DNA from: Sinomonas cyclohexanicum
Lineage (GTDB): Bacteria; Actinomycetota; Actinomycetes; Actinomycetales; Micrococcaceae
DNA length: 64,000 bases
NCBI RefSeq assembly: GCF_020886775.1
Contig: NZ_AP024525.1
Location: forward strand, 496,001 to 560,000
Direction of reading: 5' to 3'
Every line of letters starts with the position of its first letter. Position 1 is the stretch's first letter. The translations under genes and the position numbers were made by a program. Below the pieces are notes generated by a model. It was not told the DNA's origin. It saw only the letters and a program-made list of their open reading frames with translations, and ran no database searches. Shown here piece after piece: positions 1 to 64,000 of this stretch.

Positions 1-1
1 A

Positions 2-121
2 TCGCTGCTCGAGTCCGCGCACGGCGGCCGTGCTGTGGCGGTGGGCAGCCGCGCGGAGCGGCCGAGCGCCGTCGTGCTCGAGGACCTCGCGGGCGCTCGC
101 GAGGGTTCCCTCTCCGCATGA
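2..121 (+). CDS. C-terminal end of a Gfo/Idh/MocA-type oxidoreductase (partial)
   Basis: Only the last 39 codons are in the window, entering from the left edge in frame 2. The visible peptide begins SLLESAHGGRAVAVGS and ends in TGA at 119-121. A segment of the form 'leS..gGRaV.v' close to the C-terminus is common in NAD(P)-dependent sugar oxidoreductases of the Gfo/Idh/MocA family, so that is my best guess. The stop codon overlaps the ATG of the next gene (ATGA), so the two are probably translationally coupled and share a sugar-related role. The sequence left of the window would settle the identity. Confidence 0.45.
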   Translation, partial: SLLESAHGGRAVAVGSRAERPSAVVLEDLAGAREGSLSA

Positions 122-1053
122 GCCATCGAGGCGCGGTGCTCCGCGCGGGCGGGTACGCCGCCGTCGTGACCCCCACGGCGGCGGCGCTCGCGGCGCTGAC
201 GTTCGGCGGCCGCGATCTCGTGGTCCCGTTCGACCCCGAGGGCCCGATCCCCGACTTCCGCGGCATCGTCGCCGCTCCCTGGCCCAATCGCCTCGCCGAC
301 GGGCGCTACACGGCCGGCGGACGCGGGCTCGAGGTGCCGGTCAACGAGCCCGAGCGCGGCTGTGCGCTCCACGGGCTCGCGTTCTCGCGGCAGTGGGAGC
401 TCGTGGCCCACGACGGCGCATCGGCCGCCTTCGCCCTCGACCTCGCCCCGAACGCGGGGTATCCGTTCCGGGTCCGGCTCGAGGCGCGGTACGCGGTGCG
501 GGCCGAGGGCCTCTGGGACCCCGACGATCCCGGCGGGCTCGACTGGTCCGTGCGCGCGGTCAACGTGGGCGAGGGGATCGCGCCCTACGGGGTGTGCCCG
601 CATCCCTACCTCGTCGCCGGGCCGTCGCCGCTGGACTCGTGGGAGCTCGAGCTGCCGGCGGAGGAGTTCCTCGAGGTCACCCCGGAACGGCTCCTGCCCG
701 TCGGTGTGCGGGCGGTGGCGGGGCGCCCCTTCGACTTCACGGTTGCGCGTCCGATCGGTCCGACGGAGATCGACCATGCGTTCACGGGCGTCCGCTTCGA
801 CGCCGCTGGCACCGCCAGGGTCACGGTCCGTGATCCTGGCGGTGCCGGCGTTGTGATGCAGTGGGACGCTGCGTGTCCCTGGGTCCAGGTCCACACGGCG
901 GACAGGCCGGCCCCCGCGCCCAACCGGCTCGGCCTCGCCGTCGAGCCCATGACGTGCCCGCCCAACGCGTTCGCGAGCGGCATCGACGTCGTCTGGCTCG
1001 GACCCGGCCATGAGCACGAGGCCCGCTGGCGCATCCACGCCCTTGAGGCATGA
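118..1053 (+). CDS. Aldose 1-epimerase family protein
   Basis: This 311-residue protein belongs to the galactose mutarotase-like superfamily, which interconverts alpha and beta anomers of free sugars in the cytoplasm. Visible family features are the AAPWPNRLADGRY segment near residue 53, the ALHG histidine near 83, the CPHPYLV histidine near 161 and the catalytic-type glutamate in LAVEPMTCPPNAF near 275. Length fits the actinobacterial subgroup. The start is the ATG inside the ATGA overlap with the preceding oxidoreductase. No cysteine-rich or membrane segment is seen. It could act on a ketose or a hexose-6-phosphate, since the family is broad. The next gene is convergent and begins 28 bases further on. 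Confidence 0.8.
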   Translation: MSHRGAVLRAGGYAAVVTPTAAALAALTFGGRDLVVPFDPEGPIPDFRGIVAAPWPNRLADGRYTAGGRGLEVPVNEPERGCALHGLAFSRQWELVAHDGASAAFALDLAPNAGYPFRVRLEARYAVRAEGLWDPDDPGGLDWSVRAVNVGEGIAPYGVCPHPYLVAGPSPLDSWELELPAEEFLEVTPERLLPVGVRAVAGRPFDFTVARPIGPTEIDHAFTGVRFDAAGTARVTVRDPGGAGVVMQWDAACPWVQVHTADRPAPAPNRLGLAVEPMTCPPNAFASGIDVVWLGPGHEHEARWRIHALEA

Positions 1054-1081
1054 CCTCGGGGACGCATGACGCGCCCGCGAC

Positions 1082-2392
1082 TCAGTGGGCCGGCACCGCC
1101 ACGTCGAGGGCGTGCTTCTCGGCTTCGGTGGGGACGAATCCTGAGCTGAGCTCGGCCTGCAGGACGTCAGTGTCCAGGGCCTTCTCCCAGCGCGCCACGG
1201 CGATGCACGAGACGATGTTGCAGACCGTGCTGGTGAGGGCGCGCGCTTCGCTCATGAACCGGTCGATGCCGACGATCAGGGCCACCCCCGCGACCGGGAG
1301 CGTGGGCATGACGGTGAGGGTGGCGACGAGGGCGACGAAGCCGCTGCCGCTGACCCCGGCCGCGCCCTTGGAGGTCAGCAGCATCATGCCGAGCATGAGG
1401 AGGATCTGGCCCCAGCTGAGGTGGATGTCGCAGGCCTGGGCGATGAACATCGAGGCGAGGGTGAGGTAGATGGCGGTGCCGGTGAGGTTGAAGGAGTATC
1501 CGGTCGGGACGACGAGTCCTACGATGCCGCGTTCGCAGCCGATCCGCTCGAGCTTGGAGAGCAGGCGGGGCAGCACAGGCTCGCTCGAGGAGGTGGCGAG
1601 GACGATGAAGAACTCGTCCTTGAAGTAGCGCAGGAGGTGCCAGAGGCTGAAGCCGGTGATCTTGGCGAGGATGCCGAGGCCGATGAAGACGAAGGCGATG
1701 CAGGCTGCGTAAAAGGCGAGGATGAGCATTCCGAGGTTGCCGATGGAGTGGGCGCCATACTTGCCGACGGTGTACGCCATCGCCCCGAACGCGCCGATCG
1801 GGGCGACCTTCATGATGTAGCCGAAGACGACGAACAGCAGCTTGTTGAAGCTGTTGACGACCTCGAGGGCGAGCTTGCCGGGAGCCCCCAGCCTGGTGAA
1901 CGCGAACCCGCACAGGAGGGCGACCAGGAGGACGGGCAGGACCTCGCCGTTGGCGAAGGCGCCCACGAGGGTGGAGGGGATGATGTTCAGCAGGAAGTCC
2001 GCGGGGTTGCTGCTTGGCAGCTGGCTCGTGTACTTCGACGCGACGGACGCGTTGAGGTGGGCGGGGTCGATGTGCATGCCCGTTCCCGGCTGGAAGAGCA
2101 GGACCGCACCGAGGCCCAGGGCGAGGGCGAGGGCGGTGAGCACGTAGAAGAGCCCGAGCGAGCGCAGCAGGGTCGGCCCGACCTTCTTGGTGTCGGTCAG
2201 CGAGGTGATGCCGCTGACGATCGTGCAGAAGACGATCGGTGCGATGAGGAACTTCACCAGCTTGACGAATCCGTCGCCGAGGGGCTGGAGCGAGGAACCG
2301 AGGTCTGGCCAGAGGGCGCCGACGAGGACACCGAGTGCGACTCCGATGAGGACCTGGACATAGAGGTGTCCGAGGATGGACTTGATCTTCAT
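1082..2392 (-). CDS. dctA: C4-dicarboxylate:cation symporter DctA
   Basis: This 436-residue integral membrane protein imports succinate, fumarate or malate with protons or sodium. It has the DAACS family layout: eight hydrophobic segments, the serine-rich reentrant loop (ATSSSEPVLPRLLSKLE), the GTAIYLTLASMF segment and the SKGAAGVSGSGF motif before the last helices. The start is the ATG of MKIKSILGHLYVQVL, with AGGAAG ten bases upstream; longer readings have no plausible N-terminus. It lies 52 bases downstream of the PrpF-like gene on the same strand, so the two probably form one operon transporting and isomerising an organic acid. The divergent LysR gene is the likely regulator. Confidence 0.93.
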   Translation of the reverse strand: MKIKSILGHLYVQVLIGVALGVLVGALWPDLGSSLQPLGDGFVKLVKFLIAPIVFCTIVSGITSLTDTKKVGPTLLRSLGLFYVLTALALALGLGAVLLFQPGTGMHIDPAHLNASVASKYTSQLPSSNPADFLLNIIPSTLVGAFANGEVLPVLLVALLCGFAFTRLGAPGKLALEVVNSFNKLLFVVFGYIMKVAPIGAFGAMAYTVGKYGAHSIGNLGMLILAFYAACIAFVFIGLGILAKITGFSLWHLLRYFKDEFFIVLATSSSEPVLPRLLSKLERIGCERGIVGLVVPTGYSFNLTGTAIYLTLASMFIAQACDIHLSWGQILLMLGMMLLTSKGAAGVSGSGFVALVATLTVMPTLPVAGVALIVGIDRFMSEARALTSTVCNIVSCIAVARWEKALDTDVLQAELSSGFVPTEAEKHALDVAVPAH

Positions 2393-2444
2393 TGAACAAC
2401 TTCCTGGGTGGGCCCTTCCATGATGGCAGGGCGGGGGACGAGGG

Positions 2445-3581
2445 TCAGGCCGTCTGGGCCACGGTGCGGGCGACGTCGATGTCGGCGACGGCGAGCTGGC
2501 GCGCCGCCCGGTGGAGGGCGACTTCGGTGACCGTGCCGCCCGCGTCGGTGACGACGTCGGCGGTGATGACCCCGGCGGGTGTGCCGAGGCGCAGGAGCCG
2601 GGTCTGCTGGCTGCCATGACGTGCTGCCAGGGCGTCTGCCACGACCGATCCGGGCACGGCTGCCGCGAGGGAGACCGCGACGGCGGAGGTGAGGCCGATG
2701 GCGGGGTGGGGTGCGAGCATCGAGAGCATGCGCACCCGCAGGTCGTGGCTGCCGGCCGGGACGAGTGTGCCGTCGGCGGCCGTGTAGTCGGCCGCGGGGG
2801 CCACGACCCCGATCTTCGGGATCGCGTTCTGCGGCGGGTCCTCCGGCTTCCTCAGGCCCATCGCCAGGCCGGCTGCGGCCCGGGCCGCGAGGAGCTGGGG
2901 AAGGTGCGCGGCGAGGCCGGCGTCCATCGAGGCCAGGTCGATCCCGAGCTCGTCGGCGAGGAGGAGGGCTGCGGGGGCGCCGGCGTCCACCATGGTCGCG
3001 GTGAGCGTTGCCCTCCCGACGGCCAGTTCGTCTGCCGCCCTGCCGGTCGGGAGAACGCTGCCGGTCGTCTGGCCCCACGGGGCGTGGAAGGACAGGCTCA
3101 CCGGCACGCCGAGCGCGCTGCTGCCGGGGACCGTCGCCCGCCCGGACGCCGGGACGCGCCGGCCCGGGGTCGCGATCGTGCCGGTCAGCACGGCCCCGGT
3201 GTTGAGGTTGCGCATCCGGACCCGGGTGGTGCCCTCCTGGGCGGCAATGATGCCGGCCTGGAGGGCGTACAGCGCGATGGCGGTGGCGCAGTTGCCGCAG
3301 TTGGAGCCCAGCTCCACGGTCGGCTCGCCGATCCCCACCTGGGCGAACAGGTAGTCGAGGTCCGAGGGCCCGCCCGGGGTGGCGGTGATGATCGCGGCCT
3401 TCGAAGTCGTCGAGGTCCCGCCGCCGACGCCGTCGAGCTGGCGGGCGTCCCCGGCGCCGAAGGCGTCGGCCAGGAGTCGGAGGATCTCCTCGGGAGAGCG
3501 GGCGTGCCGGGACACGTCCTGAGAGTCGAAGAGCCAGCACTTGCTCGTACCGCCTCGGTACCAATGACCGCGGAGCTGCAC
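2445..3581 (-). CDS. PrpF-family isomerase (4-oxalomesaconate tautomerase / aconitate-isomerase-like)
   Basis: This 378-residue cytoplasmic protein has the PrpF fold. Hallmarks are RGGTSK near the N-terminus, the SNCGNCATAIALYAL cysteine segment that supplies a catalytic-type Cys, and PHPAIGLTSAVA near residue 290. Family members shift double bonds in unsaturated tricarboxylic acids, such as 2-methylaconitate, 4-oxalomesaconate or trans-aconitate. The substrate cannot be read from sequence. I place the start at GTG 3581 because a perfect AAGGAGGTGA lies just upstream; an ATG at 3596 sits on that Shine-Dalgarno sequence. Co-orientation with dctA suggests uptake and isomerisation of a di- or tricarboxylate. 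Confidence 0.82.
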   Translation of the reverse strand: MQLRGHWYRGGTSKCWLFDSQDVSRHARSPEEILRLLADAFGAGDARQLDGVGGGTSTTSKAAIITATPGGPSDLDYLFAQVGIGEPTVELGSNCGNCATAIALYALQAGIIAAQEGTTRVRMRNLNTGAVLTGTIATPGRRVPASGRATVPGSSALGVPVSLSFHAPWGQTTGSVLPTGRAADELAVGRATLTATMVDAGAPAALLLADELGIDLASMDAGLAAHLPQLLAARAAAGLAMGLRKPEDPPQNAIPKIGVVAPAADYTAADGTLVPAGSHDLRVRMLSMLAPHPAIGLTSAVAVSLAAAVPGSVVADALAARHGSQQTRLLRLGTPAGVITADVVTDAGGTVTEVALHRAARQLAVADIDVARTVAQTA

Positions 3582-3596
3582 GGTCACCTCCTTCAT

Positions 3597-3627
3597 GTAT
3601 CGCGCTATCGCGCATGGTGTATCGCGC
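3597..3627. promoter_or_regulatory. Three TATCGCGC repeats between prpF and lysR
   Basis: TATCGCGC occurs at 3598-3605, 3606-3613 and 3620-3627, the first two in tandem and the third 14 bases on. They sit just upstream of the prpF start and downstream of any likely prpF promoter, in the divergent region shared with lysR. This is a plausible operator, but it is not a classical LysR T-N11-A site. Confidence 0.4.
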
Positions 3628-3721
3628 CTCACAGCGCCTGCTCCTTCTACGATCAAGGGAGTGAGCCTTCAGCACAATCACGGAAAAGTGGAGGACTATC
3701 TACTCCTGCTAAACTCATCGG

Positions 3722-4638
3722 GTGGCTGACCTCGACCTCCGCCGGCTCCATCTCCTGCGCGCAGTGGGGCGTCTGGGCTCCCTGACCTCCGCCGCGGCCG
3801 CCCTGTCCTTCACGACGTCCGCGGTCTCCCAGCAGATCTCCAAGCTGGAGCGCGAGATGGGGGTGGCGCTCGTGGAGCGGCACCCCAGGGGGGTGGCCCT
3901 GACCGAGGCGGGCGTGGCGCTGCTGCGCTATGCGGACGAGATCGATAGGACGATCGAGGCGGCGCACGCCGAGATGGACGAGTTCGCGGGCCTGCGGAGG
4001 GGCCAGCTGCGGCTGGGCACCTTTCCCACGGTCGGCGCCTCGCTCCTGCCCGACGTCGTGCTCGCGTTCCGGGCGCGCTACCCGAAGGTGGCCATCACCG
4101 TGGTCAGCGCACGGCGCGCGGGCCTCATCGAGCGGCTCAAGCGCCGGGACATCGAACTCACCCTCCTGTGGGACTACCCGTGGGAGCGCATCGAGGACGA
4201 CGAACTGGCCACCACACCGCTCGTGAACGACCCGACAGTGCTCCTCGTCCCGCACGGACACCCCCTCGCCGACGGCGGTCCCGTCAGCATCGGCACCCTC
4301 CGGGACCAGGAGTGGATCGTCCGCGATGAGCACCCCGTCGCCGACGTCCTCAGCCGCGTCTGCCGCCATGCAGGCTTCGAACCCCGCATCGCCTTCGCCG
4401 CGAATGACTACCAGGAGACCCAGGGCATGGTCGCGGCAGGGATCGCATCGCCCTCGCACCCCGGCTCGCGCTCAGCGCGCTGCGACCCGACATCGCCATC
4501 GTCGCGCTGGAGAATTCCCCGGCGCGCAGGATCCTTCTGGCGCACCTCGCCAACCGCCGGCTCAGTCCGGCCGGGCAGCAGGCCGTCGTCGTCTTCCGCT
4601 CCACCGCAGGGGCCACCCAGGGCCGGAGGGCCACGTAG
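3722..4638 (+). pseudogene. LysR-family regulator, frameshifted near 4445
   Basis: The first 240 codons encode a normal LysR protein: winged helix at residues 4-64 (LTSAAAALSFTTSAVSQQISKLE region) followed by the effector domain. After MVAAGI at about 4440 the open frame turns into low-complexity Ser/Arg/Pro sequence. One base further, the expected end appears (IALAPRLALSALRPDIAIV, then ARRILLAHLANRRLSPAG) and runs to TAG at 4636-4638. The run GGGATCGCATCG appears to have lost one base near 4445; restoring it gives a 305-residue protein. It may be a real mutation or an assembly error. The GTG start has TAAACT exactly six bases upstream, so the transcript may be leaderless. It would control prpF-dctA. 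Confidence 0.85.
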
Positions 4639-4668
4639 CGCCAGGCGAAGCCAGTAGCCGAGCGGCCG

Positions 4669-5871
4669 TCAGGGCAGGAGCGCGTGCGGCGCCGCCAGGG
4701 CCCGGCGGAGCGCGGCGCCGGCCGCACCCCTCAGCGCGGCGGTCGTGCCGAGCTCCGAGAACCGGACCGAGGTGACGCGTCCCGGAGCGAGGTCCGCGAG
4801 GGCAGTCTCGAGCGACGGCCCGATGGTCTCCCGCAGCGTCGCGAAGTGGCCCCCGAGGACCACGGCCGAGAGGTCCACGAGCCGCGCCGCCGCGATGACG
4901 GCGACCGCGAGCGCCTCGCCGGCGCGCTCGACGGCGCCGATCGCCCGGGCGTCTCCCTCGCCGAGGGCGGCCTGCAGCGCGACGAGGCGTGCCGCCGTCG
5001 TGCTTCCCGCCCCGGTGATGCCCGCCGCGGCGAGGATCGCGCCCTGGCCGGCGACCGTCTCGACGCAGCCGCGCCCACCGCACGAGCACCGGAGCCCCCG
5101 CGGGTCGACGACGACGTGCCCCACCTCGCCCGCGTGCCCGCCGGCGCCGGTGAACAGCTCCGAGCCGATCACCAGCCCACCGCCCACGCCGACCTCGCCC
5201 GAGAGGTACAGGTAGGCGTCCGCGGAGGAGCCGCGGCCGTACCAGAGCTCGGCGAGGGCGGCGCTGTCCGCCTCGTTGGAGACCTCGACGCCGAAGGGCG
5301 CCCTCGGTGCCAGACTGGCCAGGGCCCCGGCGAGGGGCACATCGGACCAGGCGAGGTTCGGCGCCATGGCCACGAGTCCGGTCTCGGGCTCGACGAGGCC
5401 CGGGACGGCGAGCCCGCCGCCCAGGAGCTCGATGCCCTCGGCGGCGGCGGCGTCGCGCACCCGGGCCGCGAGTCCGTCCAGGTCGGCCAGGACATGCTCA
5501 GGGCGCCTGCCCTGATTGGCGGCTTCGACGGTCTCGTGGACGCGGAGCTCCCCGTGCAGGTCGAGCACGCCGACGGCGAGGTAGTCGACGTTGATCTCGG
5601 CCCCGAGGGCGCCGCGGCGCCGATTGAGGGCGAGGCCCATCCCGGGGCGGCCGCGTTCGCCGTCGCGCGTCACGCCGAGCTCCTCGATGAGCCCCGTCTC
5701 GAGCAGGTCTGCGACGAGGCTCGAGACCGATGCCTTGGTCAGGCCCGTTGCGGCCGCGATCTCGGCGCGCGTCGCGGCCCCGTCCGGGTCCACGCGGCCG
5801 AGGACGAGCGCGAGGTTGCGCCGCCGGACGTCGCCGACGCGTCCAGGGGCTGGCGGAGCCTGAGAAGCCAT
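4669..5871 (-). CDS. xylR: ROK-family xylose repressor XylR
   Basis: This 400-residue protein has an N-terminal winged helix (residues about 20-75, TRAEIAAATGLTKASVSSLV) and a ROK sugar-kinase-like domain. It carries the zinc-binding CSCGGRGC motif and GAGGHAGEVGHVVV. Such proteins bind operators without sugar and release them with xylose. The start is the ATG of MASQAPPA, preceded by GGGAGGGACCG; an upstream start would lack a ribosome binding site. It is divergent from xylA with 117 bases between, which contain a promoter and an imperfect inverted repeat. Control of xylA-xylB-aldO, and probably of the ABC importer, is inferred from position. Confidence 0.88.
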   Translation of the reverse strand: MASQAPPAPGRVGDVRRRNLALVLGRVDPDGAATRAEIAAATGLTKASVSSLVADLLETGLIEELGVTRDGERGRPGMGLALNRRRGALGAEINVDYLAVGVLDLHGELRVHETVEAANQGRRPEHVLADLDGLAARVRDAAAAEGIELLGGGLAVPGLVEPETGLVAMAPNLAWSDVPLAGALASLAPRAPFGVEVSNEADSAALAELWYGRGSSADAYLYLSGEVGVGGGLVIGSELFTGAGGHAGEVGHVVVDPRGLRCSCGGRGCVETVAGQGAILAAAGITGAGSTTAARLVALQAALGEGDARAIGAVERAGEALAVAVIAAARLVDLSAVVLGGHFATLRETIGPSLETALADLAPGRVTSVRFSELGTTAALRGAAGAALRRALAAPHALLP

Positions 5872-5893
5872 CGGTCCCTCCCGCAGAAAAGTG

Positions 5894-5949
5894 TTGACCA
5901 CATCACATCACAGTCGCTACAGTCCATATAGTTAATAACACATACTAAT
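5894..5949 (+). promoter_or_regulatory. Probable xylA promoter with XylR operator candidate
   Basis: TTGACC at 5894-5899 and TACAGT at 5918-5923 are 18 bases apart and fit a housekeeping promoter reading toward xylA. Just downstream, 5928-5949 contains ATAGTTA and ATACTAA in a TAGT...ACTA inverted arrangement, the AT-rich style of ROK operators. Binding there would overlap the transcription start. Confidence 0.55.
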
Positions 5950-5988
5950 TCATGGCCGGCCTATCCGGCGGTTCAGCGAGGAGCTCCC

Positions 5989-7188
5989 ATGGCACTGACC
6001 CCCACCCGTGTCCCCAGTCCTGCGGACAGGTTCACGTTCGGCCTCTGGACCGTCGGCTGGACGGGCAACGACCCGTTCGGCGTGCCGACGCGCGCGGCCC
6101 TCGACCCAGTCGAGGCGGTCCACCGGCTCGCCGAGCTCGGCGCCTACGGCGTCACGTTCCACGACAACGACCTCGTCCCGTTCGGCGCCCCGGCGAGCGA
6201 GCGCGAGCTCATCCTCAAGCGCTTCCAGTCCGCGCTCGAGGAGACGGGCCTCAAGGTCCCGATGGTCACCACGAACCTCTTCAGCCACCCGGTCTTCAAG
6301 GACGGCGGGTTCACGTCCAACGACCGCTCGGTGCGCCGGTTCGGCCTCGCGAAGGTCCTGCGCAACATCGACCTCGCGGCGGAGCTCGGCGCTGAGACGT
6401 TCGTGATGTGGGGCGGGCGCGAGGGCTCGGAGTATGACGGCTCGAAGGACCTCAACGCCGCCCTGAACCGGTACCGCGAGGGCGTGGACACCGCCGCGGC
6501 GTACATCAAGGAGAAGGGCTACGGCCTGCGGATCGCGCTCGAGCCCAAGCCGAACGAGCCGCGCGGGGACATCCTCCTGCCCACCGTGGGCCATGGGCTG
6601 GCGTTCATCGCCGAGCTCGAGCACGGCGACATCGTGGGCCTGAACCCCGAGACCGGGCACGAGCAGATGGCGGGCCTGAACTTCTCGCACGGGATCGCGC
6701 AGGCGCTGTGGGCCGGCAAGCTCTTCCACATCGACCTCAACGGCCAGCGCGGCATCAAGTACGACCAGGACCTCGTGTTCGGCCACGGCGACCTCACGAG
6801 CGCGTTCTTCACGGTGGACCTCCTCGAGAACGGCTTCCCGAACGGCGGCCCTCGCTACGAGGGGCCGCGGCACTTCGACTACAAGCCCTCCCGCACGGAC
6901 GGGTACGACGGCGTGTGGGCGTCCGCCGCGGCGAACATGCGCATGTACCTGCTCCTCGCCGAGCGGGCCGCCGCGTTCCGCGCCGACTCCGAGGTCCAGG
7001 AGGCCCTGGCCGCCTCCGGCGTCTTCGAACTCGCGGAGCCCACCCTCGCCACGGGGGAGACGGCCGCGGACCTGCTCGCCGACGCGTCCGCGTTCGAGGA
7101 GTTCGACGCCGAAGCGGCCGCCGAGCGCTCGTTCGCGTTCATCCGTCTCAATCAGCTGGCCCTCGAGCACCTCCTCGGAGCACGCTGA
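5989..7188 (+). CDS. xylA: Xylose isomerase
   Basis: This 399-residue TIM-barrel enzyme converts D-xylose to D-xylulose using two divalent metals. Diagnostic segments are [11 protein letters not shown] near residue 58 with the catalytic histidine, MWGGREG near 140, the metal-binding [11 protein letters not shown] near 185 and [16 protein letters not shown] near 247. It matches the actinobacterial class I form in length. The ATG has GAGGAGC at good spacing. It is the first gene of xylA-xylB-aldO, four bases before xylB, under the divergent XylR. Confidence 0.97.
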
Positions 7189-7192
7189 CGCC

Positions 7193-8641
7193 ATGCCCAT
7201 GCTCGTAGCGGGAGTCGACAGCTCCACCCAGTCCTGCAAGGTCGTGATCCGCGACGCCGCCACCGGCACCCTCGTCCGCTCCGGATCGGCGCCACACCCC
7301 GCGGGCACCGAGGTCCACCCCGACGCGTGGTGGGACGCGCTCCAGTCCGCGATCGCCGCGGCGGGCGGGCTCGACGACGTCGCGGCGGTCTCCGTGGCGG
7401 GCCAGCAGCACGGCATGGTGTGCCTCGACGCGGACGGGGCCGTGGTCCGCCCGGCACTGCTGTGGAATGACACGCGGTCCGCCGCGGCGGCCGAGGCGCT
7501 CGTCGCTGAAGCGGGTGCGGGGGCCGGCGCGGCATCGGATCCGGCCGGCGCCGGCGCCCGCTGGTGGGCCGAGGCGACCGGCACGGTCCCGGTCGCGTCG
7601 CTCACCGCGGCCAAGCTGCGCTGGCTCGCCGAGAGCGAGCCCGAGAACGCCGCGCGCACCGCCGCCGTGTGCCTCCCGCACGACTGGCTCACGTGGCGGC
7701 TCGCCGGGCACGGGCCGGGCACGTGCGGGCTCGACGCGCTCGCGACCGACCGGTCCGACGCCTCCGGCACGGGCTACTGGTCCACCGGCACAGGGGAGTA
7801 CCTGCCGGGGGTGCTCGAGCAGGCCCTCGGGCGCGTGCCCCTCCTCCCGCGCGTCCTCGGCCCGCTCGAGGCGGCCGGCCGGACCGCGTCGGGGGCACTG
7901 CTCGGCCCCGGTGCCGGTGACAACGCCGGCGCGGCGCTCGGGGTCGGGGCGGGCGTGGGCGACGTCGTGATCTCGATCGGCACCTCCGGCACCGTGTTCG
8001 CGGTGGCCGGCCACCCGGCGTCGGACGCCACGGGGCTCGTCGCGGGATTCGCGGACGCGAGCGGGCACTACCTCCCCCTCGCGTGCACGCTCAACGCCTC
8101 CCGCGTGCTCGACGCGACCGCGGCCCTGCTCGGCGTCACCCTCCCCGGGCTGACGGAGCTCGCCCTCTCCGCACCCGCTGGGGCCGAGGGACTCACGCTC
8201 GTGCCGTACTTCGAGGGCGAGCGTACCCCGAACCTGCCCGACGCGACCGGCTCCCTGCACGGGATCACGCTGCGCAACTTCACCCCCGCGAACCTCGCCC
8301 GGGCCGCCGTCGAGGGCATCGCGTGCTCCCTGGCGGACGGGCTCGCGGCGCTCACGGCCCAGGGCGTCGCCGTCGGGCGCATCCTCCTCGTGGGCGGCGC
8401 CGCGCGCTCGCGCGCCGTGCAGGAGGCGGCCGCCGCGGTCTTCGGCGTCCCCGTCGCCGTCCCGGAGCCGGGGGAGTACGTCGCCGACGGCGCCGCACGC
8501 CAGGCCGCCGGCGTCCTCCTCGGCCGCCTCCCGGACTGGGAGACCGGGCGCACGACGACGGTCTCCGCGCCCCCCGCTCCCGGCCTCCTCGCGCGGTACC
8601 GCGCGGCAGCAGCCACATCTCACCCGAAGGACGACGCATGA
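7193..8641 (+). CDS. xylB: Xylulokinase
   Basis: This 482-residue FGGY-family sugar kinase phosphorylates D-xylulose to xylulose 5-phosphate for the pentose phosphate pathway. Visible features are the N-terminal phosphate loop [26 protein letters not shown], the [10 protein letters not shown] adenosine motif near residue 262 and the C-terminal [15 protein letters not shown] segment. The start ATG lies four bases after xylA. Its TGA at 8639-8641 overlaps the ATG of the oxidase gene (ATGA), which implies translational coupling of the whole operon. Confidence 0.96.
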
Positions 8642-9903
8642 AGAACTGGGCAGGGAACCTCGAGTACTCGGCGGCGTCCGTCGCGCGGCCCGCATCGGTG
8701 GGCGAGCTCTCGGAGCTCGTCGCCAGCGCGGCGCAGCGCGGCGAGCGGGTGAAGGCGCTGGGCTCGCGCCACTGCTTCAACGATGTCGCGGACACGCCCG
8801 GGGTCCAGGTCGTTCCGGACCGGCTGCCCGGCGGCGTCGAGGTCGACGGGGAACGGCGCGTGGCGCGGGTTCCGGGCGCGATCACGTACGGCGCGCTGGG
8901 GACCGCCCTCGAGCGCGCGGGCTGGGCCCTGCACAACATGGCCTCCCTCCCGCACATCTCGGTGGCCGGCGCGGTGCAGACCGGCACCCACGGCTCCGGG
9001 ATCACGAGCCCCGCGCTGGCCTCTGCGGTCAGGGCCGTCGAGTTCGTCCGGGCGTCCGGCGAGGTGGACCGCCTCGAGGAACGCGACGGGGACGATTTCC
9101 TCGGCTCCGTCGTGGCCCTCGGGGCACTGGGGATCGTGACGGCCCTTGAGCTCGCGGTCGAGCCGAGCTACCAGATGCGGCAGCAGGTCTTCGAGGACCT
9201 GCCGTGGGAGACCGTGCTCGCGGACTACGACGCCGTGGCCGGCGACGGGTACAGCGTCTCGCTGTTCACCGACTACGCCGGGGACACGGTGCCCCAAGTG
9301 TGGCGGAAGGTGCGGGCCGGGGCCGAGGGCGGCCACGCGCCGTCGTCCGCCCGATTCCACGGCGCGGTGCCCGCCACCCGGGCGCGGCACCCGCTGCCGG
9401 GGATGTCCGCCGAGAACTGCACGCAGCAGCTGGGTGTGCCCGGGCCGTGGCTCGAGCGGCTCCCGCACTTCCGGCACGAGTTCACCCCGAGCAACGGCGA
9501 CGAGCTCCAGACCGAGTACCTGCTCCCGCGCGGCCATGCCGCCGAGGCGCTGCAGGCCGTCCGGGGCCTCGCCGGCCGGCTCGCGCCGCTCCTGTACGTC
9601 TCCGAGGTCCGCACAGTCGCGGCGGACGAGTTCTGGCTCAGCCCCGCGTACCGGCAGGACAGCGTCGCGCTGCACTTCACGTGGAGGCCACTGCAGGCCC
9701 AGGTCGAGGCGCTCCTGCCGGACCTCGAGGCCGCGCTCGCGCCGTTCGCGGCGCGGCCGCACTGGGGCAAGCTGTTCGCGGTGCCGTCCCGCGAGCTCGC
9801 ACGCATATACCCGCGGTTCGACGACTTCCGCGACCTCGTCGCCAAGCATGACCCTGCCGGGACGTTCCGCAACGCGTACCTCGACCGGGTGCTCGGGGCC
9901 TAG
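8638..9903 (+). CDS. FAD-dependent alditol (xylitol) oxidase, AldO-like
   Basis: This 421-residue flavoprotein resembles Streptomyces coelicolor AldO along its whole length. The FAD domain has GSRHCFND, whose His45 corresponds to the histidine that binds FAD covalently in AldO, then [20 protein letters not shown]. The substrate domain has [23 protein letters not shown] and the end motif [11 protein letters not shown]. AldO oxidises xylitol and sorbitol to aldoses with oxygen, releasing H2O2. Placed behind xylAB, it would turn xylitol into D-xylose that feeds straight into the operon. The ATG overlaps the xylB stop, with GAAGGA upstream. The neighbouring residues differ from AldO (Arg and Cys beside the His). 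A gulonolactone-oxidase-like activity is a less likely alternative. Confidence 0.85.
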
Positions 9904-9944
9904 CCGCCGTGCGGGAGTATCCGCTGTGCCTGCGGGGGCGCCGG

Positions 9945-12071
9945 CTACGTCCTGGCGCGCCCGCGCCGGGCGACGGCGTCGATCGTCACCGCCGCGACGA
10001 GGACGAGCGCGGTGACCACGTACTTGGCCGGCGCGCTGTAGCCCTGCAGGCCCATGCCGTTGTCGATCGCCGCGATGACCAGCCCGCCGAGGACGCCGTG
10101 CAGGACCTTGCCGCGGCCACCGAACAGGCTCGTGCCGCCGATGACCGCCGCGGCCACGGCGTAGAGGACGAGCGTGCCGCCGTCGTACGAGGTCGAGACC
10201 GAGCGGAGCCGGGACGCGTAGACGATTCCGCCGATGCCGGCGGTGAACGAGGCGAGGATGAACGCCAGGGTGCGGATGCGCGCGAGGTTCACGCCGCCGC
10301 GTCGGGCCGCCTCGGCGTTGCCGCCGATCGCGTAGACGTACCGGCCGAACCGGGTGCGTCCGAGCAGGAACGTCCAGGCGGCGAGGACCCCGAGCACCAC
10401 GAGCAGCACCCACGGAACGCCCGTGATCGGGATCAGGACACCACGGTCGGTGTTGCAGAGCAGGACGATCGCGACCCCCGCGGCAAGCACCCCTCCGATC
10501 TTCAGCGCGCTCACGCTGGCCGGCGGCGCCACGAGCCCGCTCTTCCGCCGGCGGCCGTCGCGCAGCCACGTCCACGCGCTGAACACCCCGGCGATCACGA
10601 GCATGACGACCCAGCTCACAATCGGACTGAGGTTCCCGCTCGCGACGTTGTTGATGACGGTGTCGTTGATGGGCACCACTCCGCCGCTGCCGAGGATGAT
10701 GAGCATCACGCCGAGCCAGCCGAGCTGCCCGCCGAGTGTCACGACGAAGGAGGGCAGCTTGAGGCGCGTGATGATCGTCCCGTGCAGCAGGCCGATCCCC
10801 GCACAGGCGGCCAGTCCCACCGGGATGGCCGCCCACCAGGGCCAGCCGGCCGACTCCTGGACGAGTTCGGCCATGATGACGCCGCCCACGCCGCCGACGT
10901 ACCCGATGGACAGGTCGATCTCGCCGAGCAGCAGCACGAACACCTGCCCCATGGCCAGAAGCATGAACACCGACCCCTGGATCAGCAGGTTCACCATGTT
11001 GCCGGGGGTCAGGAAGTTCTTGTTCAGCGACTGGAACAGGATCGAGATCACGAGCAGGCCCGCGAGCACCGGGAGCACTCCGCTCTCGCCGCCCCTGATC
11101 CGCGCGAACGCTGCACGGAAGTACTCGGGCAGCGATGAGGCGGTGATGGCGGGGTTGACGGCGAGGGCGGCCTTCCGCTTGGCGACCGCGGTCGTCGGCT
11201 CGTCCTTGAGGGCGGCCGCCGGGTGGATCCCTCCGGCGGGAAGACCAGAGTGCTGCGCCTCGGCTGACCTCGCGCGTGCCGGGCTCGGCCGTTCGGAGAC
11301 GCCGGCCGTCATCAGGTCGACGACGATCTGCCGGTCCAGCTCCCCGACGGGCCGGACGTCCACGAGCCGGCCGAGCCGGAGCACGGCGATGCGGTCCGCG
11401 ACGTAGAAGACATCGTTCATGTTGTGGGAGATGACGATGACGGCCACGCCGCGGTCCGCGAGCTCGCGGATCAGGTTGAGGACCACCTCGGTCTGGGCGA
11501 CGCCCAGGGCCGCGGTCGGCTCGTCCATGATGACGAGTTTCGAGTTCCACAGCACCGACTTCGCGATCGACACCGACTGGCGCTGCCCGCCCGAGAGGGA
11601 GGCGACCGGCTGGCGGATCGAGCGCACCGTGGTCACGGCGAGCCCCGTGAGCGTCTCCCGGGCGGTGATCTCCATGCTCTCCTCATCGAGGATGAGGTGG
11701 CGCCGGCGCTCGCGCCCGAGGAACATGTTCTGCACGATGTCGAGGTTGTCGCACAGGGCCAGGTCCTGGTAGACCGTCTCGATGCCGAGCGCGGCGGCCT
11801 CGTGCGGCGAGTTCAGCCGCACGGGCCTGCCCTCCCAGAACAGTTGGCCGTCGTCAGGAGTGTGGATCCCGGCGATGCACTTGATCAGGACCGACTTGCC
11901 CGCGCCGTTGTCGCCGGCCAGCGCGGTCACCTTTCCGGCGGGAACATCGAGCGTGACGTCAACCAGGGCCTGCACCGGGCCGAAGTTCTTGTCGATGCCC
12001 ACGAGGCGGAGCAGCGGCTCGCCGTCGAGCCGGGCCGGGGCTTCCGGCTGCGACGGCGAATCAAGTGCCAC
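9945..12071 (-). CDS. Sugar ABC transporter, ATPase and permease fused in one protein
   Basis: The 708-residue product joins two normally separate subunits of a CUT2 (ribose/xylose-type) importer. Residues 20-255 are one nucleotide-binding domain with Walker A GDNGAGKS (53-60), signature LSGGQRQS and Walker B IMDEPTAAL. Residues 256-330 are a Pro/Ala-rich linker. Residues 333-708 are a permease with about ten hydrophobic segments, containing GEIDLSIGYVGG and the EAA-like GGNAEAARRGGV loop. No stop or ribosome binding site separates the halves. The gene lies nine bases after the binding-protein gene and is convergent with the xylose operon, so xylose is the likely substrate. A lost stop codon by sequencing error is possible but less likely, as the frame is intact throughout. 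Confidence 0.9.
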   Translation of the reverse strand: MALDSPSQPEAPARLDGEPLLRLVGIDKNFGPVQALVDVTLDVPAGKVTALAGDNGAGKSVLIKCIAGIHTPDDGQLFWEGRPVRLNSPHEAAALGIETVYQDLALCDNLDIVQNMFLGRERRRHLILDEESMEITARETLTGLAVTTVRSIRQPVASLSGGQRQSVSIAKSVLWNSKLVIMDEPTAALGVAQTEVVLNLIRELADRGVAVIVISHNMNDVFYVADRIAVLRLGRLVDVRPVGELDRQIVVDLMTAGVSERPSPARARSAEAQHSGLPAGGIHPAAALKDEPTTAVAKRKAALAVNPAITASSLPEYFRAAFARIRGGESGVLPVLAGLLVISILFQSLNKNFLTPGNMVNLLIQGSVFMLLAMGQVFVLLLGEIDLSIGYVGGVGGVIMAELVQESAGWPWWAAIPVGLAACAGIGLLHGTIITRLKLPSFVVTLGGQLGWLGVMLIILGSGGVVPINDTVINNVASGNLSPIVSWVVMLVIAGVFSAWTWLRDGRRRKSGLVAPPASVSALKIGGVLAAGVAIVLLCNTDRGVLIPITGVPWVLLVVLGVLAAWTFLLGRTRFGRYVYAIGGNAEAARRGGVNLARIRTLAFILASFTAGIGGIVYASRLRSVSTSYDGGTLVLYAVAAAVIGGTSLFGGRGKVLHGVLGGLVIAAIDNGMGLQGYSAPAKYVVTALVLVAAVTIDAVARRGRART

Positions 12072-12080
12072 TGGCGTTCC

Positions 12081-13292
12081 CTACTTGATGCCAGCGGCGC
12101 TGCAGGCGTCCTTGAGCTGCGAGATGCACAGCGCGGACGTCTGCACGGCGCCGTCCTTGACGACCGTGTCGGCCATGTTCTTCGTCGTCACCCACAGCGG
12201 GGTCAGCAGCACTGAGGCGACATCGGCCTTCGCCGTGTCATCCGTCGTCTTGCCGTTCACGAGCGAGGAAGGAACGGCCGTGCCCGCCCGGAGGTAGAGC
12301 GCGGCCGCTGCGGCTGCCTGGGCTTCAAAGTAGATCGGCTTGTACACCGTTCCGCACTGGTAGCCCTTCAGGATGTTCTGCAGGCCGGACAGGGACGCAT
12401 CCTGCCCCGTGGTGGGGAAGGTCTGGGCGGGGATGTTCTTGCTCTGCAGGTAGGCGATCACCGCGTTCGCGTTGTCGTCGTTGGGCGTGACCACCGCGTT
12501 GATGTTCGGGTGCGCCGTGTACTGCTGGGCGAAGGTCGTCTGCGCCACAGACGGCGTCCACGTGCCGGCGGGCTCGCCGACGTTGACGTACTCGCCGCTG
12601 TCGAAGTGCGGCTTGAGCACCCCGTTGTAGCCCTCCGCGAACAGCTTCGCGTTGTTGTCGGTCGGGTCGCCGTCCATGATCAGGATGTTGGGCTTGGCGA
12701 CCTTCCAATCGGCGATGCAGCTGACCTCGCCCTGGCCGATGAGCTGTCCGACCTTGACGTTGTCGAAGCTCACGTAGATGCGGTCCTTCGACCCGCCCTT
12801 GACGAGCCGGTCATAGTCGATCACCTTGACGCCGCGTGCCGCGGCGGCGGCCTCGATCGCCGCGCCCGAGCCGGAGTCGAGCGCATCGACCAGCAGCACC
12901 GACGCGCCTGCAGTGATGTCGGCTTCCGCCTGCGTCTGCATCGTGCTGGCGCTGCCCTGCGCGTTGTCGATCTTGAACTGCGTGGAGTCAAGCCCGGCCG
13001 CCTGGAACGCCTTGGTCAGGTAGGGGGCGTCGAACGTCACGTACCGAGCGGAGGTCGTCGTGTCGGGAAGCAGGACGCCGACCATGCCCTTGCCCTGCGA
13101 GGCGAGCGAGGTCAGCTGTTTCATCGCCGAGAAGTCGGCCGTGAACGATGTCGCCGAGATCTGTGGAACGGTTCCGCCGGATCCCGTGGAGGTCGAGGTG
13201 GACGACGGGCTGGAAGTGCTGCAACCGGCGAGTGCCGCGACGGTGAGGGTGGCAACGACGGCCGCCTCGACGCTTCGTGCTGAAACCTTCAT
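12081..13292 (-). CDS. xylF: Xylose-type ABC transporter substrate-binding lipoprotein
   Basis: This 403-residue lipoprotein has a signal peptide ending in the lipobox LAGC (Cys 24), a Ser/Thr-rich linker and a periplasmic-binding type 1 domain: MVGVLLPDTTTSARYV, DALDSGSGAAIEAAAARGVKVIDYDR, TPNDDNANAVIAYLQ and FPTTGQDASLSGLQNIL. It resembles XylF proteins that capture D-xylose outside the membrane. The start at MKVSARS is preferred, with AAAGAAG about 12 bases upstream; an ATG four codons earlier sits directly on that motif. It is the first gene before the fused ATPase-permease. Confidence 0.88.
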   Translation of the reverse strand: MKVSARSVEAAVVATLTVAALAGCSTSSPSSTSTSTGSGGTVPQISATSFTADFSAMKQLTSLASQGKGMVGVLLPDTTTSARYVTFDAPYLTKAFQAAGLDSTQFKIDNAQGSASTMQTQAEADITAGASVLLVDALDSGSGAAIEAAAAARGVKVIDYDRLVKGGSKDRIYVSFDNVKVGQLIGQGEVSCIADWKVAKPNILIMDGDPTDNNAKLFAEGYNGVLKPHFDSGEYVNVGEPAGTWTPSVAQTTFAQQYTAHPNINAVVTPNDDNANAVIAYLQSKNIPAQTFPTTGQDASLSGLQNILKGYQCGTVYKPIYFEAQAAAAAALYLRAGTAVPSSLVNGKTTDDTAKADVASVLLTPLWVTTKNMADTVVKDGAVQTSALCISQLKDACSAAGIK

Positions 13293-13320
13293 GTGTTTCA
13301 ACATCTTCTTTCATATTGTT

Positions 13321-13369
13321 GGTCGCTGTTGAGGCGACCTGGCACGGTCGAGCCGAAGCGGTTGCAACC
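13321..13369 (-). promoter_or_regulatory. Leader palindromes upstream of xylF
   Basis: The 238 bases between xylF and the MarR gene hold no gene. Two symmetric elements lie in the xylF leader: GGTCGC and GCGACC at 13321-13339 with a seven-base loop, and the perfect palindrome GGTTGCAACC at 13360-13369, which looks like a LacI-type half-operator pair. I see no XylR-like site here. Confidence 0.35.
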
Positions 13370-13536
13370 AAGCTCAGGTCGATGCCGGAGACCACGGCAT
13401 GTCACCGGCGATCGTCAGATCCGCCCCATCAGAGATCGCCGGATCGTTTCTGGTGTACTACTTTGTAGACTCCGCGTCGAGCATCCGCTAGGGACTTCTG
13501 TCCCCGCTTCTCGCAGACTTGGAGGGTCTGTGCGGC

Positions 13537-13998
13537 TCAGCCCCAGAGCGCCTTGCGCAGGAGCGTGCGGAGGGCCGTGGCCTCGCCCGGGGTGAGCGCG
13601 TCCAGCAGGCGCGCCTCGCACGCCTTGACCGCGGCCTCGGCCTCGGCGTGCATGCGCTCGCCGGCGGGCGTCGCGAGGACGATCTTCTGCCGCCGGTCCG
13701 TGCGCCCCTGTTCGCGGACCACGAGCCCGCGCCCCTCGAGCTCGTCCACGAGGGCCACGATCTGGCTCGGGTCGAGGCTGAGGAAGTCGGCGAGTTCGCG
13801 CTGGGTGGGCTCGAGTCCGCTGCAGGCGAGCCGCAGCACGGAGTAGGAGCGTTCGCGGAGGTCGAATGCCGCGAGCGAGCGGTTGTTGAGCGATGCCCCG
13901 GCCGCGTGCACCTTCGCGAGGAGGAGCCCGACGTCGTCCGCGATCGCAGCGGCCGCCAGCCGTGGCGCCCCCGTCTCCACGTCGTTCTGCACGCTCAC
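13537..13998 (-). CDS. MarR-family regulator of the adjacent catabolic operon
   Basis: This 153-residue protein has the MarR winged helix: YSVLRLACSGLEPTQRELADFL, the recognition helix SLDPSQIVALVDELEGRGLV and the wing REQGRTDRRQKIVLATPAG. The start is GTG 13998 with GGAGG eight bases upstream; a TTG five codons earlier lies on that site. It is divergent from the SDR-to-CoA-ligase operon, with GTTGA-N5-TCAAC between them. Regulators of hydroxycinnamate catabolism such as CouR are MarR proteins that respond to the aryl-CoA intermediate. A similar role is inferred from the neighbours, not from the protein itself. Confidence 0.85.
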   Translation of the reverse strand: MSVQNDVETGAPRLAAAAIADDVGLLLAKVHAAGASLNNRSLAAFDLRERSYSVLRLACSGLEPTQRELADFLSLDPSQIVALVDELEGRGLVVREQGRTDRRQKIVLATPAGERMHAEAEAAVKACEARLLDALTPGEATALRTLLRKALWG

Positions 13999-14031
13999 GT
14001 GCCCCGCCTCCAACCATGCTCAGAATCAATC

Positions 14032-14106
14032 GTTGACATTTTCAACTATCCACGATTTCATGGACTGTGACAAGGGTCTCACGGACGAGGCCGAAGGACA
14101 TTGTCC
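14032..14106. promoter_or_regulatory. Divergent operator region of the MarR gene and the operon
   Basis: GTTGA-CATTT-TCAAC at 14032-14046 is an inverted repeat that overlaps a TTGACA hexamer (14033-14038). A second inverted repeat, GGACA-T-TGTCC, is at 14096-14106, just before the SDR ribosome binding site. The first is the better MarR operator candidate. Confidence 0.5.
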
Positions 14107-14133
14107 ACAGTGACACAGTCAGAGGAGGCAGGC

Positions 14134-15078
14134 ATGAGCCTGGCAGGCAAGGTAGCGATCGTCACCGGCAGCGGGCAGGGCCTCGGCCTTGCCTACGCAC
14201 GCGAGCTCGCCCGACAGGGTGCCGCCGTCGTGGTCAACGATGTGAACGAGGAGACCGCGGCGGCCGCCGTGGCACAGATCGAGGCCGACGGCGGGAAGGC
14301 GACGGCCGTCGTCGTGCCTGTGGGCACCACCGAGGCCGCGAAGGCCCTCGTGGACGGCGCCGTGCAGGCGTTCGGCAGGCTCGACATCCTGGTGACCAAC
14401 GCCGGGATCCTGCGGGACAAGAGCCTCCTGAAGATGACCGACGAGGACTTCGACCTCGTCATCAACGTCCACCTCAAGGGCACGTTCACGTGCGTCCGCG
14501 AGGCGTTCGCCTACTTCAAGGCCAACAACGTCCAGGGCCGCATCGTCACGATCGGCTCCCCGACGGGCCAGCGCGGCAACTTCGGCCAGACCAACTACGC
14601 CGCCGCCAAGGCCGGGATCGTGGGCATGGTGCGCACGTGGGCCCTGGAGATGAAGAAGGCCGGCGTGACCGTCAACGCCGTCATCCCGGTCGCTGCGACC
14701 GCCATGACCAAGACCGTGCCGTACTTCGCCAAGGCCGTCGAGGCGGACGAGAACGGCGAGGCGATGCCGGCGTTCTTCCGCCACGACCTCGGCTTCGGGA
14801 CGGCCGACGACGTCGCGGGACTGGTCGCGTACCTCGCCTCGGACGAGGCGGCGGGCATCACCGGCCAGGCGATCGGCGCCGGCGGCGACCGCCTCCAGGT
14901 CTGGACCCACCCGGAAGCCGCGACGACGGACTACCGCGAGGGCGGCTGGACGTACGAGGCCCTCCAGGCCCAGGGCGGCGAGCTCATCGGCGGCCACCTG
15001 CAGAGCGTCGGCGAGGAGTTCCTCCCGCTGCCCGCCGATCTTCAGCCGCAGGCGGCGGGCGCGAAGGCCGGTGCCTGA
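14134..15078 (+). CDS. Short-chain dehydrogenase/reductase (3-hydroxyacyl-CoA dehydrogenase type)
   Basis: This 314-residue SDR has the NAD(P) motif TGSGQGLGLAYA near residue 12, NAG in VTNAGILRDKSL, the catalytic serine at SPTGQRG and Tyr-Lys in NYAAAKAGIVG. Its length and C-terminal extension resemble the SDR domain of MaoC/SDR-type beta-oxidation proteins. The ATG follows GAGGAGGCAGGC. It is the first gene of a five-gene operon and would oxidise the 3-hydroxyacyl-CoA made by the downstream hydratase. In Rhodococcus jostii the couNOM genes contain the same class of enzyme for p-hydroxycinnamates; the comparison is from memory. Confidence 0.85.
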   Translation: MSLAGKVAIVTGSGQGLGLAYARELARQGAAVVVNDVNEETAAAAVAQIEADGGKATAVVVPVGTTEAAKALVDGAVQAFGRLDILVTNAGILRDKSLLKMTDEDFDLVINVHLKGTFTCVREAFAYFKANNVQGRIVTIGSPTGQRGNFGQTNYAAAKAGIVGMVRTWALEMKKAGVTVNAVIPVAATAMTKTVPYFAKAVEADENGEAMPAFFRHDLGFGTADDVAGLVAYLASDEAAGITGQAIGAGGDRLQVWTHPEAATTDYREGGWTYEALQAQGGELIGGHLQSVGEEFLPLPADLQPQAAGAKAGA

Positions 15079-15079
15079 C

Positions 15080-15967
15080 ATGGCCCGCTACGAACTCGGC
15101 ATCGACGTCGGCAAGGTCGACGCGATCGACATGCACGTGCACATTGAGATCGACGGACACGGGCACTGCTCCCTTCCCGACGACCTCAACGAGGCCTCCT
15201 CGAAGTACTTCAAGGCCGAGGACCGGCACCCGACGCTCGAGAAGATCGCGGACACCTACCGCGGGCTGAACATGGCGGCCGTCGTCTTCACCGTCGATGC
15301 CCGCACGGCCCTCAAGCACGAGCCAAACTCGATCGAGGACCTCATCGCAGGCGCGGCCGAGCACAACGACGTGCTCATTCCGTTCGGCTCCGTGGACCCG
15401 CGCACCGGCGAGGACGCGATCGCCCGCGCGAAGCACCAGGCCCTCGAGCTCGGCGCGCGCGGCTTCAAGTTCCACCCGTCCCTGCAGGGCTTCGACCCCT
15501 CGAGCGAGGAGTTCTACCCCCTGTGGGAGGCCCTTCAGGAGCTCGGCCTCCCGGCGATCTTCCACACCGGCCAGAACGGCATGGGCGCGGGGCTGCCCGG
15601 AGGGCACGGCATCAAGCTGCGCTACTCCAACCCGCTCCTGCTCGACGACGTCGCCGCGGACTTCCCGGGCCTGACCGTCATCATGGCCCACCCGTCCGTG
15701 CCGTGGCAGGACGAGGCGAACTCGATCGCGACGCACAAGTCGAACGTGTTCATCGACCTCTCGGGCTGGTCGCCGAAGTACTTCCCGGAGTCCCTCGTGA
15801 AGGCCTCGAACTCTGTCCTGCAGGACAAGGTCCTGTTCGGCACCGACTTCCCGCTCATCACCCCGGCCAAGTGGCTCGGCGCATTCGCGGACCTGCCGCT
15901 CAAGGACGAGGTGCGTCCCAAGATCCTCAAGGACAACGCGGTCAAGCTCCTCGGACTGGGGGATTGA
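15080..15967 (+). CDS. Amidohydrolase-2 family hydrolase, CouO-like
   Basis: This 295-residue metal-dependent hydrolase has the HxH pair in IDMHVHIE (His19, His21), the FKFHPSLQGF lysine segment, IFHTGQNG, IMAHPS and the acid in LFGTDFPL (Asp256). R. jostii CouO, needed for deacetylating cleavage of 4-hydroxyphenyl-beta-ketopropionyl intermediates, is the same class and depends on an Asp near 257. That makes a retro-Claisen hydrolysis plausible here. The ATG lies one base after the SDR stop and has only a weak ribosome binding site, so it is probably translationally coupled. An o-hydroxybenzoate decarboxylase is the main alternative, as that group shares the fold. Confidence 0.72.
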   Translation: MARYELGIDVGKVDAIDMHVHIEIDGHGHCSLPDDLNEASSKYFKAEDRHPTLEKIADTYRGLNMAAVVFTVDARTALKHEPNSIEDLIAGAAEHNDVLIPFGSVDPRTGEDAIARAKHQALELGARGFKFHPSLQGFDPSSEEFYPLWEALQELGLPAIFHTGQNGMGAGLPGGHGIKLRYSNPLLLDDVAADFPGLTVIMAHPSVPWQDEANSIATHKSNVFIDLSGWSPKYFPESLVKASNSVLQDKVLFGTDFPLITPAKWLGAFADLPLKDEVRPKILKDNAVKLLGLGD

Positions 15968-15968
15968 G

Positions 15969-17192
15969 ATGGGTGTGGATACTGTGACCGAGCCGCGCCT
16001 CTACGACGTTGCCGACTGGTACGACGCCGAGTCCCTCCTCACGCCGGACGAGCGCCGGGTCCTCGGACGGCTCCGCGACTTCCTCGAGACGGCCGTGAAG
16101 CCGCTCGTGGGCGACTACTGGGAGCGGGGCGAGTTCCCGTACGAGATCGCCCAGCCGCTCATCGACCTGGACATCATGGAACCGGCCGAGCTCACCGGCG
16201 CGGCCGGAGGGAGAGGCACGCGCCCGGCGCGCGGCATCTACCAGGGCTTCCGGATCTTCGAGCTCGCCCGGACCGACGCCTCGATCGCCACGTTCTATAC
16301 GGCCCAGGCCGGCCTGTTCCGCACGGCGATCCGCGTCGGGGCGTCCGAGGAGCAGAAGCGCGAGTGGATGCCCAAGGTCATCGACTTCACGCTCAAGGGC
16401 GTCTTCTCCCTCACGGAGCCCGAGCACGGCTCGGACATCGCGGGCGGCCTCGCGGCGACCGCCCGGCGCGAGCCGGGCACCGACACCTGGATCCTCGACG
16501 GCGAGAAGCGATGGATCGGCGGCGCGTTCACCGCGGACGTCCTGGCCGTGTTCGCCCGCGATGTCGCGGACGGCCAGGTCAAGGCGTTCCTCGTCCCGCG
16601 CGAGGCCCCCGGCGTCACGCTGGAGAAGATCCACCGCAAGACGGCCCTGCGCATGATGCAGAACGCGCACATCACGCTCGACGGCGTGCGGGTCACCGAG
16701 GCCGACAGGCTCCACAACGTCAACTCGTTCAAGGACGTCGCCGCGATGCTGCGGGCCATGCGCTCGGACGTCGCCTGGATCGCCACCGGCATCCAGGCCG
16801 GCGCCTTCGAGGCCGCCCTGCGCTACGTCAGGGAGCGCGAACAGTTCGGACGGCAGCTCGGCTCGTTCCAGCTCGTCCAGGAGAAGCTCGCCCGGATGCT
16901 CGGCAACCTCACCTCGAGCCTCTCGCTCGTCGTGCGCCTCACCGAGCAGCAGGAGGCGGGCGTCTACCGGGACCAGGACTCGGCGCTGGCGAAGATGCAG
17001 ACCTCCCTGCTCATGCGCGAGACCGTGGCCCTCGCCCGCGAGGTGGTCGGCGGCAACGGCATCACCTTGGACACGGACGTGGCCCGCTTCCACGCCGACG
17101 CCGAGGCCGTCTACTCCTACGAGGGCACCCACGAGATCAACGCCCTCATCATCGGCCGCGCCCTCACCGGCCACAGCGCCTTCACCAAGTAG
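15969..17192 (+). CDS. Acyl-CoA dehydrogenase
   Basis: This 407-residue flavoprotein has all acyl-CoA dehydrogenase parts: FSLTEPEHGSDIAG for FAD and substrate, the GEKRWIGGAFTAD loop, MRSDVAWIATGIQAGAFEAALRY with REQFGRQLGSFQ, and the C-terminal YEGTHEINALIIGRALTG with the catalytic-type base Glu385. It would introduce the alpha,beta double bond into an acyl-CoA. The ATG begins one base after the amidohydrolase stop. Its presence suggests the pathway can accept a saturated side chain, such as a phenylpropionate, in addition to cinnamates. Confidence 0.88.
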   Translation: MGVDTVTEPRLYDVADWYDAESLLTPDERRVLGRLRDFLETAVKPLVGDYWERGEFPYEIAQPLIDLDIMEPAELTGAAGGRGTRPARGIYQGFRIFELARTDASIATFYTAQAGLFRTAIRVGASEEQKREWMPKVIDFTLKGVFSLTEPEHGSDIAGGLAATARREPGTDTWILDGEKRWIGGAFTADVLAVFARDVADGQVKAFLVPREAPGVTLEKIHRKTALRMMQNAHITLDGVRVTEADRLHNVNSFKDVAAMLRAMRSDVAWIATGIQAGAFEAALRYVREREQFGRQLGSFQLVQEKLARMLGNLTSSLSLVVRLTEQQEAGVYRDQDSALAKMQTSLLMRETVALAREVVGGNGITLDTDVARFHADAEAVYSYEGTHEINALIIGRALTGHSAFTK

Positions 17193-17221
17193 AGACACCG
17201 CAGAGACCATAGGGAGAAACC

Positions 17222-17683
17222 ATGACCACCCCGCGAATGATCGTCGACTTCGACAAGCTCCTCACCATGGCCGGCGCCGACCTCGGCACCACGGACTGGA
17301 TGGAGATCACCCAGGACCGCGTCAACCTGTTCGCCGACGCCACCGACGACCACCAGTGGATCCACACCGACCCCGAGCGCGCCAAGGACGGCCCGTTCGG
17401 CGCCCCGATCGCCCACGGCTTCCTCACGCTCTCCCTCGTCATCCCGTTCTGGGGCGAGCTGTTCGACGTCGAGGGCGTCACTGCCAAGGTCAACTACGGC
17501 CTCGACAAGGTCCGCTTCACCTCGCCGGTCAAGGTCGGCTCCAAGGTGCGGATGGCGGCCCAGATCGCCGAGGTGTCCGAGGTCAAGGGCGGCGCCCAGA
17601 TCAAGGTCAGCGCGACCATCGAGATCGAGGGGCAGGAGCGCCCGGCGGTCGTCGCCGAGTTCCTCGCGCGCTTCTACAAGTAA
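17222..17683 (+). CDS. MaoC-family enoyl-CoA hydratase
   Basis: This 153-residue single hot-dog protein carries the hydratase-2 motif DDHQWIHTDPERA (catalytic Asp/His) followed by GAPIAHGFLTLSL. It would add water to the enoyl-CoA produced by the dehydrogenase or by CoA activation of a cinnamate, giving the substrate for the SDR. AGGGAGAAACC precedes the ATG. Gene order dehydrogenase, hydratase, ligase supports a dedicated beta-oxidation-like route. Confidence 0.88.
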   Translation: MTTPRMIVDFDKLLTMAGADLGTTDWMEITQDRVNLFADATDDHQWIHTDPERAKDGPFGAPIAHGFLTLSLVIPFWGELFDVEGVTAKVNYGLDKVRFTSPVKVGSKVRMAAQIAEVSEVKGGAQIKVSATIEIEGQERPAVVAEFLARFYK

Positions 17684-17719
17684 GCCGAGCCGAGTACCCA
17701 GCCGAGTAGGGAGGAACCC

Positions 17720-19282
17720 ATGTACAACAACGGTGTCGGCTCGTGGCTCCACCGCCGCCGCCCCAAGTCGGGGCCCAAGGCGGCACTGATCGCGGGGGAC
17801 CGCACGTACAGCTATGACGAGCTCTCCGAGCGCGCCGACCGGCTCGCGAACGCGCTGCGCCGGCGCGGCGTGGCCCGCGGCGACCGCGTCGCGTACCTGG
17901 GCGAGAACGATCCGGCGTTCGTCGAGACGTTCTTCGCCGCGGGGCTCCTCGGGGCGATCTTCATCCCGCTCAACACGCGGTTGGCCCCGCCGGAGCTGCA
18001 GTTCCAGCTCCAGGACGCGGGCGCGCGGCTCCTGATCAACGGCGGCGCCCTCGAGCCGCTCGCAGCGGCCGCAGTCGTCGGGACCGGCGTGCGGCAGCGG
18101 CTCGTCGTGGGCTCTGGTCTGCAGTACGGGGCGCGCGACGGCGCGGTGCCCGCCCAGGCGGGGCCCGTCGTCGAACGCTACGACGATGCCGTGGCGAGCG
18201 CGCCCGCCGACGTGATCGACGAGACCGTGACCCACGACGACGGCGCCATGATCCTCTACACCTCCGGCACCACCGGGCGGCCCAAGGGCGCGCTGCTGAC
18301 CCACGGGAACATCACGTGGAACTGCATCAACGTCATCACGGACATGGACGTGAACCGGCACGACGTCGCGCTCATGATCTCCCCGCTGTTCCACGTCGCC
18401 TCGCTCGACATGGGTCTGCTGCCCATGCTGCTCAAGGGCGCCACCGTGGTGCTCGAGCAGAAATTCGATCCCGGCCAGGTGCTGGCGGCCATCGAGAGGC
18501 ACAGGGTCACCTCCCTCAACGGGGTGCCCACCACGTTCCAGATGCTGTGCGAGCACCCCGCATGGGACTCGACCGACCTCAGCTCCCTGGACAAGCTCAC
18601 GTGCGGCGGCTCCGCCGTGCCCCTGCGCGTCCTCGAGGCGTACGAGGCGCGCGGCCTGGGCTTCTCCAACGGGTACGGGATGACCGAGACCGCACCCGGG
18701 GCGACGACCCTGCCGGTGTGGCGGTCGGTCGAGAAGGCCGGCTCGTCCGGGCTGCCGCAGTTCTTCACCGACATCCGCATCGCGGACCCGATCGGCGAGG
18801 TCCTCGCGCCCGGTGAGGTGGGGGAGATCCAGATCTCCGGGCCCAACGTGATCAAGGAGTACTGGAACCGCTCGGATGCCACGCGGGAGTCGTACGCGGA
18901 CGGGATCTGGTTCAAGTCAGGGGACATGGGCTACCGGGACGAGGAGGGGTTCCTGTTCGTCTCGGACCGGCTCAAGGACATGATCATCTCCGGCGGGGAG
19001 AACATCTACCCCGCCGAGGTCGAGGCGATCATCGTCGAGCTCGAGCCCGTCGCGTCCGTGGCGGTCATCGGGGTCCCCGACGACAAGTGGGGCGAGGTGC
19101 CGCGCGCGATCGTCACGCTGCGCGAGGGGACGACCCTGACCGAGGAGCAGGTCCGGGCACACCTTGACGGGCGGCTGGCGAGGTACAAGATCCCCAAGTC
19201 CGTGGTGTTCGTGACCGAGATGCCCCGCACCGCGAGCGGCAAGATCCGCAAGGCCGAGCTGCGGAAGCAGTACGCGGGGTAG
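17720..19282 (+). CDS. Acyl/aryl-CoA ligase (AMP-forming)
   Basis: This 520-residue ANL-superfamily enzyme activates a carboxylic acid as its CoA thioester with ATP. Motifs are LYTSGTTGRPKGALLTHGN near residue 180, GYGMTETAP near 318, WFKSGDMGYRDEEGF and the A10 lysine segment PRTASGKIRKAELR near the C-terminus. GGGAGG precedes the ATG. It is the last gene of the MarR-controlled operon and should start the pathway. The family assignment is secure. A hydroxycinnamate or phenylpropionate substrate is inferred from the operon, and a medium-chain fatty acid is the alternative. Confidence 0.88.
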   Translation: MYNNGVGSWLHRRRPKSGPKAALIAGDRTYSYDELSERADRLANALRRRGVARGDRVAYLGENDPAFVETFFAAGLLGAIFIPLNTRLAPPELQFQLQDAGARLLINGGALEPLAAAAVVGTGVRQRLVVGSGLQYGARDGAVPAQAGPVVERYDDAVASAPADVIDETVTHDDGAMILYTSGTTGRPKGALLTHGNITWNCINVITDMDVNRHDVALMISPLFHVASLDMGLLPMLLKGATVVLEQKFDPGQVLAAIERHRVTSLNGVPTTFQMLCEHPAWDSTDLSSLDKLTCGGSAVPLRVLEAYEARGLGFSNGYGMTETAPGATTLPVWRSVEKAGSSGLPQFFTDIRIADPIGEVLAPGEVGEIQISGPNVIKEYWNRSDATRESYADGIWFKSGDMGYRDEEGFLFVSDRLKDMIISGGENIYPAEVEAIIVELEPVASVAVIGVPDDKWGEVPRAIVTLREGTTLTEEQVRAHLDGRLARYKIPKSVVFVTEMPRTASGKIRKAELRKQYAG

Positions 19283-19314
19283 GCGTGCCCGGCCGCCCCG
19301 TGCGTTTCAGGTAC

Positions 19315-19364
19315 GCACGACGCCGGGTGCCCGGCCCGCGCGGGTCTGGCACCCGACGTCGTGC
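19315..19364. terminator. Hairpin between convergent genes
   Basis: GCACGACGCCGGGTGCC (19315-19331) pairs with GGCACCCGACGTCGTGC (19348-19364), 17 bases with one mismatch and a 16-base loop. There is no T-run. It lies between the CoA ligase and the DUF1206 gene, so it can serve both directions. Confidence 0.7.
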
Positions 19365-19397
19365 GCGCCACAACGCGCGGATCCGAGACGCTTGGGG

Positions 19398-20261
19398 TCA
19401 GAACCGGCCGTAGCGGGCCCGAGCCGCGTTGTAGACGCCGTAGCACGCGAGGCCGAGGGCCACGATGGCCAGGATCCATGTGCCGAACGGCTGGCCGGCC
19501 AGGCTCTTGAGAGCGCCGTCGAGCCCGGACTGCTGGCTGGGATCATGGCGCACTGCCGCGACCAGCACGAGGACCCCCACCACGGCCACGGCGATGCCCT
19601 TGGCTGTGTAGCCCACGCTCCCCACGACCTTCACCCAGCCCGGAGCCGACTCGTTCGGCTGCGCGTCCTTGCCCAGGAATCCCCGCGTCACGCCGCGGAA
19701 GCCGAAGTAGACGCCCACGCCGAGGACCACGAGTCCCGCGACGAAGACGAGGACCGGCCCGCCCGGTGCCGAGAGCAGGTTCGCGGTGGTCTGCTGGGAC
19801 TGCTGGCCCGAGTTCTTCTGGTTGCCCAGGGCGAAGCTGATGAACAGCCACGTCATGGCGAAGTACGCTAGAGCCGTGCCGCCGGGGCCGAGCGCCTTGG
19901 TTGCCTTTCCGGCGCGCCGCCACGCCGCCACGGCCGTCATGACCATCCAGACCGCCAGCGCTGCGCAGCAGACGGCTCCTGCCCACAGGAGCACCGGCCC
20001 GCCCGGTGCCGAGGCGATCTGCTGGACGGCGCCGGACTGGTCGGCCCGGTTGCCGGAGCCACCTGTCGCCACTCGGAGCGCCAGCCACGCGATGAGCACG
20101 TGCAGGAGCCCCACGAAGACGAACCCGGCACGGGCGGCGCCGCGGGCAGCCGGGGTGCGCATGACCCGCTCCGTCTGGTGCGCGGCGTTGTGCGCGGCAG
20201 CCTCGGCTCCGTTCCTCGCCGAGCTGCCGGCACTGCCGTCCCGGCGCGAATGATCGTCCAC
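19398..20261 (-). CDS. DUF1206 family membrane protein
   Basis: This 287-residue protein is predicted to have six membrane segments arranged as three similar two-helix units. The pairs [38 protein letters not shown] and [21 protein letters not shown] each precede a related 'GPVLLW / GPVLVF / GTWILA' segment. That repeat pattern is typical of DUF1206. The start is GTG 20261 with AGGAGG six bases upstream. Function is unknown. It is divergent from purA, with about 170 bases between. Confidence 0.85.
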
Positions 20262-20320
20262 TGTTGACCTCCTGATACGAGTGCTACCCCTCATCTTCGG
20301 TGCCGCTTGCCCCGCTTCGG

Positions 20321-20326
20321 TAGACT
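20321..20326 (+). promoter_or_regulatory. Candidate -10 element of purA
   Basis: TAGACT fits an actinobacterial -10 hexamer and lies 105 bases before the purA ATG. No good -35 is visible. The leader between holds GC-rich inverted repeats but no riboswitch I recognise. Confidence 0.4.
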
Positions 20327-20430
20327 TGGGTGGCAAGAGCCCCGGAAGTCCAGCCACAACGTGCGCGTCCGGGGTGCTTGCATGTAGGCCGACGGCCAGC
20401 CGGGTCGTGGGCGGTTTCGGGGAGGAATCC

Positions 20431-21717
20431 ATGCCAGCAATCGTGATCGTCGGAGCCCAGTGGGGCGACGAGGGCAAAGGCAAGGCGACGGATCTGCTGG
20501 GCGGCCGGGTGGACTACGTGGTCAAGCCGAACGGCGGCAACAACGCCGGGCACACCGTGGTGGTGGGCGGCCAGAAGTACGAGCTCAAGCTCCTCCCCGC
20601 CGGCATCCTGAGCCCCAACGCGATCCCGATCATCGGCAACGGCTGCGTGGTGAACCTCGAGGCCCTCTTCGACGAGATCGACGGCCTCGAGTCCCGCGGC
20701 GGCGATGCTTCCCGTCTTCGCGTGTCCGCCAACGCCCACCTCGTGGCGCCCTACCACCAGACCCTCGACAAGGTCACCGAGCGGTTCCTCGGCAAGCGCG
20801 CCATCGGCACCACCGGGCGCGGCATCGGCCCCGCCTACATGGACAAGGTCGCCCGCCTCGGCATCCGCGTGCAGGACGTCTTCGACGAGTCGATCCTCCG
20901 CCAGAAGGTCGAGGGCTCGCTCCGGCAGAAGAACGAGCTGCTCGTCAAGGTGTACAACCGCCGCGCGGTGAGCGTGGACGAGACCGTCGACTACTTCCTG
21001 GGCTTCGCCGAGCGGCTGCGCCCCCTCGTGGTCGATTCCACCTACGAGCTCAACAAGGCGCTCGACGACGGCAAGGTGGTCCTGATGGAGGGCGGCCAGG
21101 CCACGTTCCTCGACGTGGACCATGGCACGTACCCGTTCGTGACGTCCTCGAACCCCACCGCGGGCGGCGCGTCCGTGGGCTCGGGGATCGGCCCCACGCG
21201 CATCTCCCGCGCGATCGGCATCATCAAGGCCTACACCACCCGCGTGGGCGCGGGCCCGTTCCCCACGGAGCTGTTCGACGAGATGGGGGAGTACCTCCAG
21301 AAGACCGGCGGCGAGTTCGGCGTCAACACTGGCCGCCCCCGCCGCTGCGGCTGGTACGACTCGGTCCTGGCCCGCCACGCCTCCCGCGTCAATGGCTTCA
21401 CCGACTACTTCCTGACGAAGCTCGACGTGCTCACCGGCATCGAGAAGATCCCGGTATGCGTCGCGTATGACGTGGACGGCGTGCGGCACGACGAGATGCC
21501 CATGACCCAGACCGAGTTCCACCACGCCACTCCGATCTTCGAGTACTTCGACGGCTGGACCGAGGACATCACCGGCGCGACGACTCTCGACGAGCTTCCC
21601 GCGAACGCCCGCGACTACGTCCTCGCGCTCGAGAAGCTCTCCGGCACGCGGTTCTCCGCCATCGGCGTGGGCCCCGATCGGGACCAGACCATCGTGGTCC
21701 GGGACCTCATCGACTGA
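20431..21717 (+). CDS. purA: Adenylosuccinate synthetase
   Basis: This 428-residue enzyme joins IMP and aspartate with GTP in the first step from IMP to AMP. The GTP loop [14 protein letters not shown] is at the N-terminus, with the catalytic Asp and [10 protein letters not shown] following. [33 protein letters not shown] and the end VGPDRDQTI are all typical. The start at MPAIVIVG has GGGGAGGAATCC upstream, and the length matches the family exactly. It is monocistronic, bounded by two strong hairpins downstream. The purSQL genes lie 30 kb away on the other strand. Confidence 0.98.
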
Positions 21718-21732
21718 CCAGAAAAGAAGTTC

Positions 21733-21760
21733 GGGGTCCGCGTAACCTTTCGCGGACCCC
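21733..21760 (+). terminator. purA terminator 1
   Basis: GGGGTCCGCG and CGCGGACCCC form a perfect 10-bp stem with an eight-base loop 16 bases after the purA stop. There is no T-run. Confidence 0.75.
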
Positions 21761-21780
21761 CGGCGATTACCAGTGTGTAA

Positions 21781-21826
21781 GCCGGGCTGGAATCTGTCCC
21801 CCATCATGTTCCAGCCCGGCTTCTTC
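21781..21826 (+). terminator. purA terminator 2
   Basis: GCCGGGCTGGAA pairs with TTCCAGCCCGGC (21781-21820) and is followed by TTCTTCT, a good intrinsic terminator that isolates the downstream sigma gene. Confidence 0.85.
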
Positions 21827-21876
21827 TCTGTCCGGCGGTCACGCCCGGCGAGCCGTCAGCGCAGCTGGCCGACGGC

Positions 21877-21882
21877 TAGACT
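21877..21882 (+). promoter_or_regulatory. Candidate -10 of the sigma/anti-sigma operon
   Basis: TAGACT lies 36 bases before the sigma GTG. No clear -35 is visible upstream. Confidence 0.4.
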
Positions 21883-21917
21883 GGGCGGACTCCGACCGCA
21901 CCACCCAGGGGAACCCT

Positions 21918-22469
21918 GTGCCCGAACAGATCACCGACGCCGACCTTGAGCCGGGCGCCCGCACGGAGCACGAGCTGTTCACGCTCGTGTACCGATCACT
22001 GGCGCCCGCCGTGGTGGGCTACGCGGCGGCGCGGGGCGTCGAGGACCCTGAGGCCCTCGCGCAGGACGTCTTCGTGGGTGTCCTGCCGCGGCTCGCTGGA
22101 ATCGACGGCGGGCTGCGCGGCCTGAAGACGTTCGTCTTCTCGGTGGCCCACGCACGGGTCGTGGACTACTACAGGCGCCACGAGCGGCGCCCGGTGGTGA
22201 TCGACTACGACCCCCTGCTGGATACCCGGCAGGCGAGTTCCGCCGAGCACGAGGCCCTCGAGACGACGGGGCAGACCGACGCCGAGCTGCTGATCGGCAA
22301 GCTCCAGGGGGACCAGAAAGAGGTACTCACGCTCCGCATCGTCGCGGAGCTGAGCATCGAGGAAGTCGCCTCCGCCCTCGGCAAGACGCCGGGGGCGGTC
22401 AAACAGCTCCAGCGCAGGGCCCTCCTGGCCCTGCGGGAGCACGTGTCCGAGGAAGAGTGGGTCCGATGA
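21918..22469 (+). CDS. ECF-type RNA polymerase sigma factor
   Basis: This 183-residue protein has sigma-70 region 2 (residues about 22-85, with ALAQDVFVGVLPRL and KTFVFSVAHARVVDYYRR) and region 4 (about 125-175, LTLRIVAELSIEEVASALGKTPGAVKQLQRRAL). There are no regions 1 or 3, as in extracytoplasmic-function sigmas. The start is GTG 21918 after AGGGGAACCCT. Its TGA overlaps the ATG of the next gene, a membrane protein with the features of an anti-sigma factor, so the two are likely made in a fixed ratio. The stimulus and target promoters are unknown. Confidence 0.92.
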   Translation: MPEQITDADLEPGARTEHELFTLVYRSLAPAVVGYAAARGVEDPEALAQDVFVGVLPRLAGIDGGLRGLKTFVFSVAHARVVDYYRRHERRPVVIDYDPLLDTRQASSAEHEALETTGQTDAELLIGKLQGDQKEVLTLRIVAELSIEEVASALGKTPGAVKQLQRRALLALREHVSEEEWVR

Positions 22470-23233
22470 GCGTGAACAGGACGCAAGTGCAGGCGGTGCT
22501 CGCCGAAGAGGGCCTCGAGCACGACGCCGCACTCCTCCATACGCTCGAGCCGCTCCTCGCGCTGCGCCCGGCGGAGGCGCCGCCGCTGGCCCCTGCGCTC
22601 GCGCGCATCTTCGCCGCCGCTGAGGGGGCGCCGGCCGGCGCCGCGGCGAGTGACGTCGCGACCGCGCCGCTCGCCGTCGTGCGCGGGGTGCCGCGCAGGG
22701 AACTGCAGACCGCGCCCCTCGAGGTGGCCGCAGTTGTCCCGCTGACTCGCGTTGCGGCGCTCAAGGCGGAGGCCGCGGCACGCCCGCGGCTCGTCAAGCG
22801 GCATCGGGGTGCTGTGATCAGCGCGGTCGTGGCGGTCGGCCTGGGCCTCGGAGGAGCAAGCGTGGCCGCCGCGGTCGGCGTGCAGGGCTGGGACTGGGGA
22901 GCCGCGGGCCGTGCGGCGGTGAGCCCCGTGCAGAACCAGCCCGGACAGGCCACGGCGCCAGGGGAGTCACCCTCAGGCGCGGATCCCGCCGAAGTTCCCG
23001 CCGCCCCGGAACAGGGCCAGAACGGGAACGCCCAGGGGGCGGACACGCAGAACGGCGAGGGCCGCGCCACGGGAGACAGGACCCAGCAGGGGCAGAACCC
23101 GGGGCAGAACGCGCAGGGACAGAATCCGGGTCACGCAGACTCCGCACGATCGCGTCAGGGATCCAGCGGTCAGCGGAGCGGCGGCCAGGGCGGCAACAGC
23201 CAGGGCGAAAACGGCCAGGGCGCCAACCGGTAG
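22466..23233 (+). CDS. Putative membrane anti-sigma factor with Gln/Asn/Gly-rich tail
   Basis: This 255-residue protein starts at the ATGA overlap with the sigma gene. Residues 1-110 are a cytoplasmic Ala/Leu-rich part. One membrane helix, AVISAVVAVGLGLGGASVAAAV, lies near residues 116-140. The remaining 110 residues are extracellular and low in complexity, rich in Gln, Asn and Gly (repeats such as QGQNPGQNAQGQNPG). No zinc-binding HxxxCxxC motif is present, so it is not a classical ZAS anti-sigma factor. The role is inferred from coupling to the sigma gene and from topology. The disordered tail could sit in the cell wall as a sensor. Confidence 0.65.
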   Translation: MSVNRTQVQAVLAEEGLEHDAALLHTLEPLLALRPAEAPPLAPALARIFAAAEGAPAGAAASDVATAPLAVVRGVPRRELQTAPLEVAAVVPLTRVAALKAEAAARPRLVKRHRGAVISAVVAVGLGLGGASVAAAVGVQGWDWGAAGRAAVSPVQNQPGQATAPGESPSGADPAEVPAAPEQGQNGNAQGADTQNGEGRATGDRTQQGQNPGQNAQGQNPGHADSARSRQGSSGQRSGGQGGNSQGENGQGANR

Positions 23234-23265
23234 CGGCTCAGCGGTTACGCAGGGAGGGGGATAGC

Positions 23266-23709
23266 ATGGGCCCCATGCGGCATGTGAACGATCCCGCTGT
23301 CATCGACCGACTCATGGAGACCCCCGGCACGTGGGCGATCGTGGGCCTCACGCGAAACGAGTGGAGGGCCGCGTACTCCGTGGCGCTGACTGTCCGCGAC
23401 GCGATGGGCAACCGCATCATCCCCGTGAACCTCCGCGCCGAGAGCGTGCACGGTGAGACCGGCTACGCGCGGCTTGCCGATATCCCGGCCGAGCTGGGGC
23501 CGATCGACGTCGTGGACTGCTTCGTCAACTCCCAGCGGGTGGGGGACATCGTAGACCAGGCGATTGCGGTTGGCGCGAAGGCCGTGTGGCTGCAGCTCGG
23601 CGTGATCGACGAGGCGGCCGCGGAGCGCGCGCTGGCCGCCGGGCTCGACGTCGTGATGGACCGGTGCCCCGAGCGGGAGCTGTGGCGGCAGAAGCGGAAG
23701 CTCGCCTGA
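23266..23709 (+). CDS. CoA-binding domain protein (YccU-like), copy 1
   Basis: This 147-residue protein has a Rossmann-like CoA-binding fold: WAIVGLTRNEWRAAY, NRIIPVNLRAESVHGETGY, VDVVDCFVNSQRV and the family end motif AVWLQLGVIDEAAAERALAAGLDVVMDRCP. The ATG at 23266 has GGGAGGGGG close upstream; ATG 23275 is an alternative. The function of the family is not established. A second member lies at 26702-27208 beside metY and shares the WLQLG and VMDRC motifs. The gene ends in a short tandem repeat that carries copies of its own stop. Confidence 0.8.
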   Translation: MGPMRHVNDPAVIDRLMETPGTWAIVGLTRNEWRAAYSVALTVRDAMGNRIIPVNLRAESVHGETGYARLADIPAELGPIDVVDCFVNSQRVGDIVDQAIAVGAKAVWLQLGVIDEAAAERALAAGLDVVMDRCPERELWRQKRKLA

Positions 23710-23755
23710 TGGGCGGCCGCCTGATGGGCGGCCGCCTGATGGGCGCTGCCTGATG
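23703..23755 (+). repeat. 15-bp tandem repeat of a stop-start junction
   Basis: The unit GCCTGATGGGCGGCC occurs about 2.7 times, then a 14-bp variant. TGA appears at 23707, 23722, 23737 and 23751, each overlapping an ATG. Only the last ATG (23753) opens the next gene; the earlier three run into the fourth TGA. Confidence 0.85.
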
Positions 23756-24148
23756 GACGGGGCGGCATTGCGCGAGCTCTGCCTCGGATTCCCCGGAGCG
23801 TACGAGGACTTCCCCTTCGGGCCCGAAGCCTCCGTGTTCAAGGTGCGAGCTCCGTCCGGTGGCGAGGAGCGGACGGGGAAGATGTTCGCGTTGTCCAGCC
23901 TCGACGCCGATCCGCTGCAGGTCGCGCTCAAGTGCGACCCGGCGCTTGCCGTGCAGCTGCGAGCTGCGCACCCCGAGATCTCCGGGGCATGGCACATGAA
24001 CAAGAAGCACTGGAGCGACGTCCGCCTCGACGGGGCGCTCACGGACGGCGATGTGCGGGACCTCGTGGAGGACTCGTACGATCTGGTCGTGGCCGGCCTG
24101 CCGCGGGTGCAGCGCGAGGCGCTGGGCTGGAGCCGGCTCGCCCGCTGA
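23753..24148 (+). CDS. MmcQ/YjbR family protein
   Basis: This 131-residue protein belongs to the YjbR-like group with a double-wing fold. Recognisable parts are LCLGFPGAYEDFPFGPEASVFKV, KMFALSSL, VALKCDPALAVQLR, the loop HMNKKHWSDVRLDG and the terminal DLVEDSYDLVVAGLP. Family members are often called DNA-binding, but their role is unclear. The start is the last ATG of the tandem repeat; ribosome supply is probably by coupling to the preceding stop, since no Shine-Dalgarno is seen. Confidence 0.82.
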   Translation: MDGAALRELCLGFPGAYEDFPFGPEASVFKVRAPSGGEERTGKMFALSSLDADPLQVALKCDPALAVQLRAAHPEISGAWHMNKKHWSDVRLDGALTDGDVRDLVEDSYDLVVAGLPRVQREALGWSRLAR

Positions 24149-24167
24149 GGCGGGTTAGGGTGGGAGG

Positions 24168-24809
24168 GTGCTGGATCAGACCACGCTCGACACGCTCTGG
24201 GACTTCTCGGACCCTGCCGCCTCGGAGCAGCGCTTCCGCGCCGCGCTCCAGGACGGCACGTTCGAGGCGCGCACCTTCGACGAGGCCGAGCGCCGCGAGC
24301 TGGCCACCCAGCTGGGGCGAGCCATCGGGCTGCAGGGCCGGTTCGAGGAGGCCGACGCGCTGCTCGACGGCATCGACTCGGAACTCGACCCCACCATCGC
24401 CGTGCGCGTGCTCCTCGAGCGCGGGCGCGTGCTCAACTCCTCGGGCCACGCCGCGATGGCGGTGCCGCTGTTCGAGCAGGCCGCCGAGCTCGGCGAGCAC
24501 CTCGGCGAGGAGTTCCTCACCGCGGACGCCTTCCACATGCTGGCCATCGCGGATGCCGGCCACGCCGTGTCCTGGGCGCGCGCGGGCATCGAGTACGCCC
24601 GGGACGCCCACAGCGCCCGCGCCCAGCGATGGTGCATCTCGCTGCACGGCAACCTCGGGTGGCTGTTCCTCGACGCCGGCGAGCCGGCCCAGGCCCTCGT
24701 CGAGTTCCAGCTCGCGGAGCAGTGGGCCTCCCGTGTGGGCACGCCCGCCCAGGCCGAGTGGGCCCTCGAGGGCATCGAGGCCTGCCGCGCCGCCGAGAAT
24801 GGTGGTTGA
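24168..24809 (+). CDS. TPR-like hypothetical protein
   Basis: This 213-residue, mostly helical protein has repeated 30-40-residue Ala/Leu/Glu helix pairs such as ATQLGRAIGLQGRFEEADALLD, VLLERGRVLNSSGHAAMAVPLFEQAAELG and SLHGNLGWLFLDAGEPAQALVEFQLAEQW. These fit tetratricopeptide repeats. There is no signal or membrane segment. The GTG start has TAGGGT exactly six bases upstream, so the message is probably leaderless. A scaffold or protein-binding role is all that can be suggested. Confidence 0.75.
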   Translation: MLDQTTLDTLWDFSDPAASEQRFRAALQDGTFEARTFDEAERRELATQLGRAIGLQGRFEEADALLDGIDSELDPTIAVRVLLERGRVLNSSGHAAMAVPLFEQAAELGEHLGEEFLTADAFHMLAIADAGHAVSWARAGIEYARDAHSARAQRWCISLHGNLGWLFLDAGEPAQALVEFQLAEQWASRVGTPAQAEWALEGIEACRAAENGG

Positions 24810-24868
24810 ACCTCGCGCTTCGGTGGGGAGGCGACCGCCGCCGTCGTCCCAGCGTCCGAGACGAAAGC

Positions 24869-24944
24869 TTCTGGGGGTCACCTCCTGAAGGTCACGTCCT
24901 GCGGGTGGACCGACGGGAGCTGACCCCCAGGAGCTGACCCCTAG
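24869..24944. repeat. GGGGTC iteron array G
   Basis: Two forward units (CTGGGGGTCACCTCC near 24871 and CTGAAGGTCACGTCC near 24884) face two reverse units (GAGCTGACCCCCAG at 24917-24930 and GAGCTGACCCCTAG at 24931-24944). The array fills the gap between the convergent TPR-like gene and the dehydrogenase gene. The rest of this 180-base gap shows nothing else. Confidence 0.65.
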
Positions 24945-24989
24945 ACGGAGGGGGCGGGGGCGGGCGGGGAGGCGACCCGCCCGCCGTCG

Positions 24990-26393
24990 TCAGTCCGCCA
25001 CGAAGTACATCCGCTTGTTGACGAACTCGTCCATGCCGAGCGGGCCGAGCTCGCGGCCGAAGCCCGAGCGCTTGACCCCGCCGAACGGGACCTCGGCGCC
25101 CTCGGCGGCGGGCGTGTTGACGTTGGCCATGCCGACCTCGAGGCGCTGTGCGACCTTCTCGGCGCGCGCGGTGTCGGTCGAGAACACGGCTCCGCCAAGC
25201 CCATACGGGGTGTTGTTGGCGAGTTCGAGGGCCTCCTCGTCGCTGGCCACCTTGTACACCACGGCGACCGGGCCGAACAGCTCCTCCTTGTACGCGCGCA
25301 TCTCCGGGGTGACGCCCGTGAGGACGGCGGGGGAGTAGTACGCGGCGTCGCCTTCGGAGAGGACGCCGCCGGCGTGGAGCGTGGCACCCTTGTCGACGGC
25401 GTCCTGCACCTGCGCGGCGATGCCCTCGGCGGCTGCGCGGGAGGACAGCGGCGCGAACGTGCCCTCCGCGTCCTCAGCCGGGTTGCCGGGCGTGAGGGCC
25501 TGGGCGCGCGCGGTCAACTGGGCCACGAAGTCGTCGAAGACGTCCTCCATGACGATCATGCGCTTGTTCGAGTTGCAGGCCTGGCCCGTGTTCTCCATGC
25601 GCGTGTCCCACGCGGTGTCCGCGAGGGCGCGAGGATCCGCCGCATCGAGGACCACGAAGGGGTCGGAGCCGCCGAGCTCGAGCACGGCCTTCTTGAGGTT
25701 CTTGCCCGCGAGCTCCCCAATGATCGCGCCCGCGCGCTCCGAGCCGGTCAGGGAGACACCCTGGATGCGCGGGTCGGCGATGATGTCCGCGATCTGCGCG
25801 TGGGACGCGAACACGTTGACGTAGGCGCCCTTCGGGACGCCGGCGTCATCCATGATCTGCTGGATCGCGAGCGCCGAGCGCGGGCACGACTCAGCATGCT
25901 TGAGGATGATCGTGTTGCCGAGCATGAGGTTCGGCGCGGCGAAGCGGGCCACCTGGTAGTACGGGTAGTTCCACGGCATGATGCCCAGGAGCGGGCCGAT
26001 CGGCAGCTTCTGGACCACGGCGCGGCCGCCGGAGAACGTCTTGATCTCCTGGTCCGCGGCGAGGACCGGGCCCTCGTCGGCGAAGTACTTGAAGATGTCC
26101 GTGCAGAACTCGGCCTCGCCCTTGGCCTGGGAGAGCGGTTTGCCCATCTCCTCGGTGATGATCGCGGCAAGCTCGTCGGCGCGCTCGGTGAAGAGCTCGG
26201 CAATCCGGGACACGACCTTCGCGCGGTCCTCGATCGGGGTGGCGCGCCACGATTCGAACGCGCTCTGGGCGGCCGCGAGGGCGGCCTCGACCTCGGCGTC
26301 CGTTGCGGTGGGGAACGTCTCGACGACCTCGCCCGTGGCGGGGTTCAGGACCCGGTAGCCGGGCTCGACTGGGGTGCTCGCAGTGCTAGTCAT
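24990..26393 (-). CDS. NAD(P)-dependent succinate-semialdehyde dehydrogenase-type aldehyde dehydrogenase
   Basis: This 467-residue enzyme oxidises an aldehyde to its acid. It has the cofactor loop IMPWNYPYYQVARFAAPNL, GVSLTGSERAG, the general-base segment VLELGGSDPFVVLDAAD and the catalytic cysteine in NTGQACNSNKRMIV, with the family end VNKRMYFV. Sequence style is that of the GabD2-like group common in actinobacteria. The start at MTSTASTPV is chosen because family N-termini begin near VLNPATGEV; the ribosome binding site is weak. It stands alone, so the physiological aldehyde is uncertain. Confidence 0.88.
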   Translation of the reverse strand: MTSTASTPVEPGYRVLNPATGEVVETFPTATDAEVEAALAAAQSAFESWRATPIEDRAKVVSRIAELFTERADELAAIITEEMGKPLSQAKGEAEFCTDIFKYFADEGPVLAADQEIKTFSGGRAVVQKLPIGPLLGIMPWNYPYYQVARFAAPNLMLGNTIILKHAESCPRSALAIQQIMDDAGVPKGAYVNVFASHAQIADIIADPRIQGVSLTGSERAGAIIGELAGKNLKKAVLELGGSDPFVVLDAADPRALADTAWDTRMENTGQACNSNKRMIVMEDVFDDFVAQLTARAQALTPGNPAEDAEGTFAPLSSRAAAEGIAAQVQDAVDKGATLHAGGVLSEGDAAYYSPAVLTGVTPEMRAYKEELFGPVAVVYKVASDEEALELANNTPYGLGGAVFSTDTARAEKVAQRLEVGMANVNTPAAEGAEVPFGGVKRSGFGRELGPLGMDEFVNKRMYFVAD

Positions 26394-26516
26394 AACACCA
26401 TCTTGCCCGTTTCCGTGGCGTGGATCACTGTGCTTAAGCACGACTGCGATCGGCCGCCGCTGGACGAATTATCCCGTGGGACGTCGCGCCGAGCTGTGGG
26501 TGCAGCCTTCCTGTGC

Positions 26517-26618
26517 CGAGGAGCCACGTACGAACGATCGAGGAGCCACATCCGCGCTGCCCCGATTCCTCGACGGTGCGGAGGTGACTCCTCGACTGGG
26601 CGGAAGTGACTCCTCGAC
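26517..26618. repeat. GGGGTC-like iteron array F
   Basis: CGAGGAGCCAC occurs at 26517 and 26539 and, in reverse, GTGACTCCTCGAC at 26584 and 26606. Both pairs are spaced by exactly 22 bases. The array lies between the dehydrogenase promoter and the terminator hairpin of the sulfur operon. Confidence 0.65.
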
Positions 26619-26679
26619 GGTGGGCGCACGACGACGGCCGGTCACCTTCCGCGCGGAAGGTGACCGGCCGCCGTCGTGC
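26619..26679 (-). terminator. Long hairpin after the sfnG-metY operon
   Basis: The arm from GCACGACGACGGCCGGTC to CACCTTCC (26626-26650) pairs with 26655-26679 over 25 bases with one mismatch and a GCGC loop. It follows the last gene of the sulfur operon by 23 bases. The left arm, with the preceding GGTGGGC, recurs inside the gene at 32595, and the outer stem recurs at 63944. Confidence 0.8.
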
Positions 26680-26701
26680 TTTCGACGCTGCCCAGCGAGC
26701 G

Positions 26702-27208
26702 TCAGGCGAGGGTCTGGCGCTTGCTTGAGATGACCCCCGTGTTGAAGCCCGCGAGGTGCAGGCCGCCGTGGAAGCGGGCGTGCTCGATCTTCACGCAGCG
26801 GTCCATGACCACATTCATCCCGGCCGCCTCGGCGTCCGCCGCGACCCCCTCGTGCCACGAGCCCAGCTGCAGCCAGATGGTCTTGGCGCCCACGGCCTTG
26901 GCCTCCTCGAGTACGCCGGGGAGGTCGTCGTGCTTGCGGAACACCTCGACCAGGTCCGGCGTCTCGGGAAGGTCAGCGAGCGAGGCGTAGACCGGCTGCC
27001 CCAAGATCGTCTTCACCACCGGGTTGACGAAGTACACCTTGTACCGCGTCGAGGACAGCAGGTACGTCGCGACGAAGTAGCTCGCGCGGCTCGGCTTGTC
27101 CGACGCGCCGACGATCGCGATGACCTTCGTGTCGTGCAGGATCGCCAGACGCTCGGGCGCTGTGGGGCCCACCCAGGCGCGCTCGGTGCTCTCGACGGCG
27201 GCGCTCAC
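26702..27208 (-). CDS. CoA-binding domain protein, copy 2, in the metY operon
   Basis: This 168-residue protein has the CoA-binding fold: VIAIVGASDKPSRASY, YKVYFVNPVVKTILGQPVYASL, DLVEVFRKHDDLPGVLEEAKAV and TIWLQLGSWHEGVAADAEAAGMNVVMDRCVKIEHAR. The GTG start overlaps the metY stop (GTGA) and has AAGGGAG upstream, so it is translated with metY. Association of this family with O-acetylhomoserine sulfhydrylase genes suggests a role in sulfur amino acid or CoA-thioester metabolism, but no activity is established. It shares WLQLG and VMDRC with the protein at 23266. Confidence 0.82.
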   Translation of the reverse strand: MSAAVESTERAWVGPTAPERLAILHDTKVIAIVGASDKPSRASYFVATYLLSSTRYKVYFVNPVVKTILGQPVYASLADLPETPDLVEVFRKHDDLPGVLEEAKAVGAKTIWLQLGSWHEGVAADAEAAGMNVVMDRCVKIEHARFHGGLHLAGFNTGVISSKRQTLA

Positions 27209-28572
27209 TTGTTCGCTCCCTTCACCGGCAGGGCGCACGCCTCGCCGTCGTACGTCGGAGCCGCGAATTCCTGCTCCAAGTCCTGGATCTCCTGCGAGGC
27301 GGCCAATGCCTGGTCCAGGTCCCAGATGATGTCCTCGACGTCCTCGAGCCCCACGGAGAGGCGGATGAGGTCCTCCGGGACGCCGGCCGCGACGAGCTGC
27401 TCCGCGGAGAGCTGCTGGTGCGTGGTCGAGCCCGGGTGCAGGACGAGGGTGCGCGCGTCGCCGATGTTGGCCAGGTGCGAGGCGAGCTGGAGTGCCTCGA
27501 TGAACCGGGCCCCGGCCTCACGGCCGCCCTTCACTCCGAAGCTGAACACCGACCCCACGCCGAGCGGCAGGAGCTGCTTGGCGAACTCGTGCTGCGGGTG
27601 CGAGGGCAGGCCCGCGTAGTTCACGTACGTGACCCGCGGGTCGGCCTCGAGCCACTCGGCCACGCGCTTCGCGTTCGCCAGATGCGCGTCCATGCGCTGC
27701 GGGAGCGTCTCGACGCCCTGCAGGAGCTGGAACGCGGACTGCGCCGGGAGCGACGGCCCGATGTCGCGCAGCTGCTCGGAGCGCAGCTTCGTGAGGAACC
27801 CGTACTCACCGAAGTTCCCCCACCACGAGACGTTGCCATAGCTGGGCACCGGCTCGGTCATGGTCGGGAAGTTCCCGTTGCCCCAGTTGAACGTGCCGGA
27901 TTCGACGACGACGCCGCCGAGCGTAGTCCCATGCCCGCCGAGGAACTTCGTGGCCGAGTGGATCACGATGTCCGCGCCGTGTTCGATCGGCCGCAGGATG
28001 TACGGCGGGGTGAGCGTCGAGTCGACCACGAGCGGAATGCCGTGCTCATGGGCGACGGCGGCGAGGCCGGCCAGGTCGGCGATGTCACCGGAAGGGTTGG
28101 CCACCACTTCGGTGTACAGGGCCTTGGTGTTCCCGCGCAGGGCTGCCTTGAAGTGCTCGGGGTCGGTCGAGTCGATGAACGTGGTCTCAACGCCGAAGCG
28201 GCGCAGGGTCACGTCGAGCTGGGTGATCGTCCCGCCGTACAGCTTCGAGGACGCGACGATGTGGTCCCCGGCCTGGGTGAGCGCGGCGAACGTGATGAAC
28301 TCCGCGGCCATGCCCGACGCCGTCGCGACCGCGCCGATGCCGCCCTCGAGCGAGGCGATGCGCTCCTCAAACGCCGCGACCGTCGGGTTGCCGATGCGGG
28401 AGTAGATGTTGCCGTACTTCTGCAGCGCGAAGAGGTTCGCGGCGTCGTCCGAGTCCTTGAACACGAACGAGGTGGACTGGTAGATCGGGACCGCGCGGGC
28501 GCCGTGCTCAGCGTCCGGCGTGCCGCCGGCGTGCAGGGCGCGGGTGCGGAACCCGAACTGGCGTTCGGCCAT
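27205..28572 (-). CDS. metY: O-acetylhomoserine sulfhydrylase
   Basis: This 455-residue PLP enzyme makes homocysteine from O-acetylhomoserine and sulfide. The Cys/Met metabolism family motifs are present: FGFRTRALHAGG, PIYQSTSFVF, YSRIGNPTVAAFEERIASLEGG, the PLP lysine in IHSATKFLGGHGT, and GPSLPAQSAFQLLQGVETLPQRM. The C-terminal part with HPGSTTHQQLS is typical of MetY and not of MetB. The ATG overlaps the sfnG stop (TGATG) and the stop overlaps the next gene. The three genes form one tight operon behind a SAM-I riboswitch, so high SAM should lower homocysteine synthesis. Confidence 0.93.
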   Translation of the reverse strand: MAERQFGFRTRALHAGGTPDAEHGARAVPIYQSTSFVFKDSDDAANLFALQKYGNIYSRIGNPTVAAFEERIASLEGGIGAVATASGMAAEFITFAALTQAGDHIVASSKLYGGTITQLDVTLRRFGVETTFIDSTDPEHFKAALRGNTKALYTEVVANPSGDIADLAGLAAVAHEHGIPLVVDSTLTPPYILRPIEHGADIVIHSATKFLGGHGTTLGGVVVESGTFNWGNGNFPTMTEPVPSYGNVSWWGNFGEYGFLTKLRSEQLRDIGPSLPAQSAFQLLQGVETLPQRMDAHLANAKRVAEWLEADPRVTYVNYAGLPSHPQHEFAKQLLPLGVGSVFSFGVKGGREAGARFIEALQLASHLANIGDARTLVLHPGSTTHQQLSAEQLVAAGVPEDLIRLSVGLEDVEDIIWDLDQALAASQEIQDLEQEFAAPTYDGEACALPVKGANK

Positions 28573-29750
28573 CAGGCGTTCGCCCCGGCGAAGGTGGTCA
28601 CCGGGAGCAGGTCGGTGCGCAGCTCGGTGCCGTTCTTGCGGGCAAGGTCCGCCTCGAGCTCGCGCACGATCGGAAGCACGTCGCGGCCGAACGCCTCGAC
28701 CTCCTCCTGGAAGTGCAGATAGCCGGTGAGGAAGAGGTTCACACCGATCTTCTTGTACTCGACGACCCGCTCGGCGATCTGCTCCGGGGTACCGATGAGC
28801 TTGGTACGGAAGCCGTCGTTGTACTGGACGAGGTCCTCGAACGTGGAGTCCTCCCACATGCCCTTGCCGTCCTTCGTGGACTGGCCGGCCTCCTTGACGG
28901 CGGCGGCGAAGCCCTCGACGGCCGGCTTGTGCGCCTTGGCGATGATCTCGCGCAGGGTGTCCTGCGCCTCCTTCTCCGTGTCGCGGGCGATCACGAAGCC
29001 GTTGAGCCCGAACTTCGGCTGGTGGGGCGCCGTGCGGCCGGACTCGGCGGCGGCCAGGACGCCGCGGATGTTGTCCTTGAACGGCTCGAGGTCGCGGCCG
29101 TTGGAGAAGTACCAGTCCGCGGTGCGGCCCGCGGCGGCCTGCGCGGCCGTGGAGTTGCCGCCGAAGAAGATCTCCGGGTGCGCGCGGCCCGGCACATCGA
29201 GCGGGGCCGGGCTGAGCGTGAAGTCCTTGATGTTGTAGTACTTGCCCGACTGCGAGAAGTCCTTCTGCGTCCACAGGCCGCGGAGCACGTTGATGAACTC
29301 CTCGGTTCGCACGTAGCGCTCGTCGTGCTCGAGCCACTCGAGGCCGAAGTTCACGAACTCGTCCTTGAGCCAGCCGGAGACGATGTTCACGGCCGCGCGG
29401 CCGCCGGAGAGGTGGTCCGCGGTGATGATGAACTTGGCGAGGACGCCGGGGTGCCACATGCCCGGGTGCACGGCGGAGATGACCTTGAGCCGCTCGGTCG
29501 CCATGAGCAGGGCGAGGCTGAAGGACGTGGCCTCATGCTGCTTGTCCGCGCCGTAGCTGGCGGCGTAGCGGGTCTGGGTGAGGGCGTACTCGAAGCCGGA
29601 GTCCTCCGCGATGCGGGCGAGCTTCTTGTTGTACTCGAACTCCCAATTGGTGCGCTGCTCGATCGTCGAGACGACGAGCCCGCCCGAGACGTTGGGCACC
29701 CAGTAGGCGAACTTGAGGGGTGTTTCCAGGTCGATCACGTGACCGGTCAT
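28572..29750 (-). CDS. sfnG: FMNH2-dependent dimethylsulfone monooxygenase SfnG-like
   Basis: This 392-residue luciferase-like monooxygenase matches SfnG in its key blocks: KFAYWVPNVSGGLVVSTIEQ, EYALTQTRYAASYG, GRAAVNIVSGWLKDEF, WLEHDERY, STFEDLVQYNDGF and GYLHFQEEVEAFG. SfnG uses reduced FMN and oxygen to cleave dimethyl sulfone into methanesulfinate and formaldehyde, a step in scavenging organic sulfur. The start at MTGHVIDLE follows AAGGAGCGCACC. The SAM-I riboswitch ends 59 bases upstream. Separate FMN reductases are needed, and two candidates lie at 34039 and 37250. The exact sulfone or sulfonate substrate is inferred. Confidence 0.85.
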   Translation of the reverse strand: MTGHVIDLETPLKFAYWVPNVSGGLVVSTIEQRTNWEFEYNKKLARIAEDSGFEYALTQTRYAASYGADKQHEATSFSLALLMATERLKVISAVHPGMWHPGVLAKFIITADHLSGGRAAVNIVSGWLKDEFVNFGLEWLEHDERYVRTEEFINVLRGLWTQKDFSQSGKYYNIKDFTLSPAPLDVPGRAHPEIFFGGNSTAAQAAAGRTADWYFSNGRDLEPFKDNIRGVLAAAESGRTAPHQPKFGLNGFVIARDTEKEAQDTLREIIAKAHKPAVEGFAAAVKEAGQSTKDGKGMWEDSTFEDLVQYNDGFRTKLIGTPEQIAERVVEYKKIGVNLFLTGYLHFQEEVEAFGRDVLPIVRELEADLARKNGTELRTDLLPVTTFAGANA

Positions 29751-29809
29751 GGTGCGCTCCTTACATGCGGGCGCGACGTGGGGCCCGCGCCGCGGCATCG
29801 GAGCACTCA

Positions 29810-29913
29810 CCATCGCTTCTGGCAGTAGCACCTGTGGCATCCCGCCGGGGATTCCGGCGGGGCCGTGGTTGCTGCGGCGTCACAGATCCAGATCTCTCGG
29901 CCGCTCGGGATGG
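29810..29913 (-). promoter_or_regulatory. SAM-I (S-box) riboswitch of the sfnG-metY operon
   Basis: Read on the minus strand, the element begins CCATCCCGAGCGGCCGAGAG and contains CTGTGACGCCGCAGCAACC, then GGTGCTACTGCCAG and the closing GATGG. P1 is CCATC/GATGG, P2 is GCGGC/GCCGC, the AGCAACC junction and the GGUGCUA segment of P4 are intact. Between the element and the sfnG start is a GCGCGGGC...GCGCCCGC hairpin that could be the expression platform. Confidence 0.88.
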
Positions 29914-29961
29914 TCGTTTCGATTGTCGCGAAACAGGGCGTAACGATGCAAATTATTCCGT

Positions 29962-29973
29962 CACACTCCGACA
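29962..29973 (-). promoter_or_regulatory. TGTCGGAGTGTG element upstream of the sfnG riboswitch
   Basis: This 12-mer lies 49 bases upstream of the SAM-I riboswitch. The identical 12-mer occurs once more, at 37029-37040, 58 bases upstream of the SAM-IV-like riboswitch and in the same orientation relative to it. The remaining bases of the 380-base gap up to 30131 show no gene. Confidence 0.4.
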
Positions 29974-30131
29974 TTCACCCTAAGCGCCGAATATGGTTCG
30001 ACGTCGCGCGCCGGCGACCGATCGCCGTCGTGCTTCGTAACCGGAAGCAACGCAACCACCGTGAGCCCGCGGGGAGGGGTCTAGGTTCGAGGCGTGCGCC
30101 CCCGCCGCGGCGCACGTGAAGGAGGGGAACC

Positions 30132-31373
30132 ATGGGAAGCACGACGCCGCCCGGCGCCTCGTACGCGGAGCTCACCGAACGTTTCGCGCCGGTCTTCGCC
30201 CGGATCGCCGAGGGCGCGCTCGAGCGCGAGCTGGGCCGGACGCTGCCGTTCGAGCACGTGGGCTGGCTCAAGGAGGCCGGATTCGGGCGGATCCGCGTGC
30301 CGGCTGAGTACGGCGGGTTCGGCGCCTCCATCGAGACGCTGGTGCGCTTGCTCATCGACCTCTCCGCCGCGGACTCGTCCGTGGGGCACCTCCTGCGTTC
30401 GCACTTCGCGTTCGTCGAGACCATCGCGCTGCAGGGCGACGCGTTCAGGGCGCGGTGGTTCGGCCGTGTCGTGGACGGCGTGATCTTCGGCAACGCCGCG
30501 ACCGAGCGCTCCGGCAACGCGCTCGGGACGGTCGCGACCCGGCTCGTGCCCGCCGCTGACGGCGGGTGGCTGCTGACGGGCGAGAAGTACTACACGACCG
30601 GGACGATCTTCGCCGACTACGTGGCCGTCATGGCGTCGCCCGAGCCGGGGCCCGACGGGGTGGCCAGGCGGCTCTACGCGCTCGCGCCGACCCGGCACGC
30701 CGGCGTCGAGATCCGCGACGACTGGGACGGGTTCGGGCAGCAGATGACCGGCACCGGGACCGCCGTGTTCCGCGACGTCCCGATTCCGGCCGAGGACGCC
30801 GTGCCGCGCACCGAGTCGACCACGCACGAGCCCGCGTTCCTCCAGCTCATGCTCCTGTCCGTGCTCGCGGGTATCGGCAAGGCGGTGGTGCGCGACGCGT
30901 CGTCGCTCGTGGCGCAGCGGACGCGCACGTTCTCCACCGGGTCCGGGCAGCTGTTCCGCGAGGACCCGCTCATCCTTGCGTTGGTCGGGCAGCTCGCCGC
31001 AAAGTCGTTCGCGGCGGAGTCCTCGGTGCTGGCGGCGGCCCGCGAGCTCGACGCGGCTCTGGCGCTCGGGCCCGAAGCCTCCGCCGAGGACCGGTACGCG
31101 AAGGGAGCGGTCGCCGTCGACCTCGCCCAGGTGGCGGTGCCGCCGCTCGTAGTCGACGCCGCGCAGCAGCTCTTCGACACTGCCGGCGCCTCCGCGGTGT
31201 CGCGCGGGAAGGCCCTTGACCGGCACTGGCGCAACGCCCGCACCGTTGCGACGCACAACCCCGTCGCGTTCAAGGCGCGCGGGCTCGGCGACTGGTTCGT
31301 CAACGGGGTCTCGCCGGTCGCGCTGCACAGCATCGGGGAGGCGACGGCAGCGGCGGCAGCGGCGGAACCCTAG
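30132..31373 (+). CDS. Acyl-CoA-dehydrogenase-fold monooxygenase, SfnB/DszC-like
   Basis: This 413-residue flavoprotein has the acyl-CoA dehydrogenase fold but lacks the usual catalytic Glu motif. Instead it has the DszC/SfnB-type end HWRNARTVATHNPVAFKARGLGDWFVNG. N-terminal RIRVPAEYGGFGAS, FGNAATERSGNALG and WLLTGEKYYTTGTIFADY form the flavin site. Such enzymes use reduced FMN and oxygen to oxidise thioethers, sulfoxides or amines. The ATG has AAGGAGGGG upstream. It is divergent from sfnG and close to FMN reductase genes, so an organosulfur substrate is likely. The natural substrate is not known. Confidence 0.8.
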   Translation: MGSTTPPGASYAELTERFAPVFARIAEGALERELGRTLPFEHVGWLKEAGFGRIRVPAEYGGFGASIETLVRLLIDLSAADSSVGHLLRSHFAFVETIALQGDAFRARWFGRVVDGVIFGNAATERSGNALGTVATRLVPAADGGWLLTGEKYYTTGTIFADYVAVMASPEPGPDGVARRLYALAPTRHAGVEIRDDWDGFGQQMTGTGTAVFRDVPIPAEDAVPRTESTTHEPAFLQLMLLSVLAGIGKAVVRDASSLVAQRTRTFSTGSGQLFREDPLILALVGQLAAKSFAAESSVLAAARELDAALALGPEASAEDRYAKGAVAVDLAQVAVPPLVVDAAQQLFDTAGASAVSRGKALDRHWRNARTVATHNPVAFKARGLGDWFVNGVSPVALHSIGEATAAAAAAEP

Positions 31374-31381
31374 CGGGTTCT

Positions 31382-31513
31382 CGTTGTGGGGTCTCTGGCG
31401 AGCGCTTGTGGGGTCCTTGGTCGTGCCAGGGACCCCGCAACGGGGTGCCGGGGACCCCGCAACGGGGTGCCGGGGACCCCGCAACGGGGTGCCAGGGACC
31501 CCGCAACGGGGCT
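31382..31513. repeat. GGGGTC iteron array A (22-bp period)
   Basis: Two reverse units (TTGTGGGGTCTCTGG, 31384 on; TTGTGGGGTCCTTGG, 31406 on) are followed by four forward units of 22 bases at 31426-31447, 31448-31469, 31470-31491 and 31492-31513, each with GGGACCCCGCAACGGGG. Reverse and forward units can fold on each other around a TCGTG loop. The array fills the whole gap between two convergent genes and reaches the stop codon of the regulator gene. Confidence 0.9.
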
Positions 31514-32501
31514 AGGCCCGCGCGAGGAGCTCCTCGCCCACCCGGCCGCGCTGGTAGAACACCTCGCGGCCGGCCCGCAGCGCCTCCGCGAGGCCCGAAT
31601 CGGCCAGCACCTTCAGGTGCGAGTTGACCGTCCCGGCGGCGAGGTCTAGCGCGCAGGCGAGCTGCGTCGTCGTCATCGGCACGTCGAGCTGCGCGAGGAT
31701 CTGCGCGCGCGTGCGCCCGAGCAGCCGTGAGACCGGCGACTCGCGCGTCTCCCGCGTCGTCTCCCACAGGCGCCCGACACCGCGCGGTGCGTACGTGATC
31801 GTCGGGACGAACGGCGCAATGTTCAGCACGAGCGTGGACGGCCACACGAACGCGTTCGGCACGAGGATCAGCCCGCTGCCGGGCGTGGGCAGGTCCGTGG
31901 CCTCGCAGCCGCGCGTGATCTCCAGGCCGGTGGGGGTGGGGCGCACGCTCGGGTGCAGGGTCTTGAAAACCTCCTGGATGCCGTACCGCGAGAGTTCCTC
32001 GAGGCGCGAGTCGATGTCCGCGAGCAGCACCGAGCGCAGCTTGGGCCAGTAGGGCTCGACGGCGGTCGCCCAGTACCAGCGCAGCGCGGCGACGATGCGG
32101 GGCACCGCCGCGTCGATGTCGGCGCGCAGTTCGTCGAGGGTTGCGCGCATGTACCCGGTGGGCTTGCGGTCCTCGAGGCAGTCCAGATCGCGCAGCCAGA
32201 GCTCGGCAGGGACCTCGCCCACCGCGGCGAGGGCCTCGGCGAACGTGTCCGCCCGGGTCGGGGTAGGCGTGAGCGAGTCGGCAATGTACCCCTTGGGCTG
32301 CACGAGCGTGGTCAGGATCCGCAGGTGCTCCCGCCCGAGCGGGTCCTCGCTCGCGGTGATGCGCTGCCGCGCCTCCGCGATCCACGGCCGGTGCAGCGGC
32401 GTTCCCGCCTGCAGCGCCCTCAGGCTCGTGACCGTCTCCCACAGCGGAGACGCCTCGAAATGGACCTTGGTGAGGTCCTCGCTCGTGAGCGTGATGAACA
32501 T
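31512..32501 (-). CDS. ArsR-type helix-turn-helix regulator with large N-terminal domain
   Basis: In this 329-residue protein the first 240 residues form an uncharacterised domain. The last 80 are a winged helix: PVSRLLGRTRAQILAQLDVPMTTTQLACALDLAAGTVNSHLKVLADSGLAEALRAGREVFYQRG. This layout occurs in actinobacterial ArsR-like proteins with a DUF5937-type N-terminus. The ATG at 32501 has TACGCT exactly six bases upstream and no ribosome binding site, so it may be leaderless. A perfect ATTCGG-N6-CCGAAT palindrome 38 bases upstream is a good autoregulatory operator. Its last codons overlap iteron array A. Confidence 0.82.
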   Translation of the reverse strand: MFITLTSEDLTKVHFEASPLWETVTSLRALQAGTPLHRPWIAEARQRITASEDPLGREHLRILTTLVQPKGYIADSLTPTPTRADTFAEALAAVGEVPAELWLRDLDCLEDRKPTGYMRATLDELRADIDAAVPRIVAALRWYWATAVEPYWPKLRSVLLADIDSRLEELSRYGIQEVFKTLHPSVRPTPTGLEITRGCEATDLPTPGSGLILVPNAFVWPSTLVLNIAPFVPTITYAPRGVGRLWETTRETRESPVSRLLGRTRAQILAQLDVPMTTTQLACALDLAAGTVNSHLKVLADSGLAEALRAGREVFYQRGRVGEELLARA

Positions 32502-32538
32502 GGATCCAGCGTAGGTTTCGCCCCGCGCGAGGGCGAGG

Positions 32539-32556
32539 ATTCGGGTACAACCGAAT
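32539..32556. promoter_or_regulatory. Operator palindrome ATTCGG-N6-CCGAAT
   Basis: A perfect 6+6 inverted repeat with a GTACAA spacer lies in the 93-base divergent gap between the ArsR-type gene and the hypothetical gene at 32595. It is the likely binding site of the regulator. Confidence 0.6.
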
Positions 32557-32594
32557 CGTTTTGCCGCGACGACGGGCGCCCCACACTCGATGGC

Positions 32595-33071
32595 ATGGCA
32601 ACGAACACTCGCACCGGAACCGCCTCCCGCACCACCTCCGCCGCGCGGGTCCCCGACCCCCACGCCCTCGAGTCCCGCAGCGCCGGCCACGCGCCGTCGC
32701 CCGCCGACGAGCGACTCCTCCACCCGCTGCGTCCCGCCCGGCGCCGCCCCGTCCGCGAACCGCACGGGCTCACCGCAGCGATCGGTGGGCGCACGACGGC
32801 GGCCGGTACCGCGCGGTCGCCCGCTCGCCTTCCGCACCGCGTGCGGCACGCCGGCGCCCCTCGCCTCGTGGCGCCGACAGCCGTCCCCGACCACTCGGGC
32901 GACCTCCTCGGGCTCCCCGACCTCTCTGGGCTCCGCCTCGGCTTGCGGAGAGCGTGGGCATGGCTGGCCCGCGAGGTCCGGGCATCCGCTCAGATGGACG
33001 CCCGGCTCCGCGCCCGGAGGGACGAGGATTCGGCCGCGATGGCCCGCGCGGGCGTGAACCGGCTGACGTGA
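32595..33071 (+). CDS. Hypothetical protein, Arg/Pro/Ala-rich
   Basis: This 158-residue frame has the strong G/C third-position bias of a real gene and starts MATNTRTGTASRTT. The C-terminal third (LGLRRAWAWLAREVRASAQMDARLRARRDEDSAAMA) looks like a genuine amphipathic helix. The middle is low in complexity and includes 24 bases (32784-32807) nearly identical to the left arm of the terminator hairpin at 26619. The gene may therefore have grown over a repeat, or the N-terminal part may not be translated. No ribosome binding site is clear, and I recognise no family. Confidence 0.5.
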   Translation: MATNTRTGTASRTTSAARVPDPHALESRSAGHAPSPADERLLHPLRPARRRPVREPHGLTAAIGGRTTAAGTARSPARLPHRVRHAGAPRLVAPTAVPDHSGDLLGLPDLSGLRLGLRRAWAWLAREVRASAQMDARLRARRDEDSAAMARAGVNRLT

Positions 33072-33138
33072 GGCAGCCTCTCCCGCTGCGGGGTGCTGTC
33101 CCCTTGACGTCGGCAGGCAGGGGCCCGACCCTTGCTGC

Positions 33139-33951
33139 ATGGACGTGCCCGAGCTGGAGTCCGTTGACGTTGACGGTCTCCGCATCGCGTACCGGCGGGC
33201 GGGCAGCGGCCCCGCGCTCGTGCTCCTGCACGGGGCGTATGAGGACAGCCGGATCTGGGAGCGCCAGCTCGCCGACCTCTCCGACGAGTTCACCGTCATT
33301 GCGTGGGATGCCCCGGGCTGTGGCGGGTCGGGGGACCTGCCGGAAGGCTTCGTCGGCACCTTCGGCGGACTGCTTGGTGGTCTCCTCGACGGGCTCGGCC
33401 TCACTGGCGGTGCCCGGGCGCACGTCCTGGGGATGTCGTTCGGCTCCGTGGTCGCACTCGACCTGTGGAAGGTCCGCCCGGATCTGCCCGCATCGCTGAT
33501 CCTCGCGTCAGCCTACGCCGGGTGGGCCGGATCGCTGCCGCCCGAGGAGGTCGAGCGAAGGTACGCCCAGGTGCTCGCCGAACTCGACAGGCCCGCCGCC
33601 GAGATCATCCCCGCGTGGCTCCCGAGCCTCTTCACCGACCGGGCGACGTCGGCGATGAAGGACTTCGCCTCCGCGGTCATGGCCGATTCTCGCCCGGCCG
33701 GTATGCGTGGGATCCTGCGCGTGGCTGGCCGCGCGGACTACCGGCCGGTCCTGCCGACGATCGCGATCCCGACCCTCCTGCTGTATGGGTCCGACGACGC
33801 GCGCTCGCCGGTCGCCGTCGGCGAGGCCCTGCGCGCGCAGATCCCGGCCGCGGAGCTCGTGGTCCTGCCGGGCGTGGGGCATATGAGCTTCGTCGAGGCA
33901 CCGGACGCGTTCGACGGCGCGGTGCGGCGCTGGCTCGTGGCGCACCTGTGA
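33139..33951 (+). CDS. Alpha/beta hydrolase
   Basis: This 270-residue protein has a complete alpha/beta hydrolase layout: oxyanion segment LVLLHGAYED, IAWDAPGCGGSG, nucleophile elbow LGMSFGSVVAL (Ser), the acid in LLYGSDDARSPV and the histidine in LPGVGHMSFVEAP. It is cytoplasmic, with no signal peptide. The ATG lies near GACCCT and lacks a Shine-Dalgarno. Ester, lactone or haloalkane substrates are all possible. Position among sulfur genes gives no firm clue. Confidence 0.85.
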   Translation: MDVPELESVDVDGLRIAYRRAGSGPALVLLHGAYEDSRIWERQLADLSDEFTVIAWDAPGCGGSGDLPEGFVGTFGGLLGGLLDGLGLTGGARAHVLGMSFGSVVALDLWKVRPDLPASLILASAYAGWAGSLPPEEVERRYAQVLAELDRPAAEIIPAWLPSLFTDRATSAMKDFASAVMADSRPAGMRGILRVAGRADYRPVLPTIAIPTLLLYGSDDARSPVAVGEALRAQIPAAELVVLPGVGHMSFVEAPDAFDGAVRRWLVAHL

Positions 33952-33970
33952 TGACATGGACCACAGGATG

Positions 33971-34017
33971 TTGATGCGTCAACTTATCAGGCTGTAGACT
34001 GTTAGTTGAATCATCAA
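33971..34017. promoter_or_regulatory. Two TTGA-N4-TCAA operators around a -10 element
   Basis: TTGATGCGTCAA (33971-33982) and TTGAATCATCAA (34006-34017) are identical in their outer eight bases and have centres 35 bases apart. TAGACT at 33995-34000, the likely -10 of the FMN reductase gene, lies exactly between them. This is a classic layout for a dimeric repressor, perhaps MarR- or HxlR-type. Confidence 0.65.
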
Positions 34018-34038
34018 CCACTTAGTCTGTGAGGCACC

Positions 34039-34740
34039 ATGTCCTGGTTCAAGAAGCTCTTCGGCAAGTCCGACTCGTCCGCCGCCCACCGCGCCGAGGC
34101 CCAGGCCGTGCCGACGGCTGCCGCCGAGGCCGCCGCCGTCGTGCGCGAGGGTGCCCCGCGCATCGCCGTGGTCACCGGCAGCATCCGCCCGGGCCGCAAC
34201 AACCTCCAGGTGGCCGAGTGGCTCGTGGCCCGCGCGAGCCAGCGCGGCGACGCCGTCTACGAGCTCGTCGACATCGACTCGTTCAACCTGCCCCTGCTCG
34301 ACGAGGCCTTCCCGGCCGCGTACGGCAACTACCAGGGTGAGCACACGAAGGCGTGGGCGGCGAAGGTCGCCCAGTTCGACGGCTTCGTATTCGTGACGCC
34401 CGAGTACAACCACTCGACGGCCCCGGCGCTCACCAACGCGCTCTCCTTCCTCAACGCGGAGTGGGCCAACAAGGCCGCCGGCATCGTGGGCTACGGCTCC
34501 GCGATGGGAGCGCGCGCCGTCGAGCACCTGCGCGGTGTCCTGTCCGAGCTCCAGGTTGCGCACGTGCAGAAGACGGGCATGTTCTCGCTCTTCACGGACT
34601 TCGAGGACTTCGCGACCTTCAAGCCGACCGAGCTGCAGGCCGCGTCGGTGGATCCCATGCTGGACCAGCTCATCTCCTGGACCGTCGCGTTCGCGAAGGT
34701 CCGCGAGGGCGAATTCGAGCTCGAGGCCGCCTCGGCCTGA
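34039..34740 (+). CDS. NADPH-dependent FMN reductase (flavodoxin-like)
   Basis: This 233-residue protein carries a flavodoxin-like NAD(P)H:FMN reductase domain after a 40-residue Ala-rich extension beginning MSWFKKLFGKSD. Flavin-binding parts are IAVVTGSIRPGRNNLQVAEW, the PEYNHSTAPALTNALSFLNAEW loop and GYGSAMGARAVEHLR. It could supply FMNH2 to SfnG and the DszC-like enzyme. The ATG follows TGTGAGGCACC. The promoter carries paired palindromes, so it appears to be repressed by a regulator not identified here. An azoreductase or quinone reductase role is also possible. Confidence 0.86.
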   Translation: MSWFKKLFGKSDSSAAHRAEAQAVPTAAAEAAAVVREGAPRIAVVTGSIRPGRNNLQVAEWLVARASQRGDAVYELVDIDSFNLPLLDEAFPAAYGNYQGEHTKAWAAKVAQFDGFVFVTPEYNHSTAPALTNALSFLNAEWANKAAGIVGYGSAMGARAVEHLRGVLSELQVAHVQKTGMFSLFTDFEDFATFKPTELQAASVDPMLDQLISWTVAFAKVREGEFELEAASA

Positions 34741-34893
34741 GACCCCGCAACGGTCCGGCAGGGACCCCGCAACGGTCGGCCAGGGACCCCGCAACGGTCC
34801 GGCAGGGACCCCGCAACGAAACGGACCTGACCCTTCACGCTGAGGGGTCAGGTCCCTTTCGTTGTGGGGTCCCTGGCGGCTTATTGCGGGGTC
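34741..34893. repeat. GGGGTC iteron array B (22-bp period)
   Basis: Four forward units with core GACCCCGCAACG start at 34741, 34763, 34785 and 34807, and two reverse units (CGTTGTGGGGTC at 34860, TATTGCGGGGTC at 34882) follow. All are spaced 22 bases. The inner forward and reverse units flank a perfect hairpin, so the whole centre can fold into one stem of roughly 30 base pairs. It begins directly after the FMN reductase stop and ends just before the acs stop. Confidence 0.9.
34823..34860. terminator. Hairpin at the centre of array B
   Basis: GGACCTGACCC (34823-34833) pairs perfectly with GGGTCAGGTCC (34845-34855), followed by CTTTCGTT. The stem extends outward through AACGAAA/TTTCGTT into the iterons. 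It can end transcripts from both convergent genes. Confidence 0.8.
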
Positions 34894-34898
34894 TTTGG

Positions 34899-36854
<1,956 letters not shown>

Positions 36855-36862
36855 GGACATCT

Positions 36863-36955
36863 CCATCGGTCCTGGCGGTAGCACCAGTGGCTCCTTGCAC
36901 GGAGTCAGGGTTGCTGCGGCGTCACTGAGCCAGATCTCTCGGCCGCTCGGGATGG
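36863..36955 (-). promoter_or_regulatory. SAM-I riboswitch of acs
   Basis: On the minus strand, CCATCCCGAGCGGCCGAGAG, CTCAGTGACGCCGCAGCAACC, GGTGCTACCGCCAG and closing GATGG reproduce the same core as the sfnG element, almost base for base in P1, P2 and the AGCAACC junction. Its 3' side is immediately followed by the GGAG of acs, so ligand binding can block ribosome access directly. Confidence 0.88.
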
Positions 36956-37028
36956 TCTTTTCAACTCTTGCGTGACGCACGCGCCCCGTGCAAAAGAAGC
37001 GTGGAGGCCGCTGTAACAAATGACATTG

Positions 37029-37040
37029 TGTCGGAGTGTG
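37029..37040 (+). promoter_or_regulatory. TGTCGGAGTGTG element upstream of the flavin reductase riboswitch
   Basis: Identical to the 12-mer at 29962-29973 on the other strand, and in the same orientation and similar distance relative to a SAM riboswitch. It also lies in the divergent region with acs. Confidence 0.4.
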
Positions 37041-37097
37041 TCCAGCTGGCTGTGGCAGGGGTGGACGCCCCCGCCGCCGCTTCCGTACTGTGAAACT

Positions 37098-37200
37098 CAG
37101 GATCAAGAGTCCCGGTGTGAAGCTCTGGCTGGCCGGGCGGCAACCCTCTCCCGTAGTGGGGTGCCCCAGATGAGGATCCGGCCGCGGTGGCCATCCGCGG
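37098..37200 (+). promoter_or_regulatory. SAM-IV-type riboswitch of the flavin reductase gene
   Basis: GGATC (37100-37104) pairs with GATCC (37175-37179). Inside are CCCGG...CCGGG, CGGCAACCCTCTCCC and AGTGGGGTGCCCCAGATGA, the signature order of SAM-IV. A further hairpin, CCGCGG...CCGCGG (37182-37200), follows P1, as expected for this class. It ends 49 bases before the start codon. Confidence 0.8.
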
Positions 37201-37249
37201 CAAGTACGGCGCCCGCACCGTGGGCGTCCGGCCAACTGCTGGAGGACAG

Positions 37250-37732
37250 ATGACCGCCACCCCGCTCGACCTTGTGACCGGTGCCGACCTGCGCCGGGCC
37301 ATGGGTTGCTGGGCCACGGGGATCGCAGTCATCACCACCTCGGACGGCGGCACCCTCGCGGGCCTCGTGAGCAACTCGTTCACGTCCATCAGCCTCGAGC
37401 CGCCGCTCGTCTCGTGGGCCGTGGACAAGAACTCGAGTTCCTACGAGACGTGGATCAACACTGACAACTACGCGGTGCACATCCTGTCCGAGTCCCACCG
37501 GGACCTCGTGGCGCGATTCGCGGCGAAGGGGACCGACAAGTTCGCCGGCCTCGACTGGGAGTCCGGCGTGCTCGGCTCGCCGATAGTGGCAGCCGACGTA
37601 CCGCGTGTCGAGTGTCGCCTCTGGCAGCAGGTGGACGCGGGGGACCACGTCATCCTGATCGGCGAGGTGGTCAGCATCTCGGACCAGGACGACTTCCGCC
37701 CCCTCACCAACCACGTGTACTGGGCAAAGTAG
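37250..37732 (+). CDS. Flavin reductase family protein
   Basis: This 160-residue protein has the FMN-binding split-barrel of two-component flavin reductases (HpaC/DszD type): MGCWATGIAVITTSDGGTLAGLVSNSFTSISLEPPLVSW near the N-terminus, NYAVHILSESHRDLVARFA and the substrate segment DHVILIGEVVSIS. These enzymes hand free FMNH2 to monooxygenases. The ATG has GGAGGACAG upstream. Placement behind a SAM-IV-like riboswitch ties it to sulfur starvation and makes it the best partner for SfnG and the DszC-like enzyme. Confidence 0.88.
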   Translation: MTATPLDLVTGADLRRAMGCWATGIAVITTSDGGTLAGLVSNSFTSISLEPPLVSWAVDKNSSSYETWINTDNYAVHILSESHRDLVARFAAKGTDKFAGLDWESGVLGSPIVAADVPRVECRLWQQVDAGDHVILIGEVVSISDQDDFRPLTNHVYWAK

Positions 37733-37737
37733 CCACA

Positions 37738-37782
37738 CCTGCCGGGGCCCCGGCTCCGCCTCAACGGAGGGGGCCCCGCAGG
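37738..37782 (+). terminator. Terminator of the flavin reductase gene
   Basis: CCTGCCGGGGCCCC pairs with GGGGCCCCGCAGG with one bulged base, enclosing an inner CTCCG/CGGAG stem, followed by CTCTTCCCT. Confidence 0.75.
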
Positions 37783-37810
37783 CTCTTCCCTGCCGCCGTA
37801 GGCTAGGTGC

Positions 37811-38722
37811 GTGGCCATCGACCTGCTCGCCCCGCTGCGGACCAGGCTCCGCCTGACATTCGCGGGCCAGTCCGAGGGGATCCCGGCATGGGAGACCGCC
37901 CTCGAGGACGGCGACGACGCGGGCTTCTTTGCCCCCGACTCCGCCGTCTGGGCCGTCCACGGCTCCATGACGCCGATCGCCGGCGGCATTCGCGCGCTCC
38001 TGACCCAGGCCCTCCACCCCGGGGTGCTGGCGGGGGTCGCCGACCATTCCAACTACCGCGCGGATCCTCTCGCCCGGCTCGCCGGGACCATCCGCTGGAT
38101 CTTCACCGTGACCTTCGGGGACACGACGGCGGCCCGCGGCGCGTGCGCGTGGGTGCAGCGCAGGCACGTCCCCGTGGAGGGCGAGTACGTCACCGGTGCT
38201 GGGGTGCACGAGCACTACTCCGCCAACGATCCGGCGCTCGCCGAATGGGTCCACATCGCCTTCACCGATGCACTCCTGCGCACCTACGAGGCGTTCCACG
38301 GCCCCGTGCCCGGCGGCGCCGACCGCTACGTGTCCGAGTGGGCCGTGGCGGGCGAGCTCATGGGCGTCCTCGACCCGCCGCGCACCGAGGCCGCGCTGCG
38401 GTCCCGGATCCAGGCGTACGACGCCGCGGGGCAGCTCGCTGGCGGACCTCGCGTCGACGACGTGGTCGCCTTCCTCCGCCGGCCGCCCCTCGACCCGCTC
38501 CTCGGGCCCGGATACGCGGCCCTGTTCGGTGCCGTCCTGACGACCATGCCGCGGCGGCACCTCGACCTCCTGGGGCTGCGGCCTCCCCATCTGGGCCCCG
38601 TGCCGCTCCCGGTGAGGGGCGCGGCGAAGGCGACGCTCGCCGTCGTGGGCCGCGCCCTCGACCCGATGCCGCCCAGCGAGGCCGCCGCCCGCCGCCGTCT
38701 GGCCCGGCTCGGCCTCCTCTGA
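37811..38722 (+). CDS. Oxygenase MpaB family protein (DUF2236)
   Basis: This 303-residue protein has the conserved DUF2236 blocks: VWAVHGSMTPIAGGIRALLTQALHPGVLAGVADHS with its histidines, WVQRRHVPVEG, YSANDPALAEWVHIAFTDALL and the terminal PPHLGPVP segment. Members are heme-type oxygenases such as latex-clearing protein and fungal MpaB, though most bacterial ones are uncharacterised. The GTG start has TAGGCT exactly six bases upstream, so a leaderless transcript is likely. It stands alone. Confidence 0.85.
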   Translation: MAIDLLAPLRTRLRLTFAGQSEGIPAWETALEDGDDAGFFAPDSAVWAVHGSMTPIAGGIRALLTQALHPGVLAGVADHSNYRADPLARLAGTIRWIFTVTFGDTTAARGACAWVQRRHVPVEGEYVTGAGVHEHYSANDPALAEWVHIAFTDALLRTYEAFHGPVPGGADRYVSEWAVAGELMGVLDPPRTEAALRSRIQAYDAAGQLAGGPRVDDVVAFLRRPPLDPLLGPGYAALFGAVLTTMPRRHLDLLGLRPPHLGPVPLPVRGAAKATLAVVGRALDPMPPSEAAARRRLARLGLL

Positions 38723-38792
38723 CCCCCAGACGGGCGGGGCGGCGGGGGCGACGGGCGTCGGCGGCGGGGGCGACGGAGGGGAGAATGGGCGC

Positions 38793-39086
38793 ATGTGGAT
38801 CGCGTGGATCGAGTTCGACCTGCTCCTCGGCGACGTGCACTCCCTCAAGGAGAAGCGCTCGGTGGTGCGGCCCATCGTCGCCGAGCTGCGGCGCCGCTAC
38901 GAGATCGCCGCAGCGGAGGTCGGGGACATGGACCTGCATCGCCGCGCACGCATCGGCGCGGCGATCGTCACGGCGGACCGGGCGCACGCCGTCGAGGTGA
39001 TGGAAGCTGTGGAGCGCCTCGTTGCAGCGCGGCCCGAGGTGGAGCTGCTCAGCGTGCGGCGCCGTGAGGCGAGCAGCGAGGACTGA
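38793..39086 (+). CDS. DUF503 family protein
   Basis: This 97-residue protein has the family opening LGDVHSLKEKRSVVRPIVAELRRRYEIAAAEVGDMDLHRRARIGAAIV and the ferredoxin-like fold that goes with it. DUF503 genes are often near ribosome-maturation or translation genes, but no role is proven. The ATG has GAGAAT six bases upstream and no Shine-Dalgarno, again suggesting a leaderless message. Confidence 0.85.
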   Translation: MWIAWIEFDLLLGDVHSLKEKRSVVRPIVAELRRRYEIAAAEVGDMDLHRRARIGAAIVTADRAHAVEVMEAVERLVAARPEVELLSVRRREASSED

Positions 39087-39104
39087 CGGCGGACCCCACG
39101 GGCC

Positions 39105-39542
39105 TCAGCGCACGAACAGCATCACAACGTGCAGCACGCTCAGCGCCACGCCCGCGATCGCCATGACCGAGACGCGTGCGGCCAGGGATTTCGATCGCGC
39201 GAACGAGCCCCACGCCCCGAACACCGAGCCGAGGAGCGGCGGTGCGGCGAGCACGGCCCCGATCCAGGGCACGAATCCGAGCGTGAGCGCGAGGAGCCCG
39301 AGCCCGAGCGAGACTCCGCCCAGCACGGTCGCGAGGCGCGAGACCGGCTTGGCGGGGCGGGGCTCCGAAGAGCGGCGCGCTCCGGCGGTGACGGGCGACG
39401 GCGCGTGCTCGCCCGGCCGGACGAGCTCGCCGCGGCTCTGGTTGGCCGCGCCGGGCGGAGCGACTGGCGGGACGCCGTCGGGCCAGTAGGCGCTCGGGTC
39501 CCGGTACGGATTCCGCCGAGGGTCGGGGCCGGGGGTGCTCAC
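39105..39542 (-). CDS. Small membrane protein with Pro-rich N-terminus
   Basis: This 145-residue protein has 70 cytoplasmic residues rich in Pro, Arg and Ser, then membrane segments LATVLGGVSLGLGLLALTLGFVPWIGAVLAAPPLLGSVFGAWG and VMAIAGVALSVLHVVMLFVR. The pattern resembles DUF4190-type proteins. The start GTG 39542 has GATAAT six bases upstream. It is divergent from the PAP2-LssY gene. Function is unknown. Confidence 0.7.
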   Translation of the reverse strand: MSTPGPDPRRNPYRDPSAYWPDGVPPVAPPGAANQSRGELVRPGEHAPSPVTAGARRSSEPRPAKPVSRLATVLGGVSLGLGLLALTLGFVPWIGAVLAAPPLLGSVFGAWGSFARSKSLAARVSVMAIAGVALSVLHVVMLFVR

Positions 39543-39576
39543 CCCTCGATTATCTCCCGGGAGGCCGCTCTGGGCA

Positions 39577-39605
39577 TTCAGGGTTCTCCCTGAGAGCACC
39601 CTGAA
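39577..39605. promoter_or_regulatory. Inverted repeat TTCAGGGT-N13-ACCCTGAA
   Basis: A perfect 8+8 palindrome between the two divergent leaderless genes, about 50 bases upstream of the PAP2-LssY start. It is a candidate operator for either. Confidence 0.5.
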
Positions 39606-39655
39606 GTCCCGGGCGGCATACAGGGCGCATGCAGGAACCCGGGGAGAATCAGGCT

Positions 39656-41374
39656 ATGGCTACGCAGACAGGCGCTGGACGAGTGCGCGCGGGACGACGT
39701 CGGATGGGCGCGGGGGCTCACCTCATCGTCGCGCTCGCCGCCCTCGTGTTCGCGGTCGCGTTCTTCTATGCGGTCCGGACGCTGACCCTCTTCGTGTCCC
39801 CGATGCTGTTCCTTGTCGCGGTGTTCCTCGAGGCCGTCTTCGTCGCGGTGTTCGTGTTCGCCGTCCTGCGGGCGCTGACGCTGCCGGGCAAGGTGCTGCG
39901 CTCGCTGGGCGCCTCGGCGTGGATAGGCCTCGAAGCGAACGCGTACGTGACGAGCGCCAGAACGAGCGACGCCATGCCGATGAGATGGCTGCGCGCCCGG
40001 CTGCGGCGCGACACGCCCACAGGCATCTGGCTCACCGCCACGGTGGTGATCGCGGCGTGGCCCCTCGCGAGCTTCCTCGGGGTCGCGTTCGGGGTGGTCA
40101 GCGGCGGGACGATCGCGCAGATCGATGAGCGCATAGCGAACCTCATGCCACTGGTCCGCACCCCCGGGGAGACCGCCTTCTTCACGGCAGCCACGATGCT
40201 CGTGAACTGGCAGGCCCTGACGGTGCTGACCGTAGCGGCCGTCGTCGTGCTCTGGTGGAGACGACGGCGCTTCCTCGCCGCCGCGGTGCTCGGCACCGTG
40301 CTGGCGCAGGAGCTCCTCGCGACGCTGGCCAAGCTTGCCTTCGGCCGGCACCGGCCGGATGCCGCGCTTGCCCTGCTCGACGAGGGCACGCTGAGCTTCC
40401 CGAGCGGCCACGCCGTCCGGGCCACGGTGGTCTACGGGGTCATCGCGTACCTGCTGATCAGGGCGTACCGCACCACGGCGGCGCGCACCGCGGTCGTCGC
40501 GGGGTACCTCGTGGTGGTCCTGCTCGTGGGGATGAGCCGGGTGTACCTCGGCGTCCACTTCGTGGGAGACGTCTGGGGCGGCATGCTGTTCGGCGCCACG
40601 ATCCTCGCCGCCGTGGTCGGGTTCCTCGAGATCGCGGCGCGGTTCCCGATCGTGCGGCGGGAGCGGCGGAATCGCAGCGCCGGGCGGGTGTTCGCCGTCG
40701 TGCCCGTGATCGGGATCGTGTTCTCGGTCGCGACGGCGCCCCTCCTGCTGCACCCGCACGAGCACCCGGCCCAGCGGTCAACCCAGCAACTGGCCTCGCT
40801 GGACGCGGGGCAGCTGGCGCGCCTGCCGCTGTACAGCGAGACGCTCACGGGTGAGCACATGGAGCCCGCCAACTTCATCTACGTGGGCACCGAGGAACAG
40901 GTCGTGGCCGCGTTCGAGGGCGCGGGCTGGGACCGCGCGGACCGGTCGACGTTCGTCAACACCCTCCGCGCGTTCGCGGTGGGGCTCCAGGGCGGCCAGT
41001 ACTCGAGCGCCCCCGTGACGCCCGCGTTCATGGCGGCCGAGCCGGAGACGGTGGCGTTCCAGAAGGCGACCGCCTCGAACTCCTTGCGGCAGCGGCACCA
41101 CACCCGCATCTGGCAGACCGACTACACGGCGCCGGACGGCCGCCCGGTCTGGGAGGCGACCGCGAGCTTCGACGACGGGATCGAGTTCGCCGGCGCCGCG
41201 AAGGTCCCTACGCACCACATCGACCCGAACATCGATGCCGAGCGCGCGTTCATCATCGGCACGCTCGGCTACCCGGAGGACCTCGTCCAGCTCACGCACC
41301 CGCAGATGGGGCGCAACGGCAGCGGGGACGAGTTCTTCACGGACGGGAAGGCGCAGCTCGTCGTCCTGCGGTGA
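39656..41374 (+). CDS. PAP2 phosphatase fused to an LssY-type domain
   Basis: This 572-residue membrane protein has several N-terminal helices and then a PAP2 lipid phosphatase core with all three signature parts: KLAFGRHRPD, FPSGHA and SRVYLGVHFVGDV (catalytic histidines). After a last helix, residues from about 385 on (LPLYSETLTGEHMEPANFIYVGTEEQVVAAFEGAGW to the end) form an LssY C-terminal-type extracellular domain. Substrates are probably membrane phospholipids or undecaprenyl pyrophosphate. The ATG has GAGAAT six bases upstream, with no Shine-Dalgarno. Longer in-frame starts exist but lack support. Confidence 0.85.
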   Translation: MATQTGAGRVRAGRRRMGAGAHLIVALAALVFAVAFFYAVRTLTLFVSPMLFLVAVFLEAVFVAVFVFAVLRALTLPGKVLRSLGASAWIGLEANAYVTSARTSDAMPMRWLRARLRRDTPTGIWLTATVVIAAWPLASFLGVAFGVVSGGTIAQIDERIANLMPLVRTPGETAFFTAATMLVNWQALTVLTVAAVVVLWWRRRRFLAAAVLGTVLAQELLATLAKLAFGRHRPDAALALLDEGTLSFPSGHAVRATVVYGVIAYLLIRAYRTTAARTAVVAGYLVVVLLVGMSRVYLGVHFVGDVWGGMLFGATILAAVVGFLEIAARFPIVRRERRNRSAGRVFAVVPVIGIVFSVATAPLLLHPHEHPAQRSTQQLASLDAGQLARLPLYSETLTGEHMEPANFIYVGTEEQVVAAFEGAGWDRADRSTFVNTLRAFAVGLQGGQYSSAPVTPAFMAAEPETVAFQKATASNSLRQRHHTRIWQTDYTAPDGRPVWEATASFDDGIEFAGAAKVPTHHIDPNIDAERAFIIGTLGYPEDLVQLTHPQMGRNGSGDEFFTDGKAQLVVLR

Positions 41375-41380
41375 GCGGCC

Positions 41381-41848
41381 CTACCCAGCCGCGCGCGCGA
41401 CGAGCTCGGCGATGCGGTCCCAGTCCGCCTCGGCCGGCTCGGCCAGGGCGAAGGACGTGGCCCACATGGCACCGTCGTCCAGCGCCGCGGACTCCTCGAA
41501 GCCGAGCGTTGCGTAGCGGGAGGAGAACTTGGCGCGGTCCTTGAAGAACAGGACCAGCTTGCCGCCGCGGGTCCACGCCGGCATGCCGTACCAGAGCCTG
41601 GGGTCGAGCCCCTGCGCGGTGGCGAGCTCGTGGATCCGCCCGGCGATCGACCGGTCGGGCTCCTCGAACCCCTCGATCCTGGCGATCGTGTCCGCAAGGT
41701 CCCCGGCGGCCTTCTCCGCGGCGGTCGTGCGGGTGCGGGCCCGCTTCGCCTCGGCGACCACCTCGTGCATCGCCGCGCGCTCCTGGTCGCTGAACGCGGC
41801 CGACGACGGTTCGGTCGCCGTTGTCCTGCTGTTGGTCGTGCCTGCCAT
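41381..41848 (-). CDS. DUF1801 / YdhG-like protein
   Basis: This 155-residue protein is of the 'iron chaperone'/DUF1801 group: ERAAMHEVVAEAKRAR, WYGMPAWTRGGKLVLFFKDRAKFSSRYATLGF and MWATSFALAEPAEADWDRIAELVARA. The ATG has GAGGAGTCATC upstream. The N-terminal 45 residues are a Ser/Thr-rich extension with coiled-coil character. Its biochemical role is unclear. It converges with the PAP2-LssY gene with only a few bases between. Confidence 0.8.
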   Translation of the reverse strand: MAGTTNSRTTATEPSSAAFSDQERAAMHEVVAEAKRARTRTTAAEKAAGDLADTIARIEGFEEPDRSIAGRIHELATAQGLDPRLWYGMPAWTRGGKLVLFFKDRAKFSSRYATLGFEESAALDDGAMWATSFALAEPAEADWDRIAELVARAAG

Positions 41849-41887
41849 GATGACTCCTCGTGGTGCCTGTGCTGTGGGTTGGGTGCC

Positions 41888-42148
41888 TCAGGGCGCGTTC
41901 ACGAGGGAGCGTGCCCGGCGTGCTGCGATGTAGTCGTGGAGGGGGATTCCATACGCCCGGCCGAACTCGAGGGCGAGCCCCTCCTCGGAGACCCCGGCGC
42001 GGGAGGCGAGGGCGGCGACGTCGAGCGGGGGCCGCCCCGCGGCGTCGCGCGTGTCCCGGTCGATCAGGTCCCGCAGCCGCCGCACCCGCACGAGATCCCG
42101 CGGGTACGGGGCCGGAGCGTGCGCCGCTCCCCATGCGGGGTGGCACAT
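41888..42148 (-). CDS. Truncated AraC-type protein (first helix-turn-helix only)
   Basis: This 86-residue protein aligns with the first helix-turn-helix of the AraC regulator encoded 0.4 kb upstream: RDLIDRDTRDAAGRPPLDVAALASRAGVSEEGLALEFGRAYGIPLHDYIAARRARSL matches RDRIDREYAQPLNVEALALGVHISAGHLSRQFRAAYGESVYQYLMTRRIERA. The second helix-turn-helix is missing, as the frame ends VNAP. The ATG overlaps the stop of the VOC gene (TGATG), so it is still translated in the operon. It could be a decayed duplicate or a small DNA-binding modulator. Confidence 0.7.
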   Translation of the reverse strand: MCHPAWGAAHAPAPYPRDLVRVRRLRDLIDRDTRDAAGRPPLDVAALASRAGVSEEGLALEFGRAYGIPLHDYIAARRARSLVNAP

Positions 42149-42558
42149 CAGCGGATCTCTTGGATGCGGATCTGGTTCCCGGCGGGGTCGCGGAAGGCGC
42201 AGTCGCGCAGGCCGTAGGGCTGCAGAGTGGGCTCCTGGATCACCTCGGCCTCGGCGGCCTGGACCTTGTCGAAGACCTCGTCGATGTTGGGCGTGGCCAG
42301 GAGGATCCAGCCGTACGTGCCCTTGGCCATCATCTCGGAGATGGTGCGCCGCTCGTCGTCCGTGATCCCCGGGTCGATGGCCGGCGGGGCGAGGAGGATC
42401 GAGGTGTCCGGCTGGCCCGCGGGGCCCACGGTGATCCACCGCATGGTGCCCTTGCCGACATCCTGGCGGACCTCGAAGCCGAGCACGTCGCGGTAGAAGG
42501 CCAGAGACTCCTCGGGGTCGACGTGGGGGAGTGCGCTTGCGTGAATGGTGAGTTCCAT
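42148..42558 (-). CDS. VOC-family (glyoxalase/bleomycin resistance-like) protein
   Basis: This 136-residue protein has two beta-alpha-beta-beta-beta units: PEESLAFYRDVLGFEVRQDVGKGTMRWITVG and IDEVFDKVQAAEAEVIQEPTLQPYGLRDCAFRDPAGNQIRIQEI. Possible metal ligands include His6 and Glu in the last strand. The start is the ATG of MELTIHAS. It lies between an AraC gene 11 bases upstream and the truncated AraC fragment, in one operon. Substrates of such proteins cannot be predicted. Confidence 0.85.
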   Translation of the reverse strand: MELTIHASALPHVDPEESLAFYRDVLGFEVRQDVGKGTMRWITVGPAGQPDTSILLAPPAIDPGITDDERRTISEMMAKGTYGWILLATPNIDEVFDKVQAAEAEVIQEPTLQPYGLRDCAFRDPAGNQIRIQEIR

Positions 42559-42568
42559 GGCATCCACG

Positions 42569-43012
42569 CTACGCAGAGCGCGCGGGCCACGCTTCTCGAT
42601 TCCTGATCGGTCTCGTGACCTGCCTGGCGATGCACGGGAGCATGCCCTCGGTGACGTCGGCGCCCTGGTCCCGGTACACGCTCGGCGGCACACCCACGAG
42701 CTCCGCGAACCGCGTGCTGAACGTGCCGAGGGACGAGAAGCCGACCTCGAAGCACACGTCCGTGACGCTGAGCTCCCCCACCCGCAGCAGGGCCATGGCC
42801 CGCTCGATCCGCCGCGTCATGAGGTACTGGTACACCGACTCGCCGTACGCCGCCCGGAACTGCCGGCTCAGGTGGCCCGCCGAGATGTGCACGCCCAAGG
42901 CGAGGGCCTCGACATTGAGGGGCTGTGCGTACTCGCGGTCGATCCGGTCACGCACCTTCCGCAGGAGGGCAAGGTCGCGCAGGCGGGGGTCGGCACCGGA
43001 TCCGGTGGTCAT
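42569..43012 (-). CDS. AraC-family transcriptional regulator, DNA-binding domain only
   Basis: This 147-residue protein has two helix-turn-helices (VEALALGVHISAGHLSRQFRAAYG and VTDVCFEVGFSSLGTFSTRFAELVGVPPSVYRD) and no separate ligand domain, like MarA/SoxS. The start ATG at 43012 has GAGGAC upstream. It leads an operon with the VOC gene and the truncated AraC copy, so it probably controls them. It is divergent from the amylase gene with 116 bases between, but a role there is not evident. Confidence 0.88.
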   Translation of the reverse strand: MTTGSGADPRLRDLALLRKVRDRIDREYAQPLNVEALALGVHISAGHLSRQFRAAYGESVYQYLMTRRIERAMALLRVGELSVTDVCFEVGFSSLGTFSTRFAELVGVPPSVYRDQGADVTEGMLPCIARQVTRPIRNREAWPARSA

Positions 43013-43128
43013 GTCCTCGATCGTGTCAGCCCAGGCACATGCTGTCGAGTGACGTCCCTGTGACCCTCTTGTCACATCGTGTGACTTAGACCATAGTTGG
43101 CGGCGTCACCGCACTCTGGGAGGTCTCC

Positions 43129-46100
43129 ATGCAGCACCGCCTTGCCCCGGCCCGACGCGCCCGCCCCCGCCTTCGAGCGCGAGCCGCGGCGGCCGCAGTC
43201 GTCCTCGCGGCGAGCCTCGTCGCGGGAGGCGCGACGACGACGCTCGCCGCGCCGCCGCCGTTGCCCTCCGCCCCCTCGACCGGAGCGACCCACTCGTTCC
43301 GCACCGCCGCCGGAACGGAGAACTACTACTTCGTCATGACGGACCGCTTCGCCAACGGCACCACCGCGAATGACCAGGGCGGGCTCGGCGCCGACCCGAT
43401 GGTGTCCGGCTTCGACCCGACCAACAAGGGCTTCTACCACGGCGGCGACCTCAAGGGCCTCACGGGCAAGCTCGACTACATCCAGGGCCTCGGCACGACG
43501 GCGATCTGGCTCACCCCGAGCTTCAAGAACAAGGCCGTCCAGCCGCAGGACAAGAGCGCCGGCTACCACGGCTACTGGATCACGGACTTCACCCAGATCG
43601 ACCCGCACCTCGGCACCAACGCCGAGCTCGGGGACCTCATCACCCAGGCGCACGCGCGCGGGATGAAGGTCTACTTCGACATCATCACCAACCACACCGC
43701 GGACGTCATCAAGTACACCGAGGGCGACCGGATGCCCTACGTGAGCAAGACCGTCTCCCCCTACAGGGACGCCGCGGGGAACACGTTCGACGACGCCGCG
43801 GTCGCCGACCAGCCCACGTTCCCCGCCATGGACCCGGCCATCTCGTTCCCGTACCACCCGTACGTCTCGTCCGGCGACGAGAACGCCAAGGTCCCTGCGT
43901 GGCTCAACGACCTGAGCCTGTACCACAACCGCGGCGACTCGACGTTCGCGGGGGAGAGCGCCGGCTACGGGGACTTCTCGGGCCTGGATGACCTCTTCAC
44001 CGAGAATCCGAAGGTGCTCAACGGGTTCATCGACGTGTACAAGAAGTGGATCGGCGACTTCGGGATCGACGGCTTCCGCATCGACACGATGAAGCACGTC
44101 AACGACGCGTTCTGGCAGAAGTTCTCGCCCGCGATCCTGCAGTACGCGCACTCGGTCGGGAAGAAGGACTTCTTCATGTTCGGCGAGGTCTACGACACCT
44201 CGCGCGACTTCACCTCCAAGTTCACGACGTCCGACGGCGTCCAGGCGGTTCTCGACTTCCCGTTCCAGCAGGCGGCGCGCTCCTACGCGTCGGCGTCCTC
44301 GCCCGCCACGACGCTGCAGAAGCTCTTCCAGGGGGACGACTGGTACACGACCGCGACCTCGAACGTGTACCAGCTGCCCACGTTCCTGGGGAACCACGAC
44401 ATGGGCCGCATCGGGTCGTTCATCGACACCGACAACCCGAACGCGTCCGACGCCGAGAAGGTTGCCCGCGATCGTCTCGCGACTGAGCTCATGTACTTCT
44501 CGCGAGGCAATCCGATCGTCTACTACGGCGATGAGCAGGGCTTCACCGGCACGGGCGGCGACCAGCTCGCGCGACAGGACATGTTCGCGTCCAAGACGCC
44601 GGAGTACCTCGCCGACCCGCTCCTGGGCACGACGGCGACCCACGCCTCGGACAACTACGTCACCACGCATCCGCTCTACACCTCGATCGCGGACCTCGCG
44701 AAGGTGGTCAGGGACAACCCCGCGCTGCGATCGGGCGCGCACCAGGACCGCTACGCCGAGTCCACCGCGGGGGTGTACGCGTTCTCGCGCATCGACGCGA
44801 CGGCGCAGCGCGAGTACGTCGTGGCCCTGAACAACACCGCGGCGCCCCGTACGGCGGCCGTGCCGACGTACATCGCCCAGCGGCCGTTCACCAAGGTGTT
44901 CGGCGCGGGGGCAACGGACCGGCTCAAGACCGCCGCGGACAGGACGCTGACGGTGACGGTCCCGGCGTTCTCCGCCGTGGTCTACGAGTCCGCGGGCCGC
45001 ATCCCCGACTCGGCTGCGGCGCCCGTGCCCCAGATCGGAACGCCAGCGGCGACGGGCGGGGACAACACGCGCGTCAACGTCACCGCGGACCTCCCGCACG
45101 ACTCGTTCTACGAGGTGACGTTCCAGGCCCGGGTCCCGGGCGCCGCCGGTGCGGGCGGCCAGTGGCACAACATCGGGACCGACGACACCTACCCGTACCA
45201 GGTCTTCGATGCGACGAAGGGCATGACGCCGGGCACGCCGCTCGAGTATCGGGCCGTCTCACTCGACAACGCAGGCCACACCGCGACGTCGGCGACCGTC
45301 GCCGCCGTCGTGCCTACTCCGGTCGATCCGGACGCGCCGAAAGGGCCCGCGCCGCAGCCGCTCTCGGTGACGATTGCGGGCGACTACCAGCACCTCGCGG
45401 GCTGCGGCGGCGACTGGGACCCGGCGTGTCCGGCGACGATGGCCCAGTACGACCCGATCGCGTCCGAGTGGCGGCTCACCCTCGACCTGCCGGCCGGGAC
45501 GTACCAGGTCAAGGCCGCGCTCAACGGTTCCTGGACCGAGAACTACGGCGCCGGGGGAGCGCGGGACGGCGGGAACACCACCCTGAACCACCCTGGTGGG
45601 AAGCTCACGTTCACGTACCGGCACGACTCGCACCTGACCACGGTCTCCGAGCATGCGGCCCAACCGTCGGCGGTGTCGGTGCCAGGGACGCTCAACACCG
45701 CGATGGGGTGCGCTAACAACTGGGATCCCGCGTGCGCCCAGGCGCAGCTGACGTTCGACGCCGCGCAGGGAGTCTGGCGCGGAACGTACAGCCTGCCGCA
45801 GGGCAGCTACTCGTACAAGGCCGCGCTCAACAAATCCTGGGACGTCAACTACGGCGTCGGCGGGGCGGCCAACGGGCCGAACGTCGGGCTCGACCACCCG
45901 GGCGGGCCCGTCGTGTTCAGCTACAACGACTCGACCCACCTCGTCACGGCCGGATGGCCCGTCACGCAGCCCGCGGCCGTGAACCTCCCCGGTACGTACC
46001 AGCACCTCGCCGGGTGCACGGGGGACTGGGACCCGGCCTGCGCGGCGACATCCGCGGTGTGGGACGCGCGCTCGCAGGGCTGGATCCTGCGGCTCGCCTC

Positions 46101-46272
46101 GCTTCCCGCTGGCTCATACTCGTTCAAGGTGGCCCTCAACGGATCCTGGGACGTCAACTACGGGACCAACGGCGTGGAGAATGGGCCGAACATCGGGTTC
46201 GACCACGGCGGCGGGCCCGTTGCGTTCCGGTACGACCACACGACGCACCTCGTGGCGATCGTCTCGGGCTGA
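43129..46272 (+). CDS. Secreted GH13 alpha-amylase with three X25-like C-terminal modules
   Basis: This 1047-residue extracellular enzyme has a signal peptide (Arg-rich start, hydrophobic core, cut near TLAAPPP). Residues about 60-520 are a GH13 barrel with the nucleophile in GIDGFRIDTMKHV, acid-base Glu in MFGEVYDT and the third acid in FLGNHDMGR. After a beta-domain come three repeats of about 100 residues at 745-845, 848-946 and 950-1047. They share PGTYQHLAGC.GDWDPAC, LPAGSYS.KAALNGSWDVNYG and DHPGGPV.F.Y..THLV. They resemble the X25 module of bacillopullulanases. It should hydrolyse starch or related alpha-glucans. Confidence 0.9.
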   Translation: MQHRLAPARRARPRLRARAAAAAVVLAASLVAGGATTTLAAPPPLPSAPSTGATHSFRTAAGTENYYFVMTDRFANGTTANDQGGLGADPMVSGFDPTNKGFYHGGDLKGLTGKLDYIQGLGTTAIWLTPSFKNKAVQPQDKSAGYHGYWITDFTQIDPHLGTNAELGDLITQAHARGMKVYFDIITNHTADVIKYTEGDRMPYVSKTVSPYRDAAGNTFDDAAVADQPTFPAMDPAISFPYHPYVSSGDENAKVPAWLNDLSLYHNRGDSTFAGESAGYGDFSGLDDLFTENPKVLNGFIDVYKKWIGDFGIDGFRIDTMKHVNDAFWQKFSPAILQYAHSVGKKDFFMFGEVYDTSRDFTSKFTTSDGVQAVLDFPFQQAARSYASASSPATTLQKLFQGDDWYTTATSNVYQLPTFLGNHDMGRIGSFIDTDNPNASDAEKVARDRLATELMYFSRGNPIVYYGDEQGFTGTGGDQLARQDMFASKTPEYLADPLLGTTATHASDNYVTTHPLYTSIADLAKVVRDNPALRSGAHQDRYAESTAGVYAFSRIDATAQREYVVALNNTAAPRTAAVPTYIAQRPFTKVFGAGATDRLKTAADRTLTVTVPAFSAVVYESAGRIPDSAAAPVPQIGTPAATGGDNTRVNVTADLPHDSFYEVTFQARVPGAAGAGGQWHNIGTDDTYPYQVFDATKGMTPGTPLEYRAVSLDNAGHTATSATVAAVVPTPVDPDAPKGPAPQPLSVTIAGDYQHLAGCGGDWDPACPATMAQYDPIASEWRLTLDLPAGTYQVKAALNGSWTENYGAGGARDGGNTTLNHPGGKLTFTYRHDSHLTTVSEHAAQPSAVSVPGTLNTAMGCANNWDPACAQAQLTFDAAQGVWRGTYSLPQGSYSYKAALNKSWDVNYGVGGAANGPNVGLDHPGGPVVFSYNDSTHLVTAGWPVTQPAAVNLPGTYQHLAGCTGDWDPACAATSAVWDARSQGWILRLASLPAGSYSFKVALNGSWDVNYGTNGVENGPNIGFDHGGGPVAFRYDHTTHLVAIVSG

Positions 46273-46280
46273 GCACGCGT

Positions 46281-46355
46281 CCCAACCCTCTGGTTGAGGG
46301 GTCATGTCCCTGCGTTGAGTGGTCAGGGGATGTGACCCCTCACCGTTGGGGGGTG
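46281..46355. repeat. GGGGTC iteron array C
   Basis: GTTGAGGGGTCATGTCCC (46293-46310) and GTTGAGTGGTCAGGGG (46314 on) face the reverse unit TGTGACCCCTCACCG (46331 on). The array follows the amylase stop by nine bases and ends about 45 bases before the next start. Confidence 0.75.
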
Positions 46356-46401
46356 CCGAGTGGCCCTGTCCCGTCCCGCCCCGGCGCGGCAGAATGACCG
46401 C

Positions 46402-47421
46402 ATGCGCGCTTGGTGGGTTGACATTCCGGGTCCCGCGGGGGCCGAGCCGGGGCCGCTCGTGTTCGGCGAGCGACCCGATCCCGTGCCCGGGCCGGGAGAG
46501 GTCCTCATGCGGGTGTCGGTCTGCGGAGTGTGCCGGACGGACCTGCACCTCGCGGAGGGGGACCTCACGCCCAGACGCCACGGCGTCATCCCGGGCCACG
46601 AGGCGGTGGGCCGCGTCGAGGCGCTCGGCCCCGGAGCCAGCCGCTTCCAGCTCGGCGACCGCATCGGCATCGCGTGGCTGCGCGGCACGTGCGGGACGTG
46701 CCGCTTCTGCGCATCGGGCCGCGAGAACCTCTGCGAAGCACCCCGGTTCACGGGGTGGGACGACGACGGCGGGTACGCGGAGCTCGCCGTCGTGCGCGAG
46801 GACTTCGCCTACCGCATCCCGGAAGCGTTCGGCGACCGCGCCGCCGCGCCGCTGCTGTGCTCGGGGATCATCGGGTACCGTGCGCTCAAGCGCGCGGCGA
46901 TGCCCGACGGCGGGCGGCTAGGGATCTACGGGTTCGGCGGCAGCGCGCACATCACGGCGCAGCTGGCCATGCACCGCGGGGCGACCGTCTACGTCATGAC
47001 CCGTGCGCCCGAGGCCCGCGAGCTCGCGCTCGAGCTCGGAGCCGCGTGGGCCGGGGGAGCGGACGAGGAGCCGCCCGAGAAGCTCGACTCCGCCATCCTG
47101 TTCGCCCCCGTCGGCACGCTCGTCCCGCCTGCCCTCGCGGCGCTGGACCGCGGCGGGACCCTCGCCGTTGCCGGGATACACCTCAGCGACATCCCGCCGC
47201 TGAACTACCAGGAGCACCTCTTCCAGGAGCGCCAGCTCCGCAGCGTCACCGCCAACACGCGCGACGACGGCGAGGAGTTCTTCCGCCTCGCCGCCGAGAT
47301 CCCGGTGCGCACGACGACGGTCCCCTACCGCTTCGAGGACGCGCACCGCGCGCTCGCCGACCTTGCGGGCGACAGGATCACCGGGGCGGCCGTGCTCGAG
47401 GTCAGCGGGCCTCGCGCCTGA
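46402..47421 (+). CDS. Zinc-dependent alcohol dehydrogenase, AdhA-type
   Basis: This 339-residue MDR enzyme has catalytic-zinc ligands in [10 protein letters not shown] and [10 protein letters not shown], the structural-zinc cysteines in [17 protein letters not shown], and the cofactor loop [16 protein letters not shown]. The insertion [11 protein letters not shown] and [13 protein letters not shown] are typical of the AdhA subgroup acting on short alcohols. The ATG has CAGAAT six bases upstream and no Shine-Dalgarno. The last 20 bases overlap tail-to-tail with the P-type ATPase gene. Confidence 0.9.
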
Positions 47422-49825
47422 GTGCCTCGCGATTGGGGGCCCGGCGCGAGATCAGGTGGTGCGCGGCCTCGATCATCCCGCAGCCGAGGGCGCACACCGC
47501 GAGCGTCGCCGCGAACATGCCCGGATCGGGGAGCTCGAGCTCGTGGTATTCCCGCAGCTGCGGGACGGCGAAGACGGCAACCAGGCTCAGGACCATCGCG
47601 GCCATGAGCGCCCACGTCCACCTCGCGAAGGGCCGGGCGGCGACGCCGAGGACCCACAGGCCGGTCGCGACGAGCGCCCCGAACGCGGCCGAATCGATGT
47701 CCTCGGGCTCCGCGTGAAGCACCCCGTGCCCCACGGCATAGACGGCGAGGATGACGGCGGCCATCACCACGCCCGAAGGGACCGCCGTGCGCAGCGCCCG
47801 TCCGAGGAGGCCGGGCCGGTACCGCCGCAGGTTCGGCATGAGCGCCAGCACGGCGGCCGGGAAGCCGATCACGATGAAGTCCGAGGTGGAGAGCTGGCGG
47901 GGAACGAAGGGGAACTGCCATGCGAGGGCACCGAAGGCGAGCCCGAGGAGGAACGCGTAGGTGGTCTTGGCCAAGAAGAGGTGGGAGACGCGCTCGATGT
48001 TCGCGATGACCCGCCGTCCCTCGGCGACGACCGCGGGGAGCGTCGCGAACCTGCCGTCGAGGAGGATGAGGCGCGCCACCGCCTTGGTCGCTGGCGCGCC
48101 GTTGCCCACCGCGATGCCCAAGTCGGCGGTCTTGAGGGCGAGCGCGTCGTTGATGCCGTCGCCGGTCATGGCCACCACGTGGCCGCGCGACTGGAGGGCC
48201 TGGACCATGGCGCGCTTCTGCTCCGGACGCACCCGGCCGAACACGCTGTGCCGGTCGAGGGCCTCGGCCATCGCGGCGGGGTCCTCGGGAAGGGTGCTCG
48301 CGTCCACGGCCTCGCCCACGGCGAGGCCGACCGCGCGGGCCGTGGCGGCGACCGTGCGCGGATGGTCGCCCGAGAGGACCTTGAGCTGGACTCCCTGCTC
48401 ACGGAAGTAGGCGAGGGTCTCGGCCGCGTCCGGGCGGACCTTCTCGCTGAAGGTGACGATGGCGTGCGGCTCGAGCGTCTTTGGGAGGCCGTGCGCGGGG
48501 AGGGCGCCGGCACTGCAGATGACCATGGTGCGCAGACCGCGCGACGCCGTCTCGCGGCTCCGGTCCATCGCCGCGGGGTGCCGGTCCCCGAGGAGCACCT
48601 CCGGCGCACCCAGGACCCACGCCCCGGGCGCTGCGCCGCCGTCGAACGCGACCGCGCTCCAGCGGCGCGATGACGCAAACGGGACCACCGCCGCGGGAGC
48701 GCTCGCGGGCGGTTCCGTGAAGCGCTCGGCGAGGGCCCGGGCGGTGGCGTTCGCGTCGGGATCGGCGCCGAACCAGGCCAGCGCGCGCCGCCACGCGCCG
48801 TCGTCCGCGTCCCCAGCCAGCGCTATGACGTCCTCGAGCCGCACGCCGCTCTCGGTCAGCGTTCCGGTCTTGTCGAGGCACAGCACGTCCACGCGCGCGA
48901 GGACTTCAACGGCGTCGAGCTCCTCGACCAGCACCTGCCCGCGGGCCAGGCGTGCGGCCGCCACCGCGAAGGAGAGCGTCGAGAGGAGGGCGAGGCCCTG
49001 CGGGACCATGATCGTCACCGAGGCCACCGCGGCGACGACGGCGTCACGCCATGCGCCGGACTCGAGCGCCCCCGCCCACCCGCCGGCGGCCTGCATCTGA
49101 CCGTTGAGCACGACGGCGGCCATCGGCACGAGCGCAATGCTCACCCACCGCGCCACCCGGCCCAGTGCGGTGCGCAGCTCCGAGCCCACCCGGGAGAAAC
49201 GCCGGGCCTCGCGGGTGAGCTGGACGGCATGCGCGCTCGGCCCGACACGCGTGAGCTGGAGCGCCCCGCTTCCCGAGACGACGGACGATCCGGAGAGCGC
49301 CTGGTCCCCGGCGTCCTTGGGCACGGGGTCGGACTCGCCCGTGAGCAGGGACTCGTCCAGGTCGAGGTCCCGTGAGGAGAGCAGAGTCCCGTCGGCCGGG
49401 ACCTGGTCGCCGCGGCCCAGGAGGACGATGTCGTCGAGCACGAGGTCCTCGGGCAGGACTTCGCTGATGGAGCCCGCGCGCAGGGCACGCACGGGGTCTC
49501 GTCGCAGCACCGAGAGGCGCTCGAGCTTGCGCTTGGCCCGCACCTCCTGCACGATCCCGATGATCACGTTCGCCACCGCGGCGACGAGGAAGACCAGGTC
49601 GAGCCAACGGCCCAAGAGGATCAGCGCGAGGCCGCACGCGCCGAGGATGAGGTTGAAGAGCGTCAGCAGATGGCTGCGGACAATCTGCAGGACTGTGCGG
49701 TTGGTGCCGTGCGGCTGGATGTTGACCATCCCAGCCGCACGGCGCTCGGCAACCGCCGCATCGTCCAAGCCGCTCAGCTCGCGGCTCGGCGAATCCCGCG
49801 CGTCGAACCCCCGCTCGGCGCCCAA
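47402..49825 (-). CDS. P-type ATPase, CtpE-like (calcium-type)
   Basis: This 807-residue membrane pump has the E1-E2 hallmarks: actuator [14 protein letters not shown], phosphorylation site [14 protein letters not shown], hinge [13 protein letters not shown] and about ten helices in two-two-six order. It lacks N-terminal metal-binding domains and a CPC motif, so it is not a copper pump. Its style is that of mycobacterial CtpE, linked to calcium. The frame opens with TTG at 49825, 12 bases after purL. The true start could be downstream, near MVNIQPHG. It is probably cotranscribed with purSQL. Confidence 0.88.
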
Positions 49826-49837
49826 TGGCCTCGGCCC

Positions 49838-52186
49838 CTAGCCGAAGTACTTCGGCAGCGTTTCCTCGTGGACCTCGCGGAGCTCGTTGATCGGCAGGTC
49901 GAAGAGCCCCTGCACCTCAAGGCTCGTGGCCAGCACGTCGACGATGCCGAGGCGCGCCACCGGGTAGTTGCGCGCGGTGGCCATGTCGTTGAATCGGACC
50001 TCCTCCGAGCGCGGCACCGCCACGAGGGCACGGCCCTGCGACTCCGAGAAGAGCGCCGTGAACGCGTCCACGCCGTCCCGCTCGCACAGCTCGTCGAGGG
50101 CCACGCGGGCGCCCACACCGAAGCGCAGCGCCATCTCGGCCAGCGCGGCGGCGAGGCCGCCCTCGGAGAGGTCGTGCGCGGCGTCGACCATGCCGTCGCG
50201 GGAGGCGTTGATGAGGATCGCGCCGAGCGTCTTCTCCGCCTCGAGGTCCAGCTTCGGCGGGAGGCCGCCGAGGTGGCCGCGCAGGTTCGCGAACTCGGAG
50301 CCGTCCAGCTCGTCGCGGGTGGTGCCGAGCAGGTAGATCGCCTGGCCGTCCGCGTTCTTCTGCCAGCCCGACGGCGTGCGGCGGGCAACGTCGTCGAACT
50401 TGCCCAGGACGCCTACCACGGGGGTGGGGTGGATCGGCGTCGTGCCCGTCTGGTTGTACAGCGAGACGTTGCCACCGGTCACCGGGATGCCGAGCACCTG
50501 GCACGCGTCGGCGAGGCCGCGCACGGCCTCTGCGAACTGCCACATGACCTCGGGGTCCTCGGGGGAGCCGAAGTTGAGGCAGTCGGTCACGCCCATCGGG
50601 ACGGCGCCGGACGTGGCGACGTTGCGGTACGACTCCGCGAGGGCGAGCTGCGCGCCCGTGTATGGGTCGAGGTAGGCGTAGCGGCCGTTCGCGTCGGTGG
50701 AGATCGCGACGCCGAGGCCGGTCTCCTCGTCGACGCGGATCACGCCGGCGTCGTCGGGCGAGGCGAGGGCCGTGTTGCCGCCCACGTAGTGGTCGTACTG
50801 CTTGGTGACCCAGGACTTGTCGCACATGTTCGGGCTCCCCATGAGCTCGAGCACGGCGACCTTGAGTTCCTCGCCGGTGGACGGGAGGTCCTTGCCCGCC
50901 TCGGAAGCGCGGAACGTGTCCTTCTGGACGCCGTCGAGCCACTCGGGGCGGTTGTACGGCCGGTGGTACACGGGGCCCTCATGGGCAACCGTGCGCGGGT
51001 CCACGTCCACGATCGTCTCGCCGTCCCACGTGATGATGAGCCGGCCGTCCTCGGTGACCTCGCCGAGCCACGAGTACTCGACGTTCCACTTCTCCATGAC
51101 CTTCTCGAACGCCTCGACGTTCTCCGGGGTCACGATCGCCATCATGCGCTCCTGCGACTCCGACATGAGGATCTCGCCGGGGGTCAGGGTGGGGTCGCGG
51201 AGGAGGACGCTGGTCAGCTCGACCCGCATGCCGCCATCCCCGTTGGACGCGAGCTCACTCGTGGCGCACGAGATGCCGGCGGCGCCGAGGTCCTGGATGC
51301 CCTCCACGAGGGAGTGCTTGAAGAGCTCGAGGCAGCACTCGATGAGCACCTTCTCTGCGAACGGGTCGCCGACCTGGACGGCGGGGCGCTTGCTCGGCTT
51401 CGAGTCGTCGAAGGACTCCGAGGCCAGCACCGAGGCGCCGCCGATCCCGTCGCCGCCCGTGCGGGCGCCGAACAGCACGACCTTGTTGCCCTCGCCCGAG
51501 GCGTTGGCGAGGCGCAAATCCTCGTGCCGGAGCACGCCGACGGCGAGCGCGTTGACGAGCGGGTTGGCCTGGTAGACCGAGTCGAAGACGACCTCGCCCC
51601 CGATGTTCGGCAGGCCGAGGGAATTGCCGTATCCGCCGATGCCGGAGACGATGCCGTGCACGAGGCGGGCCGTGTCCGGGTGGTCGATCGCGCCGAAGCG
51701 CAGCGGGTCCATGACGGCCACGGGACGGGCGCCCATCGAGATGATGTCGCGGACGATTCCGCCGATGCCGGTCGCGGCGCCCTGGTACGGCTCCACGAAG
51801 GACGGGTGGTTGTGGGACTCGACCTTGAACGTCACGGCCCAGCCGTCGCCGAGGTCGGTCACACCGGCGTTCTCGCCGATGCCCACCATCATGTCCTTCT
51901 TCATCTCGTCGGTGAGCTTCTCGCCGAACTGGCGCAGGTGCACCTTGGAGGACTTGTAGGAGCAGTGCTCGCTCCACATGACCGAGTACATCGCGAGCTC
52001 CGCCGCGGTGGGGCGACGGCCGAGGAGCTTGACGATCTCCTCGAACTCGTTCTGCTTCAGGCCCAGCTCGGCCCACGGGAGCTCGGTGTCCGGGGTCTGC
52101 CCGGCGTGCTCGACCGTGTCGATGTTGAACTTCTTGGCGGGCACTGCGTTGGTGTTCACGGTGCTGGTCTCGTTCCCTGCGGTCAC
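49838..52186 (-). CDS. purL: Phosphoribosylformylglycinamidine synthase subunit PurL
   Basis: This 782-residue ATP-dependent enzyme forms FGAM with PurQ and PurS in purine synthesis. Landmarks are [69 protein letters not shown] and the end [18 protein letters not shown]. It is the small PurL type that needs separate PurQ. The GTG start overlaps the purQ stop (GTGA) and has GGGAGGCACC upstream. The last codons lie within a perfect 16-bp palindrome at 49841-49856. Confidence 0.97.
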
Positions 52187-52959
52187 TTGGTGCCTCCCAC
52201 GAGGGTGGTCAGGACGGACGTGAAGAAGCCGAGCCCGTCGGTCGAGTAGCCGGCCGTATCCGGATCCAGCGGCCCGAAGCCCGGCTCCACGGCGTGCTCC
52301 GGGTGCGGCATGAGGCCCACGACGTTTCCGGCGGCGTTCGTGATGCCCGCGATGTTGCGACGCGAGCCGTTGGGGTTCCAGCCGACGTAGCGGAACGCGA
52401 CGCGCCCCTCGCCCTCGAGCTCGTCGAGGGTCTTCTCGTCCGCGACGTACTGGCCGTCCTGGTTCTTCAGGACGATGGTGATCTCCTGGCCGGCCTCGTA
52501 CTGGTTGGTCCACGCGGTCCGGTTGTTCTCGACGCGCAGCACCTGGTCGCGGCAGATGAACTTGAGGTGGTCGTTCTTGACCATCGAGCCCGGGAGCAGG
52601 TGGGACTCGGTGAGGATCTGGAAGCCGTTGCAGATGCCCAGGACGGGGAGCTTCGCGTCCGAGTTGGCCGCGTCGATGATCTTGCCCATGAGCGGGGCGA
52701 ACCGCGCGATCGCGCCGGCGCGGAGGTAGTCGCCGTAGGAGAACCCGCCGGGGAGCACGACGGCGTCGACGTCGCGCAGCGCACCAGGATCAGTGTCGGC
52801 GTGCCACAGCGGCACGGCGGTGGCGCCTGCGAGGCGGACGGCGCGCGCCGCGTCGCGGTCGTCGAGGGTGCCGGGGAAGGTGACGACGCCGATCCTCGCT
52901 CCCGTCAGGGGCGCGGACTCGGGGGCGCCGAGGTCTGCGATGAGGGGGATCTCGCTCAT
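52183..52959 (-). CDS. purQ: Phosphoribosylformylglycinamidine synthase subunit PurQ
   Basis: This 258-residue class I glutamine amidotransferase gives ammonia to PurL. It has [36 protein letters not shown], the nucleophile in [15 protein letters not shown] and the His/Glu pair in [12 protein letters not shown]. The N-terminus is about 25 residues longer than most PurQ ([20 protein letters not shown]). The ATG overlaps the purS stop (ATGA), and the stop overlaps the purL start. Confidence 0.97.
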
Positions 52960-53216
52960 GCCTGCGAGTCCTCGAGCACCTCGACGTTCACGACGTCCTC
53001 GATGACCGGGTTGGAGAGCATCGTTGCGGCGGCATTGCGGGCCTGCTCGAGGATCTCGTCGGTGACGGGGCCCTCGACGGTCAGTTCGAAGCGCTTGCCC
53101 TGGCGCACGCCGCTGAACGCGGTGAAGCCGAGGCGCGGCAGCGCCCCGACGATCGCCTTCCCCTGCGGGTCGAGAATCTCGGGCTTGGGCATGACGTCGA
53201 CAACGATCCGCGGCAT
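52956..53216 (-). CDS. purS: Phosphoribosylformylglycinamidine synthase subunit PurS
   Basis: This 86-residue structural subunit docks PurQ on PurL. It has the family pattern [36 protein letters not shown] and [21 protein letters not shown] precedes the ATG. It is the first gene of purS-purQ-purL and possibly the P-type ATPase. A TAGAAT -10 candidate lies at 53255-53260 on the minus strand. Confidence 0.96.
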
Positions 53217-53254
53217 CGAAAGAGGCTCCTGTGCATAGGGGGGATTGCACCCTG

Positions 53255-53260
53255 ATTCTA
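53255..53260 (-). promoter_or_regulatory. Candidate -10 of the purSQL operon
   Basis: TAGAAT on the minus strand, 39 bases before the purS start, without a clear -35. The remaining bases up to 53378 show no gene or riboswitch that I recognise. Confidence 0.4.
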
Positions 53261-53378
53261 CCGGAGAGCCTCAAGGCGGCCGTGACATCCCTGCGTCACC
53301 GAGTGCGAGGGTCTCGACAGTGACGTGGGTCATAGGTAGTTTGTGGGATGTCCAACATCAAATCTATCTGGGAGAGAC

Positions 53379-55046
53379 ATGGACATCACCAACAGCACGC
53401 ACGCACGACGCCGGGCGCGCGCTCCGCTTGCCGGACTAGGCGCCGTCGTGCTCGCCGCGGGGACGCTCGCGGCCGGTGCGCTGCCGGCACAGGCCGTACC
53501 CGGCACAGGCAACAACGATGCGCCCGGGCACTTCAGCAGCCAGGTCCTCGCGTCCAACGGGGACAATGCGATCGATCCGGTGCTCGGCAAGTACTACCGG
53601 ATCGTGGGCCTCGCGAGCCTCGGCAACGGCGTCGTGCTCGCCTCGTACGACGGCCGTCCGACCGGCGGCGATTCGCCGGCGCCGAACTCGATCGTCCAGC
53701 GCCGCAGCACTGACGGCGGCAAGACGTGGGGCGCGCCGACGTTCATCGCCCGCGGGCAGGTGTCGGCCCCCGGCGTGCAGCGCTACGGCTTCAGCGACCC
53801 GAGCTACGTCGTGGACCGCGAGACCGGCACGATCTTCAACTTCCACGTCTATTCGAAGGACGCGGGCTTCGCATCCAGTCGGCTCGGCAACGACGACGCC
53901 GACCGCATGGTCATCAGCTCCGAGGTCTCCGTCTCGACCGACGGCGGTCAGACCTGGTCCACCGACCCCGCGAACCAGCCCACGCTGCCGACCCCTACGT
54001 CCTACCCGGCCGGGTCGGAGTACGCGGGCTTCGCGGGCCCGCTCATCACGAACGTCGTCAAGCCGGTGGGCACTACGGTGAACGGCGTGGCCAACGTGGG
54101 CGGCGTCGTGGGCCAATTCGCGTCCTCCGGCGAGGGAATCCAGCTCCAGTACGGTGCGCACAAGGGACGGCTCATCCAGCAGTTCGCCGGCACGATCGTC
54201 CAGGCGGACGGGTCGAAGCAGATCCAGGCCTACAGCGTCTACTCCGACGACCACGGCAAGAGCTGGACCATGGGCAAGCCCGTGGGGACCTCGATGGATG
54301 AGAACAAGGTCGTGGAGCTCTCCAACGGCGACGTCATGCTCAACTCGCGGGACAGCGCGGGAGGCGGCGGCCGCCGCATCGCGATCTCGCATGACGGCGG
54401 CGAGACCTACGGCCCCGTCACGTACGACCACGCGCTGACGGACCCGCGCAACAACGCGGGCATCACCCGCATGTTCCCGGACGCGCCCGAGGGGTCCGCG
54501 GACGCGAAGAAGCTCCTCTTCTCGAACGCGGACAACCCGCCGTTCTCCCGCATCAATGGCACCATCCGCTACTCGTGCGACGATGGCGCCACCTGGAGCA
54601 CGTCCCGCGCCTTCGCGCCGGGGCTTCCGACGAGCTACTCGACCGTGACCCCGCTCGGGAACGGCCAGTACGGCGTCCTCTACGAGGGCGCCAACAACAC
54701 GATCACGTTCGACACATTCGACGCCCAGTGGCTCGGCCCGCTGTGCGGCTCGCTGAGGTCTGACGGCGCACAGGTCGCCCCCGGTGCCTCTGCGGACGTC
54801 ACGTTCACGGTCACCAACAGCGACGACCACGCGTTCTCGCGCGGCACGGTCTCCCTGTCGCTCCCGGCCGGCTGGACCGCGGCCAACGCGGACGTCCCCG
54901 CGCTCCCTGCTGGCTCGAGTGCGACCGTGGCTGTGCGCGTGACCGCCCCGGCCGACGCCAAGGCCGGCACCGTGACGGGCCGCGCTGAGTTCACAGCCGC
55001 GCAGGGTCACCTCGACGTCAAGGTCCCGGTGACGGTAACCCCGTAG
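53379..55046 (+). CDS. Secreted exo-alpha-sialidase (BNR repeats, NEW3-like tail)
   Basis: This 555-residue secreted enzyme has a signal peptide (VVLAAGTLAAGALPAQA) and a six-bladed sialidase propeller with Asp boxes RSTDGGKTWG, VSTDGGQTWS, YSDDHGKSWT, ISHDGGETYG and SCDDGATWS. YDGRPTGGDSPAP and FSDPSYVVDRETG fit GH33 active-site loops. The last 100 residues form an immunoglobulin-like NEW3 domain (LPAGWTAANADVPALPAGSSATVAVRV). It should release sialic acid from glycoconjugates. The ATG at 53379 has GGAGAGAC upstream. A later fragment at 56013 may be a lost extra tail module. Confidence 0.9.
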   Translation: MDITNSTHARRRARAPLAGLGAVVLAAGTLAAGALPAQAVPGTGNNDAPGHFSSQVLASNGDNAIDPVLGKYYRIVGLASLGNGVVLASYDGRPTGGDSPAPNSIVQRRSTDGGKTWGAPTFIARGQVSAPGVQRYGFSDPSYVVDRETGTIFNFHVYSKDAGFASSRLGNDDADRMVISSEVSVSTDGGQTWSTDPANQPTLPTPTSYPAGSEYAGFAGPLITNVVKPVGTTVNGVANVGGVVGQFASSGEGIQLQYGAHKGRLIQQFAGTIVQADGSKQIQAYSVYSDDHGKSWTMGKPVGTSMDENKVVELSNGDVMLNSRDSAGGGGRRIAISHDGGETYGPVTYDHALTDPRNNAGITRMFPDAPEGSADAKKLLFSNADNPPFSRINGTIRYSCDDGATWSTSRAFAPGLPTSYSTVTPLGNGQYGVLYEGANNTITFDTFDAQWLGPLCGSLRSDGAQVAPGASADVTFTVTNSDDHAFSRGTVSLSLPAGWTAANADVPALPAGSSATVAVRVTAPADAKAGTVTGRAEFTAAQGHLDVKVPVTVTP

Positions 55047-55060
55047 CCCCCCCACCCCAC

Positions 55061-55160
55061 GTTGAGGGGTCACTTCCCCGGTGAGGGGTCACTTCCCGCG
55101 TGAGGGGTCACATCGGCCCGTGGGATCTGACCCCTCACCGGGGATGTGACCCTTCAGCGG
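55061..55160. repeat. GGGGTC iteron array D (exact 20-bp period)
   Basis: Five contiguous 20-base units run from 55061. Three are forward (GTTGAGGGGTCACTTCCC, GGTGAGGGGTCACTTCCC, GTGAGGGGTCACATCGG) and two reverse (GATCTGACCCCTCACC, GGGGATGTGACCCTTC). The array ends six bases before the -10 of the next gene. Confidence 0.9.
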
Positions 55161-55177
55161 GTGGCTAGGCTGGCCGC

Positions 55178-55600
55178 GTGACCCTCGACCCTGAATCGCG
55201 CTGCCCATGCGGCACCGGCGACACCTACGCGGCCTGCTGCGGCCGGTACCACGCCGGCCTCGCCACGGGGACCGGCGCCCCGACGGCGGAGGCCCTCATG
55301 CGCTCGCGCTACAGCGCGTTCGCCGCCGGCGACGCGGCTGCCGCCGACTACCTCCTCGCCACCTGGCACCCGTCCACCCGCCCGGCCACGCTCGAACTCG
55401 ACGATTCGATGCAGTGGCGACGACTCGACGTCGTGCGCACGACGGCGGGCGGCCCCTTCGACGCGGACGGCACCGTGGACTTCGCGGCCCACTACACGGA
55501 CCGTGCGCAGCACAAGGGACAACGCGGGGTGCTGCGCGAGCACTCGCGGTTCGTCCGCGAGGACGGCCGGTGGTTCTACGTGGACGGGGACGTCGCCTAG
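55178..55600 (+). CDS. YchJ-like SEC-C domain protein (UPF0225)
   Basis: This 140-residue protein has a SEC-C zinc motif at the start (CPCGTGDTYAACC), followed by the YchJ domain ALMRSRYSAFAAGDAAAADYLLATWHPSTRP, VDFAAHYTD and LREHSRFVREDGRWFYVDG. The fold is NTF2-like. Function is unknown. The GTG start has TAGGCT six bases upstream, so it is another leaderless candidate. Confidence 0.88.
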   Translation: MTLDPESRCPCGTGDTYAACCGRYHAGLATGTGAPTAEALMRSRYSAFAAGDAAAADYLLATWHPSTRPATLELDDSMQWRRLDVVRTTAGGPFDADGTVDFAAHYTDRAQHKGQRGVLREHSRFVREDGRWFYVDGDVA

Positions 55601-55633
55601 AGCGGGGCCGAAGGCAGCGTGAACAGCGGAAAA

Positions 55634-55659
55634 GGGGCGCGCCGCGTGCGGCACGCCCC
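55634..55659. terminator. Hairpin after the YchJ-like gene
   Basis: GGGGCGCGCCGC pairs with GCGGCACGCCCC with one mismatch, 33 bases after the stop. There is no T-run. The 80 bases to the next gene show nothing else. Confidence 0.65.
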
Positions 55660-55740
55660 TCGTTGGCATCTGGCTTTCTGTTGAGTTCTTGACGGATTCG
55701 GGCCCCTGGTGTGTCCGGACCGCGTTGAGGGCTCGAGGCC

Positions 55741-55890
55741 TCAACCCTCCTGCGGTTTCCCGGCGTCCTTGTCCTGCGCTTTCTGTGCCTCCCTGTCGTC
55801 CTTGACTTTCTGGAGAACCATGCGCGTGAGACCGGTGGCGACAGCAAGGGCCATGACTACGGGCAAAGCGCTTCTGGGCTTCGCGGCCAT
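55741..55890 (-). CDS. Small membrane protein, 49 residues
   Basis: A short frame with good coding character: one membrane helix (SALPVVMALAVATGLTRMVL, residues about 7-26) and then a charged tail rich in Lys, Asp and Gln (QKVKDDREAQKAQDKD). AAGGAG and GGGGAG both lie just before the ATG. Family unknown. It may be a small cell-envelope protein. It is convergent with the YchJ-like gene. Confidence 0.6.
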   Translation of the reverse strand: MAAKPRSALPVVMALAVATGLTRMVLQKVKDDREAQKAQDKDAGKPQEG

Positions 55891-55958
55891 CTCCCCAGCT
55901 CTCCTTGCGGTGCTCGATCGCGTACCCGGGAATTTACTCTCCGCTAGGGCCGAAAGAA

Positions 55959-55981
55959 CCCTATGAATAGGGCATTTTTTT
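55959..55981 (+). terminator. Short hairpin with seven T residues
   Basis: CCCTA-TGAA-TAGGG followed by CATTTTTTT is a textbook intrinsic terminator on the plus strand, but no plus-strand gene precedes it closely. The surrounding 100 bases are far more AT-rich than the window, suggesting a remnant or junction. Confidence 0.6.
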
Positions 55982-56012
55982 GTGAGCTATTCATGAGACA
56001 TGCTATGTCGAC

Positions 56013-56510
56013 TTGTGTAGTCAGGGAGTAGACGCCGATCCTGACGTCCGCGATGCGGGTCGCGGCCGCGTAGCCGTTCACCGAGGCCGTGGCCCGACCG
56101 CGGGCAACTTCGCCCCGCTCGTGCCCTCGGGCGCTGGCAACTGCCGCTGGACGGACCTCGCGCCGGCGACCAGATTGTCGTCCTCCACCGTGGGCAACGC
56201 GGGCAACGTCTCGCTCACTTCCGTGGCGGCCGACGGCGCGCCCTTCCCCGCGGGTGACCTCGCCTTGGGCGCCTCGAGCGTCGCGCAGGCGACGCTCAGG
56301 CTGACCCGGACGGTCGTTGATGCAGGCGCGGCCTCGCCGATCGAGCTCGGCCTCGCCTTCAAGTACGTCGCCGCCACGCTCGGCAACGAGGTGAGCCTCA
56401 TCCTGCCGGAGGGCACGAAGAACGGCGCCGACACCCTCGTGGTGCTCGATTCCGAGGGCCGCCAGGTGGGCTTCGGCACGCTCCACGTGACGCCGATGGG
56501 CATGCTCTGA
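56013..56510 (+). pseudogene. Fragment of a secreted protein, sialidase-tail-like
   Basis: From 56100 the frame reads AGNFAPLVPSGAGNCRWTDL and continues with beta-rich sequence (GNAGNVSLTSVAADGAPF, NGADTLVVLDSEGRQVGF) to a stop at 56510. This looks like a C-terminal module of actinobacterial sialidases or related secreted enzymes. The segment before 56100 does not look like a signal peptide or domain, and the only start is a TTG without a ribosome binding site. I read it as the leftover 3' end of a longer gene, with a good terminator directly after it. A short expressed protein cannot be excluded. Confidence 0.45.
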
Positions 56511-56526
56511 CACTGCGGGAGCAGAG

Positions 56527-56566
56527 AATGGAGGCGTCCCAGTCACCGGACGCCTCCATTTTCGTC
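56527..56566 (+). terminator. Strong intrinsic terminator
   Basis: AATGGAGGCGTCC pairs perfectly with GGACGCCTCCATT (13 bp, eight-base loop) and is followed by TTCGT, 16 bases after the fragment's stop. The next 140 bases up to the subtilase hold no gene. Confidence 0.85.
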
Positions 56567-56704
56567 ATATGCCTGTGTCATTCCTGTGCAGAAACTTGGA
56601 TTTAGCACCCAATTGACTGGTATGAAGCAGACGTTTCGGGTAGCTTAGGGGCCATTCCGCCCGTGGCGGAAGTCACATCCTCGCCCCCATGAAAGGTCCC
56701 CCGC

Positions 56705-59700
56705 GTGAAGAGAGAACCCCTTCCCGGCGCAAGGCCGCGGCGAGCGCGTCTGGCAGCGCTCGCCGTCGGCCTTCCGCTCGCCCTCAGCGGCCTCGCGCTT
56801 CCCGCGAACGCCGCGCCCGACATCACCCCGAGCGCACCCTCGGCCTCTCCGGCGTCCGTGGATTCCGGCAAGGTCTACCAGGACGGCCGGTACATCGTGG
56901 TCCTCGCGGAAGAGGCCGTGGCAGCCTACGACGGGGGCACCCCCGGCTACGCCGCCACCAAGCCGGACAAGGGCCGCAAGGTCGATGCCGCTGCCCCGAA
57001 CGTCAAGGCCTACGACGCGCACCTGCGGAAGGCCCAGCGCGACCTCGCCGGCAAGCACGGGCTCGGCGTCGGCCAGCAGTTCACGACGGCGCTCAACGGC
57101 TTCACCGCCGAGCTCACCGGCGAGCAGGCCGCCCAGCTCGCGAAGGACACCGCCGTCCTCACGGTGGCCCTGGACGAGCAGCACGCCCCCGACTACACCA
57201 GCAACGACTTCATGAAGCTCACCGGGGCCCAGGGCTCGTGGGCCACCCAGTTCGGCGGCAAGGAGGGCGCCGGCAAGGGGACCGTGGTCGGCGTCATCGA
57301 CACCGGCTACACGCCGTCCAACCCGTTCCTCACCGGGGACCCGGTCAGGCCCCTCGCCCAGGGCGCCACGCCCCAGGTCGGCGTGCCGTACCTCGACTCC
57401 GACGGCGCGATTGCCATGCTCAAGGGCGACGGCCAGACGTTCAAGGGCGAGTGCCAGAAGGGCGCCGACACCGGCGCGGCGTTCGACGGCAGCGCGTGCA
57501 ACTCCAAGGTCCTCTCCGCGCGCTACTTCGCCGACGCCTTCCTCAAGAGCGTCCCGCCGGAGAAGCGTGCGCCCGAGGAACTGATCTCCCCGGTGGACGT
57601 GGGCTCCCACGGAACCCACACGGCGTCGACCGCCGCGGGCAACGCGGACGTGAAGATGAGCATCGCCGGCACCGACTTCGGCGTGAGCTCGGGCGTCGCG
57701 CCGGCCGCGAAGGTGGCCGTGTACAAGGTGTGCTGGGAGGACACGGATCCGAACACCGGCGGCTGCTACACGTCCGCGTCCGTCCAGGCCATCGAGGCGG
57801 CCATCAAGGACGGCGTCGACGTCCTGAACTACTCGATCTCCGGCAACACGGATTCCACCACCGACCCGGTGGCCCTCGCGTTCCTCAACGCGGCCTCTGC
57901 GGGCATTTTCGTGGCGAACTCGGCCGGCAACTCCGGCCCGACCGCCTCGACCGTCAACCACGCCGCGCCCTGGGTCACCTCGGTCGCCGCGAGTACGTTC
58001 CCGGGCGACCTCGTGGGCACCGTGGTCCTCTCGGACGGCTCGAAGTACCGCGGCGCCACCGTGATGAACGGCGGCGTCGAGGACAAACAGCCCATCATTG
58101 CGGCCGACGCCGCCCTGCCGGGTGCCGCCGACGCGAACCTCTGCATGGCCAACAGCCTCGACCCCGCCAAGGTCCAGGGGAAGGTCGTCATCTGCGACCG
58201 CGGCGTCAACGCCCGCGTGGACAAGTCCGCCGAGGTCAAGCACGCGGGCGGCGTGGGCATGATCCTCATCAATCTCACCCCGAGCTCCGAGGACTCGGAC
58301 CTCCATTCCGTCCCGACCATCCACGTCAACGCCCCCGAGGGCCCGGAGCTCAAGGCCAAGGTCGCCAAGGATCCGAGCATCAAGGTGAGCCTCGTCAAGG
58401 GAGACCTCACGGGCAAGCCCGCGAACCCTACACCGCAGATCGCCGGGTTCTCCTCGCGCGGCCCGTCGCTGGCCTCCGGCGGCGACCTGCTCAAGCCGGA
58501 CATCTCCGCGCCGGGCGTCAACGTCCTCGCGGGCGTCTCGCCGATCGCCAACGCGGGCGAGCAGTTCGGCTTCATGTCTGGCACGTCGATGGCCTCCCCG
58601 CACATCGCCGGTGTGGGCGCGCTCGTGCTCGGCAAGAACCCGACGTGGTCCCCGGCCATGGTCAAGTCCGCGATGATGACGACGGCGTACCCGCTCGTCA
58701 ACGCCGATGGCACCCCGAACACGAACCCGTTCGACGGCGGCGCCGGCCACGTGGATACCACCAAGGTCACCGACCCGGGCCTGGTGTACAACGCGGGACC
58801 GAAGGACTGGAACGCGTTCGTCAGCGGCACGGTCGCGGCCAAGGACGTCAACCTGCCCTCGATCGCCCTCGGATCGCTCGTCGGCGAGGTCCAGATCAAG
58901 CGCCAGGTCACCGCGCTGGTTCCGGGCCTGTACCGGCCTCAGGTCAGCCTCCCGGGCATCGACTTCCACGTCGAGCCGCAGGCGTTGAACTTTGCCAAGG
59001 CCGGCCAGACGCGCGAGGTCACGATCACGATCAAGAACGTCTCTGCTGCGGACGGGAAGTTCACCACGGGCTCGCTCTCGTGGGTCGGCCCGCGCACCGT
59101 GACCTCGCCGATCGCGATCCGCCCGGTCGAGGCCAAGGTCGACCCGAGCTACAGCTTCTCCTCGGCCACGGGCACTGGCTCCGGCACGTTCACGCTGACC
59201 TCGGGCTCCAACAGCCCGATCACCGTGGGCCTCGAAGGCCTCGCGCCGGTCTCGCAGAAGGCGATCACCAAGAAGCCCGGCCCTGTCGCGGCGGCGAACG
59301 ACGCCTCCAACGGCCTCGTCGCGGTCAGCGTCCCGGCGGGCCAGAAGACCGCGCGGTTCGTGGTCAAGGCCGCCGACGCCAGGACGGACTGGGACCTGTA
59401 TGTCCTGGCCCCGAACGGCTCCGGCGGGCTCAAGCAGCTCACCGCGGCCACGGGCGCGGCGACGGAGACCCTCGAGGTTCCGAACCCGATACCGGGCACG
59501 TACTACGTGATCGCCAACCTGTTCGCGACGCCGGACAACGGCTCCTCGGACGCGACGATCCAGGCGGCCTCCTGGGCCGGCGACGCCGGCAACGCGTCCG
59601 TGACGCCCAACCCGATCGTCGCGGCCAACGGCACCCAGACCACGGAGACCCTGTCCTGGAACGGGCTCGCGGCGGGCGCCTACATGGGCCGGTTCACGTT

Positions 59701-59815
59701 CGGCACGAGTGGCATCAAGAGCTGGATCGACCTCTCGGTCGGCTCGGCCGCGGGCGCCCCGACGCCGGTAGGCGCTCCGTCCATGGCGTCCGTGGACTCC
59801 GTCCCCGGGCAGTAG
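56705..59815 (+). CDS. Secreted S8 family serine peptidase (subtilase)
   Basis: This 1036-residue protease has a signal peptide ending near LALPANAAPD, an I9-type propeptide (YIVVLAEEAVAAY to ELTGEQAAQLAKD), then the catalytic domain with Asp in VGVIDTGYTPSN, His in VGSHGTHTAST and Ser in GTSMASPHIAGVGAL. A PA domain is inserted around residues 440-560 (VICDRGVNARVDKSAEVKHAGGVGMILI). Beta-sandwich domains follow, including a fibronectin-like region and a prepeptidase-like tail (DWDLYVLAPNGSGG). The start is GTG 56705 with GAAAGG upstream. It is probably a general extracellular endopeptidase. Confidence 0.93.
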   Translation: MKREPLPGARPRRARLAALAVGLPLALSGLALPANAAPDITPSAPSASPASVDSGKVYQDGRYIVVLAEEAVAAYDGGTPGYAATKPDKGRKVDAAAPNVKAYDAHLRKAQRDLAGKHGLGVGQQFTTALNGFTAELTGEQAAQLAKDTAVLTVALDEQHAPDYTSNDFMKLTGAQGSWATQFGGKEGAGKGTVVGVIDTGYTPSNPFLTGDPVRPLAQGATPQVGVPYLDSDGAIAMLKGDGQTFKGECQKGADTGAAFDGSACNSKVLSARYFADAFLKSVPPEKRAPEELISPVDVGSHGTHTASTAAGNADVKMSIAGTDFGVSSGVAPAAKVAVYKVCWEDTDPNTGGCYTSASVQAIEAAIKDGVDVLNYSISGNTDSTTDPVALAFLNAASAGIFVANSAGNSGPTASTVNHAAPWVTSVAASTFPGDLVGTVVLSDGSKYRGATVMNGGVEDKQPIIAADAALPGAADANLCMANSLDPAKVQGKVVICDRGVNARVDKSAEVKHAGGVGMILINLTPSSEDSDLHSVPTIHVNAPEGPELKAKVAKDPSIKVSLVKGDLTGKPANPTPQIAGFSSRGPSLASGGDLLKPDISAPGVNVLAGVSPIANAGEQFGFMSGTSMASPHIAGVGALVLGKNPTWSPAMVKSAMMTTAYPLVNADGTPNTNPFDGGAGHVDTTKVTDPGLVYNAGPKDWNAFVSGTVAAKDVNLPSIALGSLVGEVQIKRQVTALVPGLYRPQVSLPGIDFHVEPQALNFAKAGQTREVTITIKNVSAADGKFTTGSLSWVGPRTVTSPIAIRPVEAKVDPSYSFSSATGTGSGTFTLTSGSNSPITVGLEGLAPVSQKAITKKPGPVAAANDASNGLVAVSVPAGQKTARFVVKAADARTDWDLYVLAPNGSGGLKQLTAATGAATETLEVPNPIPGTYYVIANLFATPDNGSSDATIQAASWAGDAGNASVTPNPIVAANGTQTTETLSWNGLAAGAYMGRFTFGTSGIKSWIDLSVGSAAGAPTPVGAPSMASVDSVPGQ

Positions 59816-59853
59816 CCAGCCAGACCAGTCACCCGCACCCGGCACTCAGGCTG

Positions 59854-59892
59854 CCCCGCCGCCGTCGTCCTTCACGGACGCCGGAGGCGGGG
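59854..59892. terminator. Hairpin between convergent genes
   Basis: CCCCGCC pairs with GGCGGGG around an inner GTCGTCC/GGACGCC stem, 38 bases after the subtilase stop. There is no T-run. Confidence 0.6.
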
Positions 59893-59899
59893 CCGCCGC

Positions 59900-59960
59900 A
59901 TTGTAGGGTCCCGTCCGAAAGATTGCGGGTCCCGTCCGACGCGTTGTGGGTCAGTTCCCC
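59900..59960. repeat. GGGTC iteron array H
   Basis: ATTGTAGGGTCCCGTCC (59900), ATTGCGGGTCCCGTCC (59922) and TTGTGGGTCAGTTCCCC (59944) repeat at 22- and 21-base intervals. The last unit reaches into the end of the next gene on the minus strand. Confidence 0.7.
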
Positions 59961-60976
59961 GCGTCCGCGAGCGGCCACGGCTGCCAACCGCGCGGAAGCG
60001 CCGCGAGCCGGGAACGTGCGGCCTCGAGCCTCTCGCCGCCGTGGGCCGCCATCTGACTGCCACCGCTGCCCGACTCGGATCCGTCTGGGAAGGCCATCGC
60101 GTGGTCGTACCACCCGGGATCGGGGTCCGCCAGACGTTCGGCAAACCGGCCGCCCACGACAGCGAGCACCGTCTGCTCGAGTGCGTGGAGGTCTGAATCG
60201 TTACTGTTCCCACGCGGGAAGTCGCGCGCATAGAGGACACCGGCCTCCAGGGACACGCCCTCCCTGTGCGCTGTGAGGACGAGGGGAGCTGCGTCGGGGG
60301 AAGCGGGCTCGAGGTGGACCGTCCAGACGTCGTCGGCCCGTCGCGGTCGCCCCGCAGGAAGCGTGCCGGGGACCGCCGCGACGGCGTAGGTCCGCACGAG
60401 GTGCGCGGCGAGGGCCCGGGCCACGGTGTGGAGTGAATCGGGAACAGTAGAGCCTGCAACGTCAGGACTCCTATAGGCGTCCGCGGGCGCGGGCGGTGTA
60501 GGACGGGGGATCTCGAGCGGCGGCGGGTAGACCGCGGTCGACCAGACGTGGAGGAGATCGTCGAACAGCCGCAGTTGGCTATCGGTCGCCTCGCCGAGGC
60601 GTTCGAAGGCTGTCCGCGGCGGGATCGAGATCCTCGGTCCCCGCACCTCGTCGCCGTGCCACGCCGCGTCCGATCGCACCGCCACGAGCGCGTTCCCGAG
60701 GAAGACGGCCGCCGCCTGGACGAGCTCGGGCGCGGCGGCGATCTCGCGGTGATGGGCTCGCAGGTGGGCCATGAGGGCGGCCGGGTCACCCGCCGTCGTG
60801 CGCGGATCGATGCCTGCCGAGACCAGGAAGGCGGCGAAGGGGGCGTAGCCCGCGCGGTGGCGGACGGGCGCGGGCTCGGGGGCAGCGGTGAGCGGTGTAT
60901 AGGGCGCGCTCCTGCGCGGGACGGCCGGCTCCGCCGTCACGTCGAGGGCTGGCCCGGCGAAGAGGTCCTCGTCCAT
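59951..60976 (-). CDS. Hypothetical protein, 341 residues
   Basis: No family recognised. It is cytoplasmic and soluble, with a 40-residue Pro-rich N-terminus, a helical part (AAFLVSAGIDPRTTAGDPAALMAHLRAHHREIAAAPELVQAAAVFLGNALVAVRSDAAW) and a beta-rich C-terminal half containing VWTVHLEPASPDAAPLVLTAHREGVSLEAGVLYARDFPRGNSND. Third-position G/C bias is normal for the window. The ATG at 60976 is preceded by CTGGCTCC, so the ribosome binding site is weak. Its stop lies within iteron array H, and the upstream gene on the same strand is 28 bases away, so the two may be one unit. Confidence 0.75.
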   Translation of the reverse strand: MDEDLFAGPALDVTAEPAVPRRSAPYTPLTAAPEPAPVRHRAGYAPFAAFLVSAGIDPRTTAGDPAALMAHLRAHHREIAAAPELVQAAAVFLGNALVAVRSDAAWHGDEVRGPRISIPPRTAFERLGEATDSQLRLFDDLLHVWSTAVYPPPLEIPRPTPPAPADAYRSPDVAGSTVPDSLHTVARALAAHLVRTYAVAAVPGTLPAGRPRRADDVWTVHLEPASPDAAPLVLTAHREGVSLEAGVLYARDFPRGNSNDSDLHALEQTVLAVVGGRFAERLADPDPGWYDHAMAFPDGSESGSGGSQMAAHGGERLEAARSRLAALPRGWQPWPLADAGN

Positions 60977-61004
60977 GGAGCCAGTATGGCGGCGGGCGCG
61001 GGCC

Positions 61005-61955
61005 TCAGGGGAGGACGGCCTCCAACGGAACGAGTACCGCAGCGAGCCGCGCCCGCAGCGCCTCGGCCTCCGCGGCGAAGCCCCGCTGCGCCTCGACGTA
61101 GGCCGCCTTGCCCGCGGGCGTCTCGATGGGGATCGGCTCGAAGCCCCAGTCCGCGAGGTCGTAGGGCGAGGCCTGCATGTCCATGGTCCGCACTCGCCAT
61201 GCCAGCTCGAAGCAGTCCATGAGCAGCTCGCCCGGGACCGCCGGACCGAGCTTGTACGCCCACTTGTACAGGTCCATGTTCGCGTGCAGGCAGCCCGGCT
61301 GCTCTAGGTCGCGCTGCGTGGCCCGGGTGGGCTGGAGCTCGTTGAGCGGCGCGGCGTCGGGAGAGTAGAAGCGGAACGCGTCGAAGTGCGTGCAGCGGAT
61401 CCGATGCCTCTCGACTACCCGGTCCGTGCCGTCGGCGCCGAGCCGCAGCGGGAGGTACTCGTGCCGGATCCCGAACTTCTCGCTCCGGTACGCCATGGCC
61501 CACTCGTGCAGCCCGAAGCACCCGAAGTTCGCCGGCCGCGCGGCGGTCCCCCGCAGGATGATCCCGCAGAACCGGACGGTCTCCTCGCGCTCGGCGGCGT
61601 AGGCGGGCAGGTCGAGCACGACGCCGGTCGCCCCCTCCGCGAGCCCGACCGCCTCCCGCTCGGCATGGGTCAGTGCGCGGTAGTGCTTCCAGTCGATGCG
61701 CTCCCGTGCGGCGTCGCCGGTGAGCGCGACCCCCGCCCCCGGGTGCCAGCGGCCCAGCTGGCCGGGCTTGTGCGTGTAGTAGGTGAAGAGGAAGTCCTCG
61801 ATGGGGTGCTTCTTCCCGGCGTTGCGGCGGGCGACGAACGGCTCGGCGAACCGTGCCGCTCGCTCCGCGTGGGCACGCGCGCGGGGGAGCCACTCGTCCT
61901 CGGTGAGGACTCGGTGGACCGACGCGGCATGGCTCGGCTGGACGGGGGTGGGCAC
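61005..61955 (-). CDS. Conserved actinobacterial protein (often labelled 3-methyladenine DNA glycosylase)
   Basis: This 316-residue cytoplasmic protein has distinctive blocks HPIEDFLFTYYTHKPGQLGRWHPG, RFCGIILRGTAARPANFGCFGLHEWAMAY, RCTHFDAFRFYSPDAAPLNE and HANMDLYKWAYKLGPAVPGELLMDCFELAW. I know this family from actinobacteria, where it carries a glycosylase label that the sequence does not support: no helix-hairpin-helix or AlkA-type motif is seen. The GTG start has GATAAT exactly six bases upstream, indicating a leaderless message divergent from the gene remnant at 61994. Confidence 0.75.
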   Translation of the reverse strand: MPTPVQPSHAASVHRVLTEDEWLPRARAHAERAARFAEPFVARRNAGKKHPIEDFLFTYYTHKPGQLGRWHPGAGVALTGDAARERIDWKHYRALTHAEREAVGLAEGATGVVLDLPAYAAEREETVRFCGIILRGTAARPANFGCFGLHEWAMAYRSEKFGIRHEYLPLRLGADGTDRVVERHRIRCTHFDAFRFYSPDAAPLNELQPTRATQRDLEQPGCLHANMDLYKWAYKLGPAVPGELLMDCFELAWRVRTMDMQASPYDLADWGFEPIPIETPAGKAAYVEAQRGFAAEAEALRARLAAVLVPLEAVLP

Positions 61956-61993
61956 CTGTCGATTATCCCCGAGGACGCGCCTACCATGTCCGC

Positions 61994-62206
61994 ATGTCAC
62001 GGGCACTGGTCCTCGGCTCTGGCGGGCAGACGGGGCTCGCGTGCGGTTCTGCTCACACTCGCGGCCAAGGACGGCGTATGCGAGCGCGGAGGGCAGGTGG
62101 TGGCGCCCACCGTGAGCAGAATCGCGCACACCGCGGCGGGCGAACCGAATCAAGGCCATCGGCACGCGGGCGTGAGGGCGACCCGAGCACTGGCCCCTCA
62201 TCGTAG
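61994..62206 (+). pseudogene. N-terminal remnant of a patatin-like phospholipase gene
   Basis: The frame starts MSRALVLGSGGQTGLAC, which matches the opening of actinobacterial patatin-like proteins (usually 'ALVLGGGGVTGIAWE'), and has TACCAT six bases before the ATG as a working leaderless promoter would. After about 17 codons homology stops and the frame becomes Arg/Gly-rich nonsense, ending at 62206. No GxSxG serine or later patatin motif occurs downstream. Most of the gene appears deleted, with iteron array E at the breakpoint side. Confidence 0.5.
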
Positions 62207-62250
62207 GGACATGACTCCCCATCGTTCGGGGTCACAGTTCGGGGTCACAC
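62191..62250. repeat. GGGGTC iteron array E (degenerate)
   Basis: Reverse-type CCCCTCATCG (62194) and CTCCCCATCG (62215) are followed by forward-type GTTCGGGGTCACA (62224) and GTTCGGGGTCACA (62237). The inner pair can form a hairpin. The array follows the gene remnant and precedes the inhibitor gene's stop. Confidence 0.6.
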
Positions 62251-62270
62251 GCTGAGCGGCGGCGGCGGGG

Positions 62271-62798
62271 TCAGACCGCGCCGCCGGGGGCTCCGAGGAG
62301 CGGCTCCGCCGCGGACCATTCGGCGATCCCGCATCCGTCCGTGCGGGTGAAGCGCCGGTTGATGGACGCGCCGCCCACCGTCCCGGTGACGGTGGCCACC
62401 TCGGGGCCGCCGTACTGCTGGGTGCACAGTCGGTTCCGCGGCGGCGGCGCGAGCAGCTCGGGGCGCGCCGCGACGAGCGCGCACGCTGGACCCGCCGCCG
62501 GGTGCGTGCTGCCGGGAAGCGCGTCCGGGCCCGAGCAGCGCAGCTTCCACCGCTGTTCCGCATCGCCTGGCGCCCGCACGACGACGACCTCCAGCTCCGC
62601 GGTCACCGCGCCGGGGCCGCCGCTCGGCGACCCGGAGGGGGAGGGGGGTGCCCCGCCGGTGGAGGGGGGCGCTGTCGTCCGGGATTCTGACGGATTCGGC
62701 GCCGATCCTCCCGGTCCCGCGGCGCACGCGGTGAGGACCGCGGTGTATGCAGCGAAGCCGAGCAGGGCCGGAAGCCAGAGGCCAGCCGTACGCCGCAT
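62271..62798 (-). CDS. Lipoprotein with subtilisin-inhibitor (SSI) domain
   Basis: This 175-residue lipoprotein has the lipobox LTAC at Cys 26, a Pro/Ser-rich linker and an SSI-like domain. Pattern: LRCSGPDALPGSTHPAAGPAC, CTQQYGGPEVATVTGTVGGASINRRFTRTDGCGIAEW, with four cysteines in the SSI spacing. SSI proteins block subtilases. Here the inhibitor would be tethered to the membrane and could protect the cell from its own subtilase, encoded 2.5 kb away. AAGGAGCCTCAC precedes the ATG. The reactive-site region is altered compared with Streptomyces inhibitors, so inhibitory activity is uncertain. Confidence 0.8.
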   Translation of the reverse strand: MRRTAGLWLPALLGFAAYTAVLTACAAGPGGSAPNPSESRTTAPPSTGGAPPSPSGSPSGGPGAVTAELEVVVVRAPGDAEQRWKLRCSGPDALPGSTHPAAGPACALVAARPELLAPPPRNRLCTQQYGGPEVATVTGTVGGASINRRFTRTDGCGIAEWSAAEPLLGAPGGAV

Positions 62799-62850
62799 GT
62801 GAGGCTCCTTTGTCGGCACGTCGTGGTTCCCACTGTCCCACAGGCCGGGC

Positions 62851-63330
62851 TTAACCGTGCGCGAGGGATCCCTCAACGGCGTCGGCCTCGCGGCTGGCCT
62901 GGGCCGCGGCGATGAGCCGCATCATGGACCCGTGAAGCTCGGCGGCCTCGTCGCGGGTGATGTTGAGCCGGGCCATCATCGTGGTCGGCACGGAGAGTGC
63001 CTGCTCGCGCAGCGCGGCTCCGCGCGGGGTCAGCGCGACGTCGAGCGCGCGCTCGTTGCCCTTCCTCCGGGTGCGGGTCAGCAGCCCCGCGTCCCCGAGC
63101 CTCTTGAGCAGGGGGGTCACCGTGGCGGGCTCGAGGAGCAGCGCCTCGCTGATCTCCTTCACGGTCCGCGGAGACTGCTCCCAGAGCGCCAGCATCACCA
63201 GATACTGGGGGTGGGTGATGCCGAGCTTGTCCAGGACGGGGCGGTAGGAGGCGATGACGCTGCGGCTCGCGAGGGCCAGGGCGTAGCAGAGCTGCCGCTC
63301 GAGGAGGAGGTCGTCGTCGGTGGTAGCCAT
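62851..63330 (-). CDS. MarR-family regulator, OhrR-like
   Basis: This 159-residue protein is close to OhrR: LLLERQLCYALALASRSVIASYRPVLDKLGITHPQYLVMLALWE with a cysteine at position 15, the place of the peroxide-sensing cysteine in Bacillus OhrR. The winged helix follows (TVKEISEALLLEPATVTPLLKRLGDAGLLTR). The start at MATTDDD has AAGGATG upstream. The upstream palindrome GTTAGTGCACTAAC is a probable operator. No ohr peroxidase gene is in the window; the divergent neighbour is a small unknown protein. Confidence 0.85.
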   Translation of the reverse strand: MATTDDDLLLERQLCYALALASRSVIASYRPVLDKLGITHPQYLVMLALWEQSPRTVKEISEALLLEPATVTPLLKRLGDAGLLTRTRRKGNERALDVALTPRGAALREQALSVPTTMMARLNITRDEAAELHGSMMRLIAAAQASREADAVEGSLAHG

Positions 63331-63346
63331 CACGCATCCTTCATTA

Positions 63347-63360
63347 GTTAGTGCACTAAC
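63347..63360. promoter_or_regulatory. OhrR-type operator palindrome
   Basis: GTTAGTGCACTAAC is a perfect 14-bp palindrome 17 bases upstream of the OhrR-like start, and just upstream of TACTAT (63369-63374), a -10 candidate for the divergent small gene. Confidence 0.65.
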
Positions 63361-63408
63361 AATCAGGGTACTATCTATCACAGGGACTTGCAGGAAAGGG
63401 AGGACGCC

Positions 63409-63633
63409 ATGTCCGGGGAGAACTTCGCACAGAAGCTCATGCGCGCCACAGGGAAGCTTCTGTACTTCTACGGGCCGGCCAACCGCAGCTCGGCCACCCA
63501 CGAGATGACCGAGGACAACAAGCGCCTCCTCGTCCAGCGCCAGGCCGAGGCCCAGCAGTTCGAGACCATCACGCGGCCGGACGGCAGCACCTACGTGGTG
63601 CCGAAGAACCCCGACGACCAGTCGCTGCGCTGA
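63409..63633 (+). CDS. Small hypothetical protein, 74 residues
   Basis: The sequence is MSGENFAQKLMRATGKLLYF, then a polar helical part (MTEDNKRLLVQRQAEAQQFE) and a beta-like end TITRPDGSTYVVPKN. GGAAAGGGAGGACGCC gives a strong ribosome binding site. No family recognised. It is divergent from the OhrR-like gene across one palindrome, so it is probably under that repressor and may respond to organic peroxides. Confidence 0.7.
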   Translation: MSGENFAQKLMRATGKLLYFYGPANRSSATHEMTEDNKRLLVQRQAEAQQFETITRPDGSTYVVPKNPDDQSLR

Positions 63634-63704
63634 CCCGCGCCACCCCTGAGATCCAGGTCACGCCGGGCGTACAATGGCCGGTACTGGAAAGGGGGTGAGA
63701 AGAG

Positions 63705-63935
63705 ATGCCCCATACGCACAAGGTTCTCGACACCTTCATGCATGTCACCGAGCGTGCCGCGGCCGTGTGGGGACCGGCGACGCACAGCGACCTCGATGCG
63801 CCGGTGGTCCACAAGCACGACGACTTCGAAGACGCTTCGGAGACCGAGCTCCGCACCTTCGACGTCGAGACTGACACCGAAGGACACCACTACGCCGTCC
63901 GCAAGGACGAGAAGCCCCCGATGACCCACAGCTAG
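63705..63935 (+). CDS. Small hypothetical protein, 76 residues, His/Asp/Glu-rich
   Basis: The protein begins MPHTHKVLDTFMHVTERAAAV and has an acidic centre (HKHDDFEDASETELRTFDVETDTEGHHYAV). Eight histidines could bind metal, but no known motif is formed. GAAAGGGGGTGAGAAGAG precedes the ATG. It lies 71 bases after the other small gene and ahead of a long terminator hairpin. Function unknown. Confidence 0.65.
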   Translation: MPHTHKVLDTFMHVTERAAAVWGPATHSDLDAPVVHKHDDFEDASETELRTFDVETDTEGHHYAVRKDEKPPMTHS

Positions 63936-63943
63936 CTGCAGGA

Positions 63944-63995
63944 GTACGACGGCGGCCGGTCGCCCCACACTCGGGGTGACCGGCCGCCGTCGTAC
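63944..63995 (+). terminator. Long hairpin terminator at the right edge
   Basis: GTACGACGGCGGCCGGTC (63944-63961) pairs perfectly with GACCGGCCGCCGTCGTAC (63978-63995), with an inner CCCC/GGGG extension. The stem is nearly the same as the outer stem of the hairpin at 26626-26679, so both belong to one repeated terminator type. Confidence 0.8.
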
Positions 63996-64000
63996 GCTCA

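What the first reader, a model, noticed from the sequence alone, without database searches (positions are those of the whole stretch)
29810..37200. Three SAM riboswitches of two classes bracket one sulfur-scavenging locus
Two SAM-I elements (29810-29913 and 36863-36955, minus strand) and one SAM-IV-like element (37098-37200, plus strand) lie within 7.4 kb. They precede sfnG-metY-CoA-binding, acs and a flavin reductase. Genes between encode a DszC/SfnB-like monooxygenase and an FMN reductase. The arrangement suggests one SAM-sensing regulon that joins organosulfur oxidation, flavin supply, acetyl-CoA supply and homocysteine synthesis. Mixing two structural classes in one locus is unusual.
Basis: partly seen in the sequence, partly recalled or inferred. 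Interest (0 to 1): 0.85.

Follow-up and report, generated by a model that had tools for sequence, protein, structure and literature searches.

The report
Compact SAM switches run sulfur scavenging
A soil actinobacterium controls one cluster of sulfur-scavenging genes with three RNA switches of the kind that senses the metabolite SAM; two of them belong to a slimmed-down form that lacks one of the standard helices and recurs across actinobacteria, so the cluster is real and orderly rather than a freak of one genome.

Summary
Rfam models find SAM-IV at 37101-37212 (+, 91.6 bits), SAM-I at 36860-36958 (-, 48.1) and SAM-I at 29807-29916 (-, 44.1, 0.3 under the cut-off). They precede a flavin reductase, an acetyl-CoA synthetase paralogue (acsS) and an overlapping sfnG-metY-CoA-binding operon. 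The genome is a Sinomonas; these are its only two SAM-I hits, while four more SAM-IV hits sit elsewhere. In the genus, 21 of 21 SAM-I hits (12 of 15 genomes) lie within 12 kb of a SAM-IV; outside it, mixed loci are a minority.

The SAM-I elements score low because they lack helix P4: in 82 of 82 elements compared, 3-4 nt join the PK-1 strand to P1, and PK-1 covaries. P4-less SAM-I was found in 14 of 17 actinomycete families sampled (not a random sample). Published SAM-clan forms combine PK-1+P4, PK-1+PK-2 or P4+PK-2; this is PK-1 alone. In acsS leaders the Shine-Dalgarno overlaps P1, so SAM should block translation directly, a mode already reported for SAM-I in Actinobacteria.

Best reading: a SAM-repressed organosulfur regulon, SAM-IV guarding mostly housekeeping genes and compact SAM-I guarding scavenging paralogues. 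SAM binding is untested. New variant of a known kind.

The parts
29807..29916 (-). SAM-I riboswitch aptamer (P4-less form), leader of the sfnG-metY-CoA-binding operon
   Evidence: RF00162 44.1 bits (cut-off 44.4), E 2.8e-7 in 20 kb; P4 absent
36860..36958 (-). SAM-I riboswitch aptamer (P4-less form), leader of acsS; the 3' strand of P1 overlaps the Shine-Dalgarno
   Evidence: RF00162 48.1 bits; GATGG(P1)-AG-ATGTCC-ATG
37101..37212 (+). SAM-IV riboswitch aptamer, leader of the flavin reductase
   Evidence: RF00634 91.6 bits; PK-2 partners CCGTA (37151-37155) and TACGG (37205-37209) present
28572..29750 (-). sfnG, FMNH2-dependent dimethylsulfone monooxygenase
   Evidence: TIGR04021 608 bits; start ATG 29750 with SD AAGGAG
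27205..28572 (-). metY paralogue, O-acetylhomoserine sulfhydrylase; its ATG overlaps the sfnG stop (TGATG)
   Evidence: (scanned from 28536): TIGR01326 580 bits; start ATG at 28572
26702..27208 (-). CoA-binding domain protein (CoA_binding_2); its GTG overlaps the metY stop (GTGA)
   Evidence: (scanned from 27172): PF13380 138 bits; likely start GTG at 27208
30132..31373 (+). SfnB/DszC-like flavin monooxygenase (acyl-CoA dehydrogenase fold)
   Evidence: TIGR04022 287 bits, below the equivalog cut-off 430.9; PF08028
31512..32486 (-). DUF5937 plus ArsR-type HTH protein, possible transcriptional regulator
   Evidence: PF19361, PF12840, PF01022
33139..33951 (+). alpha/beta hydrolase
   Evidence: PF12697 77 bits
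34039..34740 (+). NADPH-dependent FMN reductase family protein (MsuE/SsuE-like role inferred)
   Evidence: PF03358 118 bits; no NCBIfam match
34899..36854 (-). acsS, acetyl-CoA synthetase paralogue specific to the SAM-I locus
   Evidence: TIGR02188 777 bits (scanned from 36872); start ATG 36854 chosen by spacing from GGAG, an in-frame ATG at 36860 is possible too
37250..37732 (+). flvR, short flavin reductase
   Evidence: PF01613 126 bits; SD GGAGGA at 37241-37246
37811..38722 (+). MPAB/Lcp-family oxygenase, neighbour of flvR; no riboswitch of its own found
   Evidence: PF09995 144 bits; next to flvR in 12 of 14 Sinomonas stretches

Best explanation
The locus is a SAM-repressed organosulfur-scavenging regulon of Sinomonas. 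When SAM (hence methionine and sulfur) is low, three leaders are open: the SAM-IV leader lets a flavin reductase be made, the divergent SAM-I leader lets acsS be made, and the second SAM-I leader lets the overlapping sfnG-metY-CoA-binding operon be made. The oxygenases release sulfur from dimethyl sulfone-type compounds, MetY fixes reduced sulfur into homocysteine and frees acetate, and AcsS can turn that acetate back into acetyl-CoA for more O-acetylhomoserine. When SAM is high it binds each aptamer and locks P1; in the acsS leader the 3' strand of P1 overlaps the Shine-Dalgarno, so translation is blocked directly with no separate expression platform. The two SAM-I aptamers are a compact form, recurrent in Actinomycetes, that has P1, P2 with a K-turn-like loop, P3 and pseudoknot PK-1 but neither P4 (as in canonical SAM-I) nor P5/PK-2 (as in SAM-IV). 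Shown by sequence: the elements, their conservation and covariation, the missing P4, the P1/Shine-Dalgarno overlap, the paralogue split. Inferred: SAM binding, the OFF direction, acetate recycling. Unresolved: how the sfnG leader (Shine-Dalgarno 49 nt beyond P1) and the SAM-IV leader pass on binding.
For: Rfam hits. Both SAM-I hits of the 4.41-Mb genome are here; SAM-IV gives 5 hits, the other four upstream of a SufS-like desulfurase-family gene, a second metY, a metabolite/H+ symporter-type transporter and a small ORF without a family match. Genus: 21 of 21 SAM-I hits within 12 kb of a SAM-IV. 82 of 82 SAM-I elements have a 3-4 nt linker where P4 should be. Pair counts: 99.0% of cells paired in 81 sequences, four of five measures reached by 0 of 500 shuffles and one by 25 of 500; PK-1 pair 26-110 is UA 40, UG 18, CG 20, other 3. 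In 22 diverse sequences 10 pairs change on both sides, 4 of the 5 PK-1 pairs among them, and 0 of 500 shuffles reach any of the five measures (such shuffles ignore relatedness, but partners slid by 1-3 columns pair only 28-50%). acsS leaders: ATG 8-10 nt after P1 with GGAG straddling the P1 end in 7 of 7 genomes where SAM-I directly precedes acsS. AcsS: copies 67-91% identical in 14 of 18 genomes searched, absent from the four without an acs-linked SAM-I; separate from the other Acs with 100/100 support. No intrinsic terminator-like site on the sense strand after any of the three aptamers. [quoted passage not shown]
Against: No binding or expression data exist. One SAM-I is below the Rfam cut-off. 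In the 81-sequence set the P1 and P3 pairs never vary, so they say nothing either way. Folding does not show a switch for the sfnG leader: its Shine-Dalgarno is mostly paired with or without P1 in all 12 leaders compared. The window's acs leader does not fold into the aptamer at minimum energy and is no more stable than shuffles (z -0.76; the pseudoknot is not modelled). In G005, G009 and G010 acsS is present without a detected SAM-I in front of it. Only 54 of 82 elements have a candidate start codon 2-16 nt after P1, by a permissive test. The genome has no alkanesulfonate monooxygenase above the model's cut-off, so the last step to sulfite is unassigned, and acetate recycling is only an argument from chemistry.
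Confidence: 0.78

Rival explanations
1. Ordinary co-location: SAM-IV-flvR is an independent core gene of the genus, and the SAM-I organosulfur locus merely sits beside it; the two classes have no joint logic.
For: SAM-IV-flvR is present in G007 and G011, which have no SAM-I hit and none of the other nine locus genes within the 19 kb fetched. In 17 of 19 other-genus genomes the fetched SAM-I stretch has no SAM-IV.
Against: The pair is kept on one stretch in all 12 Sinomonas genomes with SAM-I, mixed places recur elsewhere (G019, G020, G045, G050; L099), and flavin reductase homologues stand under SAM-I inside such loci in G025 and G054 (28-31% identity), so a flavin reductase fits this regulon functionally.
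Confidence: 0.3
2. The P4-less elements are degenerate SAM-I aptamers that have lost SAM control.
For: Low Rfam scores; 5 of 21 hits in the genus fall under the cut-off.
Against: Compensatory changes in PK-1, P1, P2 and P3 across families and invariant core positions; P4 is absent in 82 of 82, not patchily; placement near start codons.
Confidence: 0.06
3. acsS is not an acetyl-CoA synthetase but a CoA ligase for a sulfur-containing or other small acid made during scavenging.
For: A separate clade with group-specific changes beside the acid-pocket motifs, WVT[G->A]H and WWQ[T->S]E; among the genomes searched it is found only with the SAM-I locus.
Against: Above the acetate--CoA ligase equivalog cut-off; the V, T, V and W that I recall as lining the acetate pocket are kept (14 of 14 for two motifs, 13 of 14 for the first, one unread).
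Confidence: 0.3

Closest known systems
SAM-I riboswitch (S box, RF00162)
   Same: Same clan core: three-way junction P1-P2-P3 with GCAACC and GGUGC segments, K-turn-type P2, PK-1; Rfam assigns them here.
   Different: No P4: 3-4 nt instead of a helix between the PK-1 strand and P1. P4-bearing SAM-I does exist in three of the actinomycete families sampled (9 loci).
SAM-IV riboswitch (RF00634)
   Same: 37101-37212 is an ordinary member (91.6 bits). Like the compact SAM-I it has PK-1 and no P4 (PMC6890682, parts 1 and 2 of 4 read).
   Different: SAM-IV adds P5 and PK-2; in the acs leader the start codon follows P1 by 8 nt, leaving no room for P5 and PK-2.
SAM-I/IV variant (RF01725)
   Same: Third published combination in the clan.
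   Different: It has P4 and PK-2 and lacks PK-1 and the P2 internal loop (PMC6890682; PMC2864571, passages), the opposite of the compact SAM-I.
Direct translational SAM-I regulation in Actinobacteria (Barrick and Breaker 2007, PMC2258182)
   Same: RBS built into the 3' side of P1.
   Different: The passages read do not describe a missing P4 or this gene cluster.
DMS/dimethyl sulfone assimilation (sfnG, msuEDC, Dms1-3; PMC13352529, passages)
   Same: SfnG, an acyl-CoA-dehydrogenase-fold monooxygenase and an FMN reductase occur here.
   Different: No MsuD/SsuD above cut-off in this genome; control by SAM riboswitches and linkage to metY and acsS do not appear in the passages read.

Membership tests
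SAM-I (RF00162), element 36860-36958 | covariance score at or above the curated cut-off | tested here: met
   48.1 against 44.4 bits
SAM-I (RF00162), element 29807-29916 | covariance score at or above the curated cut-off | tested here: not met
   44.1 against 44.4 bits; called SAM-I-type on structure and conservation, not on the cut-off
SAM-I | P1, P2 with internal K-turn, P3 and PK-1 | tested here: met
   pairs and covariation; K-turn by sequence only (GA...UGA retained)
SAM-I | helix P4 between PK-1 strand and P1 | tested here: not met
   linker of 3 nt in 78 and 4 nt in 4 of 82 elements, both window elements included; so 'P4-less SAM-I-type', not canonical SAM-I
SAM-I | binds SAM | not testable with these tools
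   needs in-line probing or ITC
SAM-IV (RF00634), element 37101-37212 | covariance score over cut-off, with P5 and PK-2 | tested here: met
   91.6 against 38 bits, full-length match 1-116; CCGTA/TACGG PK-2 partners
SAM-IV, the two SAM-I elements | P5 hairpin and PK-2 after P1 | tested here: not met
   Rfam's best clan member is SAM, not SAM-IV; in the acs leader the start codon begins 8 nt after P1
Acetyl-CoA synthetase (TIGR02188) | score over equivalog cut-off | tested here: met
   776.6 against 724.95 bits
Acetyl-CoA synthetase | acetate as best substrate | not testable with these tools
   enzyme assay needed
SfnG dimethylsulfone monooxygenase (TIGR04021) | score over equivalog cut-off | tested here: met
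   608 against 383 bits
SfnB (TIGR04022) | score over equivalog cut-off | tested here: not met
   287 against 431 bits; call it SfnB/DszC-like

The most novel reading that the evidence does not exclude
The actinomycete P4-less SAM-I elements are a fourth peripheral architecture of the SAM clan (PK-1 alone, without P4 or PK-2): the minimal natural scaffold of the SAM-I/SAM-IV core, possibly the form from which SAM-IV (PK-1 plus PK-2, no P4) could arise or to which SAM-I was reduced, kept because P1 doubles as the ribosome-binding site. In this lineage the two classes divide the work, SAM-IV mostly on housekeeping genes and compact SAM-I on scavenging paralogues, perhaps with different SAM set points.
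Probability: 0.35. Interest if true: 0.65.

Novelty: new variant of a known kind. Interest (0 to 1): 0.48.

Why it matters
It gives a natural test of what the periphery of the SAM-I/SAM-IV core is for: a recurrent form that keeps only PK-1. It bears on whether SAM-I and SAM-IV are related by loss and gain of P4 and PK-2 or arose separately. It also explains why Rfam scores these elements near or below threshold (5 of 21 in this genus fall under it), so SAM regulons in actinomycetes may be under-annotated, and it names an acetyl-CoA synthetase paralogue as a sulfur-regulon gene, which points to acetate recycling during O-acetylhomoserine sulfhydrylation.

Tried and rejected
Intrinsic terminators as expression platforms: none on the sense strand after the aptamers; 3 terminator-like sites in the region, all on the + strand and none after the SAM-IV, against 2.4 expected. 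A thermodynamic switch for the sfnG leader: the Shine-Dalgarno is mostly paired in both states in all 12 leaders; the strong hairpin of the window's own leader (z -2.60) is not shared in the same form by the relatives I read, so I claim no mechanism there. A class swap SAM-I to SAM-IV at an orthologous flavin reductase: suspected from divergent SAM-I/SAM-I pairs in other genera, rejected because the reductases under SAM-I in G025 and G054 are only 28-31% identical to this one. My first guess that the family is Microbacteriaceae was wrong: contig length and hit spacing identify G008 as Sinomonas atrocyanea; that Sinomonas belongs to Micrococcaceae is recalled. R1 matches beyond the loci fetched there were not classified. 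In one search the script mis-scored L091, L092, L096, L100 and L109; the first four read as P4-less, L109 as P4-bearing. Row L070:15133-15267 was dropped from alignment A1 (81 of 82 used). L080:3727-3839 (45.2 bits) turned up later and is not in the 82. Tree: 14 locus copies (own genome plus 13 of the 14; G019's left out) and 17 others; one row unreadable (L142) and several further Acs-like matches (extra G020 and G034 copies, the 36-41% group) were not included. Weak Rfam hits to plastid, snoRNA and microRNA families are taken as chance.

Literature: 10 searches were run, with passages or parts of some papers read; nothing seen described a P4-less SAM-I or this locus. Trausch 2014 and Weinberg 2008 were not held, so prior description cannot be excluded.
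Full report
What is there. Rfam covariance models confirm all three elements: SAM-IV at 37101-37212 (+), SAM-I at 36860-36958 (-) and SAM-I at 29807-29916 (-), the last 0.3 bits under its cut-off. Downstream are a flavin reductase (start 37250), an acetate--CoA ligase (start 36854 by spacing) and sfnG (start 29750). sfnG, metY and the CoA-binding gene overlap (TGATG at the first junction, GTGA at the second), so one leader could control all three by translational coupling (inferred).

Where it comes from. The genome is one contig of 4.41 Mb. A same-genus genome, G008, has a contig of 595,159 bases with the same riboswitch positions as Sinomonas atrocyanea NZ_JAUSRH010000001.1, so the window is from a Sinomonas species.

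Regulon within the genome. RF00162 gives only these two hits in the genome; RF00634 gives five. The other four SAM-IV elements precede a SufS-like desulfurase-family gene (261 bits, below the model's cut-off), a second metY that passes the bifunctional O-acetylhomoserine/O-acetylserine sulfhydrylase model (762 bits, cut-off 703), a metabolite/H+ symporter-type transporter (394, below cut-off 443), and a small ORF without a family match, followed by another. So SAM-IV sits on the metY that looks housekeeping and SAM-I on the one in the scavenging locus.

Conservation in the genus. Of 15 genomes searched, 12 have SAM-I (21 hits, 16 over the cut-off) and 15 have SAM-IV. All 21 SAM-I hits lie within 12 kb of a SAM-IV. 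G007 and G011 have SAM-IV-flvR without SAM-I or the other nine locus genes in the 19 kb fetched, so SAM-IV-flvR looks like the more stable part and the SAM-I locus accessory. In G005, G009 and G010 acsS is present but no SAM-I was found in front of it.

Conservation in the family. Both classes occur in 49 of 60 family genomes (matches at E up to 0.001). I fetched SAM-I-rich stretches from 19 genomes of other genera (20 loci, chosen because they were rich in SAM-I hits). Genes following SAM-I there include MetN-like ABC ATPases, NtaA/DmoA-type monooxygenases, SfnB-like monooxygenases, MetY, AcsS and ABC binding proteins (one representative of each new group was scanned). SAM-IV lies in the fetched stretch in 2 of the 19 (G019, G020). 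Comparing the rows listed (each list cut at 150 rows) adds G045 and G050, at least 4 of 37 non-Sinomonas family genomes with SAM-I. Outside the family, L099 (family f22) has a divergent SAM-I/SAM-IV pair 164 nt apart. So the mixed locus is constant in Sinomonas and a minority pattern elsewhere.

The compact SAM-I form. In 82 of 82 SAM-I elements (21 from the genus, 61 from other genera) the linker between the PK-1 strand and CGATGG is 3 nt (78) or 4 nt (4); P4 is missing. In 81 aligned sequences the five P1 and six P3 pairs never vary, while PK-1 and P2 covary (four of five measures unmatched by 500 shuffles, the count of pair types matched by 25). Among 34 loci from wider relatives, 25 are P4-less (21 scored by the script; L091, L092, L096 and L100 read) and 9 have a 28-34 nt stretch that fits P4 (L101-L108 by the script, L109; P4 pairs are visible in the Rfam alignment of L103). 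The P4-less loci fall in 14 families (f1, f7, f8, f13-f16, f18, f22, f35, f36, f44, f51, f58), the P4-bearing in 3 (f21, f38, f45). This sample is not random: 28 of the 34 were brought or ranked by a model built from P4-less sequences, the rest were top RF00162 hits. Twenty of the 25 P4-less loci plus the two window elements (alignment A2) give 10 pairs with changes on both sides, 41 such cells against 7.8 in shuffles, with none of 500 shuffles reaching any of the five measures. RF00162 scores of the 16 P4-less elements are 45.7-72.1 bits and of the four P4-bearing ones 71.2-92.4, which explains the weak window scores.

How it compares. PMC6890682 (parts 1 and 2 of 4 read) states that SAM-IV, compared with SAM-I, lacks P4 and adds PK-2 with P5, and that SAM-I/IV lacks PK-1 but has P4. 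The compact form is the remaining combination, PK-1 alone. [quoted passage not shown] the mechanism is thus known. A missing P4 was not mentioned in what I could read.

Mechanism. acsS leader: P1 ends in GATGG, followed by AG, ATGTCC and the ATG at 36854, so the Shine-Dalgarno GGAG straddles the end of P1. All nine leaders of this type in the genus (seven before acsS, one before a MetN-like gene, one before an unassigned ORF) have GATGGAG and an ATG 8-10 nt after P1. Over the 82, 54 have an ATG or GTG of an ORF of at least 80 codons 2-16 nt after P1, 8 at 17-39 nt and 20 none that near; over 125 pattern matches in the named records, 67 have one 4-40 nt after the CGATG and 58 do not (a permissive test). 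The sfnG leaders differ: the Shine-Dalgarno is 33-49 nt beyond P1 and mostly paired in both modelled states, so the platform there is unresolved. For SAM-IV I infer translational control only from the absence of a terminator.

The acetyl-CoA synthetase. The genome has a second Acs, 56% identical, elsewhere. In 18 genomes searched, copies 67-91% identical occur in 14, on the SAM-I locus contigs, while G001, G006, G007 and G011 have only the 55-57% type at E up to 1e-100. Fourteen locus copies and 17 others (rows left out are told under tried and rejected) lie on two sides of one branch with 100/100 support. The locus group carries WVTAHTYE (13 of 14 read) and WWQSE (14 of 14) where the others have W[VI]TGH[ST]Y and WWQTE. 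The V, T, V and W that I recall as lining the acetate pocket of the Salmonella enzyme are kept. That O-acetylhomoserine sulfhydrylation frees acetate is textbook knowledge, so recycling by AcsS is a natural but untested reading.

Pathway. SfnG, an acyl-CoA-dehydrogenase-fold monooxygenase and flavin reductases fit the oxidation of DMS/DMSO/dimethyl sulfone as worked out in Acinetobacter (PMC13352529, passages). No alkanesulfonate monooxygenase passes its cut-off in this genome; the only match at E up to 1e-20 is SfnG itself at 143 bits, so the final desulfonation step is open.

Verdict. Filed as a new variant of a known kind.

Noticed in passing
window 31403-31530 and 34713-34900: Arrays of about 22-nt repeats (GGGACCCCGCAACGG...) lie in both convergent intergenic regions of the locus, the second followed by a strong terminator-like hairpin at 34823-34855.
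   Followed up: no
whole genome G000: No SsuD/MsuD-type alkanesulfonate monooxygenase passes the model's cut-off; the step from methanesulfinate or methanesulfonate to sulfite is unassigned.
   Followed up: partly
window 31512-32486: A DUF5937 plus ArsR-type HTH protein is found inside the locus in 10 of 14 Sinomonas stretches and could be its transcriptional regulator.
   Followed up: no
L099, 1501-1590 (-) and 1755-1869 (+): In a genome of another family (f22) a compact SAM-I and a SAM-IV also stand divergently, 164 nt apart, as in the window (142 nt).
   Followed up: no
   Followed up: partly
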